From the NCBI GenBank assembly GCA_033675265.1, contig JAUJYZ010000447.1, positions 62,001-126,000 on the forward strand: a DNA stretch of 64,000 bases. The letters are read 5' to 3'. Positions within the stretch are counted from its first letter, which is position 1, and each line of letters opens with the position of its first letter. The stretch comes from Actinostola sp. cb2023. Its lineage: Eukaryota; Cnidaria; Anthozoa; Actiniaria; Actinostolidae. Shown piece by piece: positions 1-64,000 of this stretch. The notes beneath the pieces were generated by a model. The model did not search any database and was not told where the DNA came from. It saw only the letters and a program-made list of their open reading frames with translations. A program made the translations under genes and the position numbers.

Positions 1-436
1 AAAGTTCAGTTCAGGGTCAGACTCGTTGACAACTTTGTGTGATTGAGTTTGAATTGGTAGTTCACTGACGTTTCTGGAGATATTAGCCTATTTTAGCTGG
101 TATTTCGCGACATATATTTGCTATTCATCACCTCCAAGCAAAACAAGATGGCTTCGCGTTGCGCGAGCGTTTCTCTTTCTTAATTCTTGAAAATAAATTA
201 TATATATATTTGGCTGGCTATTCACATGTGTGGTATATACTATAAAAGACTCGCAGCTCGAGAAATATCCACCACTACTCACCGACGCTGAGGGGAGTAA
301 TTGTTAATTATTTGAGAACAAATGTTATTGAATGACCATTGTTCTTCTACAAAACAGGGATGTTTTTATTTTCAAAGGCGTTAATATGAGAAAAAGTGTG
401 AAATCCCATGTTGTTCCGTTCCAGATTCCTGATTTT
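1..436. other. non-coding, nothing recognised
   Basis: AT-rich sequence with no open frame that resembles a protein family and no clear terminal repeats. It precedes the minisatellite at 437-599. Confidence 0.4.
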
Positions 437-599
437 ATCTCTGGGATCACTTGCGGTCCTCTCTGGGTTCATTTGCGGGCCTGGGTTCATTTGCGATCCA
501 GTCTTGGGATCATTTGCGGGCCTGGGATCATTTGGGATCCAGTCTTGCGATCATTTGTGGGCCTGGGTTCATTTGCGGGCCTGGGTTCATTTGCGGTCC
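437..599. repeat. minisatellite, about 18-bp unit (GGGTTCATTTGCGGGCCT type)
   Basis: About nine imperfect copies of a unit built on 'GGGTTCATTTGCGGGCCT' alternate with 'GGGATCATTTGCG' variants. Several frames stay open across the array and give GSFAGL-like peptides. That openness is a by-product of a unit length divisible by three, so I do not call a gene. Confidence 0.7.
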
Positions 600-617
600 C
601 GTACAGTTACAGCTGGT

Positions 618-930
618 ATGTCGTATTGTTTTCAAAATAACCACCACAATAATTCATAGAGATATGGATTTATCAATCCATTACTAGTACTGCAAAGGGT
701 TGAGAGATCTTCAGAACTTAGAACGAATCGAAGTGAGTTGATGATACACGCATGCAGTGAAGAGAACAGTTGTGAGGTTTTCAACGGACACCGAGCCGAG
801 ATACCTAAACCCATATTTACACTTCATCCAAACACTGTTTAATCACCCTGCGATGTCTAGTTTATGTATACGCTATTTGTATTTGTATGGATATATTTAT
901 GGTACCAAATAAACTATGTCATTGTCTTTC
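618..930 (+). repeat. dispersed direct repeat, copy 1 of 2
   Basis: About 310 bp starting near GTCGTATTGTTTTCAAAATAA and ending near AACTATGTCATTGTCTTTCATGA are repeated at 23819-24130 in the same orientation with scattered substitutions and small indels. No coding capacity is visible. It is likely a piece of a transposable element, but I see no terminal inverted repeats. Confidence 0.75.
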
Positions 931-1555
931 ATGATTCGCAGAGTTTGCGAAATCAGTACTGAAATTGCAAGGAAAGGATCTTCTACCGAGTCACGCAACG
1001 ATCGCACTAAGATATCTATATTTAGTTCAAATACTACATGTCAGTTAGAAGCCCGACTTCACGCTAGAAGAGCGTCTAGTTATTACTATAGCTAACAACA
1101 CTAAATATCAGAGTGCTTGCATTATATGCGTGAAACAAAACAAAAAAGTATTAATTGAGTGATTGTTTATTATGTCGTACAAAATAGCGCAACCACTCGA
1201 CCGATATGATGTCATCATTATCTTTATTTGTGATTCACTGAGACTAGAAATGTAGAATGTTATCCGGCATGGCTTTTCACATATATAATGCGATCGCTCA
1301 ACAACAGAGAGCGAGCATAAGTTGTTTATTTTCCTATGTTTTCTTTTGTTTTGCATTTGTAAAGTCTTGCTGGTCCACAACGAGTCCACATCGAGTGATT
1401 TATGTTTTAATAGTTTCGACAGTAAATTATTCAAATTTGATATTGTCGGGGATTCCCCACGGTATGCAAATGAGGGGGATATTTTGCCATTCGGTATGTG
1501 CTGTGTAAGCTAAACTGAGATTGATTCAAGACTGAAGATATACTGTACTGTCGAC
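931..1555. other. non-coding, upstream of the E2-like gene
   Basis: AT-rich sequence with no repeat structure noticed and no recognisable ORF. Any promoter for the gene that starts at 1556 should lie here, but no convincing TATA element or initiator can be singled out. Confidence 0.35.
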
Positions 1556-2161
1556 ATGTTTCCTTTGGAATTCCAAAATAAACACTTCAAAGAAGAGAAA
1601 GGAAAACTAGAAGAGTTATTTGGAGAGTTCGTTTCTTTTCCTATTAAAATCCCTGGTGTTTTACAAGTGGAAATAGAGGCAAAGACAAGTAACGACAAAA
1701 ACTACTCACTGAGATGCTATCTGGAGAGAGACTTTCCTAACTCTATGCCGATGTTAGTTGTTTCTTCTCCTGGAGAACCTCTGAAAGACGCCAATGGTGA
1801 AGAATTAAAGCTGAGTTTTGAGAATCACTGCCTTGGTTCCGAGAGATTTGGCCTCACGGATATTTGCCACTGCCGTCCTGACCGCTGGGATAGTCGAACC
1901 ATGAATTTATGTGATGTTTTTATGAAGGGACTTATTTGGCTGGAAGCATATGAGATTATGCTGAGGACGGGAGAATGTCTGTCTACACATCTCCCTGAGA
2001 TGCCCTGAGCCGAAGAAATGCTGAAAAAAAATACAAAAGTCGATCACAAACAGGAAATGCAGCAATTTGTAGAAGCTATAGTCGCTGGCATTGACCAACT
2101 TATGTTTGAAACTGGCTGCCAAAGTGTGGAGGAACTACTACTATTGCACATAGCAGAATGA
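1556..2161 (+). CDS. E2-like (UBC-fold) protein with an in-frame TGA
   Basis: The frame from ATG 1556 runs 150 codons to TGA at 2006-2008. It then continues in the same frame for another 50 codons to TGA at 2159-2161. Residues 1-150 resemble the ubiquitin-conjugating fold. A YLERDFP..MP strand region comes first, then HCLG (residues 91-94) and an ICHCRPDRWD block (103-112) in which C104 or C106 could be the acceptor cysteine. A KGLIWLEAYEIMLRTG helix follows, recalling the W..YE...TG signature of prokaryote-type E2 proteins that work with ThiF-like E1 partners. No E1 or ubiquitin-like gene lies beside it. The segment after the TGA (AEEMLKK... to ...LLLLHIAE) is helical and looks coding, so the TGA is either a nonsense change, a readthrough codon or a sequencing error. 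The family call is from motif memory and is moderate. Confidence 0.5.
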
Positions 2162-2193
2162 CATGAATACAAATACAGTCAGACCTGTATTAA

Positions 2194-2782
2194 GGTGGTT
2201 CCCGCATAATGAATGACCGGTTTGCCGTATTTATTTAACTCGCTCGCTCCGCGTCAATATTGCTTGGATTTTATTGTGCTTAACACAAATACTAATTCAA
2301 CTATTCTGCCTTTCGACGGTGTATTCAAAATTATCATTGTAAGCCGCGTTTGTGAATGCCAGCTGATATTCAAACGACACTATTTTCACTAAAACTGCTG
2401 CCAAGCGTTATTCCCAAGTACGATTTTTTTTAAACTTCGTGAACGGCCTTTTAAGGTCACTAGTAATGTTCTGACGAGGTAAGAAAAACATTGTTCGAGC
2501 CGAAATCACGTAACAACCGATTTGTCCAAATTTTGACAACAAAAATATGAATTGATGATTTCGGCTCGATCAATTTCCTTCTTAAGTCGTCAGAACATTA
2601 CTAGGGACCTTAAAAGGTCGTTCACGAACGCGGCTTACAATGATAATTTTGAATAAACCGTCCAAAAGCAGAATAGTTGAATTAGTATTTGTGTTAAGCA
2701 TAATAAAATCCAAGCAATATTGACGCGGAGCGAGCGAGTTAAAAAATACGGCAAACCGGTCATTCATTATGCTGGAACCACC
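2194..2782. mobile_element. foldback MITE inserted at TTAA (piggyBac-like)
   Basis: Inverted repeats of about 180 bp begin GGTGGTTCC and end GGAACCACC, with TTAA at 2190-2193 and again at 2783-2786. Removing the element and one TTAA restores 'CCTGTATTAAGCGGTCAC', a sequence found intact elsewhere in the window. This shows a clean TTAA-targeted insertion. There is no transposase inside. TTAA duplication is typical of piggyBac and Kolobok; the superfamily is inferred from that alone. Confidence 0.75.
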
Positions 2783-2929
2783 TTAAGCGGTCACCCTCTA
2801 TTAAGCGGTCAGTTATAAAAGTTCCGAAATTTTCTCCTCATATTTAATTTACTGTAAATGTGACCTCTATTAAGCGGTCACCTATTAAGAGCCCCTGTCA
2901 CTAAAAATCAAATAAAATCGAATTTTCGC

Positions 2930-3681
2930 GGCAAACCCTGAAAAATGGATTTCGCTCATATTTTCAAGTTAGATAGGGTAACATGTAATTAGAATCGCCA
3001 TATAGTTAGTTTGGCTAAATAGCGTTTTATTTTCGAGAAAAATGAAAATTTCGAGACACACCCGAAAATGCTAATTGCACCTTGAATTTTACCTCGAGTT
3101 TAGGTATCTCGCGTCAAGAAATACGTCATCGAGATTGCATAAAAACACCTACAGTTTGTTGTACTATCCTTCCTTGGTTGATTGCGTGATTTTCAAATCG
3201 ATCGTCCTATTTTTACCCATTGAAATAATTTTATTCTCTACGCTTACAATACAAGTAGCTCAAAGTATCTCCTATAGAAAACGGGTTTTCAATATGTGCG
3301 AAACCTTTCATTCGCTTGAGTCTCTGCTGGTTGGATTTTATAAAGGTAAGCTTTTAAATACCGAAGAAATTTCTCTGGGCAAATGTTTACGCTTCAATCT
3401 AGAGCTCTTGAAAGTTGGCTAATATTTCCGGTTTGTGACCTCCAAAGGTCAACAATCGAATCATGTTCGCATCGTTTCTTGGTCTATAAAAGTGTCTAAA
3501 ACGCTAAACGATCTTGAAAATACTATGCAAGTATATAGTTAAAACGAATTCTAACCTTTTTGTATCAATTGAATTGCATCTTGAGAAGTTCTGTCAGCTT
3601 TAATACTCCGATCTGTCTTTTTGTATACGTCGTTCGTGATTTCCAGTCACACTACAACTGTCAACAATAAACTTATCCTGG
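2930..3681 (+). repeat. 751-bp inverted duplication, left arm
   Basis: This arm matches 8450-9200 in reverse complement along its whole length with few differences. It contains an open frame at 3075-3422 (115 codons) whose partner in the other arm (8708-9055, minus) is also open and differs at only a few residues. The predicted peptide has a hydrophobic middle and no family I recognise. Confidence 0.85.
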
Positions 3682-4249
3682 GTGGCCGAGATAAGCACAC
3701 AATGATTTTTGTACAGAAACATTGTACTTGTACGAACACTTTCAAAACAAAATAGCTAGCTTTATAGAGCACAAATGAAATCGGCTGCCACGTAAAAACG
3801 GCCGATGTAAATCGCAACAATTAATTTATACCAATTACACTATGCTAATTACACATATTGACGAGTAGTACAAACTGATTAAGCACAAGTCAGTTCTGCT
3901 TTCGTTTTATGGGCCGGATGATGAAATCGAGCTAATATTATGTATTCGCACAGGAATATTTGCAAAGCCTGATTAATTTCGATGACTTGCATTGCACCGG
4001 CGCTGTGCAAAACCTGCCATCTAGGGTCGAGTAGGGGACCTACATGTACAATAGAATCAGATGTAGTGCCAATCGTGCTGTTCAACCATTGGAAAGGAAG
4101 AAGGTGGACAAAAGGAGAACGGTCGAGGACTATGGAAGAAGGCCGAGTCTTGCACTTGATCATCATGTTGAACGAAATCGTTTATGTTCGAAGTAGTATT
4201 AGAAGTAATGCAAGTAGAACCCCAGTATCTCGACCTTCCAAGGGAAATG

Positions 4250-4417
4250 TAGCCTGCTTTCAGGCGCGGGAGGGGGAACGCCGTTTCCCTGCCCTATTCC
4301 CCTCCCTATTCCCCTCCCTATTCCCCTCCCTATTCCCCTCCCTATTCCCCTCCCCCTCCCTTCCCTCTCCCCTGTCTTCCAAAAATTTTCCCCACTAAGA
4401 GAGCCTGAAAGCAGGCT
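4250..4417. mobile_element. TAGCCT...AGGCT MITE, about 168 bp
   Basis: Ends are TAGCCTGCTTTCAGGC and GCCTGAAAGCAGGCT. The ten bases before (AAGGGAAATG) and after (AAGGGAAACA) match at eight of ten positions, which suggests a 10-bp target duplication. Inside is a 12-bp tandem repeat (CCCTATTCCCCT, about five copies, 4293-4353). It belongs to the same family as 5432-5575 and 23581-23681. Confidence 0.55.
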
Positions 4418-5430
4418 AAGGGAAACAGAAAACGGTTCTAGTTAGCGGGGGTTCGAGTTAACGGGGTAAATTTGGCCCGGTTTGAGCGACGGGAAAATAA
4501 AATGAGTTTGAGTTAACCGAAATCAGTTAGCGTGCTTCCACTGTATATGTTTTGTATACTGCCAGATCCTTATTAGATCTTAATATAACTGAGAGAATGC
4601 ATAGATATTTTGAAGGATGCAGTGACGTGCGAAGAAGAAGTCCGATGCGCTTGGTACTCAGTTAAGAAAGTTAATGCAAGAAAGAAGAAAGGACGGACGG
4701 ATGAATGGATGGATGGGAAGGATTGCGAATGGAAGGAAAGGAAGGAGGAAGGGGGACCAGAGATGAGGGAGGGAATCAGACAAATATAAGTATGGCACTT
4801 GTATCAGGAACGCAACTAACAATTGGTACCATCACTCCTTAAAAAAAGTGTATATGATGACGACAAATTTACTTTCAATCCAGATAAGACAGCCGAACGA
4901 CACGCGTACATCCCACTGCCCCAAACACCGGTACAAATAAAAGCGCTATACATCAACAGTGTACACCCCAATACAATACAATACATTTATTTTGCATCAG
5001 TGACGAGCAGCGGAGTTTTCCCAAAGGTACATATTCATAATTGTTGTTTTATATCTCATACTTTTTCTTATAGTTGATATTTTATCTATGACATTATTTT
5101 TTATTATTGAAGGTAAATTGCATTGAGATTTTTCTATATATGCGCTATATGTGCACTATATAAATACTTATTGCTATTATTAATAATACTATTATCATAA
5201 TTATCATTAATTATTATTAATCCGTTATTATTATCAGATTATCGTTATTATTATTATTATATATGTATTTGAAGGCTCAATGAAGTAGACATGTATACTC
5301 ATATTACGATATTTGCTCTAGAAAGTCCCCGTGGTTCCTTTGCTTTTTAAAAAGCTTTCATAAGCGACCACTCGGGGTCTTATTCGTATTGATTTAGTCA
5401 GTATCAGAATCAATATATGGCAACGCTTAT
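4418..5430. other. repeat-derived sequence, no gene
   Basis: At about 4430-4546 there is a pogo-like terminal segment ending GCTTCCACTGTA with several 'GAGTTAAC' motifs. A purine-rich GGAAGGA/GGATGG stretch covers 4690-4790, and an ATT/TTA microsatellite-like run covers 5150-5260. I see no gene. Confidence 0.4.
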
Positions 5431-5431
5431 T

Positions 5432-5575
5432 TAGCCTGCGCAGCAAGCGTCTTTTTCAGGCTCTACAACGCGGAAGGTTTTTTCTTTTTGCTCTCGTCCC
5501 AACTTTCACGCGCCAAAAAAAAAAAAAACAAACACTCCCGCGCTTGCGGCCGAAAAAACGCTTGCTACGCAGGCT
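5432..5575. mobile_element. TAGCCTGCG...GCAGGCT MITE
   Basis: The ends TAGCCTGCGCAGCAAGCG and CGCTTGCTACGCAGGCT are inverted repeats. Flanking decamers AACGCTTATT (left) and AATGTTTATT (right) agree at eight of ten bases, again pointing to a 10-bp target duplication. The interior is T-rich then A-rich with no coding capacity. Confidence 0.6.
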
Positions 5576-5955
5576 AATGTTTATTGAATAGTGGGGACTT
5601 TACTAGAAGAACCAAAGTTATTTCGTATTATTCCTTTGAAGGGATTGCTGTCATATTGAGCGTTTAGTCAACCGGCACTCAATAACTTCTTCAATAAGCC
5701 TTAGACTCAAGATAATGTTGTGTGAAACAAATACTCTCGTAAGCGACCAGCCTCTATTGTGTCAGCGCGTGGTCGCTTATGAGAGCCCATTCTCGTAAGC
5801 GACCAGCTCTAATTACGACCACTTTCAGTTTCGAATTCCCGTTGTGGTCGCATACGATAGCTTTGACTGTACTAGTTGGTAGTAGCTGAACACGACCCCA
5901 CCCCACCCTGATAGAGGAACCAGAGTGCATGGCCATTCCGAGTACTGTGGACTTG

Positions 5956-6461
5956 CAGGGGCGGACCCAGGTTTTTGTCAAACAGGGGGTTGTGTTGCGG
6001 CCGTTGTGTTGTGTGAGCGGCAAAGCCGCGAACATCTAGGGGGGTTTGGAGGCATGCCCCCCCAGAAAATTTTGAAATCTACAAGCTCTAAAATGAAATT
6101 TTTAGAGATCTGGAGTTGTTTTATTAACACAACAAAACTCAATTTTCAGTAAAATTTTGAGTTTATTGGACATCCAACAAAGATGCTTGGAAGAGTCTTC
6201 TTGGGTGAGCTTACAAGTATGAAGGCTTCACATACGTTTTTGACGCTAAAAACGGCAGGTTCTTTCTGTTATCAGTCAAACCGGCCTCGAAGTCGAACGG
6301 TCGTGTAAACAGCCGATGAATGAATGATATTATTCTTACGAGGGAGAGAGCTGAAAGTGCAAGAGAGACCTACGGACAGACATATCTATACAAGCGGTAT
6401 TAAAAAAATATCCATAGGGGGGGTTGCAACCCCCAGAACCCTCCCCCTGTATCCGCCCCTG
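5956..6461. mobile_element. hAT-like MITE, CAGGGGCGGA ends
   Basis: Begins CAGGGGCGGACCCAGG and ends in the inverted TATCCGCCCCTG. The five bases before (ACTTG) and after (ACTTT) agree at four positions. An internal GGCATGCCCCCCC block resembles the one in the 32789-33573 element. There is no transposase. The CAGGG terminus and short target duplication point to hAT-type ends. Confidence 0.65.
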
Positions 6462-6814
6462 ACTTTATGCCAAAATACTCTATTATTGTTTAGCTTTTCA
6501 AAATCGTACTTTTATAATAAAAATGTTCTAAAATGAGACTTACTAGAACAGTAAATAGAAAATTACCGTGTTGCCTACAGTATATGATCGTAATGTTCCA
6601 ATGCCTTTTGTGTAAACATTACACTGACAGCTTAGATAATTATCATAATTTTCAAACAGTTGATAGTCTCACAGAAATACATTCCTTCAATGACAGTTCG
6701 AGTCTTGCCTATTTGATTCGAGCTCTAAGCGCTAGTTTGTTTAGGAGGTTCTGAAAGATCCGTACAGAGTTCGTATATAAACAAGAGTACCCATTGGAGC
6801 CGCTCCACAAAATA
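6462..6814. other. non-coding, nothing recognised
   Basis: AT-rich. The only open frame (6533-6754, plus) shows no family motif. Confidence 0.35.
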
Positions 6815-6815
6815 A

Positions 6816-8317
6816 CCGCTCCTCACCCTATTGTTTTGCTGGCTGGCAAATTGAATTTTTTTATTGCTGGCTGGGAATTTTTCGATTTGTGTCCAATGCT
6901 GGGATGCTGGGACCGGATGATACGCTGCTAGCTGGGATTTTTCCGATTTGTACCCAATGCTGGGACCGGGTGTTGCGCTGCTACCTGGGAAGTGTTTGAT
7001 TTGTATCCTATGCTGGGAGGTCTGGGAGCAGATATTGCGTTACTAGCTGGGGATTATCACGTCCTAGCAAACGGCCGACCTCTCAAGCTGAAGTGTTATT
7101 TGATTTCAACTGAATAGGATTTTTGTAGCATTCCATGTATGTTGACATTACAATAAAAACCTTTTGGCAGCTGTCATGTACTGAGAGTATTTTGCCTGGA
7201 TTTGATTGGTACTTATGCAATGCCTAGATATTACTGATCCCACCTCTTACGGAATAGGAAACTAAACGAGACAAGATCAGAGCAACCACGCCACATCGTT
7301 GAACTCTTTTCTTAACTTGCCATTCAAACTGGAAAAACATGCAATCAAACTAAGTAAAAAAAAAAAAAAAGTAACAACAACAACAACCAAAAAAAAACAT
7401 TACAAAAATACAAAAACTAAAACAAAAAGGGAAGAAAAAAAGAATCAGCGTTACAGTTAATACTTATTACGACTAAAGACCTGGGATATGCGAAAGGACT
7501 GCATGGCCTACTAATTACAAGGCTCATTTATCTTGACACTCCTAACACTCCTGGCTTTACAAACATTTTTCCCCATCAGGGCGTCAGTGCTTTGTCGTAG
7601 CGATGGGGCTCGTTTGTGCATCGCAGTAAAAGCACAATCGCTAAATCTGTCGCCACATGAAAGTTAGTAATGTTCAATGTCACTATAGCTATATAGTGTA
7701 AAGAAGAATATAAAGACGTGTACAGTAAATGGAAAAGAACAATTGTTATACATTGGATTCGTTTATTTACAGTGTCATCTTTTGGTAAGTCACTACGTTA
7801 ATGTCTTTAATTTTTTAATAAAGAGGTCAAGTAACCTCTCTCCCTGAAATCAAGCACTACAGTCAAATGAAAAGAGCACCTTGGTCTTCCTAAAAGTGTA
7901 CGATTGGATCTTTTTCGTGCAATTCAATATACAAGGCGTTTTTGTAAATGAATCTAATCAGTTCTCCTAAGAAAATATTCAATCTTAAGTCTGCTGCGAA
8001 CTTTTCTTTTTGATTTAGGAGACACTGGGTTACGTGCTTGGTCTAATGCATAAGGCCGATCGTGAGAATACTAGCTATATATAAAATTATCTAAGGAATT
8101 GGAGTAATTTCACCAGCGCTGGGGAAAAAAAAATGGAAAATACTCTGGCTGGCAAAACCAAATACAAATCCCTACTCGCTGGCAAAACCAAATGGAAATC
8201 CCTACTCGCTGGGAAAATACTCTCATTTTTAAAGGGCTAGCTGGTAAAATGATATTTTACATGCCTTGCTGGCTGGGAAATTTATTTGGAAAAATTTGGC
8301 TGGCTGGCACTGAGGAG
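6816..8317. mobile_element. inverted-repeat element, CCGCTCCTCA ends
   Basis: Ends CCGCTCCTCA (6816) and TGAGGAGCGG (8317) are inverted. Just inside both ends are many 'GCTGGCTGG' and 'GCTGGGA' subterminal repeats (6838-7050 and 8140-8305). The middle is A-rich and non-coding. Superfamily is unknown. Confidence 0.5.
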
Positions 8318-8449
8318 CGGATATTTTTTTCCCAGGGATGTTAATAATTAACTATAATTAGCGTGGGAACACATGTCGAGTGTTTTAGACATCATATTGA
8401 GTGATTTGAGGAAAAGGTGTCGTTGGGTACTCTTGATATAAAGGCCAGC

Positions 8450-9200
8450 CAGGATAAGTTTATTGTTGACAGTTGTAGTGTGACTGGAAATCACGAACGA
8501 CGTATACAAAAAGACAGATCGGAGTATTAAAGCTGACAGAACTTCTCAAGATGCAATTCAATTGATACAAAAAGGTTAGAATTCGTTTTAACTATATACT
8601 TGCATAGTATTTTCAAGATCGTTTAGCGTTTTAGACACTTTTATAGACCAAGAAACGATGCGAACATGATTCGATTGTTGACCTTTGGAGGTCACAAACC
8701 GGAAATATTAGCCAACTTTCAAGAGCTCTAGATTGAAGCGTAAACATTTGCCCAGAGAAATTTCTTCGGTATTTAAAAGCTTATCTTTATAATATTCAAC
8801 CAGCAGAGACTCAAGCGAATGAAAGGTTTCGCACATACTGAAAACCCGTTTTCTATAGGAGATACTTTGAGCTACTTGTATTGTAAGCGTAGAGAATAAA
8901 ATTATTTCAATGGGTAAAAATAGGACGATCGATTTGAAAATCACGCAATCAACCAAGGAAGGATAGTACAACAAACTGTAGGTGTTTTTATGCAATCTCG
9001 ATGACGTATTTCTTGACGCGAGATACCTAAACTCGAGGTAAAATTCAAGGTGCAATTAGCATTTTCGGGTGTGTCTCGAAATTTTCATTTTTCTCGAAAA
9101 TAAAACGCTATTTAGCCAAACTAACTACATGGCGATTCTAATCACACGTTACCCTATCTAACTTGAAAATATGAGCGAAATCCATTTTTCAGGGTTTGCC
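8450..9200 (-). repeat. 751-bp inverted duplication, right arm
   Basis: Reverse complement of 2930-3681. With a 4.8-kb spacer the two arms could pair as a very long hairpin. The spacer holds several smaller elements. Confidence 0.85.
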
Positions 9201-9976
9201 ACGGTTTGTCTGGTTTTTCCTGACATTGACTCTTAAGCGGTCACCTGTATTAAGCGGACGCGGTCACCCTCTAAAGGCCCGAATGAAGAGTTTTTATTGT
9301 CTCTGACCTGTATTAAACGGTCACGTAAACACGAAGCAAATGTCAGATTCAGCAAATCCATTCATTTCAGCATAGTCAAAACTATGATTTCAGCAAATCT
9401 CCTAACTATGTGCGGCCCTATTGTCTTGCACTGCAAATATTTCTTGTATGAACTTGTTTAGCTCCAGCCAGATTGAGATATTGAGAAGGAACCTCTAACC
9501 CATACTGATCCTCCGCCTCTGTTGACGTGTTTCCGACCCTTTATGGACATGAAAAGCTTTCTTTGTCACTAAGCAAAGTCAATGACTTACTTCATGACAC
9601 CCCTGACTGAATTACGAGGCGCCAAATCCGCCAAATAAGCAAATAACGGAGTTCTTTCCCGTTCAGCCCAACGACATGTAGACAGTGTACATGTTAGCAG
9701 TTGTGTTCACAGAAGTTTACATGGACGAAGCCTATACGTACGGGGCCTCGGCATGTTTTAGATATGCTGTATTCGGTTGTTGTCCCTGTTCCTTGATGTA
9801 CATATAGTGTTGGTTTTGTCGTAAATAACATATTGGGCTGAAATAATATATGTTTATTGCCATTAGAATCACTTATTTTGTATATTTTCTAAAAACCTCT
9901 ATTAAGCGGTCAACCTGTATTAAGCGGTCAGTAGGGAATTCCCCGATGGTGACCGCTTTAAAAGAGAGGTTGACTG

Positions 9977-10685
9977 TAAAATTCGAAGAAAATAAAAGAA
10001 AGACGGAAAATGAGGATTAGCTGATTTCAATCACGTTTTGGTCACAGTTTGTGTTAGAGGTCTAAATTAAATCCACGGCATTAGTTTCTAAAAATATCAT
10101 AATGCCGACAATCTACAGGCCATGCAAATTTGGTGTATTGAGGAGGCCTGGGGCGAGAAGTGAAAATAGGAAATTTAGGGTATGTTTCAAGGGTCGTTAC
10201 TCGTACGCAATAAGGATATTAAAACAAAAAAACACATTTGGTATTATATTTGATCTATTTCTAATAAATCTAGCACAATTTTCTTCAAAACGTTAAATTT
10301 TCGAAGAATCTACAGCTCTATTTTGAGAAAGGGTTTTTGTCTAAGAAAAAATATGAAAATATTGTATTTGAAGAGTAAGTTTTGGCGAAACGTCTGATCA
10401 TCCAGCGGACTTGATTCTTAGTATTTATAGAGTTCGAAGTATAAGAAAGCTTGTGAAATCAAGTTTTTCCTGGGTAATTTCATAGAAAGTTTGAAAAATC
10501 CAGTCAAATTCTCTGAAAATTCACACACACAAAAAATATTGTTTTTGCATTTTATTCTGGAAATAAAGGAATGTTGACATTTGAGCAAAGAATACCAATA
10601 CAACAAGACAGTTGTGATGCTTGGTTTATTATTTAGGAGGATCAAGGAGATTGAACATTATTGTTTTTGAAGAAATTGTGTGTCA
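9977..10685. other. non-coding, nothing recognised
   Basis: AT-rich with short unconvincing open frames at 10102-10296 (plus) and 10418-10645 (minus). Confidence 0.35.
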
Positions 10686-11853
10686 CAATTAGTCACTTTG
10701 GAAACGAGTAAAGGACTGGGAACGAGTTTTTAGAATTAATCTAATTAAGAATTCAGTTAGATATTGAACGAATAACAGCTTTCCAAACATCTCGAAATTT
10801 ACCGCAAAGAAGTGTATGTGTCCCCTGTAACCATAGCCTCGACTAAAGCCCCGGTCAAACGTAAACGCAAGTCGCTGCAAGTTCAAGCAAGTTTTGACTT
10901 GCGTAGACGTTTGACCACTATTAAACTTGCAGGGACTTGCATCGACGCTATACGGGGACGTGCCGCTGGAGAGGGTATGATTGTTGGCCTCTTTGTCCTG
11001 AACAGGGTAGAACAGGGTATATGATTTTATATGAGTCTGTCCTAAACAGGGTATGGTAATGCACGATTGTCGTCGTTAAATATGGTTTTATCCGGTATTT
11101 AGCTATATCTGAGATCCGAGATTTGCCGGTCTTTAGCAGGTCATCAGTCTATGAAAACGCGTTAGAATTGTGTGTATTTTGTCCTTCGTCCTAAACAGGG
11201 TCCTAAAATAGAGGGTACGTGTTGTCCTAGACAGGGTATGTATTTTAGATTATTTTTGTCCCAAACAGGGTCAGGTTTTCAAACCCTCAGCGGCACCGCT
11301 ATAGCCAAACATAGGAGGTTTCTTGGTGTTGCAGAACACCAGATGACGTTAGACAATGAACACAAAGAACGAGAAGAATGAACTTGAACCAAAACAATAC
11401 CCTGCATACAAAGAAACCTAACCAAAAATACAATGCAGACTGTAGCACCAAGAAACACCCCAAGCATGGGTCAAGTACCTCCCCCCCCCCCCCTTTTCAC
11501 CGTTTGATCGGCAAACGCGAACGCATGCGCAATGAGCAAGTCACTGAAAGTGTCTTCGCAATTCAGCCGAACGAATAAACCACAGTTAGCTGGAGTAAAG
11601 AAACATATGAACTTAATTGCATCAACTTGCGTTCACCGTTTGACCGGCTACTGGAGGAGGCTGCTCTAACCATACATTTCTTTGCAGTTTTTGAATGTCT
11701 GCAGTTCATTTACTACTTGTCCAAACCCTATCAAACTCCTGAAACTTACTAATTCTGATATGCTCTTTCTTGTGATGGGCCGTTCATTTCTCAATTATAT
11801 TAATTTTAAAAACTCGTTCCCAGTCCTTTACTCATTTCCAAAATGGCTAATTG
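10686..11853. mobile_element. nested inverted-repeat elements
   Basis: The outer pair is 10686-10745 against 11795-11853 (core ACTCGTTCCCAGTCCTTTAC in the right arm). An inner pair has CCGGTCAAACG near 10850 and CGTTTGACCGG near 11645, with TTGCGT repeats inside. Between them, 10990-11275 carries five or more copies of a 'GTCCTAAACAGGGTA' motif also seen near 24180-24240 and 54070. There is no coding sequence. Confidence 0.5.
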
Positions 11854-11855
11854 GG

Positions 11856-12680
11856 TACCTTTTGCGGTCGGGATATAGCGTACCTTTTGCGGTCGGGATA
11901 TAGGGTACCTTTTGCGGTCGGGATATAGGGTTCCTTTTGCGGTCGGGATATAGGGTACCTTTTGCGGTCGGGATATAGGGTACCTTTTGCGGTCGTGATA
12001 TAGGGTACCTTTTGCGGTCGGGGTATAGCGTACCTTTTGCGGTCGGGATATAAGGTACCTTTTGCGGTTAGGATATAGGGTCCCTTTTGCGGTCGGGATA
12101 TAGCGTACCTTTTGCGGTCGGGATATAGGGTACCTTTTGCGGTCGGGATATAGGGTACCTATTGCGGTCGGGATATAGGGTTCCTTTTGCGGTCGGGATA
12201 TAGGGTACCTTTTGCGGTCGGGATATAGGATACCTTGTGCGGTCGGGGTATAGCGTACCTTTTGCGGTCGGGATATAAGGTACCTATTGCGGTTAGGATA
12301 TAGGGTCCCTTTTGCGGTCGGGATATAGGTTACCTTTTGCGATCGGGATATAGCGTACCTTTTGCGGTCGGGATATAGGGTACCTTTTGCGGTCGGGATA
12401 TAGGATACCTATTGCGGTCGGGATATAGGGTTCCTTTTGCGGTCGGGATATAGGGTACCTTTTGCGGTCGGGATATAGGGTACCTTGTGCGGTCGGGATA
12501 TAGGGTACCTTTTGCGGTCGGGGTATAGCGTACCTTTTGCGGTCGGGATATAAGGTACCTTTTGCGGTCGGGATATAGGGTCCCTTTTGCGGTTGGGATA
12601 TAGGGTCCCTTTTGCGGTCGGGATATAGGGTCCCTTTTGCGGTCGGGATATAGGGTACCTTTTGCGGTCGGGATATATAA
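11856..12680. repeat. 25-bp tandem array, about 33 copies, with ~250-bp higher-order period
   Basis: The unit is TACCTTTTGCGG plus TCGGGATATAGGG. Marker variants recur in order: TTCC at units 4, 14 and 24; GGGGTATAGCG at units 7, 16 and 27; ATAAGG at units 8, 17 and 28. This gives a higher-order repeat of about ten units (nine to eleven). The array stays open in several frames only because its unit lacks stops in those frames. It abuts 17-bp repeats at 12703-12765. Confidence 0.9.
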
Positions 12681-12702
12681 TTGACGCGCCCAATTACACC
12701 GC

Positions 12703-12765
12703 TCTTTGTGTCGGTCCGACCTTTGTGTCGGTCCGACCTTTGTGTCGGTCCGACCTTTGTGTCGG
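12703..12765. repeat. 17-bp tandem repeat (GTCGGTCCGACCTTTGT), four copies
   Basis: Four near-perfect copies, each with the palindrome GTCGGTCCGAC, directly follow the 25-bp array. Confidence 0.85.
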
Positions 12766-14388
12766 AAAGCGATCAACACAAAGAGCTGCTGCAAAGGAGG
12801 CTACCAGCGTTATCATTGTTGCGACTTACAGTTTTACCAAATAAAACAGCGTCAGAAAGAACGTTAACATTTCTAGGATAGGGTATGGAAAATCGCAATT
12901 TTAGGTCTGGGAGAGGGTCGGGGGTCCGTCGTACACCTCTATCCGAAAACGCCCTTAGTACCACCCAGGCATCATCGTCATCATCATTAAACACCATGAC
13001 CATCATCATGAACATCACCACCATCAACAACAATAACAGCGGCAAGAACACCACCAAGATTGTAGCGATGCTTGGCACAAATAGTAAATGATGTCAAGTA
13101 TTCCAAGTTGTTAGAGAAAATACCCACTCTGGCTAAAATCAATTCGACCTCAGTGTTTTTAAATTAAAAAATGTCACTTACTCGAATAGTACTGAGATGT
13201 CTCGTTATATCTCTGGTAGACTGGTACACGACCCCAGAGGCACTACATGATGAGGTAGATTTACACTTTCTGATACGTCTCCACATTCTGAGCCACTCAA
13301 ATCTTGAAAAGAACACCACATGCCAATATATAAAGATTCGGAATCCTTTATAATGGCCGATTGACATCGCTCACGCTAGCTCCGTTTCGACATAACAAAC
13401 AAACGCACACAATACAATGTATGTCTGACTCGTGTAGATTGCAACTTTTATTCGGGCTTTTATTCCGCCGCCGGCAGGCAACTAATAAGCTGTAAAACTG
13501 CTTGTATCATAGCAGTTCACTTTGATCATTTAATTGTGCGATATATCATCAGTATCTTGAATCATTTCAGTTGTTAAAGTATACATTTTTTAAACTAACA
13601 TTTTGCCGGGGATGATCTGGAATAGCGAAAACTTTCGCATCAAGTTTTTAGTTTTCCAGTACGATAATATCTGAAGTTAGTTTTTCCTTTTAGTAGTAAA
13701 TATTATTGCGAATCAGAAACAACAACTAGACGAATAAAGTTCAAATGTATCAATTAGTGAGGTGCGCCAGCTCTTGCTTGTTACTTGTTATTCTCCTCAA
13801 ATTTGCATAATTAACTAAAGTTGCTTCACGTGAATAACAAAACGAGTACATTTACCCTTCAAAAACGTCAGTCCATGTGAAAGGTAGATACCCCTTCTTG
13901 TGAATGGACACTAATTCAGTCAGTCTAGTTGGTCAGATATTCCTAAAATCGGTTTAACTTCAGACACTAAAATCAGCTTCAATGATTTATACCAAAAGAC
14001 TATATTTGCCAAACGTTTTTATCAGCGATATGAAACAGACAACTAACAAAGATCCCACAAATTAGAAGCCCTTATGTAGATGTTCCGAAACGCTGTAAAA
14101 CTTTTTTTTAAATTCATTTTAATCAGCTGTGGCTTGCTTAACAAAATGTATAAATTCGCAATTATTTTACTCTCGTCCCAGGCCCTCTCTCTATAGGAAA
14201 TACCAATCCCGTTTTTACCATACCTTGAGGGGTGAGGCAAAAACCAACCCCACAGCTGTTGTCTGCTATCAATACTTTATGTATGGCAAAAAGGTGGTTA
14301 AGTTTGGAAGACCCCCATTTTCCGCTCAATCTTCGAAGTTTACAGTCAACCTCTCTTAATACAGGTTTGACATATATATGAGACTGCG
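12766..14388. other. non-coding between the two satellite arrays
   Basis: Contains a CAT/CATCA-rich microsatellite at about 12965-13030. No gene or terminal repeat is visible. Confidence 0.35.
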
Positions 14389-14896
14389 CGATCGGCATAT
14401 GTAACTGCAGCAATCGGCATATGTAACTGCAGCAATCGGCATATGCGACTGCAGCAATCGGCATATGTGACTGCAGCATTCGGCATATGCGACTGCAGCA
14501 ATCGGCTTATGTGACTGCAGCAATCGACATACGTGACTGCAGCAATCGGCATATGTAACTGCAGCAATCGGCATATGCGACTGCAGCAATCGGCTTATGT
14601 GACTGCAGCAATCGACATACGTGACTGCAGCAATCGGCATATGTAACTGCAGCAATCGGCATATGCGACTGCAGCAATCGGCTTATGTGACTGCAGCAAT
14701 CGACATACGTGACTGCAGCAATCGGCATTTGTGACTGCAGCAATCGGCATGCGTGACTGCAGCAATCAGCATATGTGACTGCAGCAATCGACATACGTGA
14801 CTGCAGCAATCGGCATTTGTGACTGCAGCAATCGGCATGCGTAACTGCAGCAATCGGCATACGTGACTGCAGCAATCGGCCGCATACGTGACTGCA
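14389..14896. repeat. 22-bp tandem array, about 23 copies, with 88-bp higher-order period
   Basis: The unit is CGGCATATGTGACTGCAGCAAT. In the centre (about 14460-14720) four variants cycle in fixed order (ATGTAA, ATGCGA, CTTATGTGA, GACATACGTGA), giving an 88-bp higher-order unit. Each unit contains a PstI site. The array is open on the minus strand in several frames and yields repetitive CCSH-rich peptides. I treat these as artefacts of the repeat. Confidence 0.9.
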
Positions 14897-15204
14897 GAGC
14901 TGAACACCTTAGGTTTCCTTGAAAGTTAAAAGACCCACTCTCTAAATCTGTTTTGTATTATCTAGTTCTAAGGAGGGTTGAGAAACGGGAGGGGGGCATA
15001 CTGTAAAGTCACATCTCAAGAGAGGGTGGTGTAATATGTAAATGGCTCAGTTATTCATCTCCGGTGTTAGGGGGAAGGGAGGTACGTAGTAAAGGTGAAC
15101 CACATCTTTCCCTTTCGGCCATCTTCGATATTAGGAAAACGGCAACATAGCACCGAACCGCCAAGATACTTGAAGACATTTATTTATTCAGCATAACTGT
15201 TCCC
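14897..15204. other. non-coding, nothing recognised
   Basis: G-rich patches near 14985 and 15070; no gene. Confidence 0.3.
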
Positions 15205-15886
15205 CTCAAGCATGTTAAGGCTTGTCCAGATTCATTATATTAGACCCCCCGCGTGGATTTCAGGTTTTCTATTATAAGTCAGGAAATATGTATCGCTTTT
15301 TGATAAAATATTTTGGGTTGAACAAAATGTATGTCCTTAATAAATTAGTATGCATAATTACACGATCACGTGATCAATGACGTCACAATAAAGGAAAAAA
15401 TGACCCAAAAAACGCGCTGCTCATAGTTAGCTATAAGCTGAAACTAGATATGGGAAATTGCTTGCCATAGGATGCGAATAAAGCCCACGTTTCGATTGGA
15501 TGGTTTCAATGAGTGGTTAAGGCTATAATAAGATGAGTTTCTAGTCACGTGACCTGTTTTAGGCAATAACGCCTTACCAATAAAAATATGTCAACCAAAT
15601 GAGACGGATTATTGTTAGGGACAATGATACAAATACATTAAAAGTGATAAATGTTATACGCCATTGAATCTCGTCAGCGCATTTCCAGAAAACCATTTTT
15701 GGCCATAATCTACAAAATCTGATCACGTGACATGACAACCCCAAAATACACAGTTGAATATTCTTCCTTTTACTGAACTCTACTGATGGAGCGAATTTTA
15801 AGAAATTCTACCAAGGTTTCAGTGAGAAAAGCTAAAAAATGAATTTGACTAATAATTGGCCAAATGCCAAGCCTTAACATGCTTGA
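15205..15886. mobile_element. MITE, CTCAAGCATGTTAAGGCTTG ends
   Basis: Terminal inverted repeats of 20 bp (CTCAAGCATGTTAAGGCTTG and its near-exact complement) are flanked by CCC on both sides, a possible 3-bp target duplication. The 682-bp interior has several CACGTGA motifs and no coding sequence. Confidence 0.65.
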
Positions 15887-16138
15887 GCCCATGCATATCA
15901 AACTCATTGTAACATTTGCCTCTAATTAGTTTCCATGCTCACGTCCCCTCTCAGCTCTGACATGATATAAACAAAGTGAAAATCACGTAAAAATTACAAC
16001 ATTTTGTGATTTTACTCGAAAAGTTCGTGAATGACAACATTTTTACCTGTGAATTCATAATATATAATATCTTAGCTGTATTATAATATAGTTTTGACAG
16101 CGACAGCTTTAACATTTAATGGGGCAAAATAGATTTAG

Positions 16139-16394
16139 ACAAGACGCTCAACGAGCGTACACTCGGGCATTATGACAAGGACAATGTCAGGTACGTGACG
16201 AGGGACCTGACAATAACTGACAGTTACGTGACGAGGGAGACTATGTTTAAGTTAAAGTACATACTGCAGACGTACCTCGACGATTCGGAGATCTTCATCG
16301 ATGCTCACCGTCGACACAAATAGTCTCACTCGTCACGCAACTGTCATTGTCATAATGCCAGACTATACGCTCATTGAGCGTCTTGTTCTGTAAT
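16139..16394. mobile_element. ACAAGACGCTCA-end MITE
   Basis: Ends ACAAGACGCTCAACGAGCGT and ACGCTCATTGAGCGTCTTGT are inverted. Each end is itself a small hairpin (ACGCTCA/TGAGCGT). Subterminal GTGACGAGGGA and TGACAATGACAG motifs are mirrored. Related single ends occur at about 17513, 24320, 28619, 40305, 55640 and 56620. Confidence 0.65.
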
Positions 16395-17035
16395 AGATCC
16401 CTAAAATCTAAGGACGTTTTGATTTCGATTGCATTTTTGCCGTTCACTGACCTGTTTTGAGCGTGGAAATTCTGCTTTAAATAGCGCTACGCGGCGGTTC
16501 TAAAATTAGGTCGCGTAATAGATGTATGACTCAGACAAGGATCATACAACGAACGTACTGAAAAGAATACGGAGAAACCTACATTTTATCATGCAAACAC
16601 TGTTTATTTTCAAAACAATTGTCAGTAAAAAAAAACCAACAAAATCGGACTGAAGGATATGAAAAATTTGGTTTGTTTGTCTGAGTTAAAACTACTTTTG
16701 TACGATCCCGATTTTCGTACATTGACCTTGCTCGCCTTTGCTTTGATGAAGTTTTGAAGTACGATTTTTACGATTCCTTTTCCTTCTGAATTTTTCAAAC
16801 GTGGAATAAAATAAACATCCATCATGAGTTACTGAAAATAACTCGACTGGCTCGACTGTTTGCATGACTTCTGTACATATAGCTTACTGTCAATAGATGT
16901 AGTTACATCGCTGGTCGTGAGTTTAATTATAAATACTCAAGGACATAACTGTACACGTACTATTACAATTAGCAACAACCATGACATATAGCGAGGTCAT
17001 GATAGTTTTTGAGTTCATTTCATTTGTGAATTGCT
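16395..17035. repeat. dispersed repeat shared inverted with 55840-56520
   Basis: About 500 bp, including AAATCTAAGGACGTTTTGATTTCG and the block with 'CTGGTCGTGAGTTTAATTATA', recurs in reverse complement at 55840-56210. Part of it recurs a second time at 56270-56520. Non-coding. Confidence 0.65.
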
Positions 17036-18104
17036 TTTCAGTTCATTTTTTGATGAGTTCGTGTTCGTGGAACGACGTCGTAGAACAGCCCTTTCGAAAA
17101 CGCTCGAGGAAGATTTAGAGTATGCGTATCTGGTATGTAGTACTTAGGCGTATGCGTTTGGATGGCTTGCGTCATTTCTCTCACTACACAAGATGACTTC
17201 TTCTCTCTCGATCCAGCATGAGCTTCTAGTCCTTCTACCACTTCTAGTCGATGAACTAGAATCCTGACCTTTTAATAGCTTGAAGATCTACAGCTGCTTT
17301 CAAAACTAAGATTCAACTTGAGTCCTGTGTGTCGTTTGTTTTCCCTTATCTGCTGAGTAATCTTGAAACTCGATACGATCAAATACTTCGCATTCTTTCT
17401 TCATTCTTCGCATTCTTTCTTCATTCTGTGGCCAAACAAAAAAAAACAATATTAATAATAAAAAGAAGGCCCATTTTATAACTCGGGCTTCCTTCGGAAG
17501 GGCCCGAGTAACAAGACGCTCAATGAGCGTATACTCGGACATTATTATAAAGGATAATGCAGTAGTCGAAATGATATATATGCCTGTAGGCGGCTTATAA
17601 CCAAACAAACCAAGACGCGTCCCGTAGTTAGACAAAGTCTCAGACAAATGATCGAATTTCGTAGTGACCTCAACACAGCAAGAATGTACAGGCCGGCGTT
17701 AATCAGCACCATCTAAGCATGAATATACGTGCCAAGTACGTATTTCAGACGGAACGTCGACGATTCGCAGATCTCTATCTCTGCTCACCGACACACACCA
17801 TTGGCAGAACATGGCATAGCGAGATCATGATAGTTTTGGAGTTCGTTTGATTTGCTTTTCAGTTCATTTGATTTGTTAAACACAACTGCTTCTCTCTCGA
17901 TACAGCACGAGCTTCTACACAGCACTTCTAGTCGGTAGTCGTGGAACGATGAGTTACAATTACTTCATTAGACGTTCGGATATCATCGCCCCCGCTTTCA
18001 GCCGATCGAAATTTAAACCCTGAAACAGACATTCCTGACCGATACGATCACATACTTCGCATTCGATTCTGTGTACTAAGAAGAAAAATACAAAAGAAAG
18101 CGCA
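17036..18104. repeat. dispersed element fragments related to 37600-38090 and 54980-55130
   Basis: 17215-17320 matches 55020-55125 in reverse complement. 17770-18080 matches 37640-38060 in reverse complement; shared words include GATACGATCACATACTTCGC. At 17496-17535 two element ends meet head to tail: a CCCGAGTA hairpin end is directly followed by ACAAGACGCTCAATGAGCGT. No coding sequence. Confidence 0.6.
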
Positions 18105-18362
18105 TTTCATAACTCGGACTTCTCCGCGAAGTGTCCGAGTACTAAAAACAAAAGAGCGCATTTTATAACTCGGGCTTCCTCCGGAAGTGCCCGAGTAATA
18201 AAAAGAAAGCGTATTTTATAACTCGGGCTTCCTCCGGAACTGTCCGAGTAATAAAAACAAAAGAGCGCATTTTATAACTCGGGCTTCCTCCGGAAGTGCC
18301 CGAGTAATACAAAGAAAGCGTATTTTATAACTCGAGCTTCCTCCGTAAGTGCCCGAGTAACA
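18105..18362. repeat. tandem hairpin array, about 55-bp unit, five copies
   Basis: Each unit holds a hairpin with the outer stem ACTCGGG/CCCGAGT and inner stem CTTCC/GGAAG, then an A-rich spacer ending CGCATTTTATA or CGTATTTTATA. Two spacer types alternate (AACAAAAGAGCGC and AAGAAAGCG). Read on the minus strand, each hairpin is followed at once by TATAAAA. Single copies lie at about 17485-17513, 18750-18774, 37576-37606 and 54831-54862. Confidence 0.8.
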
Positions 18363-18975
18363 AGGGTTCAATATACACATGCACTGCGGAAAGCGCGGGA
18401 CGCGCACAGGTATCCCAACATCATACATTTCTATGCACTTTTTGCACAGGGAGCCCAATAACAATACGTGTCGCGCGCACGTTCTAAACCACAGAAAACA
18501 CAATGGTTGGGCTGCCTGTGTAACAAAGTCAAGCGCGCGCTGGATACGTGCGCGAGCGATTTGTCATTCTATGTGTCTTTCCTCTTATTGACAAACGCTC
18601 TGTTATTGTAAAAATTGATATCGAATTTCTCGCCTTTTGCTTTCTCTCCCCAATCTCCGCGCCCCCAAACAAGGAACGACTGTAATGTAGACCTGCGATT
18701 TGAGGTCAAAGACGACGACGAAGAAGAACGGCCTGTATTTTTAGAGTCGGGCCTTACACAGGAAGCCCGAGTAATAAATCTATTGGTAGGAATATCAGAC
18801 TTGTTTTTCTTTGTGATCGCACTATAGTAAGCACATTCCAAATATTAATAATAATAATAATACTTTATTATTTATCAATCACTTTTTCTGGTGCTCAAAG
18901 CGCTACTTACAATATTAATCTATAATTAAATGAAATATTAATCTATAGTTAAAACTTCTAAATATAACCTAAATA
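18363..18975. other. non-coding, includes one degenerate hairpin copy
   Basis: A degenerate hairpin (TCGGGCCTT...AAGCCCGA) sits at about 18749-18773. No gene is seen. Confidence 0.35.
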
Positions 18976-19234
18976 CAGTCATTTGCTAAAATTATGGCCG
19001 CCACGGTATATCAATATATCAATATATCGGGTGCATCACTAATACTATTAAATGAAGCAAAATTTACAAACAACAAACGTAAGACTAAAATAAACATTAT
19101 ACTAAATATTTCTACCAACTTTGCTGGCGTTAACCCGCTTTAAGGGGAATTTTCGATTATCTAATTACCCATAATGCACCTGATATATTGATATACTGAT
19201 ACTTCGTAGCGGCCAGAATTTTTGCAATTGACTG
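18976..19234. mobile_element. mariner/pogo-type MITE, TA-flanked
   Basis: Ends CAGTCATTTGC...GGCCGC and GCGGCCAGAATTTTTGCAA...GACTG are inverted and flanked by TA. Just inside are ATATCAATATATC and CATAATGCACCTGATAT blocks. A relative is at 31456-31738. There is no transposase. Confidence 0.75.
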
Positions 19235-19417
19235 TATAATGTATAATTATATGTTTAAATTCCAAACTGATTGGAAATCGTAAAAAAATATCATCAATAA
19301 AATGTGCAATCATTACATTATCCCCCAATTTGTCAATTTTAAACACTCTCTAATGAATATGGTTAAATCAACCAAGTTTTCAGTTGAAACTGAGTTTGAA
19401 TGTTGAAGACTGTTTAC

Positions 19418-21580
19418 TTAAAAACAGAAAACACCTCCACCAATTGTAGTGCAAATAAACTGACCATCATTTAATACTGCTATATATGATGTGGGCTTGA
19501 CACTTAGTTTCCTTGTCTTTCCTATAAAACGACCATCCAATGTAAACTTATGAACCGAGCAAGAATCAAATTCACACACCAGTAGATTGTGGTTATTATC
19601 AATAGCAAGACCCCAGGGACCCTGGAACTGACCAGCAGCATGACAATTCCTTCCAATAGTGGATATTCTAGTTGGTGAGTTGTCTTTCATTTCAATCACA
19701 TGAATCACTTTGTTACTCTCATCACTCACGTAAAACAGTCCATTGTGTGTAACTGTGCAACATGGACTAAAACCTCCCTGATTTGACAAACTGAATTGAT
19801 ATTTATATTCACCGTTCTTTGTAAAGACTTGTACACGATAATTACCACGGTCAGTCACAACAATGTTACAGTCATCATCAACATGTACTCCACATGGGTT
19901 AGAAAACTGTCCATTGGCATTACCACGACGACCAAAGATTTTCACCAGAGTCCCTGTTATAGTGTTCACTATACATATTCTATTATTATCACAGTCAGCT
20001 ATCACTAAATCTGTTTCGTTGAGAAATGCTAAACCTTGAGGCCAACACAACTGTCCCTGTCCACTGCCTTTACTACCATACGTTAGTAACAAATCTCCAT
20101 CCATGTTGAATACTCTAACACAGTGGGATGTACAATCTGCTACAGCAATCCTACTGTTAGTCTTATTCACTGCAATATCAGTGAAGTTTCTAGATCCTGT
20201 ATTCAAGGCACTTTTTAACTTAGAATCTCCTGCTATTTCCTCCATGTGTTGTGGCTTGACATCCATCACTAGTTTCGGACTGTTAGATACAGCATTGCCG
20301 TTCACTTGAACCTGTGCTGTCAATTGACCAGCTACTTGAGGGATGAATTCCACTTCTATATTACCACCACTTGTCATTTTTCTTTTTTCCATTTTCACAT
20401 CATCTTCAGGTCTGATCTGTACATCCACATCATCAGTTGGTTCGTTATTGAGTTCTCCTGCAGACGTTTTAGTCTCCACAGTCAGCTTGGCTTTCTTCAG
20501 TGCCTCAAGATGACCGTCAACTTTAATTGTACTCAACATTGGGTCTGACTTACAACACAGTCGTACTTTTCCAAGTCCAGCGTTTACTTGTTGGCTTAGC
20601 TCTTTATTGGGCTCGAAGACTAACTTTGAACTTCCTCCCTTGAATGGGTTGTAGGTGCACTTGTTGGAGGAATCTTCCTGTTGAATGTCGACCATTTCAC
20701 TCACTAGTCCCTTTTCAAGGATGTTTCGGATGTATTCCTGTGTTGCTGGGATGTGACGTATTACACGCAAATTTCTGTCAGCCTTCGCTACGCTTTTCTG
20801 GATTTCATCCAGCAATTGTTGCTCGTGTTCAAGTAGAATATTGACTAACTTTTTGGTAGCATTTTGTACTTCTTCTTTGGCTTTCTCGCCGTCGCTTTTT
20901 ATTTTGAGAGCAATTTCCTCTTGCTGTTTCTTTTCCTTTGCGTTGCATCGTAGCTTCTCAATGTCCTCAAGGGTTTTAGAGAGCAGAGCTTTTTGAATGG
21001 CGGTGATCTCTTGTAAAGTCAACGTTTTATGATCCTTGTGGCCGTCTTTCAAGCACAGCCAACAGACAAATACCTCGCAGTCTTTGCAATATAAGTCCAA
21101 ACTTTGACTACACTGGTGAGTTTTACAAATACTTTCTCTTGTCAGGATGGCCTCAAGGTTTTGAACATTCTTCAAGTCTGACGAGGAAACGACTTTGTGG
21201 TCTTTATTAAACACAGAATGGTAGTTCAGACACTCGTCACACAACAGGCGATTGCAGTCAAAACAGTGCCACAATGCTGGAGAATGAGTTGCTGAAACAG
21301 AGCAAACCTGATCGGTTTCTACAAACTCCAAGACTTGTATGATTCTTGCATGTACAGGACTTGGTGGTAGGTCTTCCACGCTGCTTAGTTTTCCCATAAA
21401 CATTTCAGAGCAACATTTTGGACACTTGAAGATGTTGATGTCTCCAATGAGTTCAGCATTTCTCTTTATGCAAGGTTTACAGAATGTATGGAAGCATTCT
21501 ACAAGCTTGGGTTCAATCATTGTGTCGTTGCACAAGGAACATTGGACATCGTGTTGAAGGTTTTCAATGAAGGACTCCAT
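19418..21580 (-). CDS. TRIM-NHL E3 ubiquitin ligase (TRIM2/3/71 type)
   Basis: One uninterrupted 720-codon frame. Residues 14-56 form a C3HC4 RING with C14, C17, C29, H31, C34, C37, C53 and C56 all present. Two B-box zinc fingers follow at about 90-132 and 152-190, then a coiled coil at about 195-280. Next is a filamin/ABP280-like region at about 320-430. NHL-type beta-propeller repeats run from about 445 to the C-terminus, with repeated GQF..P.G/VADC..N.RV motifs. The family acts in the cytoplasm: RING recruits an E2 to ubiquitinate targets, and NHL binds RNA or protein. The length fits the family. The lack of introns suggests a retrocopy or a lineage-specific expanded copy, both common in cnidarians and molluscs. 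All key residues look intact, so it is probably functional. Confidence 0.93.
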   Translation of the reverse strand: MESFIENLQHDVQCSLCNDTMIEPKLVECFHTFCKPCIKRNAELIGDINIFKCPKCCSEMFMGKLSSVEDLPPSPVHARIIQVLEFVETDQVCSVSATHSPALWHCFDCNRLLCDECLNYHSVFNKDHKVVSSSDLKNVQNLEAILTRESICKTHQCSQSLDLYCKDCEVFVCWLCLKDGHKDHKTLTLQEITAIQKALLSKTLEDIEKLRCNAKEKKQQEEIALKIKSDGEKAKEEVQNATKKLVNILLEHEQQLLDEIQKSVAKADRNLRVIRHIPATQEYIRNILEKGLVSEMVDIQQEDSSNKCTYNPFKGGSSKLVFEPNKELSQQVNAGLGKVRLCCKSDPMLSTIKVDGHLEALKKAKLTVETKTSAGELNNEPTDDVDVQIRPEDDVKMEKRKMTSGGNIEVEFIPQVAGQLTAQVQVNGNAVSNSPKLVMDVKPQHMEEIAGDSKLKSALNTGSRNFTDIAVNKTNSRIAVADCTSHCVRVFNMDGDLLLTYGSKGSGQGQLCWPQGLAFLNETDLVIADCDNNRICIVNTITGTLVKIFGRRGNANGQFSNPCGVHVDDDCNIVVTDRGNYRVQVFTKNGEYKYQFSLSNQGGFSPCCTVTHNGLFYVSDESNKVIHVIEMKDNSPTRISTIGRNCHAAGQFQGPWGLAIDNNHNLLVCEFDSCSVHKFTLDGRFIGKTRKLSVKPTSYIAVLNDGQFICTTIGGGVFCF

Positions 21581-21930
21581 GTTTGATTGTTTGAAGGCGT
21601 CTTTACAAGCAGCAAATCATTCAGTTATTTCGCGGAATTCTGATCACATGGTTGGTTGCTATGGAAACGTCTGCGTCAGTAATTCACGGGTGACATCTCT
21701 ACGTTGATCCATGCCAAATAAGGGAATGTTTATCATTTTCAGTAGACAAAAGACAAAAATAGACTACTTGTAGTCGTTTCTAATCGAAAGTGAAATGCTT
21801 CGACTATTGAATTCAATGTGCAACATTAGAAATAAACAATCTGTATATTTAATTCCTTATTACAACAGCAGTACCATTAGGATCAGGTATACCAAAAGCT
21901 ATTGGCATGAGAATCAAATACATAAGTTTT
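21581..21930. other. 5' flank of the TRIM-NHL gene
   Basis: Promoter of the minus-strand gene should lie here; no specific element can be assigned. Confidence 0.3.
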
Positions 21931-21936
21931 ACACAG

Positions 21937-22266
21937 TCAATAGACTTTGTCAAAAGCATTATATAGTCTAGTAAAATTATAAATGCATAATTACACAACC
22001 CATAGACTTTGTCAAAACCATTATATAGTCTTGTAAAATTATAAATGCATAACTACACAATCCATAGACTTTGTCAAAACCATTATATAGTCTAGTAAAA
22101 TTATAAATGCATAATTACACAATCCATAGACTTTGTCAAAACCATTATATAGTCTTGTAAAATTATAAATGCATAACTACACAATCCATAGACTTTGTCA
22201 AAACCATTATATAGTCTAGTAAAATTATAAATGCATAATTACACAATCCATAGACTTTGTCAAAAC
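21937..22266. repeat. 62-bp tandem repeat, five copies, alternating types
   Basis: The unit begins ATAGACTTTGTCAAAACCAT. Copies alternate strictly between TCTAGTAAAA/CATAATTAC and TCTTGTAAAA/CATAACTAC types, so the true amplified unit is 124 bp. Confidence 0.9.
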
Positions 22267-22977
22267 CAGAAAGTTATTTACCGCTTCCGGTTGACGTCGC
22301 TCGCCGTCGTAGATTTTGTGCAGCTTCGGAGAAGAGAGGAAAGGAGAGGGGAGGCTTTATTAACTGATTAACTGATTAATTTGGTATGCAGTTTTATAAT
22401 CTGTTGACTTGCTTTGCTCTGTGTTGACAATGGGCTCCTGGCCTCCTGCTGTTCCCTATTTTCTCCACATTAACTAAATATAAACGTATACACGGTGACC
22501 CGATCTCCTTAATTTCTCCTGGAGTTTAACATCCATACCTCAGTCCACAGAAAGTTTGTACGTTAACAATTTTGTAGTTTTAATGTAATGTAAGACTTTA
22601 TTTATAGAGGATAAAACACGTGACAGTATTAAACATACCTTAAGGCTGTTGTTTTGTGATCCTAAATAGATAATGTTTAATTAAGTAGAAAATTCAGTTC
22701 GCAAACAATGTATAGCGTTTTACTAGGGAATAGGGCTTAGTGAGAGCGGGAATTTTAGGGAGCTAAAAATATACGCTGTTATAACGTTTTACTAGGGAAT
22801 AGGGATTATTGAGACCGTGATTTATCGAGCTAAAAGAATCGGCGCTGTTGATGTTCTATATATTTGGTGATGGGTGACGAGGGGTGATGGGTGACGAGGG
22901 GTGAGTGAGGGAGTGGGGGGTGGAGGGATGGGGATATGGGCTAGTACCGTAAAATAATGAGCGTTTATTATGTAATT
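22267..22977. other. non-coding with local duplications
   Basis: GTTTTACTAGGGAATAGGG occurs twice (about 22718 and 22783) within an imperfect ~70-bp duplication. A GGTGATGGGTGACGAG minisatellite spans about 22865-22940. Confidence 0.5.
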
Positions 22978-23262
22978 TCAAAACTTATAGGAGGAATAGG
23001 ACAAAAAACATATTATCATAGCTGGAAAGAGCTCGTTGAAACGAGTAAAAATGTGAAGTTTGGAAAAGATCGCTTCACAAATTGCGAAGATATGAATTTT
23101 CAAAATCGAAATTTTGTATGACACCTTTGTCGGTAGGCAAGAGTTGCCTACCAGCGTAAATTTCCAAAGGTTTTCATATAAAATTTCGATTCTGACACAG
23201 ACCTGTTTTGATTTGAGCCTTCCGCCTCCTCGCAGCACGATACATATATCAGAAAATATCAA
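22978..23262. mobile_element. foldback element fragment
   Basis: The core 23107-23194 is an inverted repeat around a GGTAGGCAAGAGTTGCCTACC centre. Flanking sequence (AGCTGGAAAGAGC, CGAAATTTT) resembles the foldback at 59150-59580. Non-coding. Confidence 0.45.
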
Positions 23263-23580
23263 CCAATGAAAATCACTTCCGCTTTGCCAACTGTCATGTC
23301 AAGACTGTCGTGTGTCAAGGAACTTGGCCTTGATATGATGTTGGAGTTTTGTATCTTCTTCAATTTGGTTTTATCATGCTATCCTCGTTAACAAAGTCCT
23401 TATTTACTTACAAGATGACCAAACATGGGTCAAGTACCCCCCCCCCCCCCCCCCCCCCCCCACTCCCCCGCGAGTTTTATATCTTCTTCAATTTAAGATA
23501 TGGTCAATGCTTAGCGTGCGTATCAGTGCAGTTATGGATGCACGAGGTTGTTAAGCAAAAAAGAAGCGTAAGAGTCGTAC

Positions 23581-23681
23581 TAGCCTCCTTTCCCCTCCTC
23601 CCCAGTCCCTTTTTCCCCATCCCCTCCCCCCTTCACCTCCTTTTCTGTCCTTTTTCTCCCTAGCGCCGGGCTACGCAGGCT
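23581..23681. mobile_element. TAGCCT...AGGCT mini-MITE with 10-bp target duplication
   Basis: 101 bp running from TAGCCTCC to CTACGCAGGCT is flanked by the exact decamer AGAGTCGTAC at 23571-23580 and 23682-23691. The interior is a C/T-rich tract. The perfect 10-bp duplication suggests Mutator-like mobilisation. Confidence 0.7.
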
Positions 23682-23818
23682 AGAGTCGTACGAGGCGTAC
23701 GAGGGCACTGCGCCCTGTGCCGGCTTCTAAGATAATCACCGAAGGCTCTAACAACATGATTTATCAATACGAGACTAGTCGAGTCTGAATTCACAAACCT
23801 TGTTGGAGGAAGTTTATA

Positions 23819-24130
23819 TGTCGTCTTGTTTTCAAAATAACCACAATAATTCATAGAGATATGGATTTATCAATCCAGTACTAGTACTGCAAAGGGTTTA
23901 GAGATCTTCAGTAATACTTAGAACGAAGTGAGTTGATACACGCAGCCGGCGGTGAAGAGAACAGTTGTAAGGTTTTCAGCCGACCGATAACCGCCGAGGT
24001 AAACCCATATTTACACTTCATCCAAACATTGTTTAATCACTCTGCGATGCCTAGTATATGTATACGGTATTTGTATTTGTATGGATATATTTATGGTAAC
24101 AAATAAACTATGTCATTGTCATTCATGATA
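23819..24130 (+). repeat. dispersed direct repeat, copy 2 of 2
   Basis: Same sequence as 618-930, with the small changes expected of an old duplication. Confidence 0.75.
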
Positions 24131-25160
24131 CTTCCATATATTTATTATCACGGGTATGGACGTGCCGCTGGATAGGGTATGGTTTTGAGCTTTTGGTCTT
24201 AGATAGGGTATACATTTCACCCTAAATTGTCTTGAATAGGGTCTGCAATCCTGATCGTCAGGAATTTTCAGTTTTTAGAGTCTTAGATAGTGTATTAAAT
24301 TTTGATTTTTGCAATAACAAGATGCTCAATGAGCGTACACTCGGACATCAGTGTGACAATGACAATGAGAATGACAGTTGCGTGACTAGGGAGATTATGT
24401 GTCGGTGAGGATAGATAAAGCTCTCCGAATCGTCCGTCTGCAGTACGTACTTCGAACGTCCAGTTAAGGTTGCATATTCATGCATATGGTCAGATGGTTC
24501 TGATAAAGTTTTTCGTTTGTTGTAATGAAGGCGCGTTTGATTTGTTATAAATGAAACGACATCTTTCAGAGTGGGCCCACACGAATCGGCGTATGCGTTT
24601 GTATGTGAAACTAGACGCTCATTGAGCGTTTACTCGGCGTGTGGGATGATCAGCTGGAACTCCGGTCAATCTCTAGGCTTTACAGGCTTTATACCATCCT
24701 CTGTTTTTGCCTAAACCGATGTTTTAGGCTTCCTGTGGTCTTGTTATTTTGTAAATGTTGGGCTTCTTGTGGTACGATCGTATTTTGTATACGGTACATA
24801 TGTAGTTCGATTTTCGCTTCAGGAATGGGTTTTAAGGATATCGAACTCCTAATTATACTCAAGAAATAAAGATTAGTAGTTGTTTGAATGCTGTGAGGTG
24901 TTTAATTTAGGATGAGAGGTCTATATATTTTGAGAACCGAAGTTCCGTAATCGGTCAACAAGACTTGGCCGGTTTCAGTCGAAAATAAAATACTTTCTCG
25001 ATTCGCTCAATCAAGAGCTTTTGATATGTAATAGAATGGCAATCTATCAGTGTCCTGACCTGCTTTCAGGTTGTTTACTCCACTGTAAACAGGTAAACGG
25101 ATCCGAATGACATGCTTCTCTCGCTCTTCCTGGGCTTCCTGTGGCCGGGATGGACTGGAA
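24131..25160. other. repeat-derived, no gene
   Basis: Holds AGATAGGGTAT motif copies near 24170-24300, an ACAAGATGCTCAATGAGCGT end at about 24319, and an inverted end GACGCTCATTGAGCGTTTACTCGG at about 24613. These bracket an ACAAGACGCTCA-family element of about 310 bp. Confidence 0.45.
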
Positions 25161-25164
25161 CCTC

Positions 25165-25515
25165 TATCGGCTAACGCATTACTCGAGGAATGCCAAGGCT
25201 AAAGTATCACGTGACATATCCCTTTTTGACATTTTTGGGAATGATACTAGTTTTAAATATTACAAGTATTCAATAACTTTCCTAGGAGAAACGTGAAGGT
25301 AAAAGTCGGCTTGTACTTGACGTATATATTACACTATCTTTGAAAGTTCATCACTGAATCTGGAAGTGCAACCTATTAAAGCAAAACTGATGTAGACATC
25401 CATCTTCGTATACGTTACAATACGTTACCACTTAGCTGGTCGCGTAAACTAAACACACTGACACAAGGTCACTGAGATATGATTCGGGTATTCCCCTGTT
25501 TCCTAAATTAGCGGC
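25165..25515 (+). repeat. dispersed direct repeat shared with 41185-41515
   Basis: About 330 bp starting TATCGGCTAACGCATTACTC and ending near TTTCCTAAATTAGC recur at 41185-41515. The last ~90 bp also recur at 27750-27840 and 32345-32420. Confidence 0.8.
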
Positions 25516-26335
25516 ATGCACTAAAACCTAGAACGCCGGTATGCCGGAAAAGCGGAACACCGGAATACTAAAACCAGGCACAACCCAAAAATCCGGAACC
25601 CCGGAATACTATAAGCCGGAACACTTCAAAATTGTCCGACTAAACCGGAAAGCCCCTATTTAAAAAAGCACAATACACTACAATAGTTTATTTCAACACG
25701 TATCGTCCAGAAGCGCAAACAAAAAAAAACACGGGAATACCGATTTATGAAAAACCCAGCAATGTATTGTTTCAAAAGTTCTTTTATTTTAATAGCTAAT
25801 TTATAATACCGTAGAATTCCGATAGTAACGGTCTCCCCCCCCCCGAAAATAACGGAGACCCCTAAATTAATGGTCCCCCCGAAAGTAACGACCCACCCTA
25901 AAGTAACGTTCCCGCTAACTGAGTGCAGGACTAATACGGCATTAACGTACTGACAGTATTATTGAACACTTTCACTGTATAGTATATACCGGTATTTGTT
26001 ACAGTTTACTTTATAATCTTGTAGATTGTTGTGAATAAATATCGTATAATTTAGCATGTGGACGACCTTTTGACATAACATGTATCTCGTTCTGTTTTGT
26101 GTTTGCAAACGGTTTTTAGTTTTTAACCATCCGAAAGTAACGGCTTCCCGAAAGTAACGGCCCCTTTGGCCTTGTCCGAGATTGTGACGTCACGAGAAGA
26201 GTACTGATTAGCATAATAGTCCAGTTCCGAGTTCTTTTTATCTCTGTTTCAAAACGAGTCCACGTGCGAAACCTTTCTTATGCAAATCTCTTTTTCCTTT
26301 TTCATGTAAATAAAACTCATTTTCATATGACAGGT
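25442..26335 (+). repeat. segmental duplication, copy 1
   Basis: About 880 bp match 27744-28619 in the same orientation. The match includes a 'GCCGGAACACCGG' rich tract, a poly-C tract and the left end of the TA-flanked element at 25809. It therefore crosses an element border and is a duplication of genomic DNA rather than a pair of LTRs. Confidence 0.75.
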
Positions 26336-26464
26336 TTCTCACGTAGACTCGTTTTGAAACAGAGATCAGAAAGGAACTCTGGTGCAGAGTTGAACAGAAC
26401 GGAGAGAGCGTGAGAGAGTGTGGAGTGTAGAGTTGTTTATCAAACGGAAACAAGATTCATATAC

Positions 26465-26950
26465 ACTCATTTCGATAAAGGTGAGTCGTGGTTGTAATAC
26501 GTATTCCATATATGGTACGAGCGTATAGCGGCCCCTAACAAGCGAATAGAAGCACTTAACAAGCGAATGGCGGACCCTTTTTTTATTTCCTAGGATTGGA
26601 CTTAGAATTGTTTTTCATCCGATTATTAAAAACTTCTTATCCTTTTAAAACTTTATATCAAATCTGAAACTCGAATCATCAAATTAATCACTTTATAGTC
26701 TGCCCCATCCCTAAACCTAACCCTCCGCTTTAACGCACTTGACCACGAGGGATTACACTGCCAAACATTTTTTCTAGCTTTTGAAAATATTTTGCATTGC
26801 AAATACCTATTAACCAAATTGGGGCCGCTATTCGCTTGTTAGGGGCCGCTATACGCTTGTTAGGGGCCGCTATTCGCTTGTTAGGGGCCGCCATTCGCTT
26901 GCACGCTTTTACCATATATGGAATACGTATTACAACCCCATCTGATAAAG
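26465..26950. mobile_element. foldback MITE with 24-bp subrepeats
   Basis: GATAAAGGTGAGTCGTGGTTG at the left and CAACCCCATCTGATAAAG at the right are partly inverted, sharing ATACGTATTCCATATATGG. Three to four copies of 'GGGGCCGCTATTCGCTTGTTA' precede the right end. Confidence 0.6.
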
Positions 26951-27173
26951 GTAGTCACCCGAAAAGCTTCGAAGGTGAGACCAAGAAGGACCATGGGTAC
27001 ATACATTTTAACCAACCCAGGATCCTCATCGGTCTCACCTTGGAAGCTTTACGGGTGACTAACTTTATCGAAATGAGTGTCGGTATACACGGAACTAAGA
27101 AGCAATAAATTGTATACCAGGAACTGAGAATAAAGAATCGTTTACTACTAATTACAAGTCTACAAGAGCTTAA

Positions 27174-27440
27174 AGGAGCACTCTCACAGGTAATGCATTG
27201 CGCGCCTTGAACCCCTCAGCGCCATTTTCGTATGATACAAAAATGGCGGATTTCTACTTACCACACGAGAAGGAAGAATTTATCTGGAGAACTCCAGACT
27301 TGCCATTGCTGATCCGTATCGGAATTCGAAAGGCGAACTTTTCACGTGTACTTTTCACGTGCTTTCTTGTCAAATCTAATTAGTATCCCGTATGTAAACA
27401 ATAACACGGCGCGCAATGCATTACCTGTGAGAGTGCTCCT
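27174..27440. mobile_element. TTAA-flanked foldback MITE, AGGAGCACTCTC ends
   Basis: Inverted ends AGGAGCACTCTCACAGGTAA and TTACCTGTGAGAGTGCTCCT are flanked by TTAA at 27170-27173 and 27441-27444. Confidence 0.75.
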
Positions 27441-27486
27441 TTAAGCTTATAAAATACAACAGGCCTGCTAAATTCGAAAGTAGTGA

Positions 27487-27633
27487 GCTGAAAGTTGTAT
27501 GTATAGAATATTAGAATGTAGTGGTAGTGTGTGTGAGAGTACAGTGTCTCCCAATTAGTGAGCTGAAAGTTGTATATATAGAATATTAGAATGTAGTGGT
27601 AGTGTGTGTGAGAGTACAGTGTCTCCCAATTAG
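27487..27633 (+). repeat. 74-bp tandem duplication
   Basis: AGTGAGCTGAAAGTTGTATG...GTGTCTCCCAATT occurs twice in a row with very few differences. Confidence 0.8.
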
Positions 27634-27743
27634 TGCGCAACGCTAGAACACATTGGACACTTAAATAAACAGTTTTATTTTAAGTAACGGGGACCGTTAC
27701 TATCGGAATTCTGCGGTACTGTACAAAAGAATTAAACTTGAAC

Positions 27744-28619
27744 TTATATTTGCCGTTAAACTAAACACACTGACACAAGGTCACTGAGATATGATTCGGG
27801 TATTCCCCTGTTTCCTAAATTAGCGGCATGCACTAAAACCTAGAACGCCGGAATGCCGGAAAAGCGGAACACCGGAATACTAAAACCAGGAACAACCAAA
27901 ATATCCGGAACGCCGGAATACTATAAGCCGGATCACCTCAAATTGCCCGACTAAACCGGAAAGCCCCTATTTAAAAAAGCACAATACAATACAATAGTTT
28001 ATTTCAACACGTATCGTCCAGAAGCGCAAACAAAAATAAAACACGGGAATACCGATTTAAGAAAAACCCGGCAATATATTGTTTCAAAAGTTCTTTATTT
28101 TAATAGCTAATTTATAATACCGTATAATTCCGATAGTAACGGTCTCCACCCCCCCCCCCCGAAAATAACGGGGCCCCAAAATTAATGGCCCCCCCGAAAG
28201 TAACGACCCACCCTAAAGTAACGTTCCCGCTAACTGAGTGCAGGACTAATACGGCATTAACGTACTGACAGTATTATTGAACACTTTCACTGTATAGTAT
28301 ACCGGTATTTGTTACAGTTTACTTTGTAATCTTGTAGATTGTTGTGAATAAATATCGTATAATTTAGCATGTGGACGACCTTTTGACATAACATGTATCT
28401 CGTTCTGTTTTGTGTTTGCAAACGGTTTTTAGTTTTTAACCATCCGAAAGTAACGGCTTTCCGAAAGTAACGGCCCCTTTGGCCTTGTCCGAGATTGTGA
28501 CGTCACGAGAAGAGTGATTAGCATAATAGTCCAGTTCCGAGTTCCTTTTATCTCTGTTTCAAAACGAGTCCTCGTGCGAAACCTTTCTTATGCAAATCTG
28601 TTTTCCTTTTTCATGTAAA
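27744..28619 (+). repeat. segmental duplication, copy 2, cut by an ACAAGACGCTCA element
   Basis: Matches 25442-26335. The similarity stops at about 28619, exactly where ACAAGACGCTCAATGAGCGT begins, so the second copy is interrupted by that element. Confidence 0.7.
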
Positions 28620-29365
28620 CAAGACGCTCAATGAGCGTACACTCGGGCATTATGACAAGGAAAATGTCAGTTGTGTGAGGAAGAACCTGAAAATGACTGA
28701 CAGTTGCGTGACGAAAAAGACTATATATATATGTGTCGGTGAGCATAGATGACAAGAACAATGACAGTTGCGTGAGGAGGGACCTGACAATGACTGACAG
28801 TTGCGTGACGAAGGAGACTATGTATATATGTGTCGGTGAGCATCTCTGAATCGTACTTCCGTAGCACGTACTTGGAACGTCCAGTTGAAGTTCATATTCA
28901 TGGTCAGACGGTTCTGATAACGTCTTTGGTTTCTTCGTTATCGCAGAGGAAAGTCGGTCAATTCAGTAAATCGTCGAATCAAAAAAATATATTTGCAATA
29001 TTCTTTCATAGTTACAAGAGCTCTCTCGGTGTGCAGCATCTGTATAATGTAAGCTTTAGTGCAATTCTAAAATTAACGAAATGAATGATCGAAATGACTA
29101 TAAATAAATGCATGGATGAATGAATAAATACAAATGAATGAGTTTAATTTCTTAGTGTAATTTTAGACTTGAATATAGAGTTTCGCGCGCTGCGATTGGT
29201 CGAACTGTTCAAGTGCTGAAGTGAAATCAACAACGATTATGGTGAATATTCACTCAGCTATTATGATGAATATTCACCGTGATTGACTTCGTATTTTGCA
29301 AATAGTTGTTAACTAGATGATTGTATTCAATTCATGATTATTGATATTCAGTTTAACTTGTACAC
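28620..29365. other. ACAAGACGCTCA-family element remnant and flank
   Basis: The end at 28619 is followed by two copies of the subterminal block (TGACAATGACTGACAGTTGCGTGACGA...ACTATGTATATATGTGTCGGTGAGCAT). No matching opposite end is visible nearby. There is no gene. Confidence 0.45.
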
Positions 29366-30550
29366 TCACGTCGGGCACAAATGACCCCAAAATCGGCAAT
29401 GTTAAACGGCCTCTTTTACATTAACCTTCGTATTTTCAACAATTTGACATCAATTGGGATGAAAGTTTCGGAGGTTGCTTACTACATGTAGTGTTTTATT
29501 TTAGCATGCTAAAAGTTACCACTGACGTAATTGTGACGTCATCACGAATTGTTACATTTTTTGCGAAAATCGAGATCACATTAAAACGTTCTGAAAAGTA
29601 GATATTTCGAAAGAGAATAACATTCTCTAAAACTTAGTGTAATTTTTATCTCGCTGCGGTAATATATGGCTGAGTTATAAAGGATATCGATGAAATGACG
29701 TTCTCGTGATCATTTATGGTTATTAATAGATGTTTGTATTGGACGAAGCTGAAAATTTTGGTGTGAAGTGTGAAGACAAAAGATTTTCAAACAAAAAAGT
29801 TGAATGAAGAAGTTTATTTACGAATGGCTCTATATAATTCATTTGGGAAATTATGAACAATATATATAAAAATAACTTCTTCATTCAACTTTTTTGTTTG
29901 AAAATATTTCGTCTTCACACTTTGTATATTGAAAGAACTAAGACCCCCCTCAAATCGTATCGTTTTAGATTTTTGACTTTTTGAAGAGAAGTATTAGAAA
30001 TATTAATCTCAAATATTGACAGATTCCCGTTATGTCATAATGACGTCACTAATATTTTAAAATATCCATAATAAAGATCGTGGACCAAAATTTTCAGCTT
30101 CGTCCAATACAAACATCTATTAATAACCATAAATGATCACGAGAACGTCATTTCATCGATTTCCATTGCTCCGTAAAGCTTTAATGCTATTTAGGTGACG
30201 TCATTTCTATGACGTCATCATAAAATGAATATCCTTTATAACTCAGCCATATATTACCGCAACGAGATAAAAATTGCACTAAGTTTTAGAGAATATTATT
30301 CTCTTTCGAAATATCTACTTTTCAGAACGTTTTAATGTGATCTCGATTTTCCCGAGAAATGTAACAATTCGTGATGACGTCACAATTACGTCAGTGGTAA
30401 CTTTTAGCATGCCAAAATAAAACACTACATGTAGTAAGCAACCTCCGAAACTTTCATCCCAATTGATGTCAAATTGTTGAAAATACGAAGGTTAATGTAA
30501 AAGAGGCCGTTTAACATTGCCGATTTTGGGGTCATTTGTGCCCGACGTGA
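29366..30550. mobile_element. large foldback element, TCACGTCGGGCAC ends
   Basis: TCACGTCGGGCACAAATGAC at the left and its exact complement at the right bound 1185 bp. About 330-350 bp of each arm pair almost perfectly. Further inverted blocks inside (29700-29790 against 30085-30165, and 29740-29810 against 29870-29930) make nearly the whole element self-complementary. Arms are rich in TGACGTCA motifs. No target duplication is certain. Confidence 0.8.
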
Positions 30551-30894
30551 CTGGCTTCAGATATATTTACAAAGGCATCTATAGCACTTAGTCTATTTTC
30601 AGTCAAACTTGCTTGTTCACCTTGATCGTTGGCCATGACGGTATGACGGTGATAACGACGGTATATGCACTCCATTAAAACTCTCTCTTTGATATAGAAA
30701 AATACTATTTTTAACAGCATTAACACAATAAAAAATATAAACAGAATGTAAACAAGGATTGACTTCATTTTCGCCTCAGATTTGTGTTCTTCTTGATGCG
30801 ATTTCAACTGAGTTGTTTTCTCACCTTTGGATTTGTCCATGTTGGAATCTAGCTTCAAGTTGTGGTATATGTTGTCAAGAACATGCCGAGACAC
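30532..30894 (-). CDS. hypothetical single-pass membrane protein or exon
   Basis: A 120-codon frame with a charged N-terminus (KSKGEKTTQLKSHQEEHKSE), one strong membrane segment at about residues 45-66 (ILVYILFIFFIVLMLLKIVFF) and a polar tail. The last codons and stop lie in the TCACGTCGGGCAC foldback element that ends at 30550, so the natural 3' end may have been replaced. No family is recognised and no splice donor is obvious. Real but truncated, or chance. Confidence 0.25.
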   Translation of the reverse strand: MSRHVLDNIYHNLKLDSNMDKSKGEKTTQLKSHQEEHKSEAKMKSILVYILFIFFIVLMLLKIVFFYIKERVLMECIYRRYHRHTVMANDQGEQASLTENRLSAIDAFVNISEASHVGHK

Positions 30895-30969
30895 ACGCAG
30901 TGCGGAGAAAGAATGTCAACAAGATGACACGAAACGAAGAAAAAAAATCGGAAAATTTGAAAATTGACC

Positions 30970-31290
30970 CTAAAAGGTACCTCAGTCAGTGAGTCTTGTC
31001 CAGGTGGGCGTGACAACAAATAATTTTTACCCCTAAAAGAGATACCAACTACAAAGTGACAAAAGCTACAACTATCATTCAGCTATCATTATGTTATCTC
31101 GGGTATCTTATCAGTTTACTGACAAACACCCTAAAAGGTACCTGAGTCAGTGAGTCTTGTCCAGGTGGGCGTGACAACAAATAATTTTTAATCCTAAAAA
31201 GTACCAACTACAAAGTGACAAAAGCTACAACTGTCATTACTGCTATCATTATGTTATCTCGGGTATCAGTTTACTGACAAACACCCTATT
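30970..31290 (+). repeat. 160-bp tandem duplication
   Basis: The block from ACCCTAAAAGGTACC through TCAGTTTACTGACAAACACC occurs twice in tandem with small indels. Confidence 0.8.
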
Positions 31291-31455
31291 AAAAGGTAGC
31301 TTAGTATCTTGTTTTAGATTTGTGACACCCTAAGCTAGAGGTACTAAAAGATACGACGAACAGCCACTTTATATATGGGAGTCCCCCCCGGATCAAACTG
31401 TTCGTACAGTCATCAACAGAAATTGTCGTCGAAACTGTCGATATTAAATGTGATA

Positions 31456-31738
31456 CAGCCCATTGCAAAAATTCTGTCGCGACCAAGTATATCAGTATAT
31501 CAATATATCAAGTGCATTATGGGTAATTACAATAATCAACAATTCCTCTTAAAGTGGTTTGACACTAGCAAAGTTGGTGGTTATATTTAGCATAATGTTC
31601 GTTTTAGTCTTAAGTTTGTTGTTTGTAAGTATCTGATGCATATTTTGTAGGAAATCTCTAAAATAGCATTACCCATAATGCACCCGATATATTGATATAT
31701 CAGATATACTTGAGTGCCAGAATATTTGCAAAGGGCTG
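31456..31738. mobile_element. mariner/pogo-type MITE, TA-flanked
   Basis: Ends CAGCCCATTGCAAAAATTCTG and CAGAATATTTGCAAAGGGCTG are inverted and flanked by TA. Related in ends and subterminal ATATCAATATATC blocks to 18976-19234. Confidence 0.75.
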
Positions 31739-32119
31739 TATATTACATATGATATATAATTATATCTCAGTAAGTCAAATAAAGGATGGGTGTAGACTGA
31801 TCTCGATAATGTCGACTTGATCAAGTTTAATTTGTGTATTTACAACTGCGTGACACATGGACAATTTACATATTAAAAGGTCACATATCTATACTAAGCG
31901 AATTACTTGTGGAATTAATGTGGATGAATGTTGTAATTAAACTACTTAGACAACGAACAGTTGTAGAATTTCATATTTTATCAACATTTTGAAGATACGA
32001 GTAATTGTCGTTGTGAAAATCGCTGCTGTTAAAGTAAGGACAAATCAGATTTACAATACTCATTGAAAACGATTTATGATTTATTTTGGAAGCTCACTGT
32101 GGATTTGTATACATTTTCT

Positions 32120-32640
32120 ATAAGCATCACAGGTAGCCCAAGCTCACCATTTGAAGCTTCATATAGAGATTGTGCGGTGTAAATTTATTAAAAATCGACA
32201 ATACGATAAATCGTTTTTAAAATGATTGCATTTGTTCGTTGTTCGTTTGTTTAACTTTTGGGAAAATCTGGTGTCGCTACGATTAAAATTAAGCGAGTTA
32301 TAGCCGTTTGAATTTTACCGTATGGCGTTGAATGCAGACATACATCTTCGTATACGTTACACACACTGACACAAGGTCACTGAGATATGATTCGGGGATT
32401 CCCCCGTTTCCTAAATTAGCTGAGCAAGACGTATGGTGTATCGGTAAAATTCAAACAGCTATAACTCGCTTAGTTTTAATCGTAGCGACACTAAATTTTC
32501 CCCAAAGTTAAATAAACTCACAAAGAACAACCACAATAATTTTAAAAACGATTGATCGTATTTGATCGTATAAACTTACACTGCATAATCTGTAAAGCTT
32601 CAAATGGTGAGCTTGGGCTACCTGTGTAAGCATGAAAAAA
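32120..32640. mobile_element. foldback element around a shared repeat
   Basis: 32120-32330 and 32425-32635 are inverted copies (shared words AGCTCACCATTTGAAGCTT and TATAACTCGCTTAATTTTAATC). The loop holds the CACTGACACAAGGTCACTGAG repeat also present at about 25455, 27757 and 41450. Confidence 0.7.
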
Positions 32641-32762
32641 TCAAATAACCTAAAAACCCTTTAACATTTCAACCTAAAAATGGCAAATTCACATGGTCAT
32701 AGAAGCGAACAGAACTCACCACAGGAACCCCAAACTGATAAGATCATATTGTTTATAGAAGC
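32641..32762 (+). repeat. inverted repeat with 34793-34905
   Basis: About 110 bp (CCCTTTAACATTTCAACC ... GGTTCCTGTGG complement) recur in reverse complement at 34793-34905. They bracket the hAT-like MITE, tandem array and LINE fragment, so the bracketed block may be a composite element. Confidence 0.75.
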
Positions 32763-32788
32763 TTTACTGGGAATGTAGTCCATATCTT

Positions 32789-33573
32789 CAGGGGCGTAGC
32801 GTGCATATACGCGCACTACGCACGTGCGTACAATTTAAAATCCTTAATATATGTATATATTATAAAAAACATAAAAATATTTAAAATAAAATGAAATCTA
32901 AGACAAAATCTTAACAGCTCACGGCAGATTACTTGCTGGAAACTACTCAGAAGGCAGGAAAATGCTATTTTGGAGACCCTACACCTCAAAAAATTTTCGG
33001 GGAGCATGCCCCCGCATCCCCCTACGAGTTTGCACCTTCGTCACTCGTCAGATTGTGTCCCCAATAAATGTATCCTTTCAGTCAGTCATTGTAGGCATGT
33101 ATAATGATGATTGTAGTTAGTACAGTCTCAAACAAAATAAATACCAAAAAACTGGCTTCGCCTCGGGTTATTATATCGCTATATATAACGGTAGCGGTAT
33201 ATAACCCGTTTACATAAATCCTTTACATAACCTTTACATAAATCCTTTACACAACCTTTACATAAATCCTTTACACAACCTTTACATAAATCCTTTACAC
33301 AACCAATACTCATAAAATCATTTACACAACCTTAACTTAAATCCTTTATATAACCTATACATAAATCCCCCCATAAACTGAGTGATAAATGCATTTTACT
33401 ATATGTATTTATGTAGCGAGAAAGTCCGCTGGAAAACGAAGAAAATGGTATTTCCAAGGCTCTAGATTTCTAAATTTTCAGGGGGGGGCATGCCCCCTTT
33501 CCCCCTAGAAGCTCACGCCTTCGGCGCTCGTTGCTATGTGCGTACATTGCAAAAAAAGCACGCTACGCCCCTG
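32789..33573. mobile_element. hAT-like MITE, CAGGGGCGTAGCGTG ends
   Basis: Ends CAGGGGCGTAGCGTGC and GCACGCTACGCCCCTG are inverted. ATCTT precedes and follows the element exactly, giving a 5-bp target duplication. Inside are GCATGCCCCC blocks and a 20-bp CCTTTACATAAAT tandem repeat (about 33220-33330). No transposase. Confidence 0.8.
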
Positions 33574-33733
33574 ATCTTTTGGCAGTTAAAGCTTCTATCT
33601 ACATCTCTACACTGGCTACATCTATCTTTATTATCCTTAAAACGTACCATGAGTATCGCAAGGATGTTAACAAAAAATACAAATAATATAAATAAATAAA
33701 TATCAAAATGAATAATAAAAATTATAGTAATCA

Positions 33734-34141
33734 ATAAAATATAGTAGTCAATAGATTAATAAGTCAATAAAATACAAATTTACAATAGTCAATTAATAAG
33801 AATTATGTATAAATGCGTAAAAAATAATTATATATATAAATAGATATTAGTAGTCAATAAATTAATAAGTCAATAAAATACAAATTTACAATAGTCAATT
33901 AATAAGAATTATGTATAAATGCGTAAAAAATAATTATATATATAAATAGATATTAGTAGTCAATAAATTAATAAGTCAATAAAATACAAATTTACAATAG
34001 TCAATTAATAAGAATTATGTATAAATGCGTAAAAAATAATTATATATATAAATAGATATTAGTAGTCAATAAATTAATAAGTCAATAAAATACAAATTTA
34101 CAATAGTCAATTAATAAGAATTATGTATAAATGCGTAAAAT
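33734..34141. repeat. 106-bp AT-rich tandem array with inverted final copy
   Basis: Nearly four copies of a 106-bp unit (AATAAGTCAATAAAATACAA...) have exact 106-bp spacing at 33864, 33970 and 34076. 34145-34270 is a further copy in the opposite orientation and runs directly into the 3' end of the LINE fragment. Confidence 0.85.
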
Positions 34142-34256
34142 GCGTAAATTTTATTGACTTATTAATTTACTGACTACTAATATCTATTTATGTATATAAT
34201 TATTTTTTACGCATTTATACATAATTCTTATTAATTGACTATTGTAAATTTGTATT

Positions 34257-34790
34257 TTATTGACTTATTAAGCGTTGTACGGATTCAATTTGCAAAATGT
34301 TGTTCTTAGTATGTGGATCCCAAACTGCAGAGGCATACTCTAGGTGTGGTCTAACAAGTGAGGTATACGCTATTGATTTAACATCTGAGGAGCATTTGCT
34401 TAGGTTGCGTCTGAGGAAATTTAATTGGTTTGTTGCTTTTGTAGTTATCACGTCAATGTGTATATTCCAGCTCAAGTTGCTTGATAAGTGCACACCTAAG
34501 TACGGATGGTCAGTCACTGGTTTCAACATTGACCCAGAGATATTGTAATTGTGCTCCACTGCAGATTCGTACGTAGGATATAACATTTAGATGAATTAAA
34601 TGACATTTGCCAGGTGTTCGACCATTTCACTAAGAGATCCAGATCATCCTGCAATGCATGTGCATCCTGTATTGAAGCAGCTGATCGAAAAAGTAGACAG
34701 TCGTCAGCGAATAATTAATTTAATATTAGAGGATGTTCCATTTAATTTCCGATATCGTTGACGTATAGTAGAAACGTTAACATCAAGGGG
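34257..34790 (-). pseudogene. LINE (CR1/L2/Jockey-like) reverse transcriptase fragment
   Basis: Reading the minus strand, 34790-34745 encodes an FLLYVNDIGN-like block. Then LFADDCLLF carries the catalytic F/YADD motif, followed by LVKWSNTWQMSFNSSKC. After a frame change near 34590 comes a 109-codon frame with YLGVHLSSNLSWNIHI, LGFLRR-type and LVRPHLEYASAVWDP motifs, typical of the region C-terminal to the RT palm in non-LTR retrotransposons. At least two frameshifts make it inactive. It ends at an AT-rich tandem array that may be its 3' tail. The clade is not certain. Confidence 0.8.
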
Positions 34791-34792
34791 GA

Positions 34793-34905
34793 TAAACAAT
34801 ATGATCTTATCAGTTTGGGGTTCCTGTGGTGAGTTCTGTTCGCTTCTATGACCATGTGAATTTGCCATTTTTAGGTTGAAATGTTAAAGGGTTTTTAGGT
34901 TAGTC
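34793..34905 (-). repeat. inverted repeat partner of 32641-32762
   Basis: Reverse complement of the 32.7-kb copy, placed just outside the LINE fragment. Confidence 0.75.
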
Positions 34906-35306
34906 TCAAAGTTTGTTACGAAAGCGGAAGTCGAATGTTTGCCTACCCACTTGATCAGGCCGGAGTAAAAGTATACAAGGGAAGGGGTACGCGGGTGATT
35001 TTCGCTCCACATTTTCGTTCCCAGGACTGCGCTGGTCGAAGCCTAACTGTCGGCACATCAGTACGAAAGCTGTTCTTTTGCATCCTTGGACCCAAAACAA
35101 GCATTTTCTTCAAAGTACAACCAAACAATTGAGCTGACATGATAGATTGAAGGTATTTTAGTAACTGGACGGATTTAGTGATGACTTTTCACAAGATTTG
35201 GTATATATTTTAGCAGATCGGCTACGCAGTCGAGAAACTCTTACGCTTCTCTCGTGCTCTCCCAAATTCCCGCGTGCTCAATAACTCGATGGACGCACAC
35301 TAAGCG
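34906..35306. other. non-coding, nothing recognised
   Basis: Short overlapping frames on both strands show no family motif. Confidence 0.3.
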
Positions 35307-35395
35307 CAGGGGCGGATCCAAGGGGGGGGGGGGGGGGCAGGGGGGGGGGGGGGGGGGCGGTGCCCCCCCTTTCAAAATCTCTAGATCCGCCCCTG
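35307..35395. mobile_element. 89-bp hAT-like mini-MITE, CAGGGGCGGATC ends
   Basis: Ends CAGGGGCGGATCCA and TAGATCCGCCCCTG are inverted, with exact AAGCG on both sides as a 5-bp target duplication. The interior is mostly two long G runs. Confidence 0.8.
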
Positions 35396-37560
35396 AAGCG
35401 TTGACTATTCCTTAAATAATATACTACATCATCCGGTTGACTAATTCCGACTCAGTGGGGGAGGGTGGGGAACAATGGTACACTTATTCGGGTTAGAATT
35501 TATTAAAACACGTGTTATTCGGTATTTTTATTCACTAGCTTTATCGGTTTGCCTGTGCTGAAACTAAAGGAGAAAGAAACCTCGAATGGCTTGATCTACT
35601 AAAACGAGAACTTGAAAATCGCCCAGAAAGTCGTCAAAGTATGGCTTCCACACGAGGTGAAATAGACAGTAGAACCAGTTTCATTTATATAGCTCTCTCT
35701 GAAGAAACGCGCGCAGAAAAATAAATCTTGGTCGAGGATTTATTTAATTTTAGCGCTCAAATAAAGACTTACAGATAACGTAGTGATTAATGTAGTACAA
35801 TAATACTGACAATGAATAGGTTGTGTTAAAACATATCCCTTGTTATTGCATAAACTAAGTAAACAGATAACTGACTGAATGGATTCTTGGATGGATGCAT
35901 TGTACGGCTGGTTCAACTGCCCGTCCTCGGTAGGAATCTTTGCGTTCGTTTCAACGCGATGGTCTTCCGTTTCGCTATCAAATCTCGTGTCATCTGGGAC
36001 TCATTAAAGACCACAAAATAGTCCAACATCTACATCCAACTTTTTCATGTAAAATACACTTGAGGCAAGCCATTGTGAAGTCACTAGAGCACGCGCGCAT
36101 ATCAATTCCACAGGGTGACCGCGAACAGCAACATCAATCCATGGAAATACTGCTGGACCTGAGACTACGTAGGGTCGATCATGCTGGAATAACTTACAGA
36201 GAACCGAGCAAGACTTGACCTGCAATGACATCCATGGCTGATGACCCCTTGAACCACACCCATAAAAAGGCTAAAACGTTATGAGTAATAAAAGTAATTT
36301 ATAAATAACACAATATCAAACAGCCGACTGGCGAATCAATTGAAAAAGGGAATTCAGTTTTGTCGTTCAAAATTAGTTGTCGCTCTATTTTCAACTACAC
36401 TTCAGTGATACTTTCACATAGAGGTCGGTCTGACGGTAGGGAATCTTTATTCCTTCTAATCATCCAAATGTTGCCAGCCATTTTCTATTCTCAAGAAATC
36501 CTGTGCGAAGCGCGAGAGTGAATAACCGCTCTAATGTACACGCAGACATCGAAGCTCTTCCTCTTCGAGGCGGCTCGTCTATATTCTTGCTTTTTCAAGG
36601 AGTAACTCTCTCAGTGCTAAAATGTTCAGAGAAGCCAAACGCTTCGTACAGAGTTGAGGAAATCACTGCAGTTGACTTTGAAGGCGTCAGTGATACAGAG
36701 TACTGACAATTTCATTGCACAAATCCTGATCAAGTTTGTCTTACATTGTGATTATAGACGGGCAAGAGTCTTTCGTTCATACGAATGTTCGTGAGCCCAA
36801 ATCTCGAGATCAACACCTGCGGTAAAAAGAACATTTCGTTCGGATCAGAATTATCATAAGTAACTAAGCCTTAGGGAATGATAGTAACACAATGAAAGGC
36901 ATACGTCTTTTTACAAGATCTGTAGACACAACAAGTTCATTAGGTTCTTTGTAATGTGACAATAAACACTCATTAGTTGCGCTCTCCCTCAGGACTTCAG
37001 GCATCGAATTTGCACAACAATGACCATTGTTCAGATAGACTAGCTAAACTTGTCGTACAAATCAGTAAGCGGGCTCAATAGCTTAGTAGGGACAGTTCTT
37101 GATGGCTTAGGATCCGACTGCTCCCTCCCTCTTTGAATGCTAAGTTGATTGATGTACTGCTCGATAGCGCGGATGGGGCCGAAATCTTCATCTTATACGT
37201 AACATACGGTGACTCAGCATTAATGTCTGGGTGTATGGTCGATTTTTGATGAATTTCCCGGCATGCTTTTCGCATTTCAAACTTGGGGTCGCGAGTTCGA
37301 GTCCCAGTCATGACACTTTTTTTTTCCTTTTCTTTTTCCCTTTTAAATCTAATAACATTCAGTTCTATAGATAATTTCCTATTGAAAGGCATTATTTAAG
37401 CTGGTAAAATAATAATAATAATTCATTTACATATTTCTATAACTGTTCGAGTAAGGTATATGCGTGTTGCCATGGTGACATACATACCATGTTTGTAGAA
37501 CACTTCCTCCAATGGGAAAAGCTTTAATGATGTGATACCAGTTCGTATCTACACGTAACA
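35396..37560. other. non-coding, one Pol III B-box-like motif
   Basis: Short frames (for example 35940-36218 plus and 36503-36706 plus) show no recognisable domain. At 37293-37305 there is a GAGTTCGAGTCCC B-box-like motif followed by a T run at 37317-37325, possibly a decayed tRNA-derived SINE. No convincing A box lies at the right distance. Confidence 0.3.
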
Positions 37561-37569
37561 AGCGGAAAT

Positions 37570-38090
37570 TATTGTTACTCGGACACTTCCGGAGGAAGTG
37601 GCCGAGTTATAAAATGCGCTTTCTTTTTTCTTTTTTTTCTTTTTTTTCTTCGTTGGCCACTCAGAATGCGAAGTATGTGATCGTATCGGTCAGGAATATC
37701 AGTTTCAGGATTTCGATTGGCTGAAAACGAGGTCGATGATATCCGAACGTTTAATGAAGTAATTATATGCTGAAACGGGTCAAATAGTTTCCGAGCGTAT
37801 ATCAAGCTAAATCCGAAGTATTGTTCTCTCAGGGTCATCGTTAATCAGAAGTGATAACTCATCGTTCCACGACTACCGACTAGAAGTGCTGTGCAGAAGA
37901 AGCTCGTGCTGTATCGAGAGAGAAGCAGTTGTGTTCAACAAATCAAATGAACTGAAAAGAAAATCAAATGAACTCCAAAACTATCATGATCTCGCTATGC
38001 CATGTTCTGCCAATGGTGTGTGTCGGTGAGCATGCAGAAATAGAGATCTGCGAATCGTCGACGTTTCGTCTGAAATACGTACTTGGCACG
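37570..38090. repeat. dispersed element copy, inverted relative to 17770-18140
   Basis: Starts with the ACTCGGACACTTCCGGAGG hairpin followed by TATAAAATGCGC, then continues with sequence matching 17770-18080 in reverse complement up to GCGAATCGTCGAC. Non-coding. Confidence 0.6.
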
Positions 38091-38093
38091 AAT

Positions 38094-39180
38094 ATAGTCA
38101 TACTCACGAGAGTATTCTTTGGCTGCATGTCTGTTGCTTTCCCAAAGGAATACCGATTTCAAATGCACATACGCTTATGCAAAGCTGTTCAGTTGTGTGT
38201 GACTTCAGTGGAGTGAAGATGAATATCCGAAGCTTGAAGCTTAATACGTCAAGCTTGCAACGCTAGAAATTACCGCTATTTGTTGTGGAAATGAAGAGCA
38301 GCAACCTCAAAGTTTCCTCAAGCCAGTTAGAACGGACGAAATTGAAAAACGAGAGAAATAATGGACACCAAAGAAAACTCAAGCACGATGTGGACATTAA
38401 TATATTGAAAGATTGGGCTAACTATATCGCAATAATCATAGATCGGAGAACATGGATGACTGATGAATATCCGTACATCTACACTTCTTGTAGAACATGG
38501 AGAAACTCGTTTGTGATTTCATTTTGAAGAGTAAGTGACTCGCTACGTTTCTTTAGTGTTTAGTATAGTTATGATCTGTACTCAGTTTCTGTGTCAGTAT
38601 TCATGTATACATCTAGCTGCTTAACGAATCCAAATAACTGTCGATTTATTGGATTATGATATAATATTTGAATAGTATATGAAGATTAAACTAAGATTGT
38701 ATTATAATATTTTTTGTACACGTTATTCATTTAGAGTGCAAATATTATATCCGTGAAATTTAAGCGCTGACATTTAGTACTAATTAACATTTTACTACTA
38801 AGTAGACAACAATAATAAAGCATTTGGTGCTATTTCGATTAGTACTATTTAGTTAGTTAACTATTTCACGGATATAATATTTGCACTCTAGTCAGGTATT
38901 CTCTAAGTTAGTCATTAGTATTCCCTATATAGAGAATACTAATAAGGCTTTGTAACAAAAGAAAACAAAAAGCTTTATTAGTATTCTCTATATAGAGAAT
39001 ACTAATGAGTCCATTGTTAAATCTATATTAGTTACTTTATGAGATATAGAGCGCACAAATGCTGGGCACTGATTGGTCGAGTGAGTATGACTATATTCTA
39101 AGTACGCGCCTCGTGGCCTTCTATCTGCTGCTCGGAGCTCTAAATCCCATAAAGCACTCGCGTTATTCTCTAACCGTTTT
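38094..39180 (+). repeat. ~1-kb tandem duplication, copy 1
   Basis: Begins ATAGTCATACTCACGAGAGT and continues to the same motif at 39181. It contains a foldback MITE (38735-38889) that copy 2 has partly lost, and a palindromic AGTATTCTCTATATAGAGAA block near 38905-39007. Confidence 0.8.
38735..38889. mobile_element. foldback MITE, GAGTGCAAATATTATATCC ends
   Basis: GAGTGCAAATATTATATCCG and its complement bound 155 bp. The copy in the second duplicate (about 39813-39960) has lost most of its right arm. Confidence 0.7.
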
Positions 39181-40162
39181 AGAATATAGTCATACTCACG
39201 AGAGTATTCTTTGGCTGCATGTCTGTTGCTTTCCCAAAGGAATACTGATTTCAAATGCACATACGCTTATGCAAAGCTGTTCAGTTGTGTGTGACTTCAG
39301 TGGAGTGAAGATGAATATCCGAAGCTTGAGGCTTTAAATACGAAGCTTGCAAAGCTAGAAATTGCCGATATTTGTTGTGGAAATGAAGACAGAAATCTCA
39401 AAGTTTCTTCAAAGCAGTTAGAACGGACGAAATTGAAAAACGAGAGAAATAATGCACACCAAAGAAAACTCAAGCACGATGTGGACATTTAATATATTGA
39501 AAGATTGGACTACCTATATCGCAATAATCATACGGAGAACTACATCTACACTTCTTGCAGAACATGGAGAAACTCGTTTGTGATTTCATTTTGAAGAGTA
39601 AGTGACTCGCTACGTTTCTTTAGTGTTTAGTATAGTTATGATCTGTATTTCTGTATCAGTATTCATGTATTAAATCTAGCTGCTTAACGAATCCAAATAA
39701 CTGTCGATTTATTGAATTATGATTATAATATTTGAGTAGTATTTGAAGATTAAACTAAGATTGTATTATAATATTTTTTGTATATAGTTTTTCTTAGTAC
39801 ACGTTATATATTAGAGTGCAAATATTATATCCGTGAAATAAGCGCTAACATTTAGTACTAATTAACATTTTACTAGTTTTACTACTGAGTAGACAACAAT
39901 GATAAAGCATTTGGTGCTATTTATTAGTACTATTTAGTTAGTTAACTATTTCATGGATATATTCTCTAAGTTAGTCATTAGTATTCCCTATATAGAGAAT
40001 ACTAATAAGGCTTTGTAACAAAAGAAAACAAAGAGCTTTATTAGTATTCTCTATAAGAGAATACTAATGAGTCCATTGTTAAAGCCCTATTAGTTACTTT
40101 ATGAGATATAGAGCGCACAAATGCTGGGCGCTGATTGGTCGAGTGAGTATGACTATATTCTA
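39181..40162 (+). repeat. ~1-kb tandem duplication, copy 2
   Basis: Same order of blocks as 38094-39180 with scattered indels. Ends with the GATTGGTCGAGTGAGTATGAC motif shared with 39072-39092. Confidence 0.8.
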
Positions 40163-40428
40163 ATTACTGATAAAGACCTCACCGCGTGACATTAAATTTC
40201 GCGTCGTTAATTTTCGCGGTAATTATTATTCGCGAGTCTTTATTTTCGCGATTTTTTTTCTAACGCGAAAATCGCGATCTTAAAGACGCGCGAAAATAAG
40301 TGATAACAAGACGCTCAATGAGCGTATACTCGGACATTTTGACAAGTAGATCTCTATCTTTGCTCACCAACACACACTATTGGTAGAACAAGCCACAGCC
40401 ATCTCAAAATTGACAGACGAAGAGAAGA
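40163..40428. other. repeat-derived, no gene
   Basis: A TTTTCGCG-rich inverted block spans about 40195-40290, followed by an ACAAGACGCTCAATGAGCGT end at about 40306. Confidence 0.4.
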
Positions 40429-40429
40429 G

Positions 40430-40578
40430 ACTATAGACCTTTTGCATAAAGCCACTAATCATATGCAGAGCAGATACACGCTTAGCCTCACTCTGACTCA
40501 ACGAAACAAAAGATCTATCCAACGATGTCATTGTTTTATTGAGTCAGAGTGAGGCTAAGCAAAAGGTCTATAGAGTCA
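40430..40578. mobile_element. short foldback MITE, CTATAGACCTTTTGC ends
   Basis: GACTATAGACCTTTTGC and GCAAAAGGTCTATAGAGTC are inverted, with a second inverted block GCTTAGCCTCACTCTGACTC inside. Confidence 0.65.
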
Positions 40579-41184
40579 TTCTTCCGTGACAATCTCCGAT
40601 ACTTGACCCTGTTCTTTGATCAAGGCACGTTATTGGTTAAAAAATGGTTAGGTATGTGCGGCGAGATGTTCAGACCTGGACCCTGTTTTTGGAATTTGTC
40701 ACTCGAAAACCTGGATTTACGAATTTCCCAAATAAAAAAACCTGGATTTACGAATTTTTATTGACGATCTGATACGATGCATTCGTCAGGATATTTTGCC
40801 AGACTAACACTCTAACAACTTTACGTCTGACTGACGCCATTATTATAGTTCATGCGGAGTTTTACTGAAACGCTAGGCTATAACCTGGATTAATGATTTT
40901 TATGCATTTATTTTACCTGGATTAGAGAATAAAATGGCCCAAAACCCGGACCCTGTACCGCCGCACATATATATCATGTAATTATTGGGAGTACCCCACC
41001 CCCCCCCCCCCCCCCCCCCGGGGGGTGAATCTCTTTTATAATCTTTAGCCAGACCATGCCACAACGGGACGAGTGTTTTGGTTAACTCAATCAGGTTGAA
41101 CGACGCCTTTTCCAACGTGATTGGTTGAATTCGAATGGAAAAAAATGCCAATAATCTTACAAAATAGTGGCCAACTCAAAGATA
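40579..41184. other. non-coding with a long C run
   Basis: An 'AACCTGGATTTACGAATTT' repeat near 40690-40760 and a run of about 20 C at 40999-41020. No gene. Confidence 0.35.
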
Positions 41185-41515
41185 TCGGCTAACGCATTAC
41201 TCGAGGAATGCCAAGGCTAAAGTATCACGTGACATATCCCTTTTTGACATTTTTGGGAATGATACTAGTTTTAAATATTACAAGTATTCAATAACTTTCC
41301 TAGGAGAAACGTGAACGTAAAAGTCGGCCTGAACTTGACGTATATATTACACTATCTTTGAAAGTTCATCACTGAATCTGGAAGTGCAACCTAAGTAAAA
41401 TGTAGACATCCATCTTCGTATACGTTACCACTTAGCTGTTAAACTAAACACACTGACACAAGGTCACTGAGATATGATTCGGGTATTCCCCTGTTTCCTA
41501 AATTAGCTGAGCAAG
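41185..41515 (+). repeat. dispersed direct repeat shared with 25165-25515
   Basis: See the 25-kb copy. Here it ends at AATTAGCTGAGCAAGACGTA, matching the 32.4-kb copy. Confidence 0.8.
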
Positions 41516-41741
41516 ACGTAATTTCGTGAAAATGTAATAAATAATAAATCTGCTGAAAAGCGTGGCATAACATGCCCCCCCCCCCCCCGGTTAGCTTGGT
41601 GCATCCCCCGGTGCACCGGAAGGAGCGATAGGTGAAAACTAAAAAATAGTGCAAGTAAATTATTTCTACATTTCACATGCATTTGTGGCTTCTTCATAAG
41701 TTTGCTTTCCAAGGCATATGTAATACGGCATTGCATATGTA

Positions 41742-42307
41742 TGGTGGCCCATCGTTATCATAGCAAAATAACAGTAACATTTGTAATATTCTACAGAAAA
41801 TGTAAATTTAAAAATGAAATTAGAAAATATATATTTAAAAAAAAGAAGAAGAAAAATTAGTAAAGTAAAAACAGGATGAAAATAAACTGATTTATAAAAA
41901 TAAACTGATTTTTAAAAATAAACTGATTTTTAAAAAGAAACTGATTTTTAAAAAGAAAAAGAAAGAAAATAAGGGGGAAAATAAGTAAAGAAAAACGAAA
42001 GAAAATCAACAGTGTTTTAAAAAGAAACAATTTTAAAATGAAAGAAAGAAAACAAAAAACAGAAAAAATTAAAAGAAAATTAAAAAAAAACATGAAAAAA
42101 CCCGAAAAAGCAACCAAAGAGCTAAATCAAAATGACATTGAAAATCATATCGCGACATTGTATTTTCAAATTAATTTTGATTTTGCTATGATAACGATGG
42201 GCCATCGATCAAAACCAAAAATCAAAATCAAATTTCAATGTTGTGTTGCGGCCCATCGTTCTCATAGCCCGCGATGTTTTCGGTCAGCACACTTCCATCC
42301 GAGAGTA
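41742..42307 (+). repeat. left terminal inverted repeat of the 12-kb transposon
   Basis: Matches 53241-53822 in reverse complement. Contains the 18-bp motif GCCCATCGTTATCATAGC at 41747-41764, its inverted copy at 42185-42202, and a one-mismatch direct copy at 42251-42268. An ~18-bp AAATAAACTGATTTTTAA tandem repeat lies at 41879-41960. An open frame crossing the TIR on the plus strand is non-coding in my view because the other TIR carries the same frame. Confidence 0.92.
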
Positions 42308-42366
42308 GGCTGTGCACTTCCACTGTACTGTACTGTCGTCTACTTTTATTTGGTAAATAATGAAAT

Positions 42367-42845
42367 ATGCCGCCAAAACGACAAGCTGTGTGGACCGATC
42401 TCAAAGCAAAGATGGTTGCAAAACGTACACGTAAAGACGACACTGGTCGAGTTAAAAAAGGTTCCGCACCACATGAAATCGTGGTTCAAAGATTGGCCTC
42501 GGAGCCAGACACCAAGCAGACTTATAAGCCAGTTCAACCAAGAGAATTTGTGAGGTTTGAATACGAAGATTTCTCACTTCTTAATCTGAAAAAAAAGCCT
42601 GTGCAAGTCATTTTAACCTCCCCGCAAGCACTTGCGATATTCTCGTGTCAAACAAAGGCCCATCATGCACTAACATAAGCCAGATTCCACACCGAAGAGA
42701 CAAGGTGAGAATTAAGTTTTAATTATATTATCATATGCTTATAAGCTTAAATTATATGTCAACAATCAATCAGTCAATGGATAATTTATTCTCAGTATCG
42801 AAAACTTTTAGCTAACAGCTTGTTGTGAAATTATGCACTAGTCAA

Positions 42846-42893
<48 letters not shown>

Positions 42894-44203
42894 TAGCCTA
42901 TTCAGCGTCAAAATCCCCACTATGCGGAACGTACCTACGGTCAAATGCCCAGAGGCTTATTTATTTCAAGCACGTTTTTTTTGGGGGGGGGGGGGGGGGG
43001 GGGGGGGGACTTAATGGAGGGAGTGGGCTTAATAAAAATTGTGCTTCAAAAAGGGGGGCTTATTGGAGAGGGAGAGAGGGCTTATTGGAAGGAGGGGGCT
43101 TAATAGAGGATTTAGGTAAGCTTATATTTGTATGGACACATAGTGACTGTATCCTAGCTGCTATATTAAACATGCAATTCGGAATCTAATGTTGTAGTTT
43201 TCTCTAGGTGTACCTGGTACGCTTTGTGGTGCACCAAGAGCACGATGATGAGGATGAAGACAATGAAAGCTCTACATGTAATCTGGCCTACCAAATATCA
43301 AGTAGTTCAAACAAATATCCTTCAAGGATTTGGTCCGTTCCATCAAGTTCAGAGACACCCTCATGGAAAAAACTATCTGCCTCTCATGAAACAAGCAAGT
43401 ATCCAACATCAGTGTCAATTGATGTACTGCTAAATTCTGGAAAACTTGTAAAACCCAAACCAAGAACTCAAGCAACACTGATTTTGGAAAAATTTGACAT
43501 AAGATTACAAGATTGGATAGGCAATGGAACAATAGAAGTGCTTGTAGAAGATCAGCCATTTTCTGAAGGGGGATTCAGAAAGGCCTTCAAATGCATTCCA
43601 ATCTCAAAAGATGATTCTAAAGGCTGGGTTATTAAGACCTACAATGACAAAGCCATTAATACCATTGAAAAAACATTGACAATGACAATTGAGAGTCACA
43701 CAAGAAAACAGGTGCAGTTACACGGTGTAGCACATGAACTGACAAAACGGTTTGCATCTAAAGTTCCATTTACATTTGGAAAGTCATTTACTTACAACCA
43801 TGTATTTTACACTACTTTCAAAGACGAAGCAGCAACAGTTGAGGAATATGTTCCTGGTGTCTTTGCAAAGTATGTCAACAATGATGGCAGCTGTATCCAA
43901 CCCCCAACTGAAAGTGATCCTGACACAGTAGACCTGTTTGATAAAGCCGAGTGTTTGGTTCACTTCAGTTATGAATCAACTAAGAAAGCAATGATGCTCC
44001 TTGACATACAGGGTTCAGAGTACCAGCTGTACGACCCTGAAATTTCCACATCAGAGTTGCTTTCAAATGACAATGAATTTTACTTCTGCTGTGGGAATTT
44101 AACAACTGTAAGTATCAAACGATTTGCAGCTACCCATGAATGCAATGGGTACTGTGAAATGTTGCATCTGAGTAAGCTTAATATTGAGAGCATATCATTG
44201 TAG
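42367..44203 (+). CDS. alpha-type protein kinase, two exons, frameshift in exon 1
   Basis: Exon 1 is 42367-42704 and exon 2 is 43208-44203, joined in phase 0. The donor is CAAG|GTGAGA and the acceptor TTTTCTCTAG. Exon 1 encodes a basic N-terminus and a domain with K-AC-SHF and C-DIL-GPSC-QIP motifs known from other alpha-kinase proteins. The second half is in a different frame from the ATG frame: an A8 run at 42589-42596 is off by one base. Exon 2 continues VYLVRF and then the alpha-kinase domain, with GGFRKAFK (nucleotide-binding region), EEYVPGVFAKYVNN, LVHFSY, LLDIQG and YDPEIST (the conserved D-P), and a C-terminal zinc site H-x-C-x3-C (HECNGYC). Catalytic and zinc residues are intact. 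Stop TAG abuts a small MITE at 44203-44341. AATAAA follows at 44268. Confidence 0.85.
42705..43207 (+). other. intron of the alpha-kinase gene
   Basis: GT-AG intron containing a run of about 47 C at 42847-42893 and a long G run at 42981-43008, which may be unstable or mis-sized in the assembly. Confidence 0.75.
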
Positions 44204-44341
44204 GGTGATTCCACAGTAATCCTCCGTTGTGGAGAAGACGAATCAGAAACATTTATTTAAGTGTACAAATAAATTTTCCTGAATGTCTTCTCTGCAACAA
44301 AATACAATCTTTAATTTCGCATAACTGTGGAATGACCCTGT
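44203..44341. mobile_element. small foldback MITE at the kinase stop codon
   Basis: AGGGTGATTCCACAGT and ACTGTGGAATGACCCT are inverted. The kinase stop codon TAG overlaps the left end, so the insertion may have set the present C-terminus and 3' UTR. Confidence 0.5.
44268..44273 (+). terminator. AATAAA polyadenylation signal of the alpha-kinase gene
   Basis: AATAAA 65 bp after the stop codon, inside the small MITE; the nearest good signal on this strand. Confidence 0.45.
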
Positions 44342-45286
44342 AATCTCATTTTGAAGATTCAATCTGGTCAACAAAGTTGTTGTACATTTGTGTTTAGATT
44401 TTTTAATATTTGTTATTTGGCTAATTCCTATAACTGGTGCATATTGTAAATATATGTGGCACAGCTTACATGCATATCTGGAATTTTGACAGAGACAATT
44501 TCCTCCAAAGTGGATCAGTGATGAGAGTATCAGTAATAGCTAGAATACTACATGTAGTTACTGTGGGAATGGCCATTGTTTGTTTTTCAGATATTAATTA
44601 AACTTTCAATATTTTCAAAATAATTTAACTTTCGGTCGGCTTTGGTGCCTTCATGTTTGTCAATTAACAAAGCATTATATTTATTTCTTATTTACTAAAA
44701 TTAATAACACTTTTCTTACATTGTAACTACAACATTTATAATTAATATTTGTCAAGTGTACCCCACCTTTTTGACTGCATAGTGTGGGATCCTACTGAAA
44801 TAAAGAATGACCATTCCTTTAACAATTCCATTAGTTAATAATATAACTGTTATTGTTGTGTTTATATAATGCAATCACTATATTCTTCTTGTGTGACTGT
44901 CTATTTACATATGATACTTGATAGTCTAGCCACAAGTCCCTACCTGTATACCTGTATTTTTATAAGAAAAATAAATTATCTGTAATGACTGTTCACTTAC
45001 TTTTTTCATGCACTCATTTTATGGAGGAAACTATCTACCACAGGAAACCCAATGCATGAGAAAGAAGATAAATATATATGTGTGAAAAATATTGAAAGAA
45101 AAAAAAATATAGTAGGGGCTTGTGGCAGGTCTACAAAATTTCATACATGTAGTCACTCCAATAATTATGGGTACATACACATGTATGTGGGTACATACAC
45201 ATGTATGTACCTGAAATATTTCAAGGTTCCCACAGTAGTTGTGAGATTACGTTGTTATTGAATAGTAGTTAAGTTTATTCAGGTAT
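44342..45286. other. AT-rich space between the two convergent genes
   Basis: No gene. TTTATT at 45274-45279 would be AATAAA for the minus-strand transposase, about 225 bp beyond its stop. A GGGTACATACACATGTATGT tandem pair lies at 45170-45210. Confidence 0.4.
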
Positions 45287-45408
45287 TAGTGGCCATCCCA
45301 GGGAGGCGACCCCCGGGCAACCCATATAGGATTGATAGGGGATTTGTTTCAGAAGCATTATTGTTTGCCCCAGCTCGGGAGTTTTTGCCCCTACACGATG
45401 GCCACTAT
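45287..45408. mobile_element. short MITE, TAGTGGCCATC ends
   Basis: TAGTGGCCATC and GATGGCCACTA bound 122 bp in the 3' region of the transposase gene. The interior has CCCCGGG and GTTTGCCC blocks. Confidence 0.55.
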
Positions 45409-45501
45409 TAGTAGTGATTACAGTTACTGTTGTAGTTAGGTTCACCTGCATATGATTTTAATAGAGAAAAACATACAAATGTACACTAATGTGCATGTAC
45501 A

Positions 45502-48500
45502 TCATTCCTTGTAATGAGCTTTTAAAAACAAGTATGTTTCAGCTGCATCTTTGCTTTTGACTTCAGATATCTCTGGTATTATATTTTCACATTTTTCTCT
45601 CACATCTAATGGCAAGTAATCTTCATTAGTATTAAGTACTCCTGACATTTCAGCAACCTCATCAAGTTCTTCCTTAGAAACTGGCCAGCCTAGTTTTAGA
45701 ACAAACAATTAGTTAAGAAAGTTAATATACTGTAAGTTCATTGATAAACAATACCCAGTAATAAATAATTTATTTACTATATTGCTGTTATTGTCTTTCA
45801 GTGTATATTGTTGTACAATTATGTGTATTGGGGGACCCTCACATGGGACAGCCCCTGTGTTTTATTATGGACCCCCAGGGTTAGAAAACGAAGCATTTTT
45901 ACAATATGAGCAAGTTCTTTTTAGTCTAACGTGAATTTGAGTTCACATCTAGCTTAATTTCAGCAAAGCTTGTATCACAACATGAAAGCTTAATTATCTG
46001 TAATGTACATTACCATGATCCCTTGCAGAATATCTTTCAGGAAAACTGTACAGATGATTTGGGATGCCTTTTGGCAATTGTGAATTAGTCTGATTCCTGA
46101 TGCGATGAGAATTCCATACTGTTTCACAAAAAATATTTAGCTCTTTTTGTATAATAGGGATATACACAAAAGCCAGTATAAATCTAAAATAAAAACATCC
46201 AGATCTTATGTCAAATATTTCATCTATTTTACATGTTTACAAATATTTAAAACACACTGTAGTATATTAGTACCCAGTCCCTCACATGTACCGGGAAAGG
46301 AATGCTGGGAAGGGGGAATAAACATGGCGGCTGAAGTCTTGTAGTTAATAGTTAAATCTGTATTCATTGTGTTTACTAGCGGGGTTAAACACTACACACA
46401 CCTATCTTTTTGGTTTTCTGGATCATAGAGTCCCTCATCAAAGAGCATATTCAGCTGTAGTTTGAAGTATTTTTCAAGGCGATGATGAAGTTCTCTCCAC
46501 CATCTCTCAATCTAAAATGACATTGTAAATATGTCAAGAGAATTAGGGAAATGTAAGAACAACCAGGCTACATACATTAGTTGGTAATAATGTACTCCTG
46601 CATCTATTTGCTATATGTAAATTTGAATCAAAATATTAAAGTTTATTTATTTTAATTTCCAACATGAATAAATAGTTACCATGAATAAATTATAACCTTA
46701 TTGCTAGTGGAGGACCCATATAGTACTGTGTCTTCAGGGTTTGTAATGTCATTGTGGTCCCTTCTCAAAAATGCATGTATTGTTGCCATTTGTCCAGTTT
46801 CAGTGCCCTTATCCAAACGTAAACGACAGCTGATGACTACACAAAAATTGAATTAAATGTTTTAAGTTGTATTAACTTGTCGAGCAGAGGGATGGGATGT
46901 AGGTGCCTTCGCTACAGCAGAATTCCCGGCAATAAGCAACAAGCCAATAAGGAGGTAACCATGGCAACCTAGCCACAGGTCACCCCCTTCATGGGCACCT
47001 TGTCACACTGATTTCTCAGTGGAAAACTTGTTATACTTACCACTCCTTCTTCTATCAATGGCGGCTGGGTGGGTGGGGCAACAGCAAAAACCCACAAGCT
47101 AACCAGCAATGGCAGAGCAAAGCAACGAGCAATAGCGGAGCAAGCGGCATGCGAGCAACGTGGCGAGCAACTGAGCCAGGCGCATGCGCAGTACCAATGA
47201 TACCGCTGACCTGGCATCTCTCCTAGTTAACTTTGCTTACTAGTAACCACATTTAACTTGTCGAGCAGAGGGATGGGATGTAGGTGCCTTCGCTACAGCA
47301 GAATTCCCGGCAATAAGCAACAAGCCAATAAGGAGGTAACCATGGCAACCTAGCCACAGGTCACCCCCCAAGATATCCAATTCCAAGCAAACTGAAGTGC
47401 TTGGAGAAAGTGGACCGTGGCGAGGCCATGGTTATGTCCACCATCCCCAAAACAGAACTCCAAGCACACCATCCCTCAATCGCGCTATTATCATCATAAG
47501 ACCCAGAAGTAGACAAACTTACCCAATCATGCCAGTTTTTTAGAAGAATTTATAATCACGTCACAAGGGGTCTGAATGTACTGTTTATATGCGTCACTTC
47601 TCCAACGGCCCATAACTTGGATGAGATGATCTGGGATGCCCACTTTTGCTGCCATGGTTGCAGCACCAATCCGGAAACTATGACTGGAATAGTTTCCTTT
47701 ACAGCCCGAAGCTTGCAAAATGAATCTCAATCGGTCTGTAACCAATTGACGAGATAACGGCTGTCCGTTCTCCATTAGAAACAGGGGGCCAGAATTGTTA
47801 CCCCGGCGTGTCAAATAGTCTAGAACTGCATGGACTGCGCAGATAGATGAGGACCCTTGGCCAATATAAATGAAACTTCCTTGGCGAAAAGGATCAGTTT
47901 TAGAAGCTTTTATGTTTAAACGCAAGCATGTAGGTAATGTAGCAGAGTCCACAGTCACATCCTCGGCCGATAAGTGAAACTTGGAGTCGAATGCAGAAAG
48001 ACTTGGTACTGTAAATTCGGCAGATCTTAGAAACCCGAAATAAGCCATGGTACATGCTGCCCAGAACATGCAGTCATTGTAGGCAGTTACATCCAGACTT
48101 GACCGTATCAATCTCAAGACTTCACAAGTCACTGGCAATCTCATATTTGTTCTAGCTACTCCTTGCATACGTTTGATACCTCTAACCACCCGCTGCAGTC
48201 GTAAACAATTTTGCAATGGATCTGCAAAACCTTGGTCAATATGTAAAGAGCGAACAGCAGACAAATATACTTTAATTGAAGAGTGTCGCAATGATTCTGC
48301 CAACATTGTTGCAAATAAACAAAGTGTCCATTCATCAGCTGGGCATGGAGAGCCAGATGATGAGAGGTGACCACTTGTATAACAGAAATCAATAAACTTT
48401 TTCTGTGCACTAGAATAGCTCCTATGTGTAGACTGGGCTAAACCCTGATGCATGAATGTTAAACAGCGACCTTCTAAGGAGTTTGAGACAAAAGCGCCAA

Positions 48501-51500
48501 CAGCTGCTGCGGAACTGGTGTCGGAGATTTCTTTGCCAAAGGGGCCAATTGGCGGAAAACCTGCCAATTGAAACGAGATAAAGCATCAGCTATGCCATTA
48601 TGAACTCCTGGTACGTGAACAGCAGAAAACGTAAAACCCCACTGTGCTGCAGCAAGCAGCAAATTTCTCATCAGATGCATTATATTGGGCTCTTTCGATG
48701 TTCTAGCATTCAAAATATACACTACTGACTCATTGTCCACCCTAAAAAGTACTCGCTGGCGGCACCATCGATCCCCCCAAACATGAGCTGCAACCACCAC
48801 TGGGAACAGTTCCTTGTATGCGATGGAAAGACCAAACTGGTCAGGAGACCACTGCCCATTAAACCATTCGGACTCCACGAAAGCTCCAAAGCCAATGGTA
48901 CCTGAAGAGTCTGAGCCAACACACACGTTGGGCGGATTCTCCAAGCCGGGAAACAAAAAGAAACTTATTCCATTCCACTGGCCAAAGAAATCGAGCCACC
49001 ATTTCAAGTCTTTTTTGAACTCTGAATTCAGACGAATTGGATGGTTGTCGTTACGGAAGCAACATATCAGGTCAATCATACGGCGAAGGAAAGCGCGACC
49101 AGGCCATACGACCTTGCATGCGTGGTGGAGCAGACCTATCAACGATTGCAATTCTTTCTTGCGACACCATTTATACCCTGACCAAGCTAATAGCAAATCA
49201 TATATAGCAGAAAATTTTTCATCAGGAAGACGCGCTGTCTCAGCTACTGTATCCAATTCGATACCAAGAACCACCATGCATGATGCTGGGCCCACACATT
49301 TTTGAGGGTGCAACGGGAGGCCTAGATCCTTAATCACCGAGGTAGCAATTGACAGATGATTAGCGCATATGGGTGAATTTGCAGGACCAGCAATAACAAA
49401 GTCATCTAAGTAATGCAGGATATCCTCGATTGAATAATTGGATTTCAAAATCCATTCTGCTGCCTCTGCCACAGAATTAAAGATGCTAGGGGCAGATCGC
49501 AAGCCAAAGGGTAGCACAAGATCAATATAGAACTTTGACCGCCATCTCATTCCGAGCAAATGGCGATCAGCAGGGTGTACTGGAATATTCCTATAAGCAG
49601 TTTCAATGTCAAATTTTGCCAAAAGAGCTCCCTTCCCAAATTTTGTAAGCATGCTGATAATATCATCAATTTTAATGTATTGAAGAGACCACGCCTCCGC
49701 ATCAATTCCATCATTTACGCTGTGGCCTGAAGGAGACGATAAATCAATAATCAGGCTCCACTTCCCAGGTTGGCCCTTTTTCGGAATCACGCCAAAACTG
49801 CTAATCTGGAGAGGATGAATTGGGCTAGAATCAAAGGGGCCAGCTACCCGTCCTAGCTTAACCTCATTACCAAGGTACGCATCAATAACTGCAGCATGCT
49901 GATAGGCAGATGGTTTGTTCTTTTTTGCTGCTTTTAAGGAAACAGAGGCATCAAAACCTAGATTGAATCCTTCTTTAATACCTTGCAAAACTTGTGCAAC
50001 CATTGCTCTATCTGGGTGATTTTGTAATTCATGCGAAAACTTTGCATAGTTCAATGGTGAAATGTTTGCTACTGCCGGAAGGGCTGCACACGATCCTAAA
50101 AGAGAACCAATATATTACAAATTGCCTATAGCGTTAACTAGTTTAACTACACATCGCAAATGAGAACTGTAACAATTAACAATAGGAAGGTTAAATTATT
50201 ATTATTATTATTTTTTTTTTTTTTTTTTTTTTTTAAGTCTAGTTTGTGCTTTTGTTTTCTTTATCTCTTCCTTCGCTTCACATCTGAATGCTCCTCATGA
50301 CGGCTATGCTCTGATTTGGACGATCTTGAGTAGCAAGAGACACTGCGGTGCTCACCAGAACAGGTGCTACAGGCGTGACGGAAGCGGCACTGCGTAGAGG
50401 GGGCAATGCAACGCCCTGCATTCCACGAATGGCAGATGACTTTGGAGAATTTAGAGCCCTCTGCCTCTTGACCCGATGTAACCGTACTTGAGGCAGACAC
50501 CCTCGGGCGTACCTGGGCCCCAGCTGTATGGAAGTTATAGAGCTGAACACTCATCGTAGACCAGTTGATTTGCCTCTCAGCCGCTGCTTGCTCCCTGAAC
50601 TCTTTGTCATAGTTTAGCCATGCACTGCCGCTAAACTGGCGATAAGTACGTAAAATGAGCAGCTTATACTTTATCAAGTCCACCCAGCGGTTTGGGAAAT
50701 AAGACCCCAAGATAAGTGAGAAGATTGTAAAGGCCTCCAACCATGTGACAATATCGTTTATCTGGCGTTTGTTCTTTTTAGGGGTAGGAGAGAACACCAA
50801 ACGTCCTTCGAACATCAACTGCGGTTCTGGCTCGTTAAAGGAGATGTTCTCGGGTAATAGATCTTCAAAATTTACGTACTTGCCAAGTATTATTTGAGAT
50901 ACAACTTTGTATGGCACGGGGGAATAACCCGGGCCGATTACGAAGGGCTGCTGAAAGGTTGGAGCCAATCCGGGCGACTGTATAACGCTTTCGAGTGTAG
51001 AACTTCCCGCGGCGCTATTTAGAGCTGCCGATTGATGTGAAGCGAACGGTGACACAAATGACGGCACAACAGGGGTATTGAACGTACCTGAACTGGCTGA
51101 AGAAGACGACGCAGGAATGCCGGTTGCCGAACCCATAGGCATAGTAGCGGCCACATGTGTAGGATTTGGTGCGATATTTGTCGCTGATGGCCATGGTAAG
51201 GTTGTTCCTGCTTGACCAAGAAGGGCCGCCTGTTCGGCGATGGAATTTGTCCTTGTAGTTGTAGCCAAAGGTCCAGCCAACGGCAAAGGGGTGCTGGTCG
51301 CCACAATGCTTGGTACCGGCAGCGATGGCGCGATTCCCGCCGAAAGTAATGCCGAGTTTACCATCGAGGACAACGGGGCCTTCATCGCTTCAATTAACGA
51401 GGCGATTAATTCCGAAGATGCCACGGTACCCGAAGGCGAAGCAGGAGTGACCGTGGGCGAAGCCGCCACCAAAGAAGTACTAGTGGTAGTGGTAGGTGAA

Positions 51501-52046
51501 TCGGTCGATGAACTTGAAGACGACGGGATGAAACTGTCCCTGCTGTTTCTCGTCTCTCGAGGCATGATTCCTATTAAACCAAATACTCCCCAGAGATAAC
51601 TTCGCTTTTAAAAGGCAGAGTAGTTGTACAGGCAATCACTTTGCAGAAATTCGGAACCAACCAGGCGAAAGCAACAGCAAAAACCCACAAGCTAACCAGC
51701 AATGGCAGAGCAAAGCAACGAGCAATAGCGGAGCAAGCGGCATGCGAGCAACGTGGCGAGCAACTGAGCCAGGCGCATGCGCAGTACCAATGATACCGCT
51801 GACCTGGCATCTCTCCTAGTTAACTTTGCTTACTAGTAACCACATTACAATGTTATACATAGCTATTGAAATATTGTTGGACTCAGCTGTTGAACAAGTA
51901 AGATATAGTATGTACTGTATCTTGGACCACGGAGCACCCTTGAAAGTGGGGTGCCAGATATATACATGTATTAGTAGACTAGTATATATCAGACAACAAT
52001 GTATTGTGACAACCTACATTTGTATTTGGCTAAAAGTGTGGGGGGT

Positions 52047-52077
<31 letters not shown>

Positions 52078-53227
52078 AACCCCCAGTCCCCCATCTCCGC
52101 AGACCCTGTGTATGCTTACATTGTATAGTCTCAATCAGTATATCAACACATATCTTTATCTTAATTGTCTCTGATTTAAAATGTTGACATTGTCATATAG
52201 AAATAATACACTGCATGACATGACATGACTATAGACATAAACATAAACAAAATACATTGCGCTTGATGAAATACAGGGTAATTAAACATATAGAGCAGAG
52301 AGGAATGGATCAGGGAGGAGGGAGAAATGGCTAAAAATAGAGGTAGGAGGGAGAAACAACTGGAAAAAAAATGGGAGGGAGAAAAATGACCTAAAAATTA
52401 GGGAGGGTGGATATTTAAATGCCTGTTCCTACTGTACTAGTTCTCAATCTGCTCCATACTTCTCACCTCTAGTATTGTACAGATACTGTAAATACCATTT
52501 ACCAATTAGAAATGGGCTTGAATTTGACATCCATACTCGAAGGTAGAGTAGCTTGCAACTAAACACATCCTGCATTCCATAAATAGCTAAAGGAAATCTG
52601 TTTCTTGTAAAGCCCATCAATTTATCATGACCATCTCCAGAAAGAGTATGATTCGGTCCCTGTACAATGAATATCAAATAATTATCTTTTTGGTGGAGAC
52701 AATGAATTATTATACGAATATAATTTCTAAGGCTTATTTAAATGATAAGGCATTATATTTGTAAGTAATATGAAAGAAAATACAAAAACTATTACCAATG
52801 AAGTAAACGTTCCAGTTTGTCCTCTTTTCCTCTTTTTTGCTTGACCTACGTTCCCTCTTTCAAGTAGACCTTCCTGGTCAACATCTGTCAACACATCGTA
52901 AACGAGGGAACGCGGAACAGCTAAACCATGCTGTTCTCGAACTTTGCGCTGCATCATCCTATATCCCAGTAGCCTGCCAGGTCCATCTATTTCAGCTTGT
53001 ACAGCCTTATTTACATCGTCCAAAGGGATATCATAATCCACGTACTTGATACCAAATACACTCATTCTCCGACTTAAAGTGGGCAGGCTCCAAGCATATT
53101 GCGGATAATCCCGACTTAAAAAATCCAATACCTCTTCTCGTTTCATGTTTTGCAATACATATTTTTTTATATCTTCTTTTAACTCATAATCTTCTTTCCA
53201 TTCGATATTTCTTATACGTTCGGCCAT
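45502..53227 (-). CDS. integrase-like DDE transposase, six exons
   Basis: Exons, in order of translation: 53227-52796, 52659-52467, 46836-46697, 46511-46402, 46183-46014, 45689-45502. All junctions are GT-AG and phases are 0, 1, 0, 2, 1; total 1233 nt (410 aa plus stop). The N-terminus (about 25-65) is helix-turn-helix-like (REEVLDFLSRDYPQYAWSLP), then GYRMMQRKVREQHGLAVPR and a basic patch KKRKRG. The catalytic core has D153 in SGDGHDKL (or D156), D217 in RLDKGTETG and E257 in IERWW, which is retroviral-integrase-like spacing. The tail after EGLYDP is KEE-rich and helical. The protein resembles 'integrase core domain' proteins often annotated in cnidarian, fish and fungal genomes. The start codon is 13 bp from the right TIR. 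It is likely the transposase of this element. No stop or frameshift was found. Confidence 0.88.
46872..46987 (-). repeat. Ngaro split direct repeat B2
   Basis: 116 bp matching B1; forms the 3' end of the element on the minus strand. Confidence 0.88.
47078..47253 (-). repeat. Ngaro split direct repeat A2
   Basis: 176 bp matching 51671-51846; directly adjoins B1. Both copies contain the start of a short open frame beginning MPGQRYHW, probably incidental. Confidence 0.9.
47253..47368 (-). repeat. Ngaro split direct repeat B1
   Basis: 116 bp matching B2 at 46872-46987. Confidence 0.9.
47527..48567 (-). CDS. tyrosine recombinase (Ngaro/DIRS integrase)
   Basis: 346 codons. The catalytic set of tyrosine recombinases is visible: R181 in GFLRSAEF, K223 in KASKTDPF, H296 and R299 in SHSFRIG, W322 in GRWRSD and tyrosine Y330 (or Y327) in AYKQYIQ. 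An N-terminal SAM-like core-binding region covers about 30-135. The first 94 bp overlap the end of the RT-RNase H frame in a different frame, so it may be made by reinitiation or frameshifting. The enzyme integrates the circular cDNA copy of the retrotransposon. Intact. Confidence 0.93.
   Translation of the reverse strand: MAGFPPIGPFGKEISDTSSAAAVGAFVSNSLEGRCLTFMHQGLAQSTHRSYSSAQKKFIDFCYTSGHLSSSGSPCPADEWTLCLFATMLAESLRHSSIKVYLSAVRSLHIDQGFADPLQNCLRLQRVVRGIKRMQGVARTNMRLPVTCEVLRLIRSSLDVTAYNDCMFWAACTMAYFGFLRSAEFTVPSLSAFDSKFHLSAEDVTVDSATLPTCLRLNIKASKTDPFRQGSFIYIGQGSSSICAVHAVLDYLTRRGNNSGPLFLMENGQPLSRQLVTDRLRFILQASGCKGNYSSHSFRIGAATMAAKVGIPDHLIQVMGRWRSDAYKQYIQTPCDVIINSSKKLA
48474..50054 (-). CDS. reverse transcriptase-RNase H of the Ngaro-like element
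   Basis: 526 codons. RT palm motifs: FDIETAY with D149, the PFGLRSAP loop at 182-189, and YLDD with D217 and D218. The RNase H domain has D382 in GSDSSG, E415 in YKELFP, D440 in RVDNES and D490 in GVHNGIADALSR. The domain order RT then RNase H fits DIRS/Ngaro elements, and the RT sequence style is DIRS-like. It copies element RNA into DNA in virus-like particles. No disabling change seen. The start may lie upstream of the ATG used here, because 50055-50260 is not otherwise assigned. Confidence 0.93.
   Translation of the reverse strand: MNYAKFSHELQNHPDRAMVAQVLQGIKEGFNLGFDASVSLKAAKKNKPSAYQHAAVIDAYLGNEVKLGRVAGPFDSSPIHPLQISSFGVIPKKGQPGKWSLIIDLSSPSGHSVNDGIDAEAWSLQYIKIDDIISMLTKFGKGALLAKFDIETAYRNIPVHPADRHLLGMRWRSKFYIDLVLPFGLRSAPSIFNSVAEAAEWILKSNYSIEDILHYLDDFVIAGPANSPICANHLSIATSVIKDLGLPLHPQKCVGPASCMVVLGIELDTVAETARLPDEKFSAIYDLLLAWSGYKWCRKKELQSLIGLLHHACKVVWPGRAFLRRMIDLICCFRNDNHPIRLNSEFKKDLKWWLDFFGQWNGISFFLFPGLENPPNVCVGSDSSGTIGFGAFVESEWFNGQWSPDQFGLSIAYKELFPVVVAAHVWGDRWCRQRVLFRVDNESVVYILNARTSKEPNIMHLMRNLLLAAAQWGFTFSAVHVPGVHNGIADALSRFNWQVFRQLAPLAKKSPTPVPQQLLALLSQTP
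50261..51565 (-). CDS. gag-like nucleocapsid protein of the Ngaro-like element
   Basis: 434 codons. The first ~210 residues are a low-complexity Ser/Thr/Pro/Ala region. Residues ~215-340 contain a folded region typical of DIRS/Ngaro ORF1 (KYVNFEDLLPEN, DIVTWLEAFTIF, YRQFSGSAWLNYD). A Cys/His zinc-binding cluster follows (CHSWNAGRC...CRFRHACSTCSGEH). The C-terminus is basic (VKRRKR). It likely packages element RNA. First ORF of the element, 107 bp inside A1. A poly-A tract (T run 50208-50234 on plus) separates it from the RT ORF. Confidence 0.85.
   Translation of the reverse strand: MPRETRNSRDSFIPSSSSSSTDSPTTTTSTSLVAASPTVTPASPSGTVASSELIASLIEAMKAPLSSMVNSALLSAGIAPSLPVPSIVATSTPLPLAGPLATTTRTNSIAEQAALLGQAGTTLPWPSATNIAPNPTHVAATMPMGSATGIPASSSSASSGTFNTPVVPSFVSPFASHQSAALNSAAGSSTLESVIQSPGLAPTFQQPFVIGPGYSPVPYKVVSQIILGKYVNFEDLLPENISFNEPEPQLMFEGRLVFSPTPKKNKRQINDIVTWLEAFTIFSLILGSYFPNRWVDLIKYKLLILRTYRQFSGSAWLNYDKEFREQAAAERQINWSTMSVQLYNFHTAGAQVRPRVSASSTVTSGQEAEGSKFSKVICHSWNAGRCIAPSTQCRFRHACSTCSGEHRSVSCYSRSSKSEHSRHEEHSDVKRRKR
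51671..51846 (-). repeat. Ngaro split direct repeat A1
   Basis: 176 bp matching A2; forms the 5' end of the element and probably holds its promoter. Confidence 0.88.
51847..52466. other. rest of transposase intron 2
   Basis: Contains a G run of about 40 at 52037-52076 and a GGGAGG-rich stretch at 52300-52400. No gene. Confidence 0.5.
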
Positions 53228-53240
53228 GTTTGGACCTGAT

Positions 53241-53822
53241 TACTCTCGGATGGAAGTGTGCTGACCGAAAACATCGCGGGCTATGAGAACGATGGGCCGC
53301 AACACAACATTGAAATTTGATTTTGATTTTTGGTTTTGATCGATGGCCCATCGTTATCATAGCAAAATCAAAATTAATTTGAAAATACAATGTCGCGATA
53401 TGATTTTCAATGTCATTTTGATTTAGCTCTTTGGTTGCTTTTTTTTTTTTTTTTTTCATGTTTTTTTTAAATTTTCTTTCTATTTTGCTGTAGTAATTTT
53501 TTCTGTTTTTGTTTTCTTTCTTTCGTTTTAAAATTGTTTCTTTTTAAAACACTGTTGATTTTCTTTCGTTTTTCTTTACTTTTTTTCCCCCTTATTTTCT
53601 TTCTTTTTCTTTTTAAAAATCAGTTTCTTTTTAAAAATCAGTTTATTTTTAAAAATCAGTTTATTTTTATAAATCAGTTTATTTTCATCCTGTTTTTACT
53701 TTACTAATTTTTCTTCTTCTTTTTTTTAAATATATATTTTCTAATTTCATTTTTAAATTTACATTTTCTGTAGAATATTACAAATGTTACTGTTATTTTG
53801 CTATGATAACGATGGGCCACCA
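53241..53822 (-). repeat. right terminal inverted repeat of the 12-kb transposon
   Basis: Complement of 41742-42307, slightly longer because of T runs. The 18-bp GCCCATCGTTATCATAGC motif occurs at 53800-53817 (inverted), 53346-53363 and, with one mismatch, 53280-53297 (inverted). Ends 13 bp from the transposase ATG, so it likely carries that promoter. Confidence 0.92.
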
Positions 53823-54206
53823 TAGACTAGCTAATAATTTGATTTAACAAAAAGCAGAGTGATAAAAGCCATTGTACACCCAAGACTTATAAGAAACTAT
53901 ATTTCTTTTGATATGTTTTATCTGCTTCAGTCATGGTTCAAATTAGCATCAGAGTCAGAGTAGGAATTGGAAGCATATAAGGAGCACTTTTGACTAGTGT
54001 GAACCACTCTCCTATACATGTACAGTATGATGTCAATGGGTATGTGTATGATCTACTGGTTTCTGTTCTTAGACAGGGTATCCATTTTCACTATGAGTAA
54101 ATGTTGCAGACTTTACATTCACAGACAAAAATAACATTTTGAATTTCTTGTCAAATATGTAACTTAGCTGTTCAAACTTCATTTAATTTAATTTGATATT
54201 TAAATT
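53823..54206. other. non-coding, nothing recognised
   Basis: A CTTAGACAGGGTATCCATTTTC motif near 54070 matches those at 11-kb and 24-kb. No gene. Confidence 0.3.
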
Positions 54207-54828
54207 TAAAGGGGAACTGTAGACAAAATTTATTTTCGCAAGAAAGTTAGATATCTATTGTACTAGCATTACTTGAGTATTATTTTTTGTAAATCTTTCT
54301 TAGATATCAACATAATTTACGCTCAATATGGAATATCATCTGCCATTTTGCCATTTTACTGTCGGCTCCTTTCTTTTTGTTTGTGACGTCGTTTATGGGG
54401 ATTAAAATCCGTTCACAACATTCTCTTGCCTTGGGTACAAGAAAATACTTAACACTTATTGACTGGGACCGAGGGAAACAGTATGTTTTGTGGTCCCGAG
54501 ACCACGAATGTTTCCCGAGGTGGATTTATATACCAACTGTCAAAGAACAACAAAAAGATGTCAATCAAGGTTACAAAGCTCAATCAACTTCCGGTTTTGT
54601 TATTGTCGGTCCACAACATATTCAATCAATCAATCAATCAACTTTATTATTTATACACGGGGTACTAACAGTTATAAAACTGGTTTACTTATACTAAATT
54701 TATTGCTGCGAGCCGTCAGGCGAGCAGCGAAATTAATCTTGACGGAGTTCCTGTGTCATGTGTGGTCGTGTGGGATCTGGGCACTTATGTGGATGCAACG
54801 CGAGTCTCGACCACATTTCACAGACTTT

Positions 54829-54879
54829 ATTACTCGGGCCCAGGCCGCAGGCCGCCCGAGTTAGAAAATGCGGATTTCG

Positions 54880-54914
<35 letters not shown>

Positions 54915-55664
54915 TTTGTTCGGCTTCAAAATGACGAGTATGCGACGTATTTAATCGTATCCGGAGTTTCAAGATTACTCCGCAGATTTGAAAAGATAAA
55001 GGAGACACAGGACTCAAGTAGATTATGAATCTTAGTTTTGAAAGCAGCTGTAGATCTTCAAGCTATTAAAAGGTCAGGATTCTAGTTCATCGTTCAATGA
55101 CTAGAAGTGGTAAAAGGACTAGAAGCTCGCTTAAAATATATATATTTTTAAACAAACGCGAGGCCGTTATCGGAACCATCTGACCTATGCAACCTCAAGA
55201 CGTATCATGTTCGTACTCACCGGACTAATAGTCTCCCTCGTCACTCAACTGTCACTGATTGTCATGACGTCAGAGAAATTATATTGTATTGAAGAAGATG
55301 TCCTTGTTTTATTCGACGTTCGAACCGTAACTCGAACCCGAACTCGATTCCAAACTCGACGTTTCGGGATCTGAAGCTAGAGAGGGGGCCTTTACACAAA
55401 CTCATCAAAATCAAATCAATTGAACTCAAAGTCAAAAGGTAATCAAATGAACTCAAAGGCAAATCAAATGAACTCGACACATACATGTATATACATAGTC
55501 TCCCTCGTCACGCAACTGTCAGTCATTGTCAGGTCTCTCCTCGCGCAGCTGACATTGTCCTTGTTCTTCAACCAACTGGCATTCATTTTCAAGTACTTCC
55601 TCGAACAACTGACATTTTCCTTTTCACAATGCCCGAGTGAACGCTCATTGAGCGTCTTGTGTTA
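54829..55664 (-). mobile_element. ACTCGGGC-hairpin / ACAAGACGCTCA-end element
   Basis: One end is the hairpin ACTCGGGCCCAGGCC-GCA-GGCCGCCCGAGT. The other is ACGCTCATTGAGCGTCTTGT. Sequence between matches 17215-17320. A TAG microsatellite lies at 54882-54913. Non-coding. Confidence 0.45.
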
Positions 55665-55839
55665 TAAATGAAACGACATCTTTCAGAGTGGGCCCACACG
55701 AATAGCCGTATGCTTTTGTCTGTGAAATGAGCCTGTTTAAAGCCCGTGTTTTATCGGCTGTTCTATAACGCCTTTCCACGAACTCGAACTCATATCCAAA
55801 AATGAATTGAAAAGCAAATGAACATGACCTCGCTATGCG

Positions 55840-56645
55840 ATGTTTGTTGCTTAATTGTAATATTACGTGTACAGTTATGTCCTTGAGTATATAATTAAAC
55901 TCACGACCAGCGATGTAGCAACATCTATTGACAGAAAGCTATATGTACAGAAGTCATGCAAACAATCGAACCAGTTATTTTCAGTAACTCACGATGGATG
56001 TTTATTTTATTCCACGTTTGAAAAATTCGTGTTCTTTTCAGTAAGATGACAGTTGTAAAGTGATCCTTATCTGAGTCATACATCTATTAGGCGACCTAAT
56101 TTTAGAACCGTTGATTTAAAACCGAATTTCCACGCTCAAAACAGGTCAGTGAACGGCAAAAATACAATCGAAATCAAAACGTCCTTAGATTTTAGGGATC
56201 TATTACAGAAGAAGACGCTCAATGACGAGGGAGAATTGTGTCTGACTCATAGATAAAGATCTCCGCGGACTCTTGTTATAATTAAACTCACGACCAACGC
56301 CGGTCATGTATAACTCCATCTATTGACAGAAAGCTATATGTACAGAAGTCATGCAAACAGTCGAGCCAGTCGAGTTATTTTCAGTAACTCATGATGGATG
56401 TTTATTTTATTCCACGTTTGAAAAATTCAGAAGGAAAAGGAATCGTAAAAATCGTACTTCAAAACTACATCAAAGCATTTAAGGAAAGCAAGGTCAATAG
56501 TTCGTAAATCGAGATCGTATAGCCCTTCATCTGGCAGACATATAGTCTCCCTCGTCACGCAACTGTCAGTCATTGTCAGGTCTCTCCTCACGCAACTGAC
56601 ATTGTCCTTTTCATAAGCCCGAGTGTACGCTCATTGAGCGTCTTG
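55840..56645 (-). repeat. dispersed element copies, inverted relative to 16140-17035
   Basis: Two partial copies in tandem (55855-56230 and 56270-56520), closing with ACGCTCATTGAGCGTCTTGT at 56625-56644. Confidence 0.6.
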
Positions 56646-57660
56646 TTTATTTATTTATTTGTGGAGATGATTTTTGTGAGCCCACGGTACTTTTGATCAG
56701 CGCACACTCACAACACGTTCAATCGATTTATACTGGTTGGAGTATCGTTTATTTTTCGCTGATTCAAGCCAGGAAAGTGTTCGTTTTCTACAAATCCATG
56801 ATGTCAAATGCAACTTTATTCATTGCTGGAAGCATTCATCGGGGGTCATGAACAATTTAGTGACATTTCAAGGGGAAGACAATGTTGTTTTATGAGTTTT
56901 CAGCGCTGTTGTGTGCTCAGTCACGTCCAGTTCCACAATGAAGTACTTAATCTACAGTCGATCAGAGTTGACCGAAGGAGACAGCATGTACTTGAATGCT
57001 TTTGAAAGACACAGTATCCCAGATACAGAGATGCTGTCGCTGACCTATCTACCTGATCGAGCTCGTTGGTCTTCGTCAAACCAATCCGGCCCATGCCATT
57101 GGCATTGAGGCAACTACTGAATCAAATTATACGATCCATCCTGGTGTACTTTTATCTTCTACGAGTGTGCTATGAGGCTTTGACATCTTTCCTGATATCT
57201 GGCCAGTAACATAATGTATATAATAAATTAATTACTGCATATCAGTAGAGTACAAACTATTAAGGATATGGTTCACCTTGGCGGGTACGTCTCGGAAAAA
57301 AATAATGATTTCCTTATTATTTGACCAATTCCCATCAACTTTACATCATTTAATTAAAGCTACATTGTAATAGAATGAAGATCGCCACAATACCGTGATA
57401 TTTTCTTTAAATTAAAAATGGAGACGTCGCGGCTCATTGTTTTCAAAACGACCGTCTCCGTTTGACCAAATTAATAGACCTTACGTTACATCCGACTCTA
57501 TTGATCTTTATACCATATTAATCACGACACTTTGACCTGTCAAACTGTGTCAGGCTTTTGTCATATTCAATGCCGATAAAAAGTTATGACGTGTTGACTG
57601 AAGAAGAAACAACATTTATGGTTGGTTAAACTTCAACACAAACACGGTATAGCTGTCTGT
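56646..57660. other. non-coding, nothing recognised
   Basis: Short frames at 56808-57005 and 56911-57108 show no family motif. Confidence 0.3.
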
Positions 57661-57719
57661 CTATGACCAGATTATTATAATGTTAGCATTTGTATTTATA
57701 AGCATGCAACACCAAACTC

Positions 57720-57850
57720 GGGTGGGAATGAGAATTAATAGAGACATGGAATGGAACAATGTGACCGGGACGGGAATGAGAATCAATGGAGATGTGGGAT
57801 GCCCAGGAACAATGGGACAAGGGTGGGAATGAGAATCAGTAGAGAGATAT
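57720..57850. repeat. GGGTGGGAATGAGAATCA minisatellite
   Basis: Three to four diverged copies of a block with GGGAATGAGAATCAATGGAG. Confidence 0.6.
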
Positions 57851-58443
57851 GGGAGGGAAATAGGTTTCTTGTAAGCTAGAACACATGACACAGTAATAAA
57901 GTTATTATTATTATTATACTGCATTTTTATTATTTTATTTTACCACTAATGCGCCTCACTGACAAGGGACAAAGCTACATGTAAGCATTGAAAGCTACAT
58001 GTAGCTACATGTACGGCAGTGCACAACTCGCAGCACTTCACTTTCTACCAGAAACGACTAGTATACAATATATTGTTGCCCGCTGAGAGCTGTTGCCAGG
58101 GAAACATGAAAACTTGTTCACGTTCACATGATACCCACTCGCCCAATCAGAGCACGAGAAAAATGGACTTTGACAGTTGGTATATAACAAAATGCACTTA
58201 TAATTACTCTATATTGTGACTGCACTTTCCCTTGGGATAAGTGACGTCTATTATGGGGAATAATTACTGAAGTGAGCCGCGATCATTTCAGCGGTAGTCT
58301 ATGTCTTTTTACAATTCAAACTCAAGTTTTCTTCTCCATAAAAATAAAAACAATTGAAAATTATTTCAGAAAATGTTTGTACACAACATTCTCTTTGTTT
58401 TTATCGAAAGATAAATTTAGGCTACAGTTCTCCAGACCTTTAA

Positions 58444-59149
58444 ATGTGTGTGTTGAGCACTTTAGGTGTCCCCTGCAAAGTACTGTGCAAGTCATCTATT
58501 TCAATTCTAATTTCCTGTGAATTCAATTAGCCAGGGAATCTAGTGTCTGTGCTTTCTAAACTTGTTAATGATGAACTTTACTATGAAAAAAATCTAAACA
58601 ATTCACTTTTATAGATTCTGTCATCCGAAAAATGTGTTGCGGACAAAAATGTGTACTTTTTGCTGTGACTGTGAAAAGCTGGCAAATGAGCTGTAATGAG
58701 CATCTAGCAGAGCGTTGGCGCAGAGAAAGTGCTCATTTTGCACTACAAAACACTTGCTTCTTAAGGTATTTCCTTTGAATTTCTGTTTTGCTTTTCATAT
58801 TCAAGTCAAGTCATTATTACTCCCTTTCTTTGATTGACTTGATATACAGTATATTGGTTTAGAAGCTTTGCCGTTATGCCTATTTGTCTGACCAAAAAAA
58901 CCTGACCAAACAGTTGTAATAAAGTCGAAAAGCGATGAATTTTTGTGTACTAAAAACGATCCTAGAGAAACAAATTATGAAATAAAGTGATGCTTTATTG
59001 AACTCTGAATTAGTTTTTTGTGTTGTTTTACTGAATGAAAACCTTGTCGATCATTTACCGCATTGATTTTCGGCTCTGTAGACTATACATAGTTTTCTCT
59101 TGACCTTGTTTTACCTTTTTAGTGTTTGGAATATTTCAAAAAGCAAATA
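58444..59149. other. non-coding, nothing recognised
   Basis: AT-rich without open frames of note. Confidence 0.3.
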
Positions 59150-59580
59150 AATCGTTTTCAAAAGAGGAACATGTAATGGGCTTGTGTCACCTGTCACGTG
59201 ACTTTTTAAATTTTCACCGAATGCAAACGAAAATATCATAACTTGAAAGAGCATACTAAAATTAGTAAAAGTTGAAAATTTCAAAGGATTCAAGCATTGA
59301 AATAAGACAAAAGTTAAAGGCTTTCAAAGTTTCCCGCTTTGACAAGGATTTGTATGGGTTTTTTGCTTGGAGGGCAACCGTTACCCTCCAACATACATTT
59401 CCATACAAAAAAGGCAAAGTTTTAATGCCTGTAACTCTTGCCCTATTTACTTACTTACTTCCCTTCAAACTTTCCACTTTTACTAACTTTAGTATGCTCT
59501 TTCCAGCTATGGTATTTTCGTTTGTCTTCAGTGAAAATTAAAAAAGTCACGTGACAGGTGACACAAGCTCATTTGTAATT
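59150..59580. mobile_element. foldback element, TGGGCTTGTGTCACCTGTCAC ends
   Basis: Left GTGTCACCTGTCACGTGACTTTTT and right AAAAAGTCACGTGACAGGTG are inverted. Interior blocks AAGAGCATACTAAA / TTTAGTATGCTCTTTC and GGAGGGCAACCGTTACCCTCC complete a long imperfect hairpin centred near 59385. Confidence 0.7.
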
Positions 59581-60057
59581 GATTTTTCTCTTGATAATCA
59601 GGAAGTTTTGAATCCGTGATGTCATTTCTATGCGTTGTATAGATAAGACTGTGTTGTGTAATGCGCATTTGATCATATTCAAATGTTAAAATGCGCAATA
59701 TAAGCAATAAATATTATTATTATTATTATAATGGTCTTGACGTTTTTTTATGATCATTTCTATGATCTATGCTCTGACAAACAATGGCTAATTGACCAAT
59801 CAGATCACACGCTGGTGAAATTCTATATTATATAAATATATTCCAATGAAGAAAAAAAAACAAGTTTAAACTTGCCTGGAATATTGGTTGCTTTCTCCAC
59901 TTGATGAGACTTGGCGTGTGTTGTAACTATAACACAACATTAATGTATGAAATAACAGTCAATTACTGGGAATCTTTATCAATGGTAATCTTTAATAATA
60001 ATTTGATAAAGAAACTATGATGAGTATAGACAGAACAAATATTTGGAAAAAATCAGA
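59581..60057. other. non-coding, nothing recognised
   Basis: An ATT microsatellite at about 59711-59730; no gene. Confidence 0.3.
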
Positions 60058-60130
60058 CGCCTCGAGCGGGATTTGAACCCACGACACCCCGATTTCATGA
60101 CAATTGCTCCACCCACTGAGCTACCGAGGC
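60058..60130 (-). tRNA. tRNA-like gene or pseudogene
   Basis: The minus strand gives a 73-nt cloverleaf. The acceptor stem is GCCTCGG/TCGAGGC (seven pairs, one G-T). The D arm is GCTC...GAGC with an A-box TAGCTCAGTGGG. The T arm is GTGGG-TTCAAAT-CCCGC with a consensus B-box GGTTCAAATCC. The anticodon arm is poor in the standard register. A shifted fold gives a loop with CAT at the anticodon position (Met-like). Both Pol III boxes are intact, but the weak anticodon stem suggests a pseudogene or a tRNA-derived SINE head. Confidence 0.55.
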
Positions 60131-60321
60131 AACTACAGTGGCGTGGAGTTCAAATTAGTTCAAAGACGCTGATTTTAACCAAACATTTGTTCCCAGGCCT
60201 CACGGAACTGGGAATTGCTTCTGACGTACGAACCGCATCACGCAGTCATATTAATAAACCCGGCGGTGTCAATCGATCATTGATTTCCAATCGAATTAAT
60301 CGATAATAATTGATACTATTA

Positions 60322-61034
60322 CCGTATTCACTGGCGTATAAGCCGCACTTTTTTTTCCGAAAATCGCGATCCAAAGTTGGGGGTGCGGCTTATCTTGAAG
60401 AACATCGGGAATTGGTACCAGAAATTTACATATAATTAACATAAAAGTATAAAAGAAGAGTACGTACATTTGCTGTTAGTTACTCCTAAAAGCATTGGCA
60501 ATTGGTTAGACGTTAAACAGGTAAATTAATGGGTGCTAACACCTATTCAGACAGTTTATAACAATCATGCTAACAGTTTTTACTACAAGACCTAACGGTT
60601 TGCTAAGGTGCTTTTCATTGATGAGCGGGTTGGTTCACGTGCTAACACAACGTGTCAATCAAGTGTCTCAAACATAACTTTCTCACGTGCATGCTAACGA
60701 ACCTTAGATTTTAGAACTGATAATGCCGAAAGTTGGTGGGAAAGACGTTTTTAATCAGTTATAGCATTGTATTGGATCGTGATTTGTCGTAAAGAGTTCC
60801 ATTGAAAAAGTGTCTTTATGATTAGTCTATTACAAAGTTAAAATTATTGGTAAGCCTTTCAAGTATTCTCTAGGAGTTTACGTCTGATAACGCAAAGCAT
60901 ATAGCTTTCTCAAGATTCCACTCAATGTGTGATTTCTATTAATTTTATTTTAAAAACGTTTTTTCCAAAATTTGCGTTGCCAAACTCTGGGTGCGGCTTA
61001 TCTGCGAGTGTGGCTTATACGCCGGTGAATACGG
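60322..61034. mobile_element. TA-flanked MITE, CCGTATTCACTGGCGTATAA ends
   Basis: CCGTATTCACTGGCGTATAA and TTATACGCCGGTGAATACGG are inverted and flanked by TA. A second GGGTGCGGCTTATCT block is repeated just inside each end. Non-autonomous. Confidence 0.75.
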
Positions 61035-61240
61035 TACTTAATTAATATCGATTGCTATTGATAATCGATGAAAATTGATAGTCACAACGTCAGCGTCCTT
61101 AATTATTATCGATTATTATCGATTTTCATCGATTACTGATTCCATAGTAGCCTTGCGTGATGAAATCCCCGATGGCTGCAAAGGAGACTAAGTACTGCGT
61201 TGACTGCATGTATTGACAGATGATCAAACACGTTAGTACA

Positions 61241-61347
61241 ATGGCCTCATCCACGGAGAAGTTTAGTTTTGAAGAATTAGTAAAGGGCTATCATGAATGT
61301 GATTTCGAACCCAAAGTTGGAGAAATGTACAAGGAAAAAATTATACG
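61241..61347 (+). CDS. candidate first exon, function unknown
   Basis: ATG opens a 35-codon acidic peptide (MASSTEKFSFEELVKGYHEC...) that runs to ATACG|GTAAGG, a strong donor site. No downstream exon could be assigned in the remaining 2.6 kb. It lies in the ATCGAT-bounded region, so it may be the 5' exon of a partly lost transposon gene or of a host gene that continues beyond the window. Confidence 0.3.
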
Positions 61348-61809
61348 GTAAGGCGAAGCACTGAAAGTTATCAACAGCTGCACGTTATACCGTGTGATAT
61401 AGTGGATGCATTATTATTACAGAGTGCTTTGTCAGTATTGCTTGGTTTCAATCAGCTGTTAAAACTCCTTGAATCTCATTATTTGCTTCAAATGACGGGC
61501 AAACACTGCCCTCTATATGCTACCAAGCAGAGAGTATTCTATTGAAAAGGTGCAATTCAGCTGATGAAAATTCCTCACGAGGCCGGAAGTGACGTCTAAT
61601 GAAATCCAGCAATTGCCGAATTCTTAGTTTTTGCAACCTTGCAGGCACATGCTAATTTTCCTTGCAATTATTCAGTCAGCAAGTTGATTATTATAGTACA
61701 TGTGTAGTGCTAACCTTGCACTTGTTGCAGGATTGTTTAGAGAACAATTTAGTGAATGTTGACATGTACTTTGCAAATAAGACAGAACATTTAATGAATT
61801 AATTGAATT
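61348..61809. other. non-coding, nothing recognised
   Basis: No coding or repeat signal apart from position downstream of the exon candidate. Confidence 0.3.
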
Positions 61810-62271
61810 TAAAGTGCCTATCACCCCTGTGAGATTGTTTTAAAAATCTATTCAATATAAGCTGAATAGTTGGTGGGTTCAGTATTTTGTGATTTGAACC
61901 TTGCGTTTATGAGTTATAGAGGTTTGAAATCTCAATATGCAAATTTGATGACGTCTACCCAGGAATTTGCCATAACTTATTTAGACTTTTTCAAGAAGAG
62001 CTTATTTTTTGAAATGGGGAAAAAGTTATAAAATCATTTATAAAGACTGTGAAAATATTATGTAAGTTTTCAAATGTCAATAATCAGCACAAGGGCGTTT
62101 TTGTATAATAAATGAAGTCTTAGTAGACGTCATCAAATTTGCATATTGAGATTTCAAACCTCTATAACTCATAAACGCAAGGTTCAAATCACAAAATACT
62201 GAACCCACCAACTATTCAGCTTATATTGAATAGATTTTTGAAAGAATCTCACAGGGGTGATAGGCACTTTA
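61810..62271. mobile_element. foldback MITE, TAAAGTGCCTATCACCCC ends
   Basis: Arms of about 160 bp are nearly perfect complements (TAAAGTGCCTATCACCCCTG ... CAGGGGTGATAGGCACTTTA). Confidence 0.85.
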
Positions 62272-62296
62272 ACTGCTGATTACAATGCTGGTCACG

Positions 62297-62497
62297 TAAT
62301 AGACCTCTTTAGCTTCCTATGTAAATTGCCCATTTCAAACCATGTGATGTAAACATGGTGTTCTCTGGAGAGTTAGTCCTTTCAATATGGACAAATAAAT
62401 TTCAGAAATATTAAGGAACAATTCTCCAGAGAATCTCATGTTTACATCACATGGTTTGAAATGGATAATTTGCATACGAAGCTAAAGAGGTCTATTA
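62297..62497. mobile_element. foldback MITE, TAATAGACCTCTTTAGCTTC ends
   Basis: About 75-bp arms are near-exact complements, including CCATTTCAAACCATGTGATG. End sequence recalls the CTATAGACCTTTTGC element at 40430. Confidence 0.8.
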
Positions 62498-63066
62498 TTA
62501 AAAGTTGTTAATGGTTAAAAGGTTGTTATGAAGAACCGGCTAACTTGGCCTCCTGAAACCTGGGACTGAAGTGAAATGGCATTGCATTGCCTGTAATGAA
62601 CATTGATATTAACTGATAGTGCAGTTACCTTTAGTTTCTAATAAACATTGTTATAAGAACGCCTTGGACTAGTTTATGTTCAACAAAACCATACATTCAT
62701 ATGCATCAATGAAAATTGATAATAATTGATAATAATCGATGATAATCGATAGTCACATTTTTCTAAGATATTGATTTTCATCGATTTCCGATATTAATCG
62801 ATTAATTGATATCGATTATTATTATCGATTATCGAAATTATCGATTGGCCGGGTAGTAAAGTACATTATTACACTTGTAACTTGTAATCTTACAGTACAA
62901 ATACGAGTACAAATATGACAGCGTATTACACGTTTTAGAATTCGGACACGTCAATTTTGCGCGCTCGCTCAGTTTGTTTTGTTTTGTCCTGTCGCAAATA
63001 AAAAGAAAGAGAAAAAGAGGGTTTTTTTTTTTGGTAATTTTGTTGTCGTATAATAAACAATTTATT

Positions 63067-63339
63067 AGGGACCGTCGACATATTCACCTTTCCCCGCTAG
63101 GTGGTCATTCAAGATTTTCGATAGTTTTTTATCAGAATCTATTTATATAACACCGAAGTTTGTTAGAACGGACCACCAGTTTGTTCGTTTTATCTTTGCT
63201 TTCTTTTTGATTTCAACATGAAGTAAAAATAATTTTTATGCCCCACACTAACGCCCAAATTTGTTCCTGCCTTACCCCCTCCCCCCCTAAACGTCCAGTG
63301 GACGTTAAGCGGGGAAAGGTGAATATGTCGACGGTCCCT
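63067..63339. mobile_element. MITE, AGGGACCGTCGACATATTCA ends
   Basis: AGGGACCGTCGACATATTCA and its exact complement bound 273 bp. Subterminal CCTTTCCCCGC / GCGGGGAAAGG extends the inverted repeat. Confidence 0.8.
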
Positions 63340-64000
63340 TACACGGGTAGTTGTGTAATACGGCTGGATATTTTTACTCGTCTGTTTGTATTTTGACTCG
63401 CCTACGGCTCGTCGACTCGTAAAAATATCCAGCCGTATTATAATAAACCTCTATTTAATGGCTTAACTGCATCACGCAGTCACATTAAATCAGAATAACT
63501 GATATCAGAGCCATCCAACCATAATAATAATAAAAAACTTCAATAAAATAATGTACAACATCTTATTGAAGTAAAGTGTTCATGTAAGCGTCAGTAAGCT
63601 TACTTGTACTTGTACTTACGTACTTGTACTGAAGAACACGAACCAAATTATTGTTATTATCTTTGTATATTATGAGCGATAATACTGTTAAACTATAAGT
63701 TACTGTCTACTATAGTCAAAGGCTGCAATATAGAATAAGCTTAAGCTTATAGACATTAAGTTAAGCTTAATAGCGAAACATTACAGTGACATGACTTCCA
63801 ACATAACAAACACTAGTTTCAATGTTCAATTTGAATCAAAGATGATTAACCTGTTGATTGTCCATCAGATTGATGTATGGTTAAGTTAGATCTATCGCCA
63901 ACAACAACAGTTCCACTGCATCCTTTGATGTCGATGTTAAACTTGCTCGCCATTTTTCCCTTTTCACTTTCGTGGGTTACTACTTCGTGTATGCCCTACG
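63340..64000. other. non-coding, nothing recognised
   Basis: An inverted block GTAATACGGCTGGATATTTTTAC / GTAAAAATATCCAGCCGTATTA at about 63355-63441 and TACTTGTACTTG repeats near 63601-63630. No gene. Confidence 0.35.

Follow-up and report, generated by a model that had tools for sequence, protein, structure and literature searches.

The question raised by this locus is whether an alpha-kinase gene and a transposase gene lying between the same pair of long inverted repeats form a single mobile element and, if they do, whether the kinase is a regular part of it. Within the window, by which we mean the whole 64-kb stretch of DNA analysed, the left terminal inverted repeat (TIR) spans positions 41740–42307 of the plus strand (568 bp) and starts with TATGGTGGCCCATCG, and its right counterpart spans 53241–53824 of the minus strand (584 bp) and terminates in CGATGGGCCACCATA. 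The two are 95.7% identical over 585 aligned columns, a match far beyond chance that agrees with the pair of roughly 570-bp repeats described in the initial annotation. Identity is complete across the outer 242 and the inner 203 nucleotides, and mismatches are confined to an A-rich middle. Each TIR also contains an internal inverted repeat of its own (I22 and I23). An 18-bp motif, GCCCATCGTTNTCATAGC, is found three times in the left TIR, as an outer copy at 41747–41764 (+) and again at 42185–42202 (−) and 42251–42268 (+), and in mirrored order in the right TIR, at 53800–53817 (−), 53346–53363 (+) and 53280–53297 (−). Nowhere else in the whole window does the motif occur exactly, and its six copies are possible transposase binding sites.

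The gene read from the right-hand end lies on the minus strand and has six exons, at 52796–53227, 52467–52659, 46697–46836, 46402–46511, 46014–46183 and 45502–45689, the last of which includes the stop codon. When joined, they give an uninterrupted 410-amino-acid DDE transposase that matches the Pfam profile PF24764 (rva_4) at 3.2e-19, which bears out the earlier description of a complete DDE integrase gene convergent to the kinase. Comparison with relatives shows that the catalytic triad is intact, with conserved D153 in exon 2, D217 in exon 3 and E257 (IERWW) in exon 4. The alignment behind the transposase model comprised 26 selected sequences. A transposase of the Tc1/mariner type was ruled out, the Pfam search having yielded PF24764 and a sub-threshold PadR match only.

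The gene read from the left-hand end lies on the plus strand and is an alpha-kinase gene, as had been proposed. Its main exon (43208–44203) carries the alpha-kinase domain (PF02816, 7.7e-28; bit score 98.3, cut-off 21.3). Conserved in this open reading frame, and numbered from it, are K143, D266, Q268 and D276, which we take to be the catalytic residues, and H310, C312 and C316, presumably the zinc site. The alignment behind the kinase model comprised 40 sequences, selected mostly by length. The active site of the main exon is intact. The first coding exon is predicted at 42367–42704 (+), ending in a GTGAGA donor, and is homologous to the N-terminal region of a relative, P0064. It switches frame within a run of eight A residues (42589–42596), and P0064 aligns by tblastn to 42376–42594 and 42591–42713 in two frames. 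Both start codons lie close to the inner TIR edges, that of the transposase (53227) 14 nt and that of the kinase (42367) 60 nt inward, in line with the 60-bp limit first given.

Residue counts were taken over all 180 kinase and 120 transposase relatives fetched. The two catalytic aspartates of the kinase are kept in 152 of 152 and 149 of 149 sequences and the lysine in 172 of 175; conservation of the kinase active site is about as strict as that of the transposase triad. Closest in sequence among solved structures are those of the TRP-channel kinase, myosin heavy chain kinase A, 4kuj (a putative protein kinase) and eEF2K. The alpha-kinases of TRP channels, myosin heavy chain kinase A and eEF2K share the kinase fold and the catalytic residues with the protein described here, but they are cellular proteins whereas this one sits in a transposon. 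A further difference from them is the N-terminal ubiquitin-like region of the present family, modelled as a domain in P0064. A search with residues 1–130 of P0074, whose candidates were proteins of 0.55–1.75 times the query length, such that the region would escape on shorter or longer proteins, gave 80 matches, with an alpha-kinase domain listed in 55 and no Pfam domain in 25. No PHROGs family was found for P0064.

The span bounded by the TIRs is 12,085 bp, and in that sense the earlier figure of 12 kb stands; however, 4,975 bp of it belong to a nested retroelement, leaving about 7.1 kb for the transposon proper. The nested element (46872–51846, minus strand) lies in intron 2 of the transposase gene and encodes a reverse transcriptase (48474–50054; RVT_1, 6.8e-16), a tyrosine recombinase (47527–48567; Phage_integrase, 9.2e-08) and an open reading frame termed gag-like from its position alone (50261–51565). 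It also has split direct repeats, 46872–46987 with 47253–47368 and 47078–47253 with 51671–51846, 100% identical within each pair. This set of features is that of DIRS-order elements, in what we take to be the Ngaro/PAT type of layout. It is a separate, later insertion that is unrelated to the kinase transposon.

The termini of the outer element, TATGG at 41740 and CCATA at 53824, include a terminal TA as part of each repeat. The initial annotation had read this TA as a target duplication; it instead corresponds to the TA..TA termini of IS3EU elements and lies inside the repeats, and the 6 bp beyond them, CATATG at one end and GACTAG at the other, differ. According to a summary of the IS3EU/GingerRoot superfamily (PMC10045372), its members have an integrase-like DDD/E transposase, TA..TA termini and usually 6-bp duplications, and their hosts include animals. 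The element described here shares the transposase type, the termini and, very probably, an animal host with that group. A 6-bp duplication was sought at the flanks of the single copy in the window and was not found; nothing longer than TA is visible there, although one copy cannot set the duplication length of its family. Taking PF24764 to be of IS3EU type is our own reading.

The closest described parallel is fungal. In a 2025 study (PMC12730594), the hosts of IS3EU transposons bearing TET/JBP genes are rust fungi and one truffle, and in the TET-carrying families the alpha-kinase gene runs opposite to that of the transposase, as here. The rust families reported there have termini TAYGG..CCRTA, which TATGG..CCATA fits, and TIRs longer than 30 bp, again in common with our element (568 and 584 bp), but also 6-bp target duplications, of which none is visible at this copy. 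The fungal families further differ in host, the present one looking like an animal, and in carrying a TET/JBP gene between transposase and kinase; a third gene was looked for in the same interval here (44204–45501, 1.3 kb), which has no open reading frame longer than 69 amino acids, and membership of the TET-carrying subgroup was rejected on that ground. Among the matches listed in a literature search, IS3EU and alpha-kinase occurred together only in PMC12730594, and the word kinase does not appear in the main text of PMC10045372. The starting assumption that no DNA transposon family with an alpha-kinase was known is superseded by PMC12730594. Since the fungal families have the same two opposed genes, the pairing is neither the one-off capture that had been entertained nor wholly new.

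Recurrence of the pair was assessed by asking whether relatives of the two genes sit on contigs of equal nucleotide size. This comparison covered 120 of 191 kinase matches (119 used, 1 without a contig) and 120 of 315 transposase matches (113 used, 7 without), together with 56 of 60 new identifiers from the N-terminal search (4 without); a first pass reported contigs above 3,000 nt and a second all sizes. At least six cases of equal size were found among the matches listed, the smallest, that of P0292 and P0164, at 5,435 nt, which is indirect evidence that the pair recurs in diverged elements. No signal of co-divergence between kinase and transposase was seen, either with six pairs, two of them matched by species alone (rho −0.09), or with seven (rho 0.15, p 0.27). 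Within the window no further copies were seen, 240 kinase and transposase relatives matching this locus alone by tblastn, and no relatives were confirmed in viral and prokaryotic contig collections, whose scope does not extend to animal copies.

Taken together, we consider it likely that this is a two-gene, IS3EU-like DNA transposon of the IS3EU/GingerRoot group, very probably from an animal, in which the alpha-kinase is a regular gene beside a DDE integrase-type transposase. The earlier view of the kinase as a core gene gains from the equal-sized contigs, the preserved active site and the fungal pairing (PMC12730594), and elements of this kind look real and recurring. The copy in the window is probably not fully autonomous as assembled, because of the DIRS-type insertion in intron 2 and the frame change in the first kinase exon. 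Each TIR would supply its gene with an identical promoter and leader, so that transposase and kinase would be made together. The transposase would bind the motif present three times per TIR, excise the element and reinsert it elsewhere, and the kinase could act in trans as a helper, its ubiquitin-like domain serving as a docking module. As the substrate that it phosphorylates we would favour either the transposase complex or some host factor by which transposition is limited (repair, chromatin silencing or protein turnover). We put forward this helper role tentatively, as somewhat less probable than its opposite.

Many DNA transposons carry little beyond a transposase. A signalling-type enzyme with an intact active site beside one suggests that protein modification is needed for moving or for escaping control, and offers a concrete, testable protein for how transposons evade host restriction. 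A broader proposal, to which we give rather less than even weight, extends this to an entire superfamily of eukaryotic transposons, fungal as well as animal, with a protein kinase as core mobility factor. The protein, which would combine a ubiquitin-like part with an alpha-kinase and be expressed together with the transposase from twin TIRs, would phosphorylate the transposase or the host ubiquitin, repair or silencing machinery and so permit transposition. If this were true, many gene models of cnidarians and tunicates that bear the name of TRPM6, myosin heavy chain kinase or eEF2 kinase would be transposon genes. Some caution is in any case warranted, as alpha-kinase names and expansions in cnidarian and tunicate genomes and, we infer, in those of rusts may partly reflect transposons.

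The kinase might instead be a passenger, a captured host alpha-kinase with no part in mobility. That its nearest solved structures are all cellular proteins would fit such an origin; nevertheless, recurrence on equal-sized contigs in diverged elements (at least six cases among the matches listed), the same gene arrangement in the fungi of PMC12730594 and an active site that is nearly as invariant as the triad of the transposase make a passenger unlikely. It is more improbable still, to the point that we give it almost no weight, that host genes happen to be flanked by two independent miniature elements whose ends resemble each other. With its own internal inverted repeat (I22 or I23), a single TIR could indeed resemble a short foldback element, but the genes start 14 and 60 nt inside identical inner edges, one of the enclosed genes is a transposase, and relatives of both lie on equal-sized contigs elsewhere among the matches listed.

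Two further alternatives bear on details of the two-gene transposon. The frame change in the first kinase exon, instead of being a mutation or an error of assembly, could reflect programmed −1 frameshifting at A AAA AAG, a motif type we take to be a slippery heptamer; the run CTGAAAAAAAAGCC fits such a heptamer and a −1 slip enters the homologous downstream frame, but P0064 reads in a single frame across the site and homopolymer runs are error-prone, and we regard programming as very improbable. A better, though still minority, chance attaches to the idea that copies have recombined and the present ends derive from two different insertions, in which case the absence of a target duplication would be accounted for: the outer 242 nt are identical and yet the flanks read CATATG and GACTAG. 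This is superfluous where insertion produced no duplication, or one of TA alone. Such an origin of the ends is compatible with a two-gene IS3EU-like transposon and concerns the copy in the window alone.

The anatomy of the transposon is very probably that of a two-gene IS3EU-like element. Its terminal inverted repeats (TIRs; 41740–42307 and 53241–53824) are 95.7% identical over 585 aligned columns, with complete identity over the outermost 242 nt and the innermost 203 nt, the differences being confined to an A-rich middle. The initial annotation described these repeats as flanked by TA. Since complete IS3EU families are reported always to have TA..TA termini, with target duplications that are usually 6 bp (available text of PMC10045372), and rust TET-carrying families to end in TAYGG..CCRTA (available text of PMC12730594), we instead assign the TA to the termini themselves, which begin TATGG and end CCATA. 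No 6-bp match was found outside the TIRs of this single copy (CATATG versus GACTAG). Decay of the flanks is unlikely because the TIRs are still so similar; the mismatch more likely stems from an atypical insertion or from two copies having recombined. The motif GCCCATCGTTNTCATAGC occurs three times in each TIR, twice oriented as the end and once inverted, with no further exact match anywhere in the 64-kb window. Each TIR also has its own internal inverted repeat (41745–41788/42161–42204 and 53344–53387/53776–53819), and so could fold back or yield short non-autonomous elements.

Six minus-strand exons joined across GT–AG introns (53227–52796, 52659–52467, 46836–46697, 46511–46402, 46183–46014 and 45689–45502) encode an uninterrupted 410-aa transposase matching the integrase core family PF24764 (Pfam). 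The catalytic triad (D153, D217 and E257) is conserved, its three residues being kept in 116/117, 119/120 and 119/120 fetched relatives. A structure search with the predicted model of one relative, P0121 (mean pLDDT 84.7), matched TnsB, IstA and Mu transposase at E <0.001 and retroviral integrases more weakly (E from 0.002), with TM-scores of at most 0.33 against the query; as modelled, the protein is a DDE/RNase H-like core to which nothing closer can be assigned. Transposase intron 2 houses, 35 nt upstream of exon 3, a separate retroelement (46872–51846) that had been overlooked. It carries a reverse transcriptase, a tyrosine recombinase, a third ORF with no significant Pfam match and split direct repeats, the layout of DIRS-order elements. 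These repeats are 100% identical, suggesting recent insertion; without the retroelement the transposon measures about 7.1 kb.

The main kinase ORF (43208–44203, plus strand) matches the alpha-kinase family PF02816 at 98.3 bits. A predicted additional upstream exon, absent from the initial annotation, opens with an ATG at 42367 and ends at 42704, followed by a GTGAGA splice donor. The kinase relative P0064 matches this exon in two frames that join in an A8 run (42589–42596), where the frame change may be a mutation or an assembly error. The stretch separating the two genes has no ORF longer than 69 aa. Within the transposon, long runs of C or G (42847–42893, 42983–43008 and 52040–52076) are possible assembly-error sites.

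Three lines of evidence indicate that the kinase is probably a regular gene of the element, in keeping with the initial proposal of a core gene. Pairing of transposase and alpha-kinase, in opposite orientations, is already published for TET-carrying fungal IS3EU (available text of PMC12730594). Searches returned 191 kinase matches and 315 transposase matches (120 listed from each) and 80 for the N-terminal kinase region; among the matches listed, relatives of the two genes share six contig sizes (3,130,359, 153,774, 1,143,789, 3,786,630, 85,488 and 5,435 nt), against far fewer than one expected by chance under a jitter model. Equal sizes indicate co-location indirectly, and long contigs may hold the genes in different elements; the protein in the 3,786,630-nt case, P0256, is short and has no listed Pfam domain. 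The 5,435-nt size, roughly that of one element, is common to P0292 and P0164, each assigned two contigs. Finally, across 180 kinase-side proteins (gaps excluded) the catalytic residues are conserved (K 172/175, D 152/152, Q 152/153, D 149/149), as are those of the zinc site (H 136/144, C 138/142, C 135/139), while the majority residue occupies 55% of an average column. Against a regular role, paired kinase and transposase distances were uncorrelated (rho 0.15, p 0.27; rho -0.09), a comparison of little power with six or seven pairs at 40–58% identity. A two-gene IS3EU-like element to which the kinase regularly belongs is the probable overall reading.

Because each gene begins just inside one copy of the same repeat, the two probably share a promoter and leader within the TIRs and are co-expressed. 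In this scheme the repeated TIR motif would be bound by the transposase, which would cut and insert the element. More tentatively, the kinase might be a trans-acting helper that targets the transposase complex or a host protein limiting transposition, with its predicted ubiquitin-like domain perhaps guiding it there.

Our literature search found no paper besides PMC12730594 linking IS3EU to alpha-kinases; Repbase reports and most subscription papers fell outside its scope, and may already describe animal IS3EU families with the kinase. The literature searched yielded no animal element of this architecture, no mention of the ubiquitin-like domain and no transposon origin for the following gene models. 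Among the matches listed, kinase relatives are annotated as TRPM6 (Exaiptasia, Stylophora, Paramuricea) or myosin heavy chain kinase (Oculina, Ciona), and one, P0289, bears an elongation-factor-2 name; these may well be transposon genes. An alpha-kinase family is described as highly expanded in rusts (available text of PMC4469406), and PF02816 is a row in a table of a wheat-rust comparison (PMC5295586; table heading not seen); we infer that both may reflect transposon copies.

Elsewhere in the window, an inverted pair (2927–3687/8443–9203; about 760 bp, 98.8% identity, spacing about 4.8 kb) may mark another TIR element. There are also a 325-bp inverted pair (29363–29687/30229–30553; 97.5% identity, spacing about 540 bp), a direct duplicate of about 870 bp (25445–26310/27757–28619; 95.9% identity) and tandem arrays at 11853–12677 (25-bp unit, 33 copies) and 14376–14897 (22-bp unit, 23.6 copies). 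The minus strand carries a TRIM-NHL-type ORF of 720 aa (19418–21580; RING, B-box, filamin and NHL), consistent with an animal host, and a tRNA gene match (60058–60130; 41.9 bits).
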